Position numbers and translations under genes: made by a program
Notes under the pieces: generated by a model
Told to the model about the DNA's origin: nothing
The model's input: only the letters and a program-made list of their open reading frames with translations
The model's database searches: none
DNA from: Helicobacteraceae bacterium CG2_30_36_10
GTDB taxonomy: Bacteria > Campylobacterota > Campylobacteria > Campylobacterales > Sulfurimonadaceae
Assembly (NCBI GenBank): GCA_001873135.1
Contig: MNYP01000035.1
Span: forward strand, 1 to 41,952
Direction: 5' to 3'
Length of the DNA stretch: 41,952 nt
Shown here: positions 1 through 41,952 of the stretch, in pieces
Layout of the letters: each line of letters begins with the position of its first letter
Position numbering within the stretch: position 1 is the first letter of the stretch

Positions 1-2
1 TA

Positions 3-1475
3 CTTTTGTCTACGCAAGAGAGCCAAAACTTTGCAAATCAAAATGCTCCACTTGAATTTGGTCTTGCAAACAGAGCAATCAAAGATATAAAATCATCTTA
101 CGACTTTAAAAACGGTGGCTTTACAAAGCGGCCGAAATTTCCGGAGGCTTCAAAGATTATACTGCTTCTGAAGCTTTATGAGATAACTAAAAATAAAGAG
201 AGTCTCAACATGGCACTTGAAGCACTAGACGCTATGGCAAAAGGGGGAATTTATGATCAGGTCGAGGGTGGTTTTTACAGATATGTGATTGATGAGAAAT
301 GGCGTACTCCGCATTTTGAGAAGATGCTCTACACAAACGCAGAACTTCTTGAAGCCTACTCTTTGGCATATAAACATACAAAAAAAGCACTCTATAAAAA
401 AATAGTAGAAGAGACAACCCTACAAATAGATAAAAGGTTTCAAACTAGCAATGTCTATATGAGTGCCAGCAACGCCGATAGTAAAAACGCTCAGGGGGAA
501 AATGAAGAGGGGTTTTACTTTCTCTATGCGTATGACGAGACATTTGAGTATCTCAAAAAAAGAGGCTTAAAAGAGCCTCAGATAAACGCTGCACTTGAGT
601 ATCTTGGAATCGAGGAATATGGCAACTTTGACGGAGAGTTCAGCAATCCACATATCACGGCAGAGTTTGCGCCAAAAAATATTGAAAAAATAAGGGAGCT
701 TCTCTTAGAGATGCGTAAATCAAGAGCCTACCCCTTTGTTGATAGCAAAATCAACACCGCTTGGAACGCACTCTATATAAAGGGGAAATTTAAAGCGGCT
801 GTTGTGGACAAAAAGTATATAGAGCAAGCGAAAAAATCTCTTGATGCTTTGCTTGAGAAGATGTATGTAAAAGGCGAACTTTATCATCAAACTATACCAA
901 AGGTAAAACCTACACAAAAAGCTCTGTTTGAAGATTACTCCTTTTTGGCGGCGACTCTTTTTGAGGCATATCAGGCGACTTTAGAAGAGAAGTATTTTAA
1001 ACTCTATAAAGAAATAGTTGCAAAAAGCATAAAACTCTTTTACAAAGAGGGCAGATGGCTAGAGTCAAACGACGACTTTGTAACTTATGCCGACATTGGG
1101 GAGCGAGCCTATACAAGTGCTTTGTCGCAACAAAGTATGAACCTTTTATATTACGCTGTCGTAGAGGCTGATGTAAAAAAGTTTGCTATGGCAAAAGAGA
1201 TAATGCAGCTCTCTAGCCGTGCGATAAGTGCAAACCCTTCAACCTTTCCCACCGCTACACTAGCCTCTGTGATGTTTGAGTACGAGACTATTTTTATAAA
1301 ATCAAAAAAGAGTCATTTAAAGAGTTTTGATACAAACGAGATCAAATACCCTTTTGTGTATAAATATGTGAATGAGACAAATGAGTATCTGGCGTGTAAG
1401 ATAAGCAGTTGTTTTAGCTACGACCTTGAGTTTGAAAAAGTAAAAAAAGATATAGAAGCTCTTCTTCAGAGGTAG
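3..1475 (+). CDS. YyaL/DUF255-type thioredoxin-domain protein, C-terminal part (5' end outside window)
   Basis: The reading frame is open from the first bases, so the gene almost certainly begins upstream and only its C-terminal 490 or so codons are here. The family (SSP411/YyaL) has an N-terminal thioredoxin-like DUF255 domain followed by a six-hairpin glycosidase-like helical barrel. The missing 5' part would hold the thioredoxin domain. Visible family signatures are the stretch GGIYDQVEGGFYRY, then WRTPHFEKMLY, and later GENEEGFYFL. Repeated helical pairs follow to the end. The TTG at base 6 is an accidental in-frame codon, not a likely start. The biochemical role of the family is not firmly established. 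The family call is confident from the PHFEKMLY motif; function is left open. Confidence 0.85.
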   Translation, partial: LLSTQESQNFANQNAPLEFGLANRAIKDIKSSYDFKNGGFTKRPKFPEASKIILLLKLYEITKNKESLNMALEALDAMAKGGIYDQVEGGFYRYVIDEKWRTPHFEKMLYTNAELLEAYSLAYKHTKKALYKKIVEETTLQIDKRFQTSNVYMSASNADSKNAQGENEEGFYFLYAYDETFEYLKKRGLKEPQINAALEYLGIEEYGNFDGEFSNPHITAEFAPKNIEKIRELLLEMRKSRAYPFVDSKINTAWNALYIKGKFKAAVVDKKYIEQAKKSLDALLEKMYVKGELYHQTIPKVKPTQKALFEDYSFLAATLFEAYQATLEEKYFKLYKEIVAKSIKLFYKEGRWLESNDDFVTYADIGERAYTSALSQQSMNLLYYAVVEADVKKFAMAKEIMQLSSRAISANPSTFPTATLASVMFEYETIFIKSKKSHLKSFDTNEIKYPFVYKYVNETNEYLACKISSCFSYDLEFEKVKKDIEALLQR

Positions 1476-1569
1476 AGGCACTGTAAACGTGCCAAGCAAA
1501 GAGTTATAGGTTTTGAATTAATCTGGGGAACTGCTTTGAACCTTATATGTTTTCCGACGCTTTACGCTT

Positions 1570-1731
1570 TAGTGAATAAAATAGAGCCTATAAAAAAGTC
1601 TAGTTTCTTTTATTTTGATATACGAACAAGTAAAGTCACTAGATTTTAGAGCGAGAAAAGTAAAATTTGTTGAAAAAGCCACAGACGAACTTTTGGCTCA
1701 TGTTTTAGGAATTGTTGGAAGTATCTTGTAA
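1570..1731 (+). pseudogene. MazF/PemK-type toxin relic (C-terminal fragment)
   Basis: Codons 1621-1728 read YEQVKSLDFRARKVKFVEK followed by a helix ending LGIVGSIL and a TAA stop at 1729-1731. This closely resembles the C-terminal part of MazF/PemK endoribonuclease toxins, which carry a QVKSLDxRxR strand and a final helix. The frame is closed by a TAA at 1591. Upstream residues that would fit (IEPIKKSSF) lie in another frame around 1580-1610, so at least one frameshift separates the pieces. No N-terminal half and no antitoxin are visible. It is therefore a decayed toxin gene, lying 20 bases from the intact vapC. The family call rests on memory of the motif, not a database search. Confidence 0.65.
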
Positions 1732-1751
1732 TCAAAAGAAAGAAACTATCT

Positions 1752-2156
1752 TTACTCGACCCAATTTTCTAGACTGAGTGCATCTACTCTTTGAAATTCT
1801 TTCATATTATTAGTCACAAGCAGTACTCCCAGTGATTTGGCATGTGCGGCGATGAGCATATCAAGTGAGCCGATAACCGTGCCTTTAGCTTCGAGTGTGG
1901 CTCTGATTTTGCCATACTCTATTGCGGCATGTTCATCAAATTGGACTATATTGAGCGGTGCTAAAAAAAGGGCTAATGCTCTCTCATTTTGTTCGCTCAT
2001 TTGACTTTTTTGCACGCCGTAGTAGAGTTCTGCGACGGTTATGGAAGAGATGCAAATCTCACCCACTTCGTAAATATCAAATTTTCTTCTCACTTGAGAA
2101 GGCCTATTTTTTATAAGATAGATGCAGATATTAGTATCTAACATCACTTTATTCAA
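1752..2156 (-). CDS. vapC: VapC-family PIN-domain ribonuclease toxin
   Basis: This is a 134-residue PIN-domain protein, a normal length for VapC. VapC toxins are Mg-dependent RNases that cut tRNA or rRNA and are held inactive by VapB. The acidic active-site residues are visible: D7 in MLDTNICIYL, E43 in TVAELYYGV and D99 in IGSLDMLIAAHA; the later LVTNNMKEF block is also typical. The chosen start is TTG at 2156, because GAGAGGA lies six bases upstream inside the end of vapB. The in-frame GTG (2147) and ATG (2144) are alternatives that would shorten it by three or four residues. The start overlaps the vapB stop, so the two are translationally coupled. Confidence in the function is high. Confidence 0.9.
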   Translation of the reverse strand: MNKVMLDTNICIYLIKNRPSQVRRKFDIYEVGEICISSITVAELYYGVQKSQMSEQNERALALFLAPLNIVQFDEHAAIEYGKIRATLEAKGTVIGSLDMLIAAHAKSLGVLLVTNNMKEFQRVDALSLENWVE

Positions 2157-2386
2157 AACAAATCCTCTCTTTTTTGTTGTTGGGGCTGTGCACGTTCGGT
2201 CATAAAATCATCTGAGAATTTTTCAAATGAGTCAAACAAAATATTAAATCTGCTGCTTTTTGGAAATAAAATAACAGCATCTCCCTCTTTAGCAATAAAC
2301 ACTTCATCCTGATTTTCAAAGCGAAACTCTTTAGGAATACGAATAGCCTGACTCTGACCATTTGGAAAGATTTTTGCAGTTGTCAT
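2153..2386 (-). CDS. vapB: VapB-type antitoxin (AbrB/SpoVT DNA-binding fold)
   Basis: The 77-residue protein begins with a swapped-hairpin DNA-binding fold: AKIFPNGQSQAIRIPKEFRF, then DEVFIAKEGDAVILFPK. This is the VagC/VapB type of antitoxin. The C-terminal tail (about residues 46-77), with acidic and glutamine-rich stretches, should bind and block the PIN toxin encoded next. The gene sits directly upstream of vapC and overlaps it. A strong AAGGAG lies seven bases before the ATG. Antitoxins of this class repress their own operon together with the toxin; the AT-rich inverted repeat just upstream (about 2403-2424) is a plausible operator. The organisation is standard and complete. Confidence 0.9.
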   Translation of the reverse strand: MTTAKIFPNGQSQAIRIPKEFRFENQDEVFIAKEGDAVILFPKSSRFNILFDSFEKFSDDFMTERAQPQQQKREDLF

Positions 2387-2399
2387 TTTAAACTCCTTT

Positions 2400-2427
2400 T
2401 TTATATATATTTATTAGTATATATTAT
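2400..2427 (-). promoter_or_regulatory. Probable vapBC promoter/operator
   Basis: Just upstream of vapB lies an AT-only imperfect inverted repeat in which TATATA arms flank TAATA. It overlaps plausible -10 hexamers. VapBC complexes normally bind such palindromes over their own promoter. This is inferred from position and symmetry only. Confidence 0.4.
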
Positions 2428-2477
2428 TTGTGGCGATTTGTCAACTCGGCATGTGGAAACTTGGAGGGCTTTGGATA

Positions 2478-2576
2478 TTTTTAAAGTAGAGATTTTTGAG
2501 CCTTCTCTGGCGAAGACAAGGCAGTCGCTTGCAGAAGAAGGTAGGTCGTTCCAAGTAAAAATCTACTTTAAAAAAA
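2478..2576. repeat. Long imperfect inverted repeat (about 97-base stem-loop)
   Basis: The left arm TTTTTAAAGTAGAGATTTTT (2478-2497) pairs with AAAAATCTACTTTAAAAA (2557-2574), with a two-base bulge. A second pairing lies inside: CCTTCT-CTG-GCGA on the left with TCGC-TTG-CAG-AAGAAGG on the right. The right arm covers the last codons and stop of the small membrane-protein gene on the minus strand. It could end transcription of the rhodanese operon, act as an RNA structure, or be a miniature mobile element. A copy of the GGCATGTGG motif lies 22 bases to its left. Confidence 0.55.
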
Positions 2577-2682
2577 GTAGATACAAAGCACCCCAGAGCA
2601 GGAAGATAAAGAGACCGATTACTGCAAAAACAGCAACAAGCCTTATGGTTAAATGAAATAAAAACTTTAAAAATCCGAGCAT
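2563..2682 (-). CDS. Small (39-residue) single-pass membrane protein coupled to the rhodanese gene
   Basis: A short ORF begins at an ATG whose A is the last base of the rhodanese stop codon (TAATG arrangement), the same coupling used by other operons in this window. It encodes 39 residues: MLGFLKFLFHLTIRL, then a hydrophobic segment (about 16-37, VAVFAVIGLFIFLLW and onward), ending in FLK. It would be an inner-membrane microprotein, possibly a partner of the exported rhodanese-like protein. No family is recognised. Support is the coupling, the clean membrane-helix composition and the absence of any competing gene. The main alternative is chance, since AT-rich DNA often reads as hydrophobic. 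Confidence 0.6.
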   Translation of the reverse strand: MLGFLKFLFHLTIRLVAVFAVIGLFIFLLWGALYLLFLK

Positions 2683-3086
2683 TATTTATATGAAACAGTC
2701 GGTAGATTTTTACCCTTAGCAAGCATCATGCCGCCCTTGAGGTTTATGACTTTATAGTTCATCTCTTTGGAGAGAAACTGTGAGAGTATTTTTGTTCTGC
2801 TTCCGGTTCTGCAAATAAGGGCAAAGGGCTTGGTCGTGTCTACCTTTTTATTTAACTCTGTTAAAAATTTCTCAATATTATAGTCTCCGCGTTCATTAAA
2901 AAACATAATAGGAATGGCACCTTTTAAGAGCCCGGTCTCTATCCACTCCGGCGGTGTTCGTATATCTACAACCGGAGTTTTATCGTCGAGTAGCTTTTGT
3001 GATGCGTACTCATTTGTTAATTCTGCAAACAATGATGCACTCAAGATTAGTAATAATAAGAATATATTTTTCAATATCTGCTCCAT
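2682..3086 (-). CDS. Exported rhodanese-like protein
   Basis: This 134-residue protein begins with a signal peptide (about 1-21, ending SASLFAE), so it should act in the periplasm. A single rhodanese domain follows: PVVDIRTPPEWIETG is the typical first motif, and C92 in ICRTGSRTK is the persulfide-forming active-site cysteine. A final NLKGGMMLA segment closes the fold. Rhodanese domains carry sulfane sulfur; a periplasmic form suits a sulfur-metabolising campylobacterote, but the actual substrate cannot be read from the sequence. It is divergent from the plus-strand coiled-coil gene, with overlapping promoters between them, and is coupled downstream to a 39-residue membrane protein. Confidence 0.85.
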   Translation of the reverse strand: MEQILKNIFLLLLILSASLFAELTNEYASQKLLDDKTPVVDIRTPPEWIETGLLKGAIPIMFFNERGDYNIEKFLTELNKKVDTTKPFALICRTGSRTKILSQFLSKEMNYKVINLKGGMMLAKGKNLPTVSYK

Positions 3087-3101
3087 GTGGAAATTTATAG
3101 A

Positions 3102-3111
3102 TATAATTATA
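3102..3111. promoter_or_regulatory. Overlapping divergent -10 elements
   Basis: TATAATTATA reads TATAAT on both strands (3102-3107 on plus, 3106-3111 on minus) in the short gap between the divergent rhodanese gene and the coiled-coil/two-component operon. It would make the two promoters mutually exclusive. No clear -35 boxes are visible, as is common in Campylobacterota. Confidence 0.4.
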
Positions 3112-3142
3112 TCAATAAATAAATAATAGGTTTACACAACTC

Positions 3143-3514
3143 ATGGCAGCATCTCAAAAAGCGATAGACAACTCAAACAGACTCCGTTATATTAGGGCCT
3201 TAGAGAGATTTCACAAAAGCATCATCTCCTACCTCTTAAATACTCCCGAACTGACACAGGAGCGTTTTGACAAAAAGATAGAAAATGGACAAAAGCTTTT
3301 AAAAAGAGTTGAGGAGATTGCACTCTACAAAGGGGAACTCCAAGACCTGCAAACACTTGTAAAAAAAATAATTTCTCTTAAAGAGTCTGAAAAAAATATA
3401 GAAGATATAAAAGAAGAAATTCTTTACAGCTCCAACCAGTTAGATAAAAGCAAAAACGCTAAAAAATATAAAAAAGACAAACACATCAGCGATAAATTTG
3501 AAGATTGGCAATAG
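3143..3514 (+). CDS. Small charged coiled-coil protein of unknown function
   Basis: The 123-residue protein is highly charged and predicted almost wholly helical. It has Lys/Glu-rich heptad-like stretches (about 45-115) and no signal peptide, cysteine motif or membrane segment. No family is recognised. It ends one base before the GTG proposed for the response regulator, so it is the first gene of an operon with the two-component pair and may help that signalling system. Its start ATG follows a short leader from the divergent promoter. I am confident it is a gene from its position and coding texture, but not about what it does. Confidence 0.7.
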   Translation: MAASQKAIDNSNRLRYIRALERFHKSIISYLLNTPELTQERFDKKIENGQKLLKRVEEIALYKGELQDLQTLVKKIISLKESEKNIEDIKEEILYSSNQLDKSKNAKKYKKDKHISDKFEDWQ

Positions 3515-3515
3515 A

Positions 3516-4169
3516 GTGGCTAGAATACTGTTAGTTGAAAATGACCTCATACTCAGCGAAACTCTCTCTGAACTGCTAGAATCAGAGGGATACAAACTTA
3601 CTCAGTCAAAATCTGCAAATGAAGCCTTGGAAGCTACATATAAGCAAGAGTTTGAACTTATGCTTTTAGATGTAAACATACCTGACTTTAACGGTTTTGA
3701 ACTATTAGAACTCCTTCGAAATTCTGGAAACACTACTCCTGCAATATTTTTAACTTCCCTCGGCGATATAGCCTCTCTTTCACGTGGTTTTGAGGTCGGA
3801 GCAGATGATTACCTGAAAAAACCATTTGATTTTGATGAACTTCTTGTTAGAATTCAAGCCATTTTGAGAAAGTCCTTTCGTGCTAAAAGCAACGAGGTAA
3901 GATACAACTCTTTTGTCTATAAAATAGCCACAAACGAGCTTTTTAAAGAGGGTGTTTTAATTTTGCTGACGCCTTTGGAGCAAAAATTGTTAGCAATCTT
4001 TTTTAAACGTATAAATGAAACCATTACAAAACAAGAACTTTTACATGAACTTGACAGTGTTAATGAGTCGAGTGAGGGGGCTTTAAGAGTTTATATTAAT
4101 AAGCTTAGAAACTCCGGCTTGGTGATACAGACTATTAAAGGGGTAGGGTACAGACTTGTCTCGTCATAA
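3516..4169 (+). CDS. OmpR-type response regulator
   Basis: The protein has an N-terminal receiver domain (about 1-115) and a C-terminal winged-helix DNA-binding domain (about 125-217). Counting from the GTG at 3516, D52 in LMLLDVNIPDFNG is the phosphorylation site, the acidic pocket is END (8-10), T80 lies in IFLTS, and K101/K102 lie in DDYLKKPFDF. The winged helix ends with the typical [11 protein letters not shown] at 3516 was chosen because it aligns with the usual MxRILLVEND start; a TTG at 3498 would add six residues inside the previous gene. The partner kinase starts inside its last codons. Target genes are unknown. Confidence 0.9.
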   Translation: MARILLVENDLILSETLSELLESEGYKLTQSKSANEALEATYKQEFELMLLDVNIPDFNGFELLELLRNSGNTTPAIFLTSLGDIASLSRGFEVGADDYLKKPFDFDELLVRIQAILRKSFRAKSNEVRYNSFVYKIATNELFKEGVLILLTPLEQKLLAIFFKRINETITKQELLHELDSVNESSEGALRVYINKLRNSGLVIQTIKGVGYRLVSS

Positions 4170-5217
4170 ACAAAAAGCATTTTGGAAATTTTTTAGCATT
4201 TACTTTGGCAGTGTTGCCATTCTTATTTTAACCTCTGGATATTTCTATTTTAAGCAGCAAAAAAAAGAGCTTATAGAAAAAGAGCACTTTTCTATGATTG
4301 AGTATATTAAAAAGATAAAAATGAAACAGGTTCCACATGCCGACTCCGGTATAAGCTATGAAATAAAAGAGATAATAATTCCTGATTTTAATATGGATAA
4401 TTTCGACATACAAGAGGATGCTTTTGTTAAGTATATGCCATATAGTTGGGAGGGCGGGTATATTTTGATTAGAAAAGATAAAACCAAGTATTATGAAAAT
4501 CTCTCGAAAATAAAACTCTACATCGTAGTGACACAACTCTCTTTACTCGCTCTTTTTGCACTGCTGAGTTATTTTTTATCTATGGCAGCTCTTAAACCGA
4601 TGCAAGAGGCTATAAGAAAGCTTGATAATTTTTCAAAAGATTTGATTCATGATTTGAATACTCCAATTACCTCTATACTTTTAAATATGAAACTCTTAGA
4701 CAAAAACAGCGACTTTAAAGAGAATAAACCTCTGCAAAGAATAAAACGAAGCGTCGAAGATATAAGTGAGCTCCACGTTAACCTCACAACTCTTCTTCAA
4801 GAAGATACTATGATAATGCTAGAAGAAGATTTATCTAAAATAGTCGAAGAGGTCATCCTAACGCATAAAAGAATATACCCGAATATAAATTTTGAGGTAA
4901 ATATAAGTAATTTGAGGGCAACTGTAAATCGTAATGCCTTTAAGCAGGTTATGACTAATTTGATTTCAAATGCTTGCAAATATAACAAAATCAAGGGTTC
5001 GGTAAAAGTATATTCTAAAGATAAAATTTTATATATCCAAGACAGCGGAATAGGCATAAAAAATCCAAGCGAGATATTTATACGCTCCTACAAAGAGCAT
5101 ACAAACGGTTATGGCATAGGGCTTGACATTGTCAAGAGACTCTGCGATTCTATGAATATAAAAATATCCGTCATCTCCAAAGTTGGAGAATCTAGTACCT
5201 TTTTACTTTACTTTTGA
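4156..5217 (+). CDS. Membrane sensor histidine kinase
   Basis: This is a 353-residue kinase with two membrane helices (about 12-32 and 122-146) around a short periplasmic sensor of about 90 residues that matches no domain I recognise. The cytoplasmic part has the H-box with H165 in [12 protein letters not shown], the N-box [11 protein letters not shown], the G1 box IQDSGIGI and the G2 box [12 protein letters not shown]. It should phosphorylate D52 of the regulator encoded just before it. The start is TTG at 4156, overlapping the regulator gene by 14 bases; no other start precedes the first membrane helix. The 3' end overlaps the converging chemoreceptor gene by 15 bases. The stimulus is unknown. 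Confidence 0.9.
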
Positions 5218-7107
5218 TTCCTCAAGCATATTGTCCATTAAAACAAATAGTTCATGAGAAGCATCTTCCATTTTGTCAAAGTTCTCAATTATTACATCCG
5301 CATGTTTCATAGTTTGAAGCTCGGCATCGTTTTGTATGTAACTTAGGTTTGCATTTGCATTGTTATGCACTATGGCATGTGGAGCTGCTATTTTGCCATA
5401 AGAGGATGTTGCAAAAAACCTGCGTTTACCCTCTCCGTCATACCATTTTCCAAGGCGACATTCATGTGGGTTAGAAGCCGGTAAAATCGTTTTAAGCGAC
5501 ATAATGGAGTTGTATGCACGTGATTTGTAAAGTATATGGTCTATTTTTGCCAAAACTACAAATATACTGTTTTCCATGCTGTAAGAGTAGTTGACAATCT
5601 TACTGGAGTTGTCACTCAACTCAACTAAAGTCTCTTCAAAATTATGAATTTTCTCAGAGGAACCTTCGACTGTTGTTTTCATAATATCGGAGCTGCTTTG
5701 TATATCGTTCATCTCTTGCTGGAGTGATTTTATAGAGACGGAAATCTCTCCCGTTGCCTTATGCGTTCTCTCTGAGAGTTTTCTTACTTCATCGGCTACA
5801 ACGGCAAAACCTCGTCCATGTTCACCTGCACGAGCGGCTTCTATGGCTGCGTTGAGGGCTAGCAGGTTTGTTTGATCTGCTATGTCTGTGATGAGTTCTA
5901 TAACGGAGGTTATCTGGTTTGTCTGATTTGCAAGCGCGCCGATACTATTGTTGTTAATACTTACCTGCTCACTGAGTTCACTGAGTTCGCTCACGATTTC
6001 GTTGATGCTTTGTCTGGAGTTGCTTGCCAAATCAGAGGCTGATTTGGTCGCAGCCGTAACAATTTTTAAATCTTTAATATTGCTGTTTAAATCATTTTGA
6101 ATAAGAGACAGAGATTCTGAAACCTGGGTACTTTTTGTACTAAGCTTGGCATTGAAAGAGTCTCTTTGGACTCTAACACTTTGGACTTTCATAAATTCTA
6201 TGCTTTTAGCAACGCTCTCTATGGCTTTTACAAACTCTCCGTCCATTCCTGAAGATGAAATTTTGTGGGTAAATACATCTTGTGAAGCATCATTAATAGT
6301 TCTGTTTATCTCATTAATAAGAGCTTGTACATGGTTTATTAGTTTTGAGAGTGCTAAACCCATGACTCCGAGTTCTGTATTGCTGTTAGAACTTACGGTT
6401 GTATGAGAAAAATCTCCATTGGCGGAATAAGAAATAAGATGAGTGAATTGTTTAATACCGCCCGTAATTGACTTTCTGACAATAGTCGCTAAAATCAATA
6501 TAAGCACCGCACAAAGTGTACCTGCAACGAGAACTAATATTTTATAAAAACTTATCTCTTTGGCTAAAGAGCTAGAATCAACACTTAATTCATTGTTTTT
6601 TAACTCTACAAGTTTTTTAAAAGCTGTTCGTGAAGCATTTGCAGAAGGGGTTAAATCTGTCTGATACTTGCTATAAAGTGCCTCTTTAGTGTTTTGTATT
6701 TCATCACTGCTGAGCGATTTCATCATAGTAAAAGAGTTCTCTAAAAACTCCATTGTGGATTTTTTTGCCTCTTTGACCATACTTAAAGAGGCATCTTTTG
6801 CCATCATTACCTCTAAAGATGTAAAAAGTGTATGAATCTTTTTTATGGACTCATTTAATTTAGTTATATCTTTATCGTAGTCCCCACCGAGCATAATATC
6901 TCTTGTCGTACGGCTGACGTAGTTGAGCTCTTTTTCTATCTCTAAAGTTGCTATGGCACCATTCATAGAATTTTCATGCAAATGGGCGTACTGGGTTTCT
7001 ATATGCATCATGGCAACAAAAACAAATAGTGCGGCACTAAAGATAGAAGCAGTAACCATTAAAATGAGGAAGTTCATCTTTTTTTGAATACTCAAATTTT
7101 GAAACAT
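5203..7107 (-). CDS. Methyl-accepting chemotaxis protein with C-terminal CZB zinc-binding domain
   Basis: The 634-residue receptor has membrane helices at about 11-34 and 188-210 around a helical periplasmic domain of the four-helix-bundle type, then a HAMP-like linker and the signalling hairpin (about 400-450, with [20 protein letters not shown] and [14 protein letters not shown]). The last 110 residues form a CZB domain. H524 (KIDHILYK), C550 ([11 protein letters not shown]), H577 and H581 (APHAIVH) make the expected three-His, one-Cys zinc site. Known CZB receptors sense zinc or chlorine oxidants through the cysteine. Such receptors act in the polar chemotaxis array with CheA and CheW. The ligand of the periplasmic domain is unknown. 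Confidence 0.9.
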
Positions 7108-7220
7108 TGTTTTTCCTTGTATATAAGCGAAGGTAATAATATCATATTCAGAAATAGAGACTTATAAAAAAAGACAATAGTTAGACTTTATTGATAAAAA
7201 TGTAACTATTTAGATACAAA

Positions 7221-8654
7221 TTAAAAGCTATATGTGATATCTGTAAATATTCTATCGTTGTCTTTGTTGGTTTTTATGATTGGTCGCTCACCGTCTATAT
7301 AATCAACTACGCCGATATTTGCACTCAGGCCATCGGCGAGGTCGTATTCAACCCATACTCTTGCAAATCCGCCATACTCCCACATGCCGCCAAACATTGT
7401 TAAAAGTGCGGAAGCATTTATGGTGTCATGGGAGAATGAGCGGGTGAATCTCAGAGCTGTTTGGAGTTCATTTTCGTCTACATAATCGGGTCGAGAGACG
7501 AGTCGTGACATCTGTGCTTCATACTCAAATATATGTCTGGATGCCACTTCGAGTGACAAAACCGTGTCTGTGATGCCCATGTAATCAACACCGACTAAAG
7601 CGTCAAAACGGCTTTTTGCATCGGTGGTGGAGTTGTATTTCACCCCATCTAGAAGGGCTATCTCACTCTTTAGCAGCCAACTCCCTTGAACTATATTTAC
7701 AGCAGAGCCAAGCATTTTTACTTTGCCTACCTCTCTTTTTAGAGTTTGCGGATTTATATGCCATTTCTGGTCAAGCACATCGGCGGCGTAAAAAGATAAA
7801 TCCCAACCTGAAAAAACTCCGTTTGCCGCAAAAGCAAACTGCATATTTTCTAGAGAACTCTCAGGGGCAACAAGCTCTATAAATGGGTCTGGAGCAGCAG
7901 GAAATACCTCGTCTACGGGAAAAAATTCGCTTCTTGGCGGAGCTTCAAGCATAATGCGACTCTCACCGATAATCATAGCAGAGAGATTCCACATGCCAAG
8001 ATAATAATCAAGTTTCGCCATTGCCACGCTGAGTCGCAGGTCCTCTATGTCGGTCATTCCAGGAAGTCGGTTGTCAAGAGGGTTTATAACATCGGTTACC
8101 CTTATGCTGTCAGATTTTCCCCAAACTACGATTTGACGACCTACTTTGAGGTCTATTTTGCTTGCAAGCCTGCCTTGAATGTAAGTGTCGTCGAGTCTGA
8201 GTTGAGTTTTGTAGGCATCTGTTATATCATCTCTGTAGTCGTTAGTAGAATAAATATCGTAAATTGCGTCATAAAACATATCTCCGCTGATTCTTAGCTT
8301 GTATTTGTCTGAGAGTTTGGAGTCTAGTTGCAGATATAAAGAGGTTTGCGCTTGGTTTACACCGCTGTACTCAATGCCGTCAACTTCATGTTTTATAAAC
8401 CCAACAGATGTTTTAAAAGCTAAATCACCCGAGAGTGAAAAAATATCTTTTGTCTGTGGAAGTGTGCTTTGCTCTTTGGCATGTGGAAGTGAGGGCGTAT
8501 CAAAACCGCCTAACTCATCAAAGCTCTCATCACTTGCTTGCGTTGAAACACTCTCAAAACCGCCTAAATCATCTTCTGCACCCTCTTGTGCCAAAACATT
8601 TCCACATGCCAAGATACCTATGAGACAGAAGCAAAGAAGCAGTTTTTTCGGCAC
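7221..8654 (-). CDS. DUF1302-like outer-membrane protein, third gene of an RND/LolA-like cluster
   Basis: The 477-residue exported protein has a signal peptide (about 1-22, likely cut after VLA). A low-complexity segment with a repeated ELGGFD-like motif (about 30-55) follows, then a beta-rich domain ending in aromatic TDITYSF, typical of outer-membrane barrels. VGRQIVVWGKSDSIRVTDV and NPLDNR match the DUF1302 family. DUF1302 proteins are often encoded with MMPL-type RND transporters and LolA-like or DUF1329 proteins and are thought to be the outer-membrane part of lipid or hydrophobic-compound transport. It starts at a GTG three bases after the preceding stop, with AGAGG upstream. The cysteine in ILACGN looks lipobox-like, but it is encoded by the repeated GGCATGTGG motif and a barrel is more plausible. 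Confidence 0.8.
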   Translation of the reverse strand: MPKKLLLCFCLIGILACGNVLAQEGAEDDLGGFESVSTQASDESFDELGGFDTPSLPHAKEQSTLPQTKDIFSLSGDLAFKTSVGFIKHEVDGIEYSGVNQAQTSLYLQLDSKLSDKYKLRISGDMFYDAIYDIYSTNDYRDDITDAYKTQLRLDDTYIQGRLASKIDLKVGRQIVVWGKSDSIRVTDVINPLDNRLPGMTDIEDLRLSVAMAKLDYYLGMWNLSAMIIGESRIMLEAPPRSEFFPVDEVFPAAPDPFIELVAPESSLENMQFAFAANGVFSGWDLSFYAADVLDQKWHINPQTLKREVGKVKMLGSAVNIVQGSWLLKSEIALLDGVKYNSTTDAKSRFDALVGVDYMGITDTVLSLEVASRHIFEYEAQMSRLVSRPDYVDENELQTALRFTRSFSHDTINASALLTMFGGMWEYGGFARVWVEYDLADGLSANIGVVDYIDGERPIIKTNKDNDRIFTDITYSF

Positions 8655-8657
8655 TTT

Positions 8658-9440
8658 TTATAAACCTCTTTCTAGGGTTCTTGTGACAAATAAAGACTCT
8701 TTCAAATCCTGATTATATTTTAAATCACTAAACTCCAGTATGGTTTTATGCAGAGTTTGTCTGCCCTTTTTTGTAACCATTTGTATAGCAGTTGCCGTCC
8801 AGATGCCTTCTATTTGCTCGAGTCCTGTTACTTGCATGTACTTGAGTTTGCCTCCGTCTCTTACGTAATAGAGTGCTTGGACAACGACAAAATTATCTTG
8901 TCTTACAAAAAGTATAGACTTTGTGTAACCAGTTTCATCTATGGTTTTTTTACTCTTTGGAGTCACTTCTATCTGCCAAGTTTTAAACCCGCCGACCATC
9001 GGCTCTTTCATGATTGCATAGGTGTAGTCCTCAACATTTTTGGAAGTCATGTCAGAGTAGGTAAAATCGCTTCCCATAAAAGAGGAGCTTTTGTCACTTG
9101 AGGCGATTCTTTTTACCTTGCGAAGCTCGGGAAGATAGAGCCATTGGTCGTCGTCCATAGAAGAGTCGTCATAATCGTAGGTTAAAAAAGCCGTGTTTTT
9201 AACGTCGGCAGGGGAGAGAAAAAACATAAGTTTGAGTTTGTCTTTACCTCTATCCTTGCCGAAAGTTTTGAGTTCACGCACTCTTTGGTTATCATTTTTG
9301 TCGATTAAAATCATTTTCATGTTCGATGTCGAGTTGTCGCCATCGTCTCTGTCGTGTACTTTTTGAGCAATCTCTTCGCCCGTTAGTGCGAGCAGTGAGC
9401 TGAGTGTTAAACTTAAAAATAGTAGTAGTTTTGGTATCAT
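8658..9440 (-). CDS. LolA-like outer-membrane lipoprotein-sorting protein
   Basis: The 260-residue periplasmic protein has a signal peptide (about 1-18). Its long beta-rich fold resembles LolA but is of the larger type found with MMPL transporters (the PF17131 class). Recognisable stretches are KDRGKDKLKLMFFLSPADVKN, cut short here to its core FLSPADVKNTAFL, then DQWLYLPELRKVKRI and GSDFTYSDM. LolA-fold proteins carry lipids or lipid-bearing proteins across the periplasm in an open barrel. The ATG overlaps the transporter stop (ATGA), and the DUF1302-like gene follows after three bases. The three products would give inner-membrane, periplasmic and outer-membrane steps of one route. The cargo is not known. 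Confidence 0.8.
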   Translation of the reverse strand: MIPKLLLFLSLTLSSLLALTGEEIAQKVHDRDDGDNSTSNMKMILIDKNDNQRVRELKTFGKDRGKDKLKLMFFLSPADVKNTAFLTYDYDDSSMDDDQWLYLPELRKVKRIASSDKSSSFMGSDFTYSDMTSKNVEDYTYAIMKEPMVGGFKTWQIEVTPKSKKTIDETGYTKSILFVRQDNFVVVQALYYVRDGGKLKYMQVTGLEQIEGIWTATAIQMVTKKGRQTLHKTILEFSDLKYNQDLKESLFVTRTLERGL

Positions 9441-11821
9441 TTTTTATCCTTTGTTGTGAGTGTAAGTAGAGCCGGTCCTAGTATTATGTTTGAAATCAGA
9501 GCAATAGTTATGGCTCCACCGGCTAAAATACCGAAGTTTATAAGGTTGCTAAGCGTTGCAAACATGTAAACAAAAAACCCTAAAGAGAGGACAACTGATG
9601 TAGCCACAAGTGCCCGACCCGTGCCCATCATAGTCTCTTCAAGGGCTACTTTTGTGCTTTTTCCCTGATGATGGTAGCGTGCAAAATTATGAAAAAAGTG
9701 AACCGTGTCATCTACGGAAAGCCCGATAACGATGGCACCGACAAGCATAGTAAACATATCTAAAGGCATATTTACCATGCTCATAAAGCCAATTGTCATG
9801 ACTATAGGCAAAATGTTTGGAATCATACTGAGAAGCCCGATTTTGACACTGCCCAAAAGAATCATCATCATAATCGCAATGAGAACAAATGCGACCACGT
9901 AACTCACAGCCATAGAGCTCATCGCGGCTGAGAGTGTTCTTTGAAAGAGAGGAACCATGCCGGTGATGGTAATTTCTACCTCCTCTGTAAGCTCCTCTTT
10001 CATAATTGTCGTAAGTTCATCCGAGAGATCTGAGTATTTTCCCGCTTCCATCCAAGGGAGTTTAAAAGTGATGCGCGCTTTTGAAAAACTTGCATCTACT
10101 AGGTCTTCTAAGTCATCGCTTCCGCTGTTTTCAAAAAGCAAAAACTCTTGAGGAATAAGCGCGTCATTCTCCGTAATGGCATAAAACTTTTCATCATTTG
10201 CATGGAGTGCTCTATGAATCTCTTTGAGAACCTCGGCAACACTCCACCCTTTTCCTACAAAATACGCATCATTTTCTATGGCTTCGGCTCTTTTTCTTAA
10301 GTTGTCGATGGCACTTAAAAGTTTCGAGTCGTAAAGCCCGTTCTCTTTTTTTGTGTCGATGATGACTTCCATAGTTACCGAGCCTTTAAGCTCTTTGTCT
10401 ACTATGGCTGTGGAGATTTTTACGGGTGAGTTGTCGGGCTGCCAGCTTAAAGTGTCGTGTTTGAACTCTACACTTGTGGCGTAGTAGATAAAAACAGCGG
10501 CAATAAGCGCACTCAAGAGAACAATTTTTTTAGCATGGTTAAAACTAAAAAGGGCAGTTGCATCTAAAAACCTATCAATTGCAGGTTTCTTTGTTGTTTC
10601 TTTTTGTTTTGCAGGTTTAAGCGGTAAAATCGCCAAAACAGCGGGCAGAAGTACAAGCGTATTTATAAGGGCTATTATAACCCCGACTGCCGCAAAAATG
10701 CCAAGGTCAGCGATGGGGGCTATAGAGGCGGTTGAAAAAGACAAAAGCCCTGCCGCGGTTGTCAAAGAAGTCATAATAATGGCAAGTCCTGAGTGACCAA
10801 GAGCATAAGCAATGGCTTTTTCTTTGTTGGCATGCGTGTCCAAATGTTTATAAAACATGGCGAGCAGATGCACCACCGCCCCGATGCCCACGGCTAGCAA
10901 AAATGAGGGAAGAATCTGTGTCGGTATAGTTATAGGAACGCCCGTTGCCGCCATAATGCCGATAGTTGTTAAAAGTGAAAGCACCACAATAAACAGAGGC
11001 AAAATCACAGCACTGACTCTGCGAAAAACCACAAACAAAAAGAGCATCATCATAAGTAAAACAAGTTTTATAAACTTTTGCATATCTTTTTGAACAGAGC
11101 GTTTGTTGTAGTCGTTAACCGCTAAAGAACCGGCTATAAAGACTTCAAAATTTTCACTGCTAAATTTCTTGGCTATTGTCTGGGCAGCGTTGACCATCCC
11201 ACTCTTTGAGCTGTCCTCTAAAAATTTTAACTTCTCTGTAGGAGTATCTTCGCCAAAGCCCTCAAGGGCATTCATGTTTTTTGAACTCTCATAAGCATTT
11301 GGCTCTAAAATAATGGTGGTTAGAGTGAAGCCTTCATTAAAAAGAAGGTTTTTATACATTTCGCTATTGATAGCTAATTTTTTTATTGCGGCTAACTCCT
11401 CACCGTTTTTCGGCCAGTTTTCAAAAAGGTCCTCAACTATGAGTTTGTCTTTTTCACCTCTGGTATTTCTTGCATTTAAGAGTGAGGTAATGTCTGCGAG
11501 ATGGGGCGTGTTAGCCTGAAGCTCCGAGTGAAGCTTTTTTAGTTTTTCTAAAAACTGCATCTCAAAAATATCTTTAGTTTTTACGACAACCATAATCTTT
11601 TCATCTTGCCCGAACTGCTCTTTAAAGGCTTCATACTTTAAAAGGGCAGGGTCCTGCGGATGCAAAAACCCCTCAGTAGAGGTATCTATGGTAATTTTAG
11701 GCAGGTTCGACATAATGGAAAAACTAATAAGCAGCATAATAAGTATAACTTTTTTCGGGTGATGTGCAAGAAAATGCCCCATATTCCCAAGTCGAGATTC
11801 CGCGTTGGCTCTCCAGTTCAT
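9437..11821 (-). CDS. RND-superfamily (MMPL/HpnN-like) transporter
   Basis: This is a 794-residue inner-membrane transporter with the two-fold RND plan: a first membrane helix (about 25-42), a large periplasmic domain, a block of five helices (about 250-400), another single helix (about 430), a second periplasmic domain and a final block of five helices. GLSVDDTVHFFHNF in the second block is typical of MMPL proteins. Family members move lipids such as hopanoids or mycolates. The start is set at ATG 11821 because AAAGGAG lies just before it; an ATG nine codons upstream lacks such a site. It leads the three-gene operon with the LolA-like and DUF1302-like proteins. No membrane-fusion protein is present, so this is not a classical drug efflux pump. 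Confidence 0.85.
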   Translation of the reverse strand: MNWRANAESRLGNMGHFLAHHPKKVILIMLLISFSIMSNLPKITIDTSTEGFLHPQDPALLKYEAFKEQFGQDEKIMVVVKTKDIFEMQFLEKLKKLHSELQANTPHLADITSLLNARNTRGEKDKLIVEDLFENWPKNGEELAAIKKLAINSEMYKNLLFNEGFTLTTIILEPNAYESSKNMNALEGFGEDTPTEKLKFLEDSSKSGMVNAAQTIAKKFSSENFEVFIAGSLAVNDYNKRSVQKDMQKFIKLVLLMMMLFLFVVFRRVSAVILPLFIVVLSLLTTIGIMAATGVPITIPTQILPSFLLAVGIGAVVHLLAMFYKHLDTHANKEKAIAYALGHSGLAIIMTSLTTAAGLLSFSTASIAPIADLGIFAAVGVIIALINTLVLLPAVLAILPLKPAKQKETTKKPAIDRFLDATALFSFNHAKKIVLLSALIAAVFIYYATSVEFKHDTLSWQPDNSPVKISTAIVDKELKGSVTMEVIIDTKKENGLYDSKLLSAIDNLRKRAEAIENDAYFVGKGWSVAEVLKEIHRALHANDEKFYAITENDALIPQEFLLFENSGSDDLEDLVDASFSKARITFKLPWMEAGKYSDLSDELTTIMKEELTEEVEITITGMVPLFQRTLSAAMSSMAVSYVVAFVLIAIMMMILLGSVKIGLLSMIPNILPIVMTIGFMSMVNMPLDMFTMLVGAIVIGLSVDDTVHFFHNFARYHHQGKSTKVALEETMMGTGRALVATSVVLSLGFFVYMFATLSNLINFGILAGGAITIALISNIILGPALLTLTTKDKK

Positions 11822-12200
11822 AAAACTCCTTTTTTTATTATGTGACATATTAGTATAATAATATTAGGCGAATGTTAAGAGGTAATTGAGAAATTGTTTT
11901 TAGTTTCTTGGCATGTGCAAACATCTTTTTCTTGGATGTATAGCTTCAAAAATGCCTGGTTATAATGTTTTCACACGAGCCTAAGCTTTAGGTTTTAATG
12001 ACAACAAGGTGAGACTGAAACATCGCCCCCTGAGAATATTCTATATTCAAAGTCAAGTTTCTAGTTTAGCTATCTGAGGGGTATAATTTATGAAAAAATA
12101 GCTCATAAGTATTTAAAAACTTTTATATTAAGTGAAGTAAGTATTCAATTACCTATTAATAAGATACAATAGCTTATTTAACACCTACTCAGGAATTATT
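11822..12200. other. Intergenic gap between divergent RND operon and AAA ATPase gene
   Basis: No gene is visible in this gap. It holds the leader of the RND operon, with TATACT on the minus strand at 11852-11857 as a possible -10 and TTAACA at 11873-11878 as a possible -35. It also has a GGCATGTGC variant of the repeated motif (11910-11918), a small hairpin of CCTAA/TTAGG around 11980, and the putative ATPase operator at 12158-12178. The middle (about 11920-12140) reads as AT-rich non-coding DNA with stops in all frames. Confidence 0.5.
12158..12178 (+). promoter_or_regulatory. Inverted repeat over a -10 box upstream of the AAA ATPase
   Basis: AATAAG (12158-12163) and CTTATT (12173-12178) form perfect inverted arms around TACAAT (12165-12170), a good -10 hexamer, about 25 bases before the ATG. 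It could be an operator for a repressor. This is a sequence pattern only. Confidence 0.35.
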
Positions 12201-13412
12201 ATGATTACAAAACTTATTCAAGAATCAAAAAAGTTTCTTTTGAGGAATAATCTTCCTTATAAAAGATATTTTATTAAAAACAAGAGCATAAAGCATAGGC
12301 TCACAATTATTACCGGACAAAGAGGAATAGGAAAAACTACAACTATTGCTCAGTACATGCAAGAAAAAAGTGAGAAAAAATCACTTTATGTTAGCATGGA
12401 TAGTTTTTTAATCGGTGAACTCTCTATGTATGAGATTGCAGAAATTTTTGAGCAACAAGGCGGACAACTACTCTGTTTTGATGAAATACATAAATATTCC
12501 AACTGGTCACAAGAACTAAAAAGTATCTATGATACTTTTACTAATCTGCAAATGATAGCATCCGGTAGTTCTGCTCTTGAAATACATAAAGGAAGCCATG
12601 ATTTAAGCAGGCGTGCACATATTTTAAAAATGCATGGGATGAGCTTTAGAGAGTACTTAGAACTTACTTTAGATACAGATTTTTCAATTATTGAACTTCC
12701 TACTCTACTAAAAAATCATGAAGATATAGTTTTTATAATAACCACTCAACTGCAAAAACTGGGTGTAAGAGTCATACCGCTGTTTAAAAGATATTTAAAA
12801 GTCGGCTACTATCCATATTCATTGGATATTGATGATGACGATGTATTTATTGACACCCTCAAACAGAATATTCATATATCTATATCTTATGACCTGCTCA
12901 GTGTCTATCCTAGTTTAGATGGCAACAGTATGAAGAAATTGAATCTACTTTTAAAAATTATTATGCAGTCTGTTCCTTTTGTACCGGTAATTGAAAAACT
13001 AAAAACTACTCTAGAAGTTGGCGATGGAAGAACACTTAAAGAGTATTTTATAAAACTAGAAGATATAGGAATCATAAAACTTTTAATGAAATCATCTTCA
13101 AAGGGTCTTCAACAATTAGAAAAACCGGAAAAAATATATCTTGACAATACCAATCTGTTAAGTATTGCGCAGAGTAATATAGGAAATTTGAGAGAAACAT
13201 TTTTTCTAAACGCAACCGCACAAACTCATAATGTAACGTATCCCAGTAAAGGTGATTTTTTGATAGACAATAATTATCTATTTGAAATTGGTGGACGCAA
13301 TAAAGGATTTACTCAAATAAAAGATATTCCCAATAGTTTTCTTGCTTGTGATGATCTTGAAATTGGTTACGCAAATAAAATACCTCTATGGTTGTTTGGT
13401 TTTTTATATTAA
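12201..13412 (+). CDS. Lone AAA ATPase of the DUF4143 type
   Basis: The 403-residue protein has a Walker A motif GQRGIGKTT (39-47) and a Walker B LLCFDEIHK with D94 and E95. ASGSSALEI is the sensor-like segment. A C-terminal winged-helix-like region and a final block (YLFEIGGRNKG) resemble the nuclease-like end of the AAA_14/DUF4143 family. Family members are common, scattered and of unknown function; they are often in variable genome regions. It stands alone between the RND operon and the 3' end of the nuo operon, and its DNA is more AT-rich than that of its neighbours, which suggests later acquisition. Its 3' end converges with nuoN nine bases away. Confidence 0.8.
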   Translation: MITKLIQESKKFLLRNNLPYKRYFIKNKSIKHRLTIITGQRGIGKTTTIAQYMQEKSEKKSLYVSMDSFLIGELSMYEIAEIFEQQGGQLLCFDEIHKYSNWSQELKSIYDTFTNLQMIASGSSALEIHKGSHDLSRRAHILKMHGMSFREYLELTLDTDFSIIELPTLLKNHEDIVFIITTQLQKLGVRVIPLFKRYLKVGYYPYSLDIDDDDVFIDTLKQNIHISISYDLLSVYPSLDGNSMKKLNLLLKIIMQSVPFVPVIEKLKTTLEVGDGRTLKEYFIKLEDIGIIKLLMKSSSKGLQQLEKPEKIYLDNTNLLSIAQSNIGNLRETFFLNATAQTHNVTYPSKGDFLIDNNYLFEIGGRNKGFTQIKDIPNSFLACDDLEIGYANKIPLWLFGFLY

Positions 13413-13415
13413 AAC

Positions 13416-13436
13416 AGCTCTCTATTTCAAAGAGCT
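13416..13436 (-). terminator. Possible terminator of the nuo operon
   Basis: AGCTCT and AGAGCT pair around a nine-base loop, overlapping the last codons and stop of nuoN. On the minus strand the stem is followed by GTTTT. The stem is short and the T-run weak, so it may be only part of the termination signal between two convergent genes. Confidence 0.4.
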
Positions 13437-14909
13437 CATTGCCTGTTTGGCTATATCTATAAAACCGTCTGCTCCGGGGATGAAAGGTATAAGCGAAGTG
13501 CCTATTCCTCCCCAGATGACTAACAGTGCCATTACTGCAATAAGTACAGTACTTACATTTATAGTTAGCTTTTTTTGCGGTGTTTGAGATGGGTAAAAGT
13601 ACATCATGGCTATGAGTTTAAAATAGTAATAAACAGATATAAATGCAGTCATTATTCCAAGACCTGCCAGTAAAATTTGACCCGATTCAATGGCTGCACT
13701 AAAGATGTAAAACTTCCCTAAAAAGCCTATAGTTGAGGGAAATCCTGCAAGTGAGAACATGAAAATACTCATCATTAATGCCATATATGGTCGTCGCTCT
13801 GCAAAACCTTTGAAGTCTTCATAGCTCATCTGCTTTTTACTGTGAACGGAGATAAAACTCAAAATTCCAAAAGAGCCCACAGCACTTAAAAAGTAGGCGA
13901 GTAGATAAAACATTATAGCCGGAGCCGCAAGTTCTGAACCTAAACCAATAGAAGAGAGAGCGATAAGCAGATAACCGCTGTGGACTATGGAAGAGCCTGC
14001 TAGCATTCTTTTTACAAGTTTTTGGCTGATGGCAAGCCATGAACCGCCAAGAAGTGTAAGTATAGTTATAACTTGAAGCATCTCTGTCCAAAAGCTGTTA
14101 ATCGGTGCAAAGTTTACTAAATACAGACGCAGGGCAATAGCAAAAATAGCGATTTTAAAAGTTGAAGCCATAAACATCGTAACAGGATAAGGTGCTCCGT
14201 GATAAACATCAACTACCCATGAATGAAAAGGAACGGCACCGATTTTGAACATAATGGTAACCATAATGAAAGAAGCACCCACAATCAAAAGTGTCATTTC
14301 ATCTATGGTATGACTTGAGGTATACAGAGCAATTTCAGTGAGTGAAGTAGAACCAACAACCCCATAAATAAGAGCCGTCCCAAGCATAAAAAATGCACTG
14401 CTCATTGAGCCTAAAACCATATATTTCATCATGGCCTCAGAGCTCACTTTATTGTTTTTATGATAACCGGCGAGTGCATAAATGCTTAGCGAAGCAATCT
14501 CAAGAGCAATAAAAGCTGTTACTAACTCATGAGCATGAGAGAGCATAATCATACCAAAAACACTAAATAAAATCAGAGTAAAGTACTCTGTGCTGTAGTA
14601 CTGACGGCTTTTAATATAGTCGTTGTTTACAAGCAGCGTCAAAATTGCACCGCCTGTAAACATCATGTCAAAGATTGTTGAAAAATCATCTAAAATAAAA
14701 CTCTCTCCAAATACATCAGGAAACAGAAAAGCAATTGTGTGATTGCCAAGTGTGAAATATTGCATAATAAAAGCAATGGCTAAAAACAACACTGCTAGAA
14801 GATTTAATTTATCAAGATTAAATCTTGTAGATTTACTAAGCAACATTAAGACAAAGGCACCTATAACAACAATGGCCATAGGAAGAGCCAATATAAGTTG
14901 TTCAATCAT
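13422..14909 (-). CDS. nuoN: NADH-quinone oxidoreductase subunit N
   Basis: This 495-residue membrane subunit belongs to the Mrp-antiporter-like family and is one of three proton-pumping subunits in the membrane arm of complex I. Fourteen or so hydrophobic helices are visible. The family's central segments are present: SSEAMMKYMVLGSMSSAFFM (helix 5 region), the conserved lysine segment FKIGAVPFHSWVVDVYHGAP, and LAGFPSTIGFLGKF. Length and motifs are normal for NuoN. It is the last gene of the operon; its ATG overlaps the nuoM stop (ATGA), and a small hairpin spans its own stop codon. Confidence 0.96.
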   Translation of the reverse strand: MIEQLILALPMAIVVIGAFVLMLLSKSTRFNLDKLNLLAVLFLAIAFIMQYFTLGNHTIAFLFPDVFGESFILDDFSTIFDMMFTGGAILTLLVNNDYIKSRQYYSTEYFTLILFSVFGMIMLSHAHELVTAFIALEIASLSIYALAGYHKNNKVSSEAMMKYMVLGSMSSAFFMLGTALIYGVVGSTSLTEIALYTSSHTIDEMTLLIVGASFIMVTIMFKIGAVPFHSWVVDVYHGAPYPVTMFMASTFKIAIFAIALRLYLVNFAPINSFWTEMLQVITILTLLGGSWLAISQKLVKRMLAGSSIVHSGYLLIALSSIGLGSELAAPAIMFYLLAYFLSAVGSFGILSFISVHSKKQMSYEDFKGFAERRPYMALMMSIFMFSLAGFPSTIGFLGKFYIFSAAIESGQILLAGLGIMTAFISVYYYFKLIAMMYFYPSQTPQKKLTINVSTVLIAVMALLVIWGGIGTSLIPFIPGADGFIDIAKQAMSSLK

Positions 14910-16384
14910 TTTAAGCCTCCTATTACAAATAAAACATCTTGCAAAGTAGTTGTTAGTTGCGGTTCAAATAATGGAATAAAGAGGGAAGGTACTATGCCTG
15001 TAACTAGCAAAAGTACCACTAAAGGGAGCAATATAGTGATTTCTCTAAGAGTTAAATCACTATATTGGCACTCCTTATTTGCTGCTCCAAAAAGAGTACG
15101 CTGGAGCATCCAAAATATATACATCATAGCCGAGAGCATTGTTGTCGCGGTTAAGACTCCTATCCAAAAGTCTGCTTTGAAAGCACCGATAATGATAAGA
15201 AGTTCAGCTACAAACCCGCCTGTTCCCGGTAGTCCGGCAATACTCAGAGCAAAAAAAGCAAAGAAAAAAGTAAATATCGGAGCTTTTGAAGCTATCCCGC
15301 CAAGGTCGCTTATATGAACAGTATTGAAACGTTTATATGTTAAACCAATCATTAAAAACATACCTGCTGATGCTAATGCATGTGTAGCTATAAAGTAAAG
15401 ACTTCCACTCCAGGCATATATATTTGTCAAAAATAGACCAAGTGCAATCAGTGAGAGGTGCGAGCCGGAAGAGTAGGCAAACATTTTACGAAGATTATTT
15501 TCTGTTATAGCCCTTATAGCATAGTAAATAAGACCAATTAAAGCCAGGACTATAATAGTGGGCGCATAGTAGGAGAGGGTGCTCTCAAACAAGCCGTAGC
15601 CAAATCTCCAAATACCGTAAATACCGAGTTTTGCCATAATGGCAGAGAGAATAACCACAGCAGGAGTCGGAGCAGAGCCATAAGCAGGCGCCATCCAGGT
15701 ATGAAAACCTACAAGAGGGATTTTAATAGCAAAAGCAAGTAAAAAACCCGCCGCTAGCCAGATAGATGTTTTAGGCTCAAATGCTATGATTGCAAGGTCG
15801 CTGAGTGCAAAACTCCACATGCCGGTTGTCTCAAAATAGATATACCCGATATATAAAATGGAAAAAAGCATGCTCATTGAACCAAGAATCGTCATAAGGA
15901 GAATTTTCATAGAGTTGTATTGATGCATGCCGTTACCGTATTTACCAATCATAACAAAAATAGGAAGTAGCATAGTCTCCCAAAAAAGATAAAAAAGAAC
16001 AAGGTCAAGCGATAAAACAGCCCCGGTTACGCCTGTCTGGAGTAGCATCATGTTGTACCAGTACCCTTTTCTCTCTTCGTGATACATATAAATATACAGA
16101 GGAGGCATTAATAAACCGATAAGTAGAAGTATGACAAGAGAGAGGTAGTCTACTCCTATAATATAGCTAATACCGGCATTTTGAATCCATGGCAAGTTTT
16201 TAGTAAACTGCATGCCAATATCGGGATTGAAATTATAAGCAACTACGGCTACAAGAAAGAGTGTAATTACTGAAGAGAACATAGCTCCAATTTTTAATGA
16301 TTTTGTAGATGCTCTCATTATTCCAAGAACAATAGCCGTAAAAAGCGGAATAAAGATGATGAATGTCAAGATATGCTGCATCAT
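14906..16384 (-). CDS. nuoM: NADH-quinone oxidoreductase subunit M
   Basis: This 492-residue antiporter-like subunit is a proton-pumping part of the complex I membrane arm. The conserved glutamate of helix 5 lies in LFYLFWETMLLPIFVMIGK. The lysine segment AFAIKIPLVGFHTWMAPAYG and the discontinuous-helix motif YSSGSHLSLIALG follow, with LPGTGGFVAE near the C-terminus. Its length matches typical NuoM. The ATG shares one base with the nuoL stop (TAATG), and nuoN starts inside its own stop. No unusual substitution was noticed. Confidence 0.96.
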   Translation of the reverse strand: MMQHILTFIIFIPLFTAIVLGIMRASTKSLKIGAMFSSVITLFLVAVVAYNFNPDIGMQFTKNLPWIQNAGISYIIGVDYLSLVILLLIGLLMPPLYIYMYHEERKGYWYNMMLLQTGVTGAVLSLDLVLFYLFWETMLLPIFVMIGKYGNGMHQYNSMKILLMTILGSMSMLFSILYIGYIYFETTGMWSFALSDLAIIAFEPKTSIWLAAGFLLAFAIKIPLVGFHTWMAPAYGSAPTPAVVILSAIMAKLGIYGIWRFGYGLFESTLSYYAPTIIVLALIGLIYYAIRAITENNLRKMFAYSSGSHLSLIALGLFLTNIYAWSGSLYFIATHALASAGMFLMIGLTYKRFNTVHISDLGGIASKAPIFTFFFAFFALSIAGLPGTGGFVAELLIIIGAFKADFWIGVLTATTMLSAMMYIFWMLQRTLFGAANKECQYSDLTLREITILLPLVVLLLVTGIVPSLFIPLFEPQLTTTLQDVLFVIGGLK

Positions 16385-18258
16385 TACAGTACTCCTAATT
16401 TAAAAAGCATATAGCACGACATAGCCGATACTCCTGCCAATATATAAAGTGCATAGTATCTGACCTTGCCGTTTTGTAGTTTAGAAAAAAGTGTAGCTGT
16501 TGCTGTGTAGCCCCAAACATTGAGGTTTATAAAGCCGTCAAATATTTTAGGATCAATCACTTTAGCGATAAAATGGCTTGTAAAAAGCAGAGGTTTTATT
16601 ATGAGAAAATCATAAAGTTCATCAATGTAAAACTTGTTCATAAGTATTTTTTTAAAGAGTGTGTCTGCTTTAACTTCTGTTGCCTCTTTGGCAAACATTT
16701 TATAAGCCAAGCCCATTCCTAAAACTCCTAGTATTACATTGAGTCCGCCGAGCATATACTCTGTGGCATGTGGAATATGATGCGAAACATCTGGCAGTGC
16801 CAAAAACGTGTTAAACCAAGAGCCGCCGCCGTAGGCTTCGTTTAGTCCTAAAAACCCTGCAGTCGCACTTCCACATGCCAAGATAACTAAAGGGTAGGTC
16901 ATGGAATTTGGTACCGAATGAAGCCGATGCGTACTTTTTGGTGCGGCATGAAAGACCAAAAAAAGAAGCCGAAACATATAAAAAGCGGTGAGCATTGCGG
17001 TGAGTGAACCGACTCCCCAAATGAAGTAGTGCTCCGAAGCAAAGGCCGCGACCAAGATGGCATCTTTGGAGAAAAAACCTGCAAAAGGAGGGATGCCGCT
17101 GATGGCAAGAGTCGCTACAAACATAGTAATATATACCAGTTTGAGCTCTTTTTTAAGTCCGCCCATTTTAAAGATATTTTGCTCATGGTGAAGCGCAATA
17201 ATAACCGCACCCGCTCCCATAAATAAAAGGGCTTTAAAAAATGCATGGGTGAAAACGTGAAAAATTCCACTACTATAGGCACCCAGTCCAACCGCTATAA
17301 ACATGTAGCCGAGCTGGCTCATTGTAGAGTAGGCAAGTATCTTTTTTATGTCACTTTGGTAGGAGGCAATAAGAGCGGCAAACAAAGCAGAAGCCGCACC
17401 TACAGAGGCAATAAATAGCCCAATATTGGGAATCTCACCATATAAAAAGCTGTATCTTGCAACCATATAAACACCCGCAGTTACCATAGTCGCCGCATGA
17501 ATCAGTGCTGAAACAGGTGTCGGTCCAGCCATCGCGTCAGGAAGCCAAACATAGAGTGGAATTTGCGCCGATTTACCCATAGCACCCACAAAAAGAAGGG
17601 TACCGATAAGTGCTAACATTTCATGGTTTATAAGCCCAATATTTGCTTCAATAGAGTCAAAGGTAAAACCGTTTCCTTCTAAAGAAACAAACAAAAGTGA
17701 AATTGCCATAATAAAACCAAAATCACCCACACGGTTTAAAATAAAGGCCTTATTTGCAGCGGTTATATTTGCAGAATCATGATGGTAAAACCCGATAAGA
17801 AGGTATGAAGAGAGTCCAACTAACTCCCAGCCCACAAACATCATAATAGGATTGTCGGCCAAAACTAAAAGAAGCATACTCCCCATAAAAAGATTAAAGT
17901 AGGCGAAAAATTTACCGTATGCTGCGTCCTCTTTCATATACCCAGCTGCATAGATATGTATAAGCGTTCCTATCACGGTAATAAAAGCTACCATTACGAC
18001 GCTGAGTCTGTCCGCCATAAAGGCAACTTCTATATTGAACTCTCCTATATTGACCCACTGAAATAGTGTGTAATGAATTGTCTGGGCACCTTGAAGCAGT
18101 TCAGCTCCCGCCATAAGCGATAGTACTGCACTCACAGCCGGCGTGCCGACACCTACAAGTGTATAAAAAGTGTTTCGTTTTTTTTGCGTGTTGCTAAGAT
18201 AAACAACTCCCATTAAAAGAGCTGATAAAAATGGTAATACAACTATGAGACTAATCAT
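16384..18258 (-). CDS. nuoL: NADH-quinone oxidoreductase subunit L
   Basis: This is the largest antiporter-like pump subunit (624 residues) at the distal end of the membrane arm. Family motifs are WELVGLSSYLLIGFYHHD with the conserved glutamate, ANKAFILNRVGDFGF, the lysine segment GKSAQIPLYVWLPDAMAGPTP, and YSTMSQLGYMF. A long C-terminal amphipathic (traverse) helix and terminal anchor helix fit residues from about 530 onward. The start overlaps the nuoK stop by eight bases. The gene carries two opposite copies of the GGCATGTGG motif 98 bases apart (16765 and 16871), one encoding PHA and the other ACG. Confidence 0.96.
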   Translation of the reverse strand: MISLIVVLPFLSALLMGVVYLSNTQKKRNTFYTLVGVGTPAVSAVLSLMAGAELLQGAQTIHYTLFQWVNIGEFNIEVAFMADRLSVVMVAFITVIGTLIHIYAAGYMKEDAAYGKFFAYFNLFMGSMLLLVLADNPIMMFVGWELVGLSSYLLIGFYHHDSANITAANKAFILNRVGDFGFIMAISLLFVSLEGNGFTFDSIEANIGLINHEMLALIGTLLFVGAMGKSAQIPLYVWLPDAMAGPTPVSALIHAATMVTAGVYMVARYSFLYGEIPNIGLFIASVGAASALFAALIASYQSDIKKILAYSTMSQLGYMFIAVGLGAYSSGIFHVFTHAFFKALLFMGAGAVIIALHHEQNIFKMGGLKKELKLVYITMFVATLAISGIPPFAGFFSKDAILVAAFASEHYFIWGVGSLTAMLTAFYMFRLLFLVFHAAPKSTHRLHSVPNSMTYPLVILACGSATAGFLGLNEAYGGGSWFNTFLALPDVSHHIPHATEYMLGGLNVILGVLGMGLAYKMFAKEATEVKADTLFKKILMNKFYIDELYDFLIIKPLLFTSHFIAKVIDPKIFDGFINLNVWGYTATATLFSKLQNGKVRYYALYILAGVSAMSCYMLFKLGVL

Positions 18259-18562
18259 TTATTTGCCCTTTAAGTCTGTCGAACGTATCACTGTCTATGG
18301 TTCTGCTTGATCTGTACATATGAATAATCAAAGCGAGAAAAAGTGCCACTTCTGCGGCGATGACGGCTATCATAAGCAGGGCAATAACTGAGCCGCTCGC
18401 ATCTCCCAATACTTTTGAAAAAGTGGCAAGCAGAAGGTTTACGGAACTTAACATCAACTCTATAGACATATAAAGTACAAAAAGGTTACGTCTGGCAACA
18501 AGACCCACAAGACCAATGCTAAAGAGCACAGATGATAAAAGAAAAAATAGTTCTGGAGTCAT
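18251..18562 (-). CDS. nuoK: NADH-quinone oxidoreductase subunit K
   Basis: This 103-residue membrane subunit has three helices and the usual NuoK length. The two membrane glutamates of the proton path are visible: one in LYMSIELMLSSVNLLL (helix 2) and one in AVIAAEVALFLALI (helix 3). It ends with a charged tail. The ATG overlaps the nuoJ stop (ATGA), and nuoL begins within its last codons. This is a standard member of the operon. Confidence 0.96.
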   Translation of the reverse strand: MTPELFFLLSSVLFSIGLVGLVARRNLFVLYMSIELMLSSVNLLLATFSKVLGDASGSVIALLMIAVIAAEVALFLALIIHMYRSSRTIDSDTFDRLKGQIND

Positions 18563-19074
18563 GACTCTTCTCCTTGCGTTTGCACCACGTCTTTTCTTGC
18601 AATGACAATAGCCCCGACCATAGCGCTCAAAAGCAAAATAGAGACAATTTCAAAAGGCAAAACCCACTCACTAAAGAGCAGTTTGCCGACTACTTTTGAG
18701 TTTATAGTTTGCATAGTCGCAAAGCTTGCATAGAGTGCTGAAGTACTTTTATATATAAGCAGAGTTATGGGCAAAACCAAAAGAGAGGCAAAGGCTATCC
18801 ATTTGTATTTATTTGGCTCGTGAGGCAGATTTTCTTCCTTAGCATTAATGGTTAAAATAGTGAGCATACTTAAAACTACAACCGCTCCAACTGAGACCAT
18901 TATCTGAGCCAAAGCCAAAAATCTGCTATCAAGCAGGGCAAACATGCCCGCAAGTCCAATCATGGCGACTAAAAAACCAAAAGCACTGAAGAGTGTCTGT
19001 TTGTTGACAAGCATAGCAATACTGCCGCCGAGCATAAAAAGAGCCAAAATGGAAAAGATACTAATTTCTAGCAC
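18559..19074 (-). CDS. nuoJ: NADH-quinone oxidoreductase subunit J
   Basis: This membrane subunit of about 171 residues has five predicted helices. SAFGFLVAMIGLAGMFALLD and the helix-3 region LAQIMVSVGAVVVLSMLTI correspond to the conserved NuoJ core, including the helix near the E-channel. The start is placed at GTG 19074, with GAGGAG at ideal distance. A TTG/CTG extension to 19098 would lie wholly inside the end of nuoI and has no ribosome site. The start overlaps the nuoI stop by 14 bases. The loop between helices 3 and 4 (KEENLPHEPNKYKW) is polar and typical. Confidence 0.93.
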   Translation of the reverse strand: MLEISIFSILALFMLGGSIAMLVNKQTLFSAFGFLVAMIGLAGMFALLDSRFLALAQIMVSVGAVVVLSMLTILTINAKEENLPHEPNKYKWIAFASLLVLPITLLIYKSTSALYASFATMQTINSKVVGKLLFSEWVLPFEIVSILLLSAMVGAIVIARKDVVQTQGEES

Positions 19075-19615
19075 AACTAATCTCCTCTGCAAAAGCACCT
19101 TTGTGTGATAGCAGTTGTTCTTTATTCATAACAAAGTCCTCTCTCTTGTTTCCGGTTAATGAAAATATGCCCGTGTCCATACGAATGGCGTCACAAGGAC
19201 AGGCTTCTACACAATAACCGCAAAATATACACTCTAAGGTATCTATAAAAAAGCTTGCAGGCATTTTCTCATCTTTGCCGTCTTGCCTCTGAGTCGCTTC
19301 AATAAAAATACAGTTTGACGGGCAGGCAGTGGAACACATAAAACATGCAACGCAGGCTATTGAGTTGTCTGCTCTGTGCGTTAATCTGTGAAGCCCACGC
19401 CATCTCTGCGTAATATCAGTCGGTTGCTCTTCCGGATAGCGCAATGTCTCTATATCATTGATGTTGTTGAGGTTTTTAAAAAGGTGTTTAAAGGTGACTT
19501 TAACCCCATCATAAATAGCAGGCAAGTAGAGTTTATCTCTAAAACTGTTGCCATGTCTTTTTGTTACTTTTATATGGTCGCTGGTTATGCTACCCTCACG
19601 CGTATGTTGGCTCAT
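19061..19615 (-). CDS. nuoI: NADH-quinone oxidoreductase subunit I (two [4Fe-4S] clusters)
   Basis: This 184-residue ferredoxin-like subunit connects the peripheral arm to the membrane arm. Two cluster motifs are intact: C88, C91, C94 and C98 (ACVACFMCSTACP), and C129, C132, C135 and C139 (ECIFCGYCVEACP), the ligands of N6a and N6b. The start is the ATG at 19615 (MSQHTREGS), which overlaps the nuoH stop by ATGA; the longer open frame upstream lies inside nuoH. The protein has a slightly extended C-terminus of about 30 residues after the second cluster. Confidence 0.95.
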   Translation of the reverse strand: MSQHTREGSITSDHIKVTKRHGNSFRDKLYLPAIYDGVKVTFKHLFKNLNNINDIETLRYPEEQPTDITQRWRGLHRLTHRADNSIACVACFMCSTACPSNCIFIEATQRQDGKDEKMPASFFIDTLECIFCGYCVEACPCDAIRMDTGIFSLTGNKREDFVMNKEQLLSHKGAFAEEISCARN

Positions 19616-20907
19616 AAAGAGACTCCTACAACTACAATAGCTGTTACAATAATATTCAAAAGTGCCAGCGGGAGCAGATAATACCAGCCGAGTTTTTGCA
19701 CTTGGTCGTAACGAAATCTTGGAACACTCCATCGTATAAGAATAAAAAAGATGTTAAATAGCATCAGTTTTACTACAAAAACAACTATTTGAAAAAGGGT
19801 AACAGCGATGGAGTTAGCTAAAGAGCTCTCACTTAAAAATACTAAATAGATTAAAATAGCTTCCACTAAAAGAGTCATTCCAACCATGGCAATAGTTAAG
19901 ACTTTAGTCTCAAAATCTCTTCCGCCGTCTGCTTTAATACTCGGGCGGACTCTGTTGTTTTTTCGCATCCAGCGTATTAAAACGGTGATGATGAGTGGTA
20001 TTATAACCATAAGAGAGAAGGCAAAAACAGAGAAATTTTCAAGCAGCATCTCAGTTGAAACCCAAGAAATCTGATAACCGCCAAAAATCATAGTGATAAT
20101 AACGGCACTTGCCGTATTCATAGCTACATACTCGCCCATAAAATACATGGCAAATTTCATGGCGGTGTACTCAGTCATAAAACCAGCAACTATCTCACTC
20201 TCACCCTCAGCCACCGTAAAAGGGTTGCGGTTTGTCTCGGCAAAAAGTGAAACTATAAGAATAATTGCGGCTAAGGGTTGAACCAAAATTCCCCATGCCG
20301 GCAAAAAACCAAAAAAAGTTCCGCTTTGAAACTGCACCATTGCATTAAAATCTATAGTATCGTAGGTGATGATAAAAGCTAAAATACTTAGACCCAAAGG
20401 GAGTTCATAGCTTATAACCATTGAACCCGCGCGAGCTGCCCCTAAAAGAGAATATTTGTTATGTGACAACCAGCCGCCAAAAATGACCCCTAAAACGCCG
20501 ATAGAACTTATAGCCATGTACCAAAAAATTCCATAATTGATTGGCAGTGCCGAAATACGCAGACTCTCCCCGTTTATAACTAAAGTGTCGGCAAATGGAA
20601 TCGCCATAAAGGCTAAAAGAGCCGCTACAAAAGTAATAACCGGAGCGAGCATAAAAAGCCATCTTCCACTTTTTATATGTGATGGATAGTACTCCTCTTT
20701 GAGCAGGAGTTTGACAACATCGGCAAAAGACTGAACGACTCCGCCTAGGCGAAAACCGCCGATATTGGTACGGTTTGGTCCGAGTCTGTCTTGAACCAAA
20801 CCTGCTACTCTTCGCTCAAGCCATACGAGAACAGGTATGGTTAAAAGTGCCAAAAGTGCTCCAAGAGCAAAAGATGCAACGGCTACGATGATTGCTGCAG
20901 TTGTCAT
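19612..20907 (-). CDS. nuoH: NADH-quinone oxidoreductase subunit H, enlarged by an insertion
   Basis: NuoH forms the quinone chamber and first proton pathway of complex I. Core motifs are present: ERRVAGLVQDRLGPNR (31-46), AARAGSMVISYELPLGLS (158-173), AETNRNPFTVAEGESE (223-238) and the closing IRWSVPRFRYDQVQKLGW (391-408). At 431 residues it is about 100 longer than the E. coli protein (325). The extra segment lies at about 285-375 and holds two hydrophobic stretches (292-313 and 336-358) joined by a basic loop. The usual PFD motif reads PFT here (T231), while the three glutamates that follow (E234, E236, E238) remain. The start ATG overlaps nuoG (ATGA). Confidence 0.95.
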   Translation of the reverse strand: MTTAAIIVAVASFALGALLALLTIPVLVWLERRVAGLVQDRLGPNRTNIGGFRLGGVVQSFADVVKLLLKEEYYPSHIKSGRWLFMLAPVITFVAALLAFMAIPFADTLVINGESLRISALPINYGIFWYMAISSIGVLGVIFGGWLSHNKYSLLGAARAGSMVISYELPLGLSILAFIITYDTIDFNAMVQFQSGTFFGFLPAWGILVQPLAAIILIVSLFAETNRNPFTVAEGESEIVAGFMTEYTAMKFAMYFMGEYVAMNTASAVIITMIFGGYQISWVSTEMLLENFSVFAFSLMVIIPLIITVLIRWMRKNNRVRPSIKADGGRDFETKVLTIAMVGMTLLVEAILIYLVFLSESSLANSIAVTLFQIVVFVVKLMLFNIFFILIRWSVPRFRYDQVQKLGWYYLLPLALLNIIVTAIVVVGVSL

Positions 20908-22277
20908 CTTCTAAGCCTTATTAAATGCTCTATAATAGTTGGGATGGGTACATTTTTAAAAATCGCTTTCTCGCATTTTTGAGTAAACCCGTCTTCATTT
21001 GTTAAAGTTCCCTCATTTTCGCTATAGGCAGCAATAGGAAGCGACAAGCCTAAACTTAGGCGATTGTGCGTCAAAAAATTTATCACAGATGTGGCTTCAA
21101 AATCTTGAGGATGATTAAAGTTAAGTATCAAGCTTGAAGAGTCCGGTTCCTTAGTATCAATATTTAATCTCTCAATAGTTTTATAATTTGCTGCTCTGTT
21201 TGAACTCCTCAGCATATCGTCTTTAAAACTTTCATCTCTATAAACTTCTTTAGGGGAGCAGACTTTAGCATTAAGCTCTTTTGCAAAGGCTAAAATAGCT
21301 TCTATCTCCTCAGTGTAAAGGTTTGCGTCAATCACAACTGTGATGTTCTCCTTATGCTTTGCAAGCAACTCTTTAGCTTTAGCAATAGCTTGCATTTGTG
21401 TTATCTTTTCACCATTTAAAATAGCAGATTCCAGACGGTTTTCTTGCAGTTGTTTATAACTCAGCCGTCCCGCGTCACAGATAAAAAAACCGTTTACGTT
21501 ATCATTTCTTCTTGGGCGAAATCTGTAAATCACGTCATCTTGATACTTGATTTTGTTGTGGTCGATGTAAATATTGCAGCCCTTAGCACAGCCGTGACAG
21601 ATAGAATCGACTGTTTGTAAAAACCAAACTCTTTGAGCAAATCTAAAGTCTTTGCTGGTCAGCGCTCCTACGGGACATAAATCAACAACATTCATAGCAT
21701 ATGGATTATCTAGTTTTCTCCCCGGCATAGTAGTGACTTTCGCTTCATCTCCTCTGCCGATAATACCAAGCTCATGCGTGTATGTAATTTTGTCGGTAAA
21801 GCGTGTGCATCTCGCACATAAAACGCAGCGTTCTTGGTCAAGCATGACATTTGAACCCAAATCAAGGTGCTTGGAGTGTTTAACTTTCTCAGAGATACTT
21901 ATCTTAGAATCATGAAGTCCATACTCCATATAAAACTCTTGCAATGAACACTCGCCCGCTTGGTCGCAGATAGGGCAGTCAACAGGATGGTTGATTAATT
22001 CCAATTCTAAGATATCTGTACGTACTTTTTCAATATTTTCACCCTTAGAGCGGATTATCATACCGGGTTTTATAAATGTGTCGCAGGCAATTTGAGGTCT
22101 TTTTTGCCCCTCTATTTCAACCATACACATTCGGCAATTTCCATCAGCACCGAGAGATTCATGGTAACAAAAGTAGGGAACTTTGATTTTTTCTTTTATA
22201 AGCAGATCAATGAGCAAGGAACCGTTTTGAACCTTGTAACTCTGTGAATCAACAATTATATCTATCATTTCACTCAT
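20904..22277 (-). CDS. nuoG: NADH-quinone oxidoreductase subunit G, short form
   Basis: This iron-sulfur subunit of the peripheral arm carries four complete cluster sites: [2Fe-2S] N1b (C37, C48, C51, C65), N5 with its histidine (H97, C101, C104, C110), N4 (C151, C154, C157, C201) and the optional N7 (C227, C230, C234, C267). Length is only 457 residues; typical NuoG has about 680-900, because a large molybdopterin-oxidoreductase-like domain follows. Here that domain is reduced to about 170 residues with no sign of a frameshift, so it is a naturally compact form. The ATG overlaps the nuoF stop and nuoH starts in its own stop. Confidence 0.93.
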   Translation of the reverse strand: MSEMIDIIVDSQSYKVQNGSLLIDLLIKEKIKVPYFCYHESLGADGNCRMCMVEIEGQKRPQIACDTFIKPGMIIRSKGENIEKVRTDILELELINHPVDCPICDQAGECSLQEFYMEYGLHDSKISISEKVKHSKHLDLGSNVMLDQERCVLCARCTRFTDKITYTHELGIIGRGDEAKVTTMPGRKLDNPYAMNVVDLCPVGALTSKDFRFAQRVWFLQTVDSICHGCAKGCNIYIDHNKIKYQDDVIYRFRPRRNDNVNGFFICDAGRLSYKQLQENRLESAILNGEKITQMQAIAKAKELLAKHKENITVVIDANLYTEEIEAILAFAKELNAKVCSPKEVYRDESFKDDMLRSSNRAANYKTIERLNIDTKEPDSSSLILNFNHPQDFEATSVINFLTHNRLSLGLSLPIAAYSENEGTLTNEDGFTQKCEKAIFKNVPIPTIIEHLIRLRR

Positions 22278-23494
22278 AGTTTCGCCTCAAATTCATCTCT
22301 AAATTTTCTCATAAAATCCACTATAACGGCAGAGGCGGCGGGGGCAAAAACACAGATAGTTTTTCCGTTCATGGTGTCTGCTATTTCTAAAAGTTTGTTT
22401 AGGTCTTCTTTCGTGCCTTTTTTTTCTAGAATTTTTGCAACAAGCTTATCGCTCCAGCCTGTTCCCTCACGGCAAGGTGTACACTGTCCGCAAGACTCTT
22501 CGTGGTAAAACTCTAAAATATTTTTTAAAGCAACTACCATGTCGGTATCCTCATCCATAAGTATCATTCCGCCGGTTCCTAATGAACTTCTCATACATCG
22601 AAGTGCTTCATAATCAAGCGTTAGATTTTCACACTCTTCTGCTGTTAAAACTCCGCAAGAGACACCGCCGGGTATAACGGCTTTGAGTTTTTTACCACCC
22701 TTAACACCGCCACCGAAATGCCTGATATACTCCATCATGGAAGTGCCAAATTCTGCTTCATAAACGCCTGGCTTTTGGACATGCCCGCTCATAGAAAAAA
22801 GCAGTGTTCCAGGGCTTTGTTCAGTTCCAAAAGCTCTGTAAGCATCCGCACCGTTTTGGACTATAAAAGGCACTGTAGCGATAGTCTCAACATTGTTTAC
22901 CAGAGTCGGATTGTCAAAAAACCATTCAGGCTCTTTTTGTTTTGGTTTTAGTCTTGGGTGACCGCGTTTACCTTCCATAGACTCGAGTAGAGCAGATTTT
23001 TCTCCGCAGATGTACGCACCCGCTCCACGGTGAACAGTGATGTCACACTCTTTTAAAAGTCCGTCTTCATAGGCTTCATCAATAGCGCCTTGTAAAATAT
23101 CTTGAAACTGTTTATATTCGCCTCTGATATAGATATAGGCATGTTTAGCCCTGATGGCATAACAGGTGATTAAAATGCCTTCTATTAAAAGGTGAGGGTC
23201 TTTTGTAATGATTTGTCTGTCTTTAAAAGTTCCCGGTTCACTCTCGTCACAGTTTACGGCGAGAAATGAGGGTTTGAGGCTGTTTTGCGGCATAAGTTCC
23301 CATTTTTCTCCCGCAGGTGCACCGCCTCCGCCTTTTCCTCTGAGATTACTTGCTTTAATAATATCTATGATTTCAAGCGGAGAATGCTCTCTCAGTTTTT
23401 CAAGCGTTTTATATCCGCCGTGTGCTTTTGAAACTTCTAGGGTATGAGAGTTTGGCAACTCAAATTTGCGACTGACTATCTTGCAATCTCTCAT
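22274..23494 (-). CDS. nuoF: NADH-quinone oxidoreductase subunit F (FMN, [4Fe-4S] N3)
   Basis: NuoF is the electron-input subunit that normally oxidises NADH at FMN. At 406 residues it is near the usual length. The FMN loop GAGAYICGEKSAL (158-169), NVETIATVP and the N3 cysteines C335, C338 and C341 (ESCGQCTPCREG) with C381 are present. The glycine-rich nucleotide motif is RGKGGGGAPAGEKW (52-65). The family usually has G-A-G-F followed by Pro or Ser, so A59 replaces an aromatic residue that packs at the NADH site. The usual CGEETAL reads CGEKSAL, so K166 replaces one of two conserved glutamates. This suggests changed donor specificity (inference). The ATG overlaps the nuoE stop. Confidence 0.93.
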   Translation of the reverse strand: MRDCKIVSRKFELPNSHTLEVSKAHGGYKTLEKLREHSPLEIIDIIKASNLRGKGGGGAPAGEKWELMPQNSLKPSFLAVNCDESEPGTFKDRQIITKDPHLLIEGILITCYAIRAKHAYIYIRGEYKQFQDILQGAIDEAYEDGLLKECDITVHRGAGAYICGEKSALLESMEGKRGHPRLKPKQKEPEWFFDNPTLVNNVETIATVPFIVQNGADAYRAFGTEQSPGTLLFSMSGHVQKPGVYEAEFGTSMMEYIRHFGGGVKGGKKLKAVIPGGVSCGVLTAEECENLTLDYEALRCMRSSLGTGGMILMDEDTDMVVALKNILEFYHEESCGQCTPCREGTGWSDKLVAKILEKKGTKEDLNKLLEIADTMNGKTICVFAPAASAVIVDFMRKFRDEFEAKL

Positions 23495-23931
23495 TTGAGC
23501 TCCTTTAAAATTGCATCAACTTTAGCGATTGTCAGGTTTTCGTAATAAACATCATTTATCTGCATAACAGGTGCAGTGGAGCAAGAACCAAGACATTCCA
23601 CATGCCGAAGCTTTATAGTATCATTTTTCTCTAAGTGCTCTAAAATTTCATCACTTCCGCAGAGTTTACAAGAGAGAGTTTTGCAAACATCAACAATCAG
23701 TTTCTCTGAGGGCTCTAAACGAAACATAGTGTAAAAAGTGGCAACTCCGTAAATCTCCATGCTTGGCATGTGGATTATTTGTGAAATTGCATCAATCGCA
23801 TCAAGAGAGATAAAACCCTCTTGATACTGAGCCATCCAAAGGCAGGGTAAACTGAGGGCATGTGGATTTGGATATCTTTTTTTTAACTCTTCTATTTTTA
23901 AAAGATTTTCTTTACTAAACATAAAACTCAT
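23491..23931 (-). CDS. nuoE: NADH-quinone oxidoreductase subunit E ([2Fe-2S] N1a)
   Basis: This 146-residue thioredoxin-fold subunit binds the N1a cluster beside FMN. The four ligands are C83, C88 (DVCKTLSCKLCG), C113 and C117 (VECLGSCSTAP). The helical N-terminal part includes YGVATFYTMFRL. The start is the ATG at 23931, which overlaps the stop of the preceding 38-codon ORF by ATGA; an upstream TTG (23946) is less likely. Presence of nuoE and nuoF separates this complex from those of Helicobacter and Campylobacter, where both are replaced by unrelated short proteins. The gene carries three copies of the GGCATGTGG motif. Confidence 0.94.
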   Translation of the reverse strand: MSFMFSKENLLKIEELKKRYPNPHALSLPCLWMAQYQEGFISLDAIDAISQIIHMPSMEIYGVATFYTMFRLEPSEKLIVDVCKTLSCKLCGSDEILEHLEKNDTIKLRHVECLGSCSTAPVMQINDVYYENLTIAKVDAILKELK

Positions 23932-24044
23932 AGTTTTATTCTCCAAGTGCGGCTTGCTGCACGTGGACTTCCTGCCGAAGGAAACTCAGCGTTAGCACAG
24001 TTAAATGGACTTTGTTCATTTTGCGTATATATAATAACGGTCAT
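23928..24044 (-). CDS. 38-codon ORF coupled between nuoCD and nuoE
   Basis: An ATG at 24044 overlaps the nuoCD stop by ATGA, and this ORF's own TGA overlaps the nuoE ATG by ATGA. That is the same coupling as almost every neighbouring nuo junction. The product would begin MTVIIYTQNEQSPFNC and continue with a Pro/Ala/Ser/Arg-rich stretch (NAEFPSAGSPRAASRTW). No family is recognised. The stretch 23941-24000 has 35 G/C in 60 bases, clearly richer than the surrounding genes, and contains the small hairpin TTCC-tgccgaa-GGAA. It may be a real microprotein of the complex I operon, a translational bridge, or a dispersed GC-rich repeat that inserted and kept the frame. Confidence 0.45.
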   Translation of the reverse strand: MTVIIYTQNEQSPFNCANAEFPSAGSPRAASRTWRIKL

Positions 24045-25672
24045 CTATCCATCTCTCCTGCAATAATATTGAGGCTGCCCAAAGTCAAAATTGCATCTGC
24101 CACCTGATAGTTCTCAATAATTTTTGGATACGCCGCAATGTGGTAAAAACTAGGCGGTCTGACTTTTACCTTGTACGGTGTGCCACTTCCATCGCTCACA
24201 ATATAAAACCCAAGCTCTCCGTTTGCCGCTTCAAAGGCTCCATAGTATTCACCTTTGGGCACTTTTACGCCCTCTATAACAAGCATAAAATGATTCATCA
24301 TGCCTTCTATTCCTCCGTAAACAGAACTTTTTGCAGGCATTATAATTCGTTTGTCATTAACATTTATCTCTCCATCAGGGATTCTTTTAATAGCCTGACG
24401 AATAATTTTTAGACTTTCATTCATCTCATCAAAACGAACCATCATTCTGTCATACGTGTCACCCACCGAGCCGATTACCATGTCAAAATCAAAGGTCTCA
24501 TAACCATAATAAGGTTTTGCAAATCTTAAATCATACGCAACGCCCGAAGCGCGAAGATTTGGACCTGTAAAACAATAATCTATTGCTTGTTTTGCGCTGA
24601 CTACAGAGATGTTTTGAAGTCGGTCGTTAAAGATACGGTTGTGGGCAATCATCTTTAAAGACTCTGTAATTCCAAAATCTATTTTTGTTAAAACATCTCT
24701 TAAATCAGCTTCCCAACCATCATATAAATCGTGTGTCATTCCACCGATACGCATGTAGGAGTTTGTAAGTCTGGCACCGGTCAGTTTTGAGAGAAAATCA
24801 TACGCATTGTCTCTGGGATTATACAGATACCAGTAGTTTGTCTGTCCGCCCATGTCCAGAAGTCCTGCTGCTAAACATACCAAATGGTCTATCACACGAG
24901 AGAGTTCACCAACTATAATTCTGATATATATTCCACGTTCTGGCAAAGTTATATCCATCATATCTTCTACAGTTTTTGCAAAAGCGATATTGTTCATAAC
25001 TGCCGAACAGTAGTTAAGTCTGTCTGTATAGGGAATAATTTGGTTGTAGTTGTGGTTCTCACAACTCTTCTCAAAACCGCGATGCAAATAACCTATTTCA
25101 GTGGCAGCTGCCACAATAGTCTCTCCCTCAAGTGCCACCAAAGTTCTGATGGTTCCGTGACTTGCAGGGTGTGATGGACCAAGGTTTACTACCATCAAAT
25201 CACCTTTGTTTAAATCAAGATTTCTTTTCTTTAAAAGCGGTTTCATCTCATCCATTAAGTCTTGCGCGTTTGTGCAGTATTGACCTTTGGTTATTTCATA
25301 ATCTTTACGAAGCGGATGCCCTTCAAACTGCATATGGTTTAAAACACGTTTAAGCATTGGATGGTTTATAAAATTGATGCCGTACTGGTCATACACTTCA
25401 CGCTCAGCCCAATCAGCAGAACTAAAAAGTGAAGATATACTTTGGACGCCCACTGTTTCATCTGCAACGGCTACTTTATAAATAAGTGTTTCTTTAAAAT
25501 CTGCATGACGAAGAATGTAAACAAGTTCAAATCTTGTAGAAGAGGGGTGTGTTTTGTTTAAATTATCAATAGCCGTAATATCAAGCAAGAGAGTAAAGCC
25601 AAGGGAATTCTTGGCATGTGTAATTGTTTGTAAAAGCTCTGAACTTTCTATAACTATGGCAGTATTAGGCAT
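24041..25672 (-). CDS. nuoCD: NADH-quinone oxidoreductase fused subunits C and D
   Basis: The 543-residue protein joins NuoC (about 1-135) and NuoD (about 155-543) in one chain. NuoC is recognised by FEGHPLRKDYE (117-126). NuoD is recognised by NLGPSHPASHGTIR (163-176), the histidine loop that lines the quinone site, and by GYLHRGFEK (194-202); a GVAYDLR segment and a typical C-terminus with DPVMGEMDR-like ending (GEMDR) follow. Fused C-D proteins are known in E. coli and others. It sits in the peripheral arm next to NuoB and forms the quinone-binding cavity. Its ATG lies inside the end of nuoB (eight-base overlap). Confidence 0.96.
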   Translation of the reverse strand: MPNTAIVIESSELLQTITHAKNSLGFTLLLDITAIDNLNKTHPSSTRFELVYILRHADFKETLIYKVAVADETVGVQSISSLFSSADWAEREVYDQYGINFINHPMLKRVLNHMQFEGHPLRKDYEITKGQYCTNAQDLMDEMKPLLKKRNLDLNKGDLMVVNLGPSHPASHGTIRTLVALEGETIVAAATEIGYLHRGFEKSCENHNYNQIIPYTDRLNYCSAVMNNIAFAKTVEDMMDITLPERGIYIRIIVGELSRVIDHLVCLAAGLLDMGGQTNYWYLYNPRDNAYDFLSKLTGARLTNSYMRIGGMTHDLYDGWEADLRDVLTKIDFGITESLKMIAHNRIFNDRLQNISVVSAKQAIDYCFTGPNLRASGVAYDLRFAKPYYGYETFDFDMVIGSVGDTYDRMMVRFDEMNESLKIIRQAIKRIPDGEINVNDKRIIMPAKSSVYGGIEGMMNHFMLVIEGVKVPKGEYYGAFEAANGELGFYIVSDGSGTPYKVKVRPPSFYHIAAYPKIIENYQVADAILTLGSLNIIAGEMDR

Positions 25673-26183
25673 CGTCTAGCTTACCTTTGAACTCTGTGTT
25701 TCTAACTTCAAAACACTTCTCTCTCTTTAGTTGTCTTTGTATATCTAAAATAGCGTCTATTATGGCTTCAGGACGAGGTGGGCAGCCTGCTACATAAACA
25801 TCAACAGGAACTATTTCATCAATGCCTTGAAGGGTTGTGTAGTTGTCGTAAAAACCGCCTGTTGAAGCACAAGCACCCACGGCAATCACCCATTTAGGCT
25901 CGGGCATCTGGTCGTAAATTTGTTTGAGAATAGGCGCTTGTTTGTAGCTGATAGTTCCCGCAACTACAAGTAAATCTGCATGACGGGGAGAAAAACGCAG
26001 AACCTCCGCTCCAAATCTTGAGATGTCGTAACGACTCGCAGCTGTGGACATAAACTCAATGGCGCAACAAGCTGTTCCAAAAACGAAAGGCCACAAAGAG
26101 GCTTCACGCCCCCAGTTTATAACCGCGTCAATTGTAGTTGTTACTACGGCTTCATCTAAAAGATGCGTATTGCTTACGTCCAT
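25665..26183 (-). CDS. nuoB: NADH-quinone oxidoreductase subunit B (cluster N2)
   Basis: This 172-residue subunit holds the terminal [4Fe-4S] cluster N2, which hands electrons to quinone. All four ligands are visible: the unusual adjacent pair C39-C40 (FGTACCAIE), C105 (VGACASTGG) and C134 (AGCPPRPEA). Other family blocks are RFSPRHADLLVVAGT and YDQMPEPKWVIA. Length is normal. It overlaps nuoA by ten bases and nuoCD by eight. No unusual feature was seen. Confidence 0.97.
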   Translation of the reverse strand: MDVSNTHLLDEAVVTTTIDAVINWGREASLWPFVFGTACCAIEFMSTAASRYDISRFGAEVLRFSPRHADLLVVAGTISYKQAPILKQIYDQMPEPKWVIAVGACASTGGFYDNYTTLQGIDEIVPVDVYVAGCPPRPEAIIDAILDIQRQLKREKCFEVRNTEFKGKLDDA

Positions 26184-26533
26184 TTTAGTACCTTTGATTT
26201 ATAAACATAGAAAAGTCCGCCAATAAGCAGACCCATAAAAACAAACATCTCTATAAGTGCAAACAAACCCAGCTCTCGAAGGTTTAAAGCCCATGGAAAC
26301 ATAAAAAGAACTTCAACATCAAAGATAAGAAATATTATGCCCACTAAAAAAAACTTCACATTGAAAGCATCGTAGGAATCTTTACAAGTAAGGCGAATAC
26401 CGCCCTCAACAGGCTCATTTTTTCTGACATTGTCACTTGAGCTGCCCAAGTATTTTGTGAGATGAAAAAGAAGTGGCAACAATACCACTAAGGCTGCAAT
26501 CATAATTGATGCTAAAAGAAGAGAACCAGACAT
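26174..26533 (-). CDS. nuoA: NADH-quinone oxidoreductase subunit A
   Basis: This first gene of the complex I operon encodes a three-helix membrane subunit of about 119 residues. YECG-type family motifs appear as NEPVEGGIRL, followed by FNVKFFLVGIIFLIFDVEVLFMFPWAL, of which the D-V-E core is diagnostic; it contributes to the cavity lid near the quinone site. The ATG at 26533 is preferred because AAGG lies eight bases upstream; a GTG at 26542 would add three residues but has no ribosome site. The promoter is close upstream and there is no other gene between it and the GGDEF gene. Confidence 0.94.
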   Translation of the reverse strand: MSGSLLLASIMIAALVVLLPLLFHLTKYLGSSSDNVRKNEPVEGGIRLTCKDSYDAFNVKFFLVGIIFLIFDVEVLFMFPWALNLRELGLFALIEMFVFMGLLIGGLFYVYKSKVLKWT

Positions 26534-26595
26534 ACTAAGCACCTTATATTTATTAAATATCTACTCAAATTTCTGAGATATCCTGATTTTGAGTG

Positions 26596-26609
26596 ATTAT
26601 ATCATTATA
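26596..26609 (-). promoter_or_regulatory. Probable promoter of the nuo operon
   Basis: Two TATAAT hexamers on the minus strand (26596-26601 and 26604-26609) lie about 63 and 71 bases upstream of the nuoA ATG. The second touches the 3' end of the upstream GGDEF gene. The -35 region is weak, as usual in this phylum. A terminator for the GGDEF gene is not obvious, so some read-through is possible. Confidence 0.5.
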
Positions 26610-29022
26610 GTATTACAACTTTGTTTCGATTCGTTTCTTTTGCTTTATATAGCGCTTTATCTGCCACTTTCATTAAGTCCGAAAATTCATTAAAGGTCTC
26701 CCGCATAGAGCTTATTCCGATACTTACGGTAAAATGGATTTGCTCTTTATTTTTTAAAATATAAGGAGTTTCTTCAATGCCTTCTCTCATTTTTTCGGCT
26801 ATAGCTAAAGCATCATTATCACTTGTATTTTGCAGTAAAATAGAAAACTCTTCTCCGCCTATTCGTCCAAACAAGTCACTCTTTCTTAAATGTTTTTCTA
26901 AGGTTCTTGAAAATAGCTTCAGGACTTCATCTCCAACATCGTGGCCATAAGTGTCATTTATATCTTTAAACCAATCTATGTCTAAAGATAACAGGACAAG
27001 AGAGGTTTTATTACGTTTTGAGAGTTGAAAATATTGCTCAGCCATTTGAAGAAATTGACGACGATTTGCTATTTTTGTGAGTTCATCGGTGTGAGCGAGA
27101 AGTTCTAACTTTTTATTTACCTGAATGAGCTCTTTGGTTCGTTTACGGACTACTGCATTTAAATAACGGTTAGAGACAATAAGAGTAACTATCAAAGCAA
27201 CAATGCCAAGAAGCACGAAAGAGTACTCTTTAACAATGTTCTTAAACGTGATTGGAGTAGGCTTGAAAGGCTCCATTTTTAATGTCCTTAACAAATCACG
27301 AATCGGTTTATAATCGCTAGGAATACTCCAGTTAGACAAGCTTGAAGAATTCCAGTGCTCAGAGTCAAGTAAATATGAGAGTATTGCATTTGATGCTTGC
27401 AAATTGGTGTTTGCCACATTCGCAAAGGACCACTCGGGGTAAAGCTCTGTGCTTACTAAATAGGGGAAGTTGTCGTAGTGAAGTTGATGCAGTACTTTTA
27501 TTTTTGTAAGGTCGATTTCTCCATCACTACTTAAAGCTTCCAAAGTATCAGTTCTAACTGTCCCCGCTTCTACAGATTTGTTTAGTATAGCTTCTACAAC
27601 ATTGTCATGTGTTTTCAAAAATATAAGTGATTTAAAATCTGTCTCTTTCACATCCGCATCAAGCAAAGTTTTTTTTGCCATTATCCACCCTCCAAAGGAG
27701 GCTGGATTTACGGCTGCAAAGGTTTTGTTCTCTAAATCTTTTAGGGTATTTATTTTTTTATTATCTGCATGAGTAAAAATTACTGCTCCATATCTATTAA
27801 CAGGACCCTTAGGAGATTTATTTATTCGTGTTGCCATACGGCTTGTACCATATTTTGCTTCGAGTTGAATATACTGCATAGAATTTGTTAATACAAAATC
27901 CATGCTTCTTTTCTTTACAGCCTGGTCAATTTCTTCGAAGTTAAGAGGTTTTATGATTACATTGTATTTTGATAAATCAAAATTCATATTTTCTATAAGC
28001 GGAGTCCATGCTTTGATTGCCTTTGCAACACCATGTTCAGCCAGTATACCAATAGTTATTTGGTGGCGATTAAAATTAAGCGGATCAAGAAATTTTTTAA
28101 AATTAGGCTTTTTTGAAATTAAGTTGTTTAGTATATAAATATCTGCTATCTCATCGAATCGCTTATAGTCTAAAACAGGTCCTATTTTAGGGTCGTCACA
28201 CCAAAGAGCTTTAAGAATTGTACCCTCAGTAATAAGACTCTTTAGAGATTTATTTTGATCATTATACTTTTCAAAGATAAGCTTTGCAGTTACTTCAACA
28301 TTCTTAAATGCTTCCGCCCATCCTTTACGACTTGCTTGCACAAACTTTTTAGCACGTTCTGGGTTCTCAAGTAACTCTTTTGTAGAGGTAAAAAGTAGAT
28401 CTCCATAAAAGTCATACCCATAATCTTTTGGATTTAAAATAGTAAAATCAACACCTCCTTTACTTGGCATAGAAGGCTCATTTAATATATACGATGCCAT
28501 AGCAGCAGTGTCGCCTTTACTAAGATTATCAATGTCAAAGGAGTGGTCTTGTTGTAAAATATCGTTTTTAGAGATTCCCTGAGATATAAGCAAAGCATAT
28601 AAAGAAGAGGCATTTGCTTGGCCTGAAGTGAGTACCTTTTTCTTGTTTTGTGGATGTTTTACGTTCAGGTTTGCCATTACAAGAATAGAAGGGGAGTGTT
28701 CAAAAATTGCATCGAGTATGACAAAATCTTCAGATTTACTTTGCTCAATTATAAGAGAGGATCTTCCGATTGCGTAAGTAGTTGTCTGGTTTTTAATGTC
28801 TGAGAATACATCTGAGAGTTTATCTTTTTGCTGTGTGAATGGCTTGATTTGAACATCGAGACCGATATCTTCATAGTAACCTCTCTCTTTTGCAATATAA
28901 AAACCGACAAGCTGAAATTGATTTGACAATTGAAGTTGAAGCGATACTTTTTGCAGTTCAACTGCAAAAAGAGATTTTGACAAAAGCAAAACTAGTATAA
29001 CTAATATTGATAACTTTTTCAT
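26605..29022 (-). CDS. Diguanylate cyclase with two fused periplasmic-binding-protein domains
   Basis: The 805-residue protein has a signal peptide or first membrane helix (about 1-20). A NMT1/THI5-like binding domain (about 25-300, with NQFQLVGFYIAKERGYYEDI) and a second PhnD/phosphate-type binding domain (about 315-565, with ITIGILAEHG and GAVIFTHADN) follow, then a membrane helix (about 610-632), a short coil and a GGDEF domain. The active site is GGEEF, and RKSD five residues before it is an RxxD inhibitory site, so it should make c-di-GMP under product feedback. Binding-protein-type sensors would bind small molecules in the periplasm. Ligands are unknown. It sits between the nuo and frd operons on its own. 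Confidence 0.9.
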   Translation of the reverse strand: MKKLSILVILVLLLSKSLFAVELQKVSLQLQLSNQFQLVGFYIAKERGYYEDIGLDVQIKPFTQQKDKLSDVFSDIKNQTTTYAIGRSSLIIEQSKSEDFVILDAIFEHSPSILVMANLNVKHPQNKKKVLTSGQANASSLYALLISQGISKNDILQQDHSFDIDNLSKGDTAAMASYILNEPSMPSKGGVDFTILNPKDYGYDFYGDLLFTSTKELLENPERAKKFVQASRKGWAEAFKNVEVTAKLIFEKYNDQNKSLKSLITEGTILKALWCDDPKIGPVLDYKRFDEIADIYILNNLISKKPNFKKFLDPLNFNRHQITIGILAEHGVAKAIKAWTPLIENMNFDLSKYNVIIKPLNFEEIDQAVKKRSMDFVLTNSMQYIQLEAKYGTSRMATRINKSPKGPVNRYGAVIFTHADNKKINTLKDLENKTFAAVNPASFGGWIMAKKTLLDADVKETDFKSLIFLKTHDNVVEAILNKSVEAGTVRTDTLEALSSDGEIDLTKIKVLHQLHYDNFPYLVSTELYPEWSFANVANTNLQASNAILSYLLDSEHWNSSSLSNWSIPSDYKPIRDLLRTLKMEPFKPTPITFKNIVKEYSFVLLGIVALIVTLIVSNRYLNAVVRKRTKELIQVNKKLELLAHTDELTKIANRRQFLQMAEQYFQLSKRNKTSLVLLSLDIDWFKDINDTYGHDVGDEVLKLFSRTLEKHLRKSDLFGRIGGEEFSILLQNTSDNDALAIAEKMREGIEETPYILKNKEQIHFTVSIGISSMRETFNEFSDLMKVADKALYKAKETNRNKVVIL

Positions 29023-29097
29023 GCGATAATTGTATCACTTTTAATTTAATAAGTTAGATGATTATATTTGTATATAAAAATTACTAAAACAAAACTT

Positions 29098-29103
29098 TAT
29101 AAT
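29098..29103 (+). promoter_or_regulatory. Probable -10 box of the frdCAB operon
   Basis: TATAAT lies 72 bases before the frdC ATG, giving a leader of about 65 bases that ends with a good GGAG ribosome site. No convincing -35 element is visible. The 150-base gap is very AT-rich and also contains the divergent start region of the GGDEF gene. Confidence 0.4.
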
Positions 29104-29174
29104 AGAAATTATGTTTTTTTATTATATTATTGTAGACTTTCACGACTTATATATACTGAAAATATGGAGAGCTA

Positions 29175-29912
29175 ATGAGAACGAAACAGATTGATAAATC
29201 ACCGGCTAGATTGGATTTCATTCAGAGTGCAAGCGGACTTATTTTAGCACTTTTTATGTGGGGACATATGTTTTTTGTTTCTACTATACTCCTTGGAAAA
29301 GATGTCATGTATCAGGTAACACTGTTTTTCGAAGGGTACTATTTTTTTGCAGAGTCATATCCATTAATAGTAACTATTATAGCCGGCACTGTTTTTGTTA
29401 TTTTTATACTCCACGCTGGAGTTGCCATGCGTAAATTTCCATCAAGCTATAAGCAGTATAAGATTTTAAAAAATCATATAGAGACCTTTAAACACGCTGA
29501 CACCAAACTTTGGTTTTGGCAAATTTTTACCGGCTTTGCGATGTTCTTTTTAGGCTCAGTTCATCTTTATATTATTATGACAAATTCTACAGAAATCGGA
29601 CCTTATGCGTCGGCTGACCGTGTTGTGAGTGAGTGGATGTGGCCGCTTTATATTTTACTTTTATTAGCAGTAGAGCTTCACGGTTCCATAGGTTTGTACC
29701 GTCTTTGCCTAAAATGGGGGTGGTTTGAAGGCAAAGATGCTAAAACTAGCAGAGTGAAATTACGCCAAGCTAAATATGCTATTACGATATTTTTTCTTAC
29801 ACTTGGATTTTTAACTTTAGCAGCCTATATCAAAATTGGTTTAGAGCATCAAGACCGTGCAGGTGAACGCTATCATATAGAAAAGACGGTCGTTCAAGGA
29901 GTTAAATCATGA
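29175..29912 (+). CDS. frdC: Fumarate reductase diheme cytochrome b subunit
   Basis: The 245-residue membrane anchor has five helices and binds two hemes b. It closely follows the Wolinella succinogenes subunit: H31, H80, H130 and H169 keep exactly the spacing of the four known heme ligands there (44, 93, 143, 182). E53 and E167 match the glutamates known for menaquinol oxidation and the proton path (66 and 180). This supports menaquinol:fumarate reduction with compensating proton movement. It is the first gene of frdCAB; its stop overlaps the frdA ATG. In sulfur-oxidising relatives the same complex may also serve as succinate dehydrogenase, which cannot be decided here. Confidence 0.95.
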
Positions 29913-31897
29913 AAATAATTTATACAGATGTGCTTATTATCGGCGGCGGACTTGCAGGGCTTAGAGTAGCAACAGGTGCGAAAGAGAGAGGTCACGACAC
30001 AGTAGTTTTAACCCTTGTTCCACCAAAGCGTTCACATTCGGCAGCGGCTCAGGGCGGTATGCAGGCAAGTTTAGCAAACTGTAAAATGGGTGAGGGCGAT
30101 AATGAAGATGTTCACTTTTCTGACACCGTTAAGGGAAGTGACTGGGGAGCTGATCAAGAAGTTGCCCGTATGTTTGTTCACTGTGCGCCAAAGGCTATTC
30201 GAGAACTCGCAGCTTGGGGAGTTCCATGGACGAGAGTTCAGCGTGGAGACCACACTTCTGTCATAAATGCTGAGAAGGTAGTTATTAATGAAAGAGATGA
30301 GGCGCATGGACTTATAACTGCGCGAGATTTCGGCGGTACTAAAAAGTGGAGAACCTGTTATACCTCTGATGGAACAGGTCACAGCATGCTTTTTGCAATG
30401 GGCAACAAAGCACATCAAGATAAGGTGGAAATTCACGAAAGACTAGAGGCAATGTCTCTTATCCATGAAAATGGCCGTTGTTACGGAGCCATTGCGAGAA
30501 ACTTAATGAGCGGAGAGTTGGTGGCTTACATTGCAAAAGCAACAACCATTGCAACGGGAGGATATGGCAGAATTTACAGTGTCTCTACAAACGCTATTAT
30601 CTGTCAGGGTATGGGTCAGGCAATAGCCCTTGAGACGGGTATTGCAACGCTTGGAAATATGGAAGCTATACAGTTTCACCCTACAGCCATTGTTCCCGTA
30701 GGCATTTTAACGACTGAGGGGTGTCGTGGCGATGGCGGACTTCTTTTAGACAAAGACGGCTACCGATTTATGCCCGATTACGAACCTGAGAAAAAAGAGC
30801 TGGCATCACGCGATGTTGTTAGTCGTAGAATGACCGAACATATACGAAAAGGCAAGGGTGTTAAGTCTCGTTATGGAGACCACTTATGGCTAGATATCAC
30901 TATTTTGGGTCGCGCGCATATTGAGAAAAACCTGCGTGAAGTTAAAGAGATTTGTGAAAATTTCTTAGGCATAGACCCTGCAGTCGACTGGATTCCTGTT
31001 CGTCCCACTCAGCACTACTCTATGGGCGGGATTCGTACAAAATATACGGGAGAATCGCAAACTCTCAAAGGGCTTTACTCCTGCGGTGAAGCGGCTTGCT
31101 GGGATATGCACGGCTTTAACCGTTTAGGTGGAAATTCTGTCAGTGAAACTGTTGTCGCGGGAATGCTTGTGGCTGAGTATATATCTGATTTTTGTGACTC
31201 GCCTGAGAGTTCTATAAATATTCATACCTCTACTATCGAAAAATTTTTAAACAAAGAAAAAGAGAAAATAGACGCTCTTTTAAGCAAAAAAAACGGGGAA
31301 GATGCTTATGTGCTTCGCCGTCGTATGGAAGAGATAATGATGAGTAAAGTCGGCATTTTCAGAAATGGAGTCGACCTGCAAGAGGCTGTTGATGAGCTTG
31401 AAGAGTTGTGTAAAAGAAGCAAAAACATAGAGGTGTTTCGTTCAAAATCACGGGCTGCAAACCCGGCACTCTTTAACGCTTACAGAACACAAAGAATGTT
31501 AAAGTTGGCACTTACTGTGGCGTATGGAGCACTGCTGCGAACTGAGAGCCGCGGGGCACACTCAAGAGAAGATTTTCCTATGCGTGATGATGAAAACTGG
31601 CTTAAAAGAACGCTCACTTCCTGGCCAAATGAAAACCAGACTCTGCCGAGTGTAAGTTATGAAGAGATTCCTATCGGCAATATGGAAATTCCTCCTGGGT
31701 TTCGCGGATACGGAAAAGATATGACAGAGGCGCATCCTGAGTCAAAAATGAGACAAGCGGCGGTAGATGTTATAAGAGAAAAATTAGAGTCCGAGGGTGC
31801 AAGCCGTTTTGAGATTCAAAACGCTTTGATGCCGTTTTTGGACAAATTGCCTAAAAAATATCGTGGTACAAATGAGAGACTAGGAGAGAACGTATGA
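29909..31897 (+). CDS. frdA: Fumarate reductase flavoprotein subunit
   Basis: This 662-residue catalytic subunit carries covalent FAD. The Rossmann motif is [12 protein letters not shown] (10-21); H43 in [12 protein letters not shown] is the FAD-linking histidine and has the same number as in Wolinella. Substrate and catalytic segments include [19 protein letters not shown] (with the catalytic arginine) and [11 protein letters not shown], followed by the [13 protein letters not shown]-binding block. Length equals that of the Wolinella protein. It is on the cytoplasmic side, and overlaps frdC and frdB by ATGA. No lesion is visible. Confidence 0.96.
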
Positions 31898-32679
31898 GTG
31901 AAGAAAAAGCCCCAAGAATTTTAAAAATAAATATTCTTCGTTTTGATCCAAATAATCCACAAGATTTTCCACAAATACAAACTTTTGAAGTTGAAGAAGC
32001 ATACGGAATGACTCTGTATGTGGTTTTAAATGAGATTAGAGAGCATCAGGATAATTCACTCATGTTCGACTTCGTTTGTCGTGCCGGAATTTGCGGAAGT
32101 TGTTCTATGCTTGTAAACGGTCGTCCGACTTTAGCATGTAGAACACTTACTTCAAAACTTGATGAAAACATCACCCTCGCACCGCTTCCTCTGTTTAAGT
32201 TGATTAAAGATTTGTCAATATACTCCGGAGAATGGATGCATTATCTAAATGAGCATCTAGAGACTTGGATACATGACAAAGAAAAAGAGGTAAACGTAGA
32301 TAAACTAGAAGAGAGAATGGAGCCCGCTCTTGCGGATGAAATTTATGAACTCGACAGATGTGTAGAGTGCGGATGCTGTGTTGCGGCATGTGGAACCATA
32401 CAGATGAAACCAAGTTTTGTTGGAGCGGTTGGCTTAAACAAAGTGGCACGCTACCATTTAGACCCAAGAGATAAAAGAACTGATGAAGAGTACTACGAAC
32501 TCATCGGTGATGAGAACGGAGTCTTCGGCTGTATGACACTTTTAGGCTGTGAAGATGTCTGTCCCAAAGATTTACCCTTGCAGAGTAAAATAAGCATATT
32601 TAAGAAGAATGATGCTAAAAACCGGACTCAAAAGCTAGAAATTTATATTCAAACTGTAATCTATCCGTGCTATAGTTAA
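31894..32679 (+). CDS. frdB: Fumarate reductase iron-sulfur subunit
   Basis: The 261-residue subunit carries three clusters with all ligands: [2Fe-2S] C62, C67, C70 and C82; [4Fe-4S] C156, C159, C162 and C223; [3Fe-4S] C166, C213 and C219. Spacing matches the Wolinella subunit with a constant shift of five for all clusters. It passes electrons between the hemes of FrdC and the FAD of FrdA. The C-terminus runs about 20 residues beyond the Wolinella protein. The conserved AACGT stretch contains one copy of the GGCATGTGG motif at 32385. Confidence 0.95.
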
Positions 32680-32683
32680 CCTT

Positions 32684-33310
32684 ATGAATAAAACTAAACT
32701 TTTAATCGAATTTATTTTGATTTTTGTCCTGCCGCCGCTGCTTATAGTTTTGGGAGTTATGTCAAAGGTGATGATTATGCCTTTAATGTGGCTTATTGCT
32801 TTATATGCATATCTGCATCTGCGCCGTGCCAAGGTTAATGTATTGGCAATCGATTTTGACTCTCAGGCACTCTACAGCATTTTAAAGCGCTTTTTATTCA
32901 TCGGTGCGGCAATAAATATTTTTGTATTTTTTTATAGACCTGATCTTTTTTTAGTACTTTTAAAAGAAGAACCTTTGCGCTGGCTGGAGTTGATGATTTT
33001 ATATCCAATTCTTTCGGCTTATACTCAAGAGATTGTGTTTCGAAACTTCTTTTTTTACCGCTATGAGAAACTCTTTGAAAAGCGCATAGTATTGTTCGTA
33101 GTCATAAATGCGCTACTTTTTTCTTACATCCATATTGTCTTTGAAAACTGGGTTGCTGTTGTATTTACCTTCGTCGGAGGTGTGTTATTTGCTTTAACTT
33201 TCTTAAAAACCCGCTCAACTTTGCTAGTCTCCATAGAACACTCTATTTATGGAAATGCGCTTTATACACTTGGTTTGGGCTACTATTTTTACCACGGCTC
33301 CAACATATAA
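32684..33310 (+). CDS. CPBP-family intramembrane protein (putative metalloprotease)
   Basis: The 208-residue protein has about seven hydrophobic helices. Three CPBP/Abi motifs are recognisable: QEIVFR (115-120) in place of the usual EExxxR, FSYIH (146-150) as FxxxH, and EHSIYGN (185-191) as the last histidine/asparagine element. The family includes CAAX prenyl endopeptidase-like glutamic proteases and bacteriocin self-immunity proteins. The first catalytic glutamate is glutamine here (Q115), so proteolysis is uncertain. It follows frdB by four bases and probably shares its transcript, but no functional link to respiration is apparent. Confidence 0.75.
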   Translation: MNKTKLLIEFILIFVLPPLLIVLGVMSKVMIMPLMWLIALYAYLHLRRAKVNVLAIDFDSQALYSILKRFLFIGAAINIFVFFYRPDLFLVLLKEEPLRWLELMILYPILSAYTQEIVFRNFFFYRYEKLFEKRIVLFVVINALLFSYIHIVFENWVAVVFTFVGGVLFALTFLKTRSTLLVSIEHSIYGNALYTLGLGYYFYHGSNI

Positions 33311-33314
33311 AACG

Positions 33315-33363
33315 ACTGTAAAAACTCAATATGCTAGAGTATACTGAGCATAAAACAGTTTTT
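33315..33363 (+). terminator. Probable terminator after the frdCAB-CPBP operon
   Basis: ACTGT (33315-33319) pairs with ACAGT (33355-33359), followed by TTTTT. Inside, ATGCT (33331-33335) pairs with AGCAT (33347-33351). The outer stem is separated from the inner one by unpaired bases, so the structure is imperfect, but position and T-run fit. Confidence 0.45.
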
Positions 33364-33391
33364 ATCAGCCATTTATGTTGTAGTCGGCGTA

Positions 33392-33682
33392 TTACTCTTT
33401 CAACTTGGCAAAGGCACCCTTGACATTGGCTCTCAGTGAATTCCAGGCATCCTCTGTCTCTTCTTTTAAATCTTCCCAAGTGTTTTCGCTAGCTTCACCT
33501 AATTTATCCAGCTTAGATTTTACTACAGCATACTCATCCTCCATAGCATTAATCTCTTTGACATATTTTAAATTGGCATCAGCCGATACAATTTTTGCTT
33601 TAGCACTCAGCACCTTTAGCTTGGCATTTACCAATTCTAACTCAGCCTCTATTTTTTGCTTATATGCATCTTTTGTACTCAT
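33392..33682 (-). CDS. Sll1863-like coiled-coil stress protein
   Basis: The 96-residue soluble protein is entirely helical and highly charged. The N-terminal half is rich in Ala, Lys and Glu (KAKIVSADANLKYVKEINAM), and the C-terminal half has WEDLKEETEDAWNSLRANV, typical of Sll1863-family stress-response proteins, which are small coiled-coil proteins with an amphipathic tail. It is the last gene of a minus-strand group of small stress-type genes. AGGAG stands before its ATG. The exact role of the family is not established. Confidence 0.75.
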   Translation of the reverse strand: MSTKDAYKQKIEAELELVNAKLKVLSAKAKIVSADANLKYVKEINAMEDEYAVVKSKLDKLGEASENTWEDLKEETEDAWNSLRANVKGAFAKLKE

Positions 33683-33736
33683 GTTATTTCTCCTGTATTG
33701 ATTGAGATAGTCATAAACTTACCAAAGGGTTTGGAA

Positions 33737-33881
33737 TCAATCAGTTTTTTCCTCTACATATTCAACCCCTTCATTTACCTTGTTCTTGCTCTATTTGGCA
33801 TTGTCTTTTTCTGCACCTTGCCTCGTATCACCACAACCACTAGCCATGAGCAGAAGCATTGTAAATGCTAGATTTTTTCAT
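33737..33881 (-). pseudogene. Broken entericidin-like lipoprotein gene
   Basis: The ATG at 33881 is followed by a run of six A. If one A is removed, the frame reads MKNLAFTMLLLMASGC, a clear lipoprotein signal with lipobox ASGC, and continues GDTRQGAEKDNAK. A TAG then interrupts, after which the same frame continues SKNKVNEGVEYVEEKTD to a TGA at 33737-33739. The total of about 47 codons and the composition fit entericidin-type lipoproteins, which are often stress genes beside the kind of neighbours seen here. Two lesions (frameshift in the A-run and in-frame TAG) indicate a decayed gene, though the A-run could be a phase-variable or sequencing slip. Confidence 0.6.
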
Positions 33882-33906
33882 TTTATGAAGAGTTTTCTAC
33901 GGCTCT

Positions 33907-34053
33907 TTATAGCCGTTTGCCTTGGATGATACGAAGTAGAATAACCACAATCGCAATGACTAAGAGAATATGAATAAATCCTCCCATCGTGTACGAAGAG
34001 ACAAGCCCAAGAAGCCAAAGAATGACCAATATTAATGCAACAGTTTCAAGCAT
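33907..34053 (-). CDS. Lmo0937-like 48-residue membrane protein
   Basis: This small ORF begins MLETVALILVILWLLGLVSS, then YTMGGFIHILLVIAIVVILL, and ends RIIQGKRL. Two hydrophobic helices joined by a YTMGGFIH turn and a basic tail are the hallmark of the Lmo0937/DUF5670 family of tiny stress-induced membrane proteins. GGAGAAA lies eight bases before the ATG. The perfect hairpin ACGGCT-ctttat-AGCCGT covers its stop codon. It lies between the DUF3185 gene and the entericidin-like relic, all on the minus strand, as in stress clusters of many bacteria. The exact function is unknown. Confidence 0.8.
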   Translation of the reverse strand: MLETVALILVILWLLGLVSSYTMGGFIHILLVIAIVVILLRIIQGKRL

Positions 34054-34139
34054 ATTATTTCTCCATATTTTTAGTAAGATTTTTCACGGAACATTCTCCT
34101 TTAAAACCTTATTTTGTAAAGACTTAATATTATATATTT

Positions 34140-34334
34140 TTAATTTTTACGAAAGAGATACATGCCGACAATAAAACTGAGGGCACCAAAAATATAATAA
34201 GTCATTACTTTATCTGTATCCGCACCTGTAACAGCCTGTGCTACTTGTGAACCAACAGAGCCGGATAATTGGTATCCCCACACTGCAAAACCTATCCCTA
34301 CGACTGCTAAAACAAGACCGATTATTTTCATCAT
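34140..34334 (-). CDS. DUF3185-family small membrane protein
   Basis: The 64-residue protein has two hydrophobic helices: MMKIIGLVLAVVGIGFAVWG and the C-terminal YYIFGALSFIVGMYLFRK. Between them is the loop LSGSVGSQVAQAVTGADTDK, a pattern typical of DUF3185 (residues cut to the core). The start is set at 34334 because GGGA stands just upstream and the family begins with MxKIIG; the open frame extends 21 codons further without a membrane-protein character. DUF3185 proteins are often near other small stress genes, as here. Function is unknown. Confidence 0.75.
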   Translation of the reverse strand: MMKIIGLVLAVVGIGFAVWGYQLSGSVGSQVAQAVTGADTDKVMTYYIFGALSFIVGMYLFRKN

Positions 34335-34518
34335 AGTTCCCATACCTTTTTTCCATATAGTACTCTTAAATTTAAAAGAGCTGAAATGTTTTAGCATTGC
34401 AGATGTGAATATTATATAGTAATTTGAAAAATATTAGTAAATCAAGTTTTTCTAATTCTCCCTCTTTCTTTGCCGACAAAATCAAGTGTTCCAGAGAGAG
34501 CATAAGTAGTCCCTCTTA

Positions 34519-34543
34519 AATTTAGCTTTGGGGAAGCTAAATT
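34519..34543. repeat. Perfect 10-base-pair hairpin
   Basis: AATTTAGCTT and AAGCTAAATT pair perfectly around the loop TGGGG, in the gap between the DUF3185 gene and the yceI-like gene. It has no strong T-run on either strand. It may be an operator or attenuator for the yceI-like gene, whose possible -10 (TATAAA, 34561-34566) lies just downstream. Confidence 0.4.
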
Positions 34544-34635
34544 AAAATTTAGATTATTTTTATAAAAGGAGGAGATTCACTTTTTATGTGTACAATCTCG
34601 GGTGTACTCACAATATATTAAATACAAGGATATAC

Positions 34636-35274
34636 ATGATAAAAATATTTCTTTCCATACTTCTCTTAGTAATGGCCGGTAATGCAAATGAGATGGGCTC
34701 AAAAGGCGGTAGTTGCACACTGACACAAGAGGGTCCGTTAGTTGTTGATTTTAAAGCTTACAAAACAGCAGCGAAAATAGGTGTTGGCGGAGTTTTTGAT
34801 ACTGTGGTTTACACTTCAAAAGTTTCAAGCGGCAAAAATTTTCGTGAGATTTTTATAGGTGAAACTGTCAGTATCAACACAGCTAGTGTAAACTCAAAAA
34901 ATAAAGAACGCGATGATAAGTTAGTAACTTTTTTCTTTGAAAAAATGCTTGGCAAAGAGATAACTGCTAAAATTTTAGACTATAAATCGGACAAAATATT
35001 TAAAGGTAAACCTAAAACCGGTATGTTTATGGTTGAAATAACAATGAACGGTGTTACTAAAACAGTTCCTATGAACTCTACTTATGATAGCGGTGTTATA
35101 AAGGCAAATGGTGTAATAGATATATTTGACTTTAGTGCAAACGATGCACTCTCCTCAATAAACAAAGCTTGCTATGATTTACATGAAGGTAAAACTTGGA
35201 ATGATGTTACTATTGGTTTTACTACAAAGGTAAAGAGTACTCTTTGTGATGTCCCAAAGAAAAATAGACTATAA
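34636..35274 (+). CDS. YceI-family periplasmic protein
   Basis: The 212-residue protein begins with a signal peptide (about 1-18, ending MAGNANE) and continues with a lipocalin-like YceI domain: VVDFKAYKTAAKIGVGGVF is the usual first strand pair, and the long beta-rich rest ends near FTTKVKSTLC. YceI proteins bind isoprenoid-type molecules such as polyprenyl lipids in a deep barrel. ATG 34636 was chosen because ACAAGGA precedes it and the signal peptide begins there; the open frame from GTG 34588 adds 16 polar residues. It stands alone between the stress cluster and a converging chemoreceptor gene. Confidence 0.85.
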   Translation: MIKIFLSILLLVMAGNANEMGSKGGSCTLTQEGPLVVDFKAYKTAAKIGVGGVFDTVVYTSKVSSGKNFREIFIGETVSINTASVNSKNKERDDKLVTFFFEKMLGKEITAKILDYKSDKIFKGKPKTGMFMVEITMNGVTKTVPMNSTYDSGVIKANGVIDIFDFSANDALSSINKACYDLHEGKTWNDVTIGFTTKVKSTLCDVPKKNRL

Positions 35275-35295
35275 AATAAACTGATAGATAAAAAT

Positions 35296-35325
35296 AGAAT
35301 TTCTAAGGGAAGTCTTAGAAATTCT
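35296..35325. repeat. Perfect 12-base-pair hairpin between convergent genes
   Basis: AGAATTTCTAAG and CTTAGAAATTCT pair without mismatch around GGAAGT, 21 bases after the yceI-like stop and 28 before the chemoreceptor stop. Position suggests bidirectional termination or transcript protection, but there is no adjacent T-run on either strand. Confidence 0.5.
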
Positions 35326-35352
35326 GCGTCAGAAAGAGAGCTCTTTTATAAT

Positions 35353-37329
35353 CTAAACCTTAAATGTATTAAGTTGCTCGTTCAACACTTTGGCATCTTC
35401 TTGCAACACTAAGGCTCTTTCATCGATTGTTTGAATCGACTCTTTGTTTTGAGAGGAGAGACTGTCTAAAGTGTGAATATTATCTATAATATTTTTAGCA
35501 CTAACAGAAAGCTCTTTAGATACTTTTTCAGAATTTTCAGCAATTTGTGCCGTTTCGTTTATCTGATCGAGAGCATTTGTTATCTTGTCATCCACTTCAT
35601 TAGAATTTTCTACGAGATGGTTGATATATTTTGCATTAATATTCATCTGCGTAGAAGTGTCAAAAATGGCTTGAACGATTAGATTGATGGCAGTATTAAT
35701 CTCGGCCAGACTGTTCTGTGTTCGCTCTGCAAGTTTTCTTACTTCATCGGCAACAACTGCAAACCCACGGCCATGTTCCCCTGCCCGGGCAGCTTCAATA
35801 GCGGCATTTAATGCAAGTAAGTTTGTTTGGTCTGCAATATCAGATATTATGGTTAAAACAGATTTTATATTTTGAGAATCTTTTCCAAGAACTGCGAGTG
35901 AATTTGCCATTTCATTTTCTTTTTGTGCAGTGATATTGACATTTTCTACTAATGTTTTGATGGTGTGATGTGCATCACTAAGGCTGTTTGTAGCAGTCCC
36001 TACTTTTTGGCTTGTACGGATACTGTCCTCAACAGAAATAGCTAAAAGTTCATAAACAACGTTTCCTATCTCTACGGTCTCATGGGCAAGATGGTGTTCT
36101 TGTGTCATTCTTTCATTTACTTCAGTGATATTTTCATTGATTCCTTGAATCTCCGTAGCGGTTTTATGCCCTGACAATACTACATTTGAAACAACATTTT
36201 GAACCTTCTCTATAAATTTGTTGATAAGTTGTGAACTCTCTCCGATTTCATCAGTTGTTGTCACTTTGAGGCGTTTTGTTAAATCACCGTCTCCTACAGA
36301 TATCTCTTGGGCGACATCACTTAGCTCTTTTAGCGGTTCTGATACCAGTTTTTTTATTATTAAAACTATACTTATAAGGGCTACAACCATTAAGATGATG
36401 ATGATTATAATGAGTGTTATAAAACCCTTGCTTGTCTCTTTAACGGCAAGCTCAACCACATCGAGAGAGTCTCCAAGCAAAAATATACCCAACTCTTTAT
36501 TGTTGTTATTGTAGATAGTTTTGTATGTATAAAAATATTTTTTATCAGTTATAAAACCCTGTTTTTTTAGAAGCTGCATGTCAATATTTTTCGCCGCTTC
36601 TAAGAAAGGTTTATCTATAAAATCTTTATCTAAATCAACATAATAATCATCGTTAAGTAAAATGGGCGTATCTATAAGTTGTATATTCTGTAGATATTTT
36701 TTATCCACTAACACAAGTAGGTCTCTAGTATCTTGAGTATTGGTATTTTTGTATACAAGCGAGTTATAACGCAAAATAAAATCTATACTTCCTAAATACT
36801 CTGACTCCCCATCCGCACTCATAAGAAGCGGAGCTGTTGAGACTATCATCAAACCCCCGCGGGTCAGCTCATTGCCGGCAAAAGCTTTTTTTGTTTCTTT
36901 GACGATATTGATACTCTCACGACTTGAGACATCGGCTCCGTAAGCTTTTAAATCCCATGATTTTACATAAGAAGAACTCATGGAGTCAACAACTTGAATG
37001 AGAGGATTTTTAAAAGATGACTCATCGTTAAGAGCAGTCCGGAAGAGGTTAATCTCGTTGTAAATAGCTTCACGCTCTTCGTCGTACATACCCGAGACAA
37101 TAGTACTGTTTTTAGATATGCCCAAAACAATATTTTTAATTGCTTCGAGTTTAAACTCTAAAATTTTAGTAATATTTTCTTGAAGCTGCACTGTTTGCTG
37201 TTTGTAGACGGTAGTAGAAATCAAATTTATTTGATACGAGGCAAAGAAGCTCAGGAGGATAAAAAAGAGCGCAAAAGTAGGGACTAAAGCGAGTAAAGAT
37301 TTTTGGAGTATAGAGAGTTTTTTTTTCAT
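35353..37329 (-). CDS. Methyl-accepting chemotaxis protein with large periplasmic Cache-like sensor
   Basis: This 658-residue receptor has a first membrane helix at about 9-31, a periplasmic domain of about 270 residues with the layout of a double Cache sensor ([40 protein letters not shown]), a second membrane helix (about 303-327), a HAMP domain (about 328-382, with GDGDLTKRL) and the signalling hairpin (about 480-525, [20 protein letters not shown] then [18 protein letters not shown]). The hairpin is nearly identical to that of the other receptor here, as required to dock in one array. There is no CZB domain. The ligand is unknown. Confidence 0.9.
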
Positions 37330-37423
37330 TTAAAATTCACTTTTGATGAGATAAATGTATGATTTTGCAAAGATACATATAGCAATCATATAGTGTTAGT
37401 GTAAAGTGAGAGTAAAATCTCTT

Positions 37424-37441
37424 TATATGCTAAAGCATATA
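37424..37441. repeat. Near-perfect palindrome upstream of the cys operon
   Basis: TATATGCT-AA-AGCATATA is a perfect inverted repeat with a two-base centre. It lies about 95 bases before the -35 box of the sulfate-assimilation operon and about 95 bases upstream of the divergent chemoreceptor start. It looks like a dimeric-regulator site; the regulator is unknown. Confidence 0.35.
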
Positions 37442-37535
37442 CGAAAAAGACTCTGTGAAGGTAGGCTAGAGAAAAATGAAGTTGTTCACTTGATTTCTAT
37501 TTAAAATATAATGTCATGTTAATCTATAGATTTAC

Positions 37536-37564
37536 TTGACATTGTGTTTTAAATTTGTTATTAT
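37536..37564 (+). promoter_or_regulatory. Near-consensus sigma-70 promoter of the cys operon
   Basis: TTGACA (37536-37541), a spacer of exactly 17 bases and TATTAT (37559-37564) make the best -35/-10 pair in the window. The start would be about 22 bases before the first ATG, with AAGG as ribosome site. A full -35 box is rare in this phylum, where vegetative promoters usually lack one. Confidence 0.7.
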
Positions 37565-37593
37565 TTTACAGTTAGAAAAAAAAGGTTAGAAAA

Positions 37594-37818
37594 ATGACTG
37601 ATAAACCATTCAGAAGTATTGTAAAAACAATTTCTTGGAGAGCTGTCGGAACACTAGATACTATAGTTATATCTTATGTAGTTACCGGTAGTTTTGCGAT
37701 GGCAGCTTCTATTGGTTCAGTAGAATTAGTTACTAAAATGCTTTTATTCTATTTTCACGAACGTGCGTGGAATAAGATTAGTTTTGGAAAAGAAAAAGTA
37801 CCGGAGTATCAAATATGA
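37594..37818 (+). CDS. DUF2061-family membrane protein
   Basis: The 74-residue protein has the DUF2061 pattern: KTISWRAVGTLDTIVISYVV, a helix with TGSFAMAASIGSVELVTKM, then LLFYFHERAWNKI. Two membrane helices are predicted, with a basic N-terminus inside. Family genes are frequently encoded beside sulfate-activation genes (cysD, cysN, cysC), as here, but their role is unknown; a small helper for sulfate uptake or for a membrane-bound step is possible. It is the first gene behind a strong promoter, and its stop overlaps the cysH ATG (ATGA). Confidence 0.85.
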   Translation: MTDKPFRSIVKTISWRAVGTLDTIVISYVVTGSFAMAASIGSVELVTKMLLFYFHERAWNKISFGKEKVPEYQI

Positions 37819-38525
37819 AAAATAAAATTGAAGAGTTTAAAAAGCAACTTGAGGGTAAAGAGACTAAAGACGTTTTAGATTTCTTTTTAAATGAGTTAGA
37901 TATAAATATAGCTTTAGCTTCCTCCCTTGGTGCTGAAGATCAGGTTTTAACAGACTTGATGTATGAAATCAGCAGTGATGCTAATATTTTTACTTTGGAT
38001 ACAGGCAGATTGCCTAAACAAACTTACGATTTGATTGAGCGAACAAATGAAAAGTACAAAAAAAATATAAAAGTCTTTTTCCCACAAACTGATAAAGTTG
38101 AGAATTTGGTAAATGAAAAAGGGATGTTTAGCTTTTATTACTCTATTGATGAAAGAAAAGAGTGCTGTTACATAAGAAAAATTGAACCACTCAAACGTGC
38201 TTTAAGTAGCCTTGATGTTTGGATTACTGGACTTAGACGTGAGCAGTCTGTAACTAGAGGTGAGATGCAACTTATCGAGTGGGACGCGGGAAATAATCTT
38301 TTAAAACTTAATCCGCTTATAGAGTGGAGTGAAGAAGAAGTCTGGAATTATATAAAAAATAACAATGTACCGTATAACAAACTTCATGATAATGGATACC
38401 CAAGTATTGGCTGTGAGCCTTGCAGCAGAGCCGTAGAAGAGGGCGCTGATATAAGAAGTGGAAGATGGTGGTGGGAAGATCCAGAACATAAAGAATGTGG
38501 TTTACACATAAAGGAAAAGAAATGA
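37815..38525 (+). CDS. cysH: Adenylyl-sulfate reductase (APS-type CysH)
   Basis: The 236-residue enzyme reduces APS to sulfite using thioredoxin. C117-C118 (KECCYIRK) with C200 and C203 ([10 protein letters not shown]) are the ligands of the [4Fe-4S] cluster, which marks the APS-specific form rather than the PAPS form. The catalytic cysteine is C228 in ECGLH. The nucleotide-binding segment is [10 protein letters not shown] (37-46), and [12 protein letters not shown] (137-148) is the typical substrate loop. It is coupled to the DUF2061 gene before and to cysD after, and works in the assimilatory path that bypasses PAPS, in line with the absence of cysC here. Confidence 0.93.
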
Positions 38526-39433
38526 TAGATGATAAAAAATTAACACATCTAAGACAACTAGAAGCAGAGTCCATTCATATAATGAGAGAAGTTATTGCAG
38601 AGTTTGATAACCCTGCGATGCTTTACAGTGTTGGCAAAGATAGTGCTGTTATGCTGCATCTTGCAATAAAAGCATTTTACCCATCAAAATTACCATTTCC
38701 ACTTCTACATGTAGATACTACCTGGAAGTTTAAAGAGATGATAGCGTTTCGTGATAAAAGAGTAAAAGAGTTAGGATTAGATTTACTTGTACATGTGAAT
38801 CAAGATGGAATTGACCAAGGTGTTGGTCCATTTTCTCATGGTAGTAAAGTGCATACTGATATCATGAAAACAGAAGGCTTAAAGCAAGCATTAAACAAGT
38901 ATAAGTTTGACGCAGTTTTTGGCGGGGCTAGACGTGATGAAGAAAAAAGTCGTGCCAAAGAGAGAATATACTCTTTTCGTGACAAATTTCACAGATGGGA
39001 TCCAAAAGAGCAGCGTCCAGAGCTTTGGAATTTGTATAACGGAAATGTAAATCAAGGAGAAAGTATAAGAGTTTTTCCTCTTTCAAACTGGACTGAACTT
39101 GATATTTGGCAGTATATTTACCTCGAAGGGATTCCAATAGTACCTTTATACTTTTCACAAAAACGTCCTGTCGTACAAAAAGATGGCATTAAAATTATGG
39201 TAGATGATGAGAGAATGCCTATTGAAGAAGGCGAAGAGATAAAGTATGAAAGTATAAGATTTAGAACTTTAGGTTGTTATCCACTTACTGGTGCAGTTGA
39301 TTCTACGGCTTCAACACTACCTGAAATTATTCAAGAGATGCTTTTAACAAAAACGAGTGAGAGACAAGGAAGATTAATCGATTCTGATTCATCTGGTTCA
39401 ATGGAAAAAAAGAAAATGGAGGGATACTTTTAA
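38522..39433 (+). CDS. cysD: Sulfate adenylyltransferase small subunit
   Basis: The 303-residue subunit transfers AMP from ATP to sulfate, forming APS. It has the PP-loop SVGKDSAVM (36-44), [18 protein letters not shown] and [15 protein letters not shown], all typical of CysD. The ATG at 38522 overlaps the cysH stop (ATGA); an upstream in-frame TTG at 38495 lies inside cysH and is unlikely. The last residues end KKKMEGYF, a normal C-terminus. It acts with CysN, whose gene starts in its stop codon (TAATG). Confidence 0.95.
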
Positions 39434-40722
39434 TGGGTAATTTACTAAATACGGATATAGAAGAATATTTAAAGGTTCATGAAAACAAAGAACTTTTAAG
39501 GCTTATCACTTGTGGAAGTGTAGATGATGGAAAGAGTACTCTTATAGGAAAACTTCTTTATGATTCTAAGATGATATTTGAAGACCAGCTTGAGGCTATC
39601 ACAAAAGATAGTAAAAAAAGCGGAACAACCGGAGATAAAGTTGATTTGGCCCTTTTAGTTGACGGACTGGCAAGTGAGCGTGAGCAAGGTATTACTATTG
39701 ATGTTGCCTATAGATACTTTACAACAGAGAAGCGAAAGTTTATCATAGCTGATACTCCAGGTCACGAACAGTACACTAGAAACATGGCTACCGGTGCCAG
39801 TACGGCGAATCTTGCTATTATCTTGATAGATGCAAGATATGGTATACAAACGCAAACTAAAAGACACAGTTACATTGCGAGTCTTTTAGGTATAAAACAT
39901 ATAGTTGTAGCTATAAACAAGATGGATTTAGTAGATTTTGATGAAGAGAAATATGAAAAGATTAAAGCTGATTATATTCATTTTGCAAAAGAAGTTGGTA
40001 TACACGACCCAATTTTTATCCCTATAAGTGCACTTGATGGAGATAATATAGTAAATAAAAGTGACAAATCTCCTTGGTACAAAGGTGAGCCGCTTTTATC
40101 TGTTCTTGAGACTATTGAAATATCAAAAGATATAAACTTTGATGACTTTAGATTTCCTGTTCAGTATGTTAATCGTCCAAATCTTGATTTTAGAGGATTT
40201 AGCGGAACCATCGCGAGTGGAGTTATAAATGTTGGAGATGAAATCGTAGCGCTTCCTTCAAATAAAAGGTCAACTATTAAATCTATTGTTACCTATGATG
40301 GGGATTTAGAAGTTGCTTATGCGCCTATGGCGGTAACTTTAACTCTTGCTGATGAGATAGATATAAGCAGAGGTAATGTTATCGTAAAAGCCGATAATAT
40401 CCCTGATATAGCTGATGAGTTTGATGTACATGTCGTATGGATGAGTGATAAACCTTTAACTATAGGCACAAGGTATGAAATAAAAAAAGGAACCAGTACG
40501 ATTGCAGGTTTTTTTGATGAAATTCATTATAAAAAAGATGTCAATACTCTTGAACATATACATGTAGATAAACTAGAATTAAATGATATAGGCTATGTAA
40601 AATTAATACTTTCAAAAAGTGTTGTATATGATAGCTACGATGTGAACAGACAAACTGGTAGATTTATTATTATTGAGAAGTACACAAATAAGCGATATTA
40701 TGTAGCAAACGCACAAAAATAA
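39433..40722 (+). CDS. cysN: Sulfate adenylyltransferase large (GTPase) subunit
   Basis: The 429-residue GTPase drives APS synthesis by CysD. GTP motifs are GSVDDGKST (28-36), DTPGHEQYTRNM and NKMDLVDFD, followed by two beta-barrel domains. It is somewhat shorter than E. coli CysN (475) and is not fused to an APS kinase (CysC), consistent with the APS-type CysH next door that needs no PAPS. It is the last gene of the DUF2061-cysH-cysD-cysN operon. No sulfite reductase is in the window. The 3' end converges with a small minus-strand gene 15 bases away. Confidence 0.95.
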   Translation: MGNLLNTDIEEYLKVHENKELLRLITCGSVDDGKSTLIGKLLYDSKMIFEDQLEAITKDSKKSGTTGDKVDLALLVDGLASEREQGITIDVAYRYFTTEKRKFIIADTPGHEQYTRNMATGASTANLAIILIDARYGIQTQTKRHSYIASLLGIKHIVVAINKMDLVDFDEEKYEKIKADYIHFAKEVGIHDPIFIPISALDGDNIVNKSDKSPWYKGEPLLSVLETIEISKDINFDDFRFPVQYVNRPNLDFRGFSGTIASGVINVGDEIVALPSNKRSTIKSIVTYDGDLEVAYAPMAVTLTLADEIDISRGNVIVKADNIPDIADEFDVHVVWMSDKPLTIGTRYEIKKGTSTIAGFFDEIHYKKDVNTLEHIHVDKLELNDIGYVKLILSKSVVYDSYDVNRQTGRFIIIEKYTNKRYYVANAQK

Positions 40723-40737
40723 TCTAAATTTTTTTAG

Positions 40738-40959
40738 CTACTTTTTCACCAGAAATTTAATAACTTTCTCTAAGCTTCTCTTTTTTGTGATTACGACTTC
40801 ATCACCAAGCTCTAAGCCATAATCATCATAGAGCTTTTCGAGGGCTAAAGTCATTACGGCAGTAGTTATATCGTTTGAGCTGTCCAAGAAGCCCTCATCA
40901 TACTCGCAGATAGTTATTTGACCTGTTTCTTTGTTGTATTCTAGGGTTTGGGTTGTCAT
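40738..40959 (-). CDS. Small acidic protein coupled to the HNH endonuclease gene
   Basis: The 73-residue protein is acidic in its first two-thirds and basic at the end (KKRSLEKVIKFLVKK). No family is recognised; LELGDEVVITKK resembles a small beta hairpin such as in AbrB-like or SH3-like domains, but that is weak. Its ATG shares a base with the stop of the HNH gene (TAATG), so the two are translated together. It could be an immunity, antitoxin-like or accessory protein, or unrelated. I am fairly sure it is a gene because of the coupling. Confidence 0.6.
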   Translation of the reverse strand: MTTQTLEYNKETGQITICEYDEGFLDSSNDITTAVMTLALEKLYDDYGLELGDEVVITKKRSLEKVIKFLVKK

Positions 40960-41741
40960 TAATTACAATAAGTATATTTAGATGAAATTTTTGACTTTAT
41001 TTCCGATAAAATCAAAGGCACATCTCTCTTTTTATGTATCATTCTATGGCAATTAGGACATACGGGCAACACATTGTTAAGTGCTCTGCCTATTGTTTGT
41101 TCAAGCTCAGTCTCTTCAAACATAAAAACTGGTTTTTGGTGATGAATTTCAATGAATCCTTTTCCAAAATCGCCATAAAATTCTTCAAAGTCAAAACAAC
41201 AAGCCTCACATTTTATTCTTCCATTTTTTGTGTAATGTTCTATTGCTATATTTCTTAATTGAGAAGAGCGTTCATATGTTTTAGAAGTTATAATTTTACT
41301 TGCACCTTCATTTATCGTTGTATTTTCATCAAAAATTAAAATATTCTTACTTCTTACTTTATCTTCAAAAACAATGTCAAAGCTTTTTTTCAAATCATCA
41401 GAAGCAAAATCATTATTTAATAAATAATTAACGATAGGCATATTTTCTTTTAGATAATTTCTTCCATTTTCGGTAATTTCATAATACCCTTGGTTATGCC
41501 CTGTCGTAACATAAGTCGCATATCCAAATCTTTCAAATGTTTTATGTGCATTCAAATTTCTTACAATTTGGTCAAATTTTGTATCGTTTCTACCCGATAA
41601 TATTTCAGCATCTTCACCTATTGGCTTAAAGATGGCAGTTAATTTTTCTCTTAATATGGTAGTTGTTATTTGTCTGTTTTGGGAATTATCCATCAACATA
41701 AGAGATGGTAAAACTAATTGCTCTTCTGTAATTCTCGCCAT
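40959..41741 (-). CDS. HNH endonuclease with N-terminal winged-helix region
   Basis: The 260-residue protein has a C-terminal HNH nuclease domain: C178 and C181 (IKCEACCFDF) and C228 and C231 (VCPNCH) should bind a structural zinc, and H200-H201 (FIEIHHQKPV), N223 and H232/H236 make the metal-dependent active site. The first 110 residues look like the Mrr_N-type winged helix of restriction proteins (YYEITENGRNYLKENM). Such proteins are restriction enzymes, often of the modification-dependent kind, or stand-alone defence nucleases. No methyltransferase is seen inside the window. It is followed by the coupled 73-residue gene, and its start lies 150 bases from a probable transposase. Confidence 0.8.
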   Translation of the reverse strand: MARITEEQLVLPSLMLMDNSQNRQITTTILREKLTAIFKPIGEDAEILSGRNDTKFDQIVRNLNAHKTFERFGYATYVTTGHNQGYYEITENGRNYLKENMPIVNYLLNNDFASDDLKKSFDIVFEDKVRSKNILIFDENTTINEGASKIITSKTYERSSQLRNIAIEHYTKNGRIKCEACCFDFEEFYGDFGKGFIEIHHQKPVFMFEETELEQTIGRALNNVLPVCPNCHRMIHKKRDVPLILSEIKSKISSKYTYCN

Positions 41742-41892
41742 AATTTAAACCTTTTTTCTTTTTACCCCAATAATTCCATACCAAATTAGACAACAAGCCA
41801 ACTTGCTCTATAATTAGGTACTTTAAAGCGAAAAAGTCACACCTAAAATTTTCACCTATCGGGTGTAACTTTTTCTAACTTGGAATTGAATT

Positions 41893-41952
41893 ATGCCTCA
41901 AACAATATTAAACTTCAATATCGAAACAACAAACGAGAAATTAACACCTAGA
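41893..41952 (+). CDS. N-terminal fragment of a probable IS1380-type transposase (runs off the window)
   Basis: Only 20 codons are present: MPQTILNFNIETTNEKLTPR. The start resembles IS1380-family transposases, which begin with a TQ-I-L-F segment and then LTPRAGL-like residues. The call is from pattern memory and is tentative. If right, the insertion-sequence end lies in 41742-41892, where ACACC (41840s) and GGGTGT (41863-41868) form a small inverted repeat. Confidence 0.45.
   Translation, partial: MPQTILNFNIETTNEKLTPR

Follow-up and report, generated by a model that had tools for sequence, protein, structure and literature searches.

Siguier and colleagues, writing in 2009, are said to have used the term 'transporter IS' for IS1595-family insertion sequences with passenger genes. 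Duplication of 8 bp of target DNA is a trait of this family. Both mobile insertion cassettes (MICs) and insertion sequences that carry passenger genes have been described (PMC3129680, available sections), as has the presence of restriction–modification (R-M) systems on insertion sequences and transposons (PMC4176335, PMC3031569 and PMC8649781, available sections). R-M systems are widely disseminated, and insertion sequences and transposons figure among the carriers listed in reviews; no delineated family of compact R-M transposons was found in the papers cited. The available sections of PMC12707154, PMC4444841, PMC7371123 and PMC11092175 do not describe the element reported here. R-M-carrying IS1595 elements in this phylum were likewise not described among the literature matches listed, which cover few subscription journals, and a prior description is possible. 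Here we analyse one complete contig of 41,952 bases (C111, hereafter the window) from a genome assembled in 167 contigs (G000). A nuclease gene and a small-protein gene in this window are, with a probability that we put at about 0.85, the right-hand end of an IS1595-family transposon carrying a type II R-M operon.

Both genes lie on the minus strand. The nuclease ORF (40959-41741) encodes 260 amino acids and is a winged-helix/HNH endonuclease, probably the restriction enzyme of an R-M system linked to a D12 methyltransferase. The ORF that follows (40738-40959) encodes the 73-residue small protein, which in related elements forms the 3' end of the R-M operon. The two ORFs described in the initial annotation were confirmed, as was their one-base overlap, TAATG. 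For the nuclease, pN was well under pS in comparisons with homologues, and the small gene is under purifying selection (pN 0.09-0.34 against pS 0.59-0.77, seven homologues). Upstream of the nuclease gene, a 23-bp remnant of a methyltransferase–endonuclease gap (41742-41764, minus strand) contains an A/G-rich, ribosome-binding-site-like stretch, as does the corresponding gap of a related locus, L022. It is followed by the 5' end of an IS1380-like insertion sequence (41765-41952, plus strand, starting CCCCAATAATTCC), which is cut by the contig end. The transposase that had been reported beside the pair is the start of this IS1380-like gene (from 41893), of which the window holds only the first 20 codons.

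The second border of the pair, opposite the IS1380-like element, is a transposon terminal repeat within a cysN-type ORF (39433-40722, plus strand). Repeat scans placed this 24-bp terminal inverted repeat of an IS1595-family element (CGATATTATGTAGCAAACGCACAA) at 40693-40716 on the plus strand, and it equals the repeat of the elements in genome G317 without mismatch. An A/T-rich spacer (40717-40737, minus strand), terminator-like by eye and similar in L022 and L149, separates it from the stop of the small gene. Within G000, the 24-base pattern gave a single match, the one in the window, at up to one mismatch (control, none), and a 17-base core had no other match at up to two mismatches, with the backwards control also giving one match. 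The host/transposon junction falls at 40692/40693, and cysN residue 421 begins exactly at the repeat: residues 1-420 are host-encoded, and the last nine codons (residues 421-429, RYYVANAQK) and the stop codon are encoded by transposon DNA. All 10 close cysN relatives, drawn from 20 relatives, align to the window protein only through residue 420 or 421. Nine of these are complete, at 459-487 residues, and one runs off its stretch; the window ORF is some 30-58 residues shorter than the complete nine. Here a host gene has its C-terminus and its stop codon supplied by a transposon end. The 8 bp before the junction (CAAATAAG, 40685-40692) are presumably a target duplication, of which the window has one copy; the partner would fall beyond the contig. 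Contig C149 of G000 carries another cysN, 61% identical. The small gene was also considered, and rejected, as part of the cysN neighbourhood, conservation with cysN being what the initial annotation had named as refuting it: the product of the small gene is present in 3 of the 149 genomes searched, the window's own included, and was absent from all 10 other genomes that have a close cysN.

The repeat occurs in 16 of 397 genomes of the phylum at up to one mismatch, with no backwards-control match among the matches listed, and the transposase occurs in 18; the E. coli search gave no match. Outside the window, two repeats (at up to two mismatches) were found at 14 places, namely L022 and 13 others. 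Three of these are identical 4602-bp elements in G317 that have different flanks and end on both sides in CGATATTATGTAGCAAAYGCACAA; one copy (L161) has an 8-bp duplication. Overall, the 8-bp duplications are perfect at eight of the 14 places (L022, L152, L161, L163, L166, L167, L168 and L173) and imperfect, with agreement at 3-6 of the 8 positions, at six (L148, L149, L164, L165, L172 and L174). The L149 transposase matched PF12762 (E 6.5e-36) and PF12760 (E 1.2e-14), both above cutoff, and scored 122.9 bits against the NCBIfam IS1595 model NF033547 (cutoff 75). These data demonstrate that the relatives are mobile as whole units, bounded by inverted repeats and 8-bp duplications. A single repeat was found in the window and at L147, L157, L169, L170, L171 and L175-L178. 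When element and cargo genes were sought there by tblastn, L170 and L177 gave only pieces of the 147-residue gene described below, and L169, L171, L175, L176 and L178 gave none.

The fullest relatives consist of a repeat, a protein of about 147 residues, the transposase on the opposite strand, a small HTH or DUF6471 gene, a methyltransferase, an endonuclease, the small protein and a second repeat. In the G317 elements the regulator-like gene is of the DUF6471 type, and a winged-helix-only gene stands between the methyltransferase and the HNH nuclease. The 147-residue gene (L149:862-1305 and relatives) lies between repeat and transposase in the transposase-bearing elements; it has no Pfam or NCBIfam match and is possibly a transposition accessory. 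The G317 copies, L152, L165, L166, L167 and L172 have an intact transposase frame; in L163, L164, L168 and L173 it is interrupted. L022 has no transposase and retains 40 residues of the 147-residue gene; together with its own duplication, this makes it a transposase-less cassette.

A DNA methyltransferase gene is present at 13 of the 14 two-repeat places, broken in L173; L174 is a 1550-bp two-repeat remnant in which tblastn detected none of the element or cargo genes sought. Pfam or PADLOC recognised an endonuclease at 10 of the 14. The cargo is the HNH endonuclease in L022 and the three G317 copies, AlwI in L167, an AlwI-like enzyme with two D12 methyltransferases in L168, a PADLOC type II enzyme in L166, NgoBV in L163 and L172, and HaeII in L165. 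L152 and L164 combine an N6/N4 methylase with a protein that belongs to no known family, and L173 is related to L164 but decayed; L157, where one repeat was seen, has type III genes. Closely related transposases accompany unrelated cargo (L149/L152, 84% identity; L157/L167, 88%; L165/L172, 86%), showing that R-M cargo varies among elements with closely related transposases.

A search with the small protein matched 39 of the 397 phylum genomes at E <= 0.01, of which we kept eight (E <1e-5) and a fragment in G357; the matches in the 30 that were dropped are chiefly short and inside ORFs of about 1190 residues. Searches of plasmids, phages and viral contigs gave no relatives. No Pfam, NCBIfam or PADLOC model describes the protein, and the family has weak matches to PHROG 30440 (unknown function; E 6e-4, from L148), DUF6290 (E 0.051) and RelB (E 0.06). 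A low-confidence structure model (mean pLDDT 58, two-row alignment), too poor for a fold search, suggests a strand-strand-helix-strand-strand arrangement. Homologues lie directly after R-M genes, on the same strand, in L022, G317, L152, L157, L166, L167 and L168; in the last three, additional ORFs separate the small gene from the repeat. Identity to the window copy is 84% in L167 (AlwI) and 75% in L157 (type III), compared with 62% in L022 and 55% in L149, which both have a nuclease of the window's family. Because the closest relatives stand beside AlwI and type III enzymes, the small protein follows the element, or R-M in general, rather than the window's nuclease.

Whether it serves the element or the restriction system is a closer question. 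A function in transposition or element maintenance, and not in restriction, is the alternative that survives best, and we hold it to be a real possibility that falls somewhat short of even odds. The protein tracks the element more than the cargo, and the distance from its stop codon to the repeat is similar in the window, L022 and L149. Distant homologues come after a type IIG-like gene in L153 and after an N6-methylase gene in L156, and neither locus gave a window-type repeat. L153 (at 2527, minus strand) and L155 (at 2534, plus strand) have in common, near such homologues, a diverged sequence like the first half of the element repeat (CTCTTATGTRGCAAAGTAACCCAAGTCA), and the loci that bear it are possibly a sister element family; near the homologue in L156 lies the remnant of a transposase. 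These three loci may therefore be relics of sister elements, which weakens the case for a role in R-M. On the other hand, the small protein was undetected (E 1e-3) in L163, L164, L165, L172 and L173, even though the transposase frames of L165 and L172 are whole, and where it stands beside R-M genes it is on their strand and directly after them. Its absence from L165 and L172 leads us to lean slightly towards restriction. More specifically, it could be a general helper of R-M, perhaps one that holds restriction back while the transposon settles in an unmethylated host. Such a helper would work with type II, IIG and III enzymes, and its presence in the 3' part of the element would let the family accept and swap R-M systems. 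We offer this last proposal tentatively and consider it rather unlikely in that form.

The nuclease has a core of the form CxxC...HH...CxxCH, with these residues common to all six aligned sequences and the catalytic motif intact. Its N-terminus is winged-helix-like, with a sub-threshold match to Mrr_N. In a structure model (mean pLDDT 69.9), residues 6-99 form helices and strands, and the HNH part spans roughly residues 160-237; Foldseek returned no match at E <= 0.001 for this model, and the best rows, from E 0.012, were mostly winged-helix regulators. Free-standing winged-helix genes homologous to the N-terminus were seen at L148:3630-3971, L159:2910-3215 and L160:3374-3697, adjoining methyltransferase-like genes (some judged by eye); they are possibly a recognition or control module.

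Close relatives of the nuclease, at an identity of at least 40% over nearly the full length, are few (eight): L022, L023, L024, L025 and L030 from the genome collection, G317 (three copies) and G357 from the 397 phylum genomes, and phage record PV036456 (40% identity over 91%). The best named relative is from a Sulfurimonas MAG, and the window's genome is therefore probably Sulfurimonas-like. Among 16 matching phylum genomes, only G000, G357 and G317 have the full-length nuclease, the others matching its HNH or winged-helix part. L023, L024, L025 and L030 are not within a repeat-bounded element of the IS1595 type. A D12 adenine methyltransferase stands beside the nuclease in all eight close relatives examined. 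Its gene is directly upstream in L022, L023, L024, L025, L030 and G357; in G317 the winged-helix-only gene intervenes, and in the phage (L146) it is on the opposite strand, one gene away. The phage nuclease gene (PV036456.1) is also near an integrase and an excisionase. A Pfam scan of six of the eight methyltransferases gave a D12 match for each (L022, L030, L147 of G357, phage L146, L023 and L025). The G317 enzyme is matched by PADLOC models for type II methyltransferases and shares 77% identity with that of L022, and the L024 enzyme was placed by identity comparison, at 62-67% to five others. The L022 methyltransferase scores above the cutoff for the Dam subfamily, and among solved structures in the PDB its best relative is the methyltransferase of the DpnII system, 2dpm. 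Judged by the gene neighbourhood of its close relatives, the window's nuclease is best interpreted as a restriction endonuclease of type II, and the defence function proposed in the initial annotation gains support from the same neighbourhoods.

It is also possible, if improbable in our estimate, that the nuclease is a type IV, modification-dependent enzyme of the McrA/Mrr kind, which cleaves foreign DNA when it is methylated and requires no methyltransferase. Type IV restriction is recognised by a modification-recognition domain (SRA, NEco) or an Mrr catalytic domain; a Pfam scan, which may miss some recognition domains, found no SRA, NEco or Mrr catalytic domain in the nuclease. The Mrr_N-like N-terminus fits a type IV enzyme, as do the sole PADLOC match, a weak one to the type IV model mREase_IV (E 2.5e-4, residues 173-240), and the best PDB profile match, to 5-methylcytosine-specific restriction enzyme A (6ghc, E 5.9e-4); these last two matches, however, span the generic HNH core only. 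Modification dependence would account for survival without a methyltransferase, and no methyltransferase was seen in the stretches viewed around three distant relatives of 25-32% identity (H1, H2 and L028; H1 and H2 are the two top-ranked, and inspected, of 194 plasmid records, mostly matching the HNH core only). The link to a methyltransferase is therefore limited to the close nuclease family. Within that family, the constant D12 neighbour speaks against type IV: a methyl-directed nuclease beside a working methyltransferase would attack the cell's own DNA unless the two enzymes have different sites.

Another proposal is that nuclease and small protein form a toxin–immunity pair in which the 73-residue protein serves specifically to inhibit this nuclease. 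The one-base overlap suggests coupled translation, the small protein has 14 D/E against 9 K/R, and a homologue has the RelB-like match mentioned above, below cutoff. Against this, the protein accompanies unrelated R-M types and is more alike beside AlwI and type III enzymes than beside nucleases of the same family, and tblastn (E 1e-3) found no relative of it at five such nuclease loci (L023, L024, L025, L030 and phage L146). A dedicated immunity role is thus very unlikely; the small protein follows the transposon, not this nuclease.

The IS1380-like element occupies the spot where the relatives have their methyltransferase gene. Its 5' DNA recurs at 13 other places in G000, and the N-terminus of a decayed copy matched the IS1380 model at E 6.2e-4 (18.5 bits, cutoff 180). 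The element sits at many contig ends (14 places in the genome) and is probably a main cause of assembly breaks. That it mobilised the nuclease pair itself, which it adjoins, is hardly credible, as its start has 11 different flanks at 12 other places, the other side of the pair is an unrelated IS1595-type repeat, and the relatives in L022 and G317 lie in elements that lack it. The mobile module envisaged in the initial annotation is supported, with an IS1595-family element as carrier and the adjacent IS1380-like element as what broke it. The gap between insertion sequence and nuclease resembles the methyltransferase–endonuclease gap of L022, so the IS1380-like element was probably inserted between the two genes, and a methyltransferase gene probably lies, or lay, on its far side. 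Elsewhere in the 92%-complete assembly there was no second repeat, no transposase and no cognate methyltransferase (sole match, a partial one of 43% to a D12 gene on contig C166), so we infer the left part of the window's element.

The C166 gene belongs to a DpnII-like locus (L075:1195-3467), a D12 methyltransferase and a DpnII endonuclease domain, downstream of an insertion sequence remnant; the DpnII match begins at model position 124, and other short ORFs precede it. Among four-base palindromes, GATC (19 against 112 expected) and GGCC (20 against 81 expected) are strongly avoided in the window. GATC avoidance was rejected as evidence on the window's nuclease, as the DpnII-like locus could explain it.

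The type II reading suggests the following course of events. The nuclease would cut unmethylated DNA at the site that its missing Dam-family partner would protect, and the transposase would move the whole unit. R-M cargo would favour retention of the element, because its loss exposes the cell to leftover endonuclease. Without a methyltransferase the nuclease should harm the cell unless it is silent or its sites are protected. The simplest answer may be silencing: the IS1380-like insertion would have separated the nuclease from the operon promoter as well as from the methyltransferase, leaving it silent, or else another methyltransferase would protect its sites. The small protein may assist or moderate the restriction exerted by whichever R-M enzyme is carried, a step that we hold weakly. 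In this family the boundaries are exact and target duplications are present; it also includes a cassette that naturally lacks a transposase (L022), cargo that has been swapped, and a small protein that is conserved alongside unrelated restriction enzymes. Two questions thereby become testable: how safe entry of a restriction enzyme into an unmethylated cell is achieved, and whether a transposon is stabilised by R-M cargo.

Compared with known systems, the close relatives resemble type II R-M systems with a D12/Dam-family methyltransferase, such as DpnII, in having an adenine methyltransferase directly upstream of the endonuclease; the endonuclease here differs in being a winged helix joined to HNH. 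In the IS-linked movement of PaeR7I, R-M genes moved with insertion sequences under selection by restriction, mostly through co-integration at a resident insertion sequence according to the available sections of PMC3031569, whereas here the R-M genes are inside the element. Tn7-like transposons with defence cargo, which often includes R-M in the account available (PMC8649781), are similar in that respect, but the elements described here are smaller (2.9-7.9 kb at the 13 places with R-M genes) and have a single DDE transposase. L022 is like a MIC, with repeats and a duplication around cargo and no transposase (PMC3129680 and PMC4444841, in the sections available), and differs in its R-M cargo and in keeping the 40-residue remnant of the 147-residue gene. 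The IS1595 'transporter IS' (PMC3129680, available sections) are alike in their IS1595 transposase, inverted repeats, 8-bp duplications and extra genes inside. The present family is set apart from these by a methyltransferase at 13 of 14 two-repeat places, by unrelated R-M types with related transposases, by a small regulator-like gene that recurs, and by the small protein at the 3' end.
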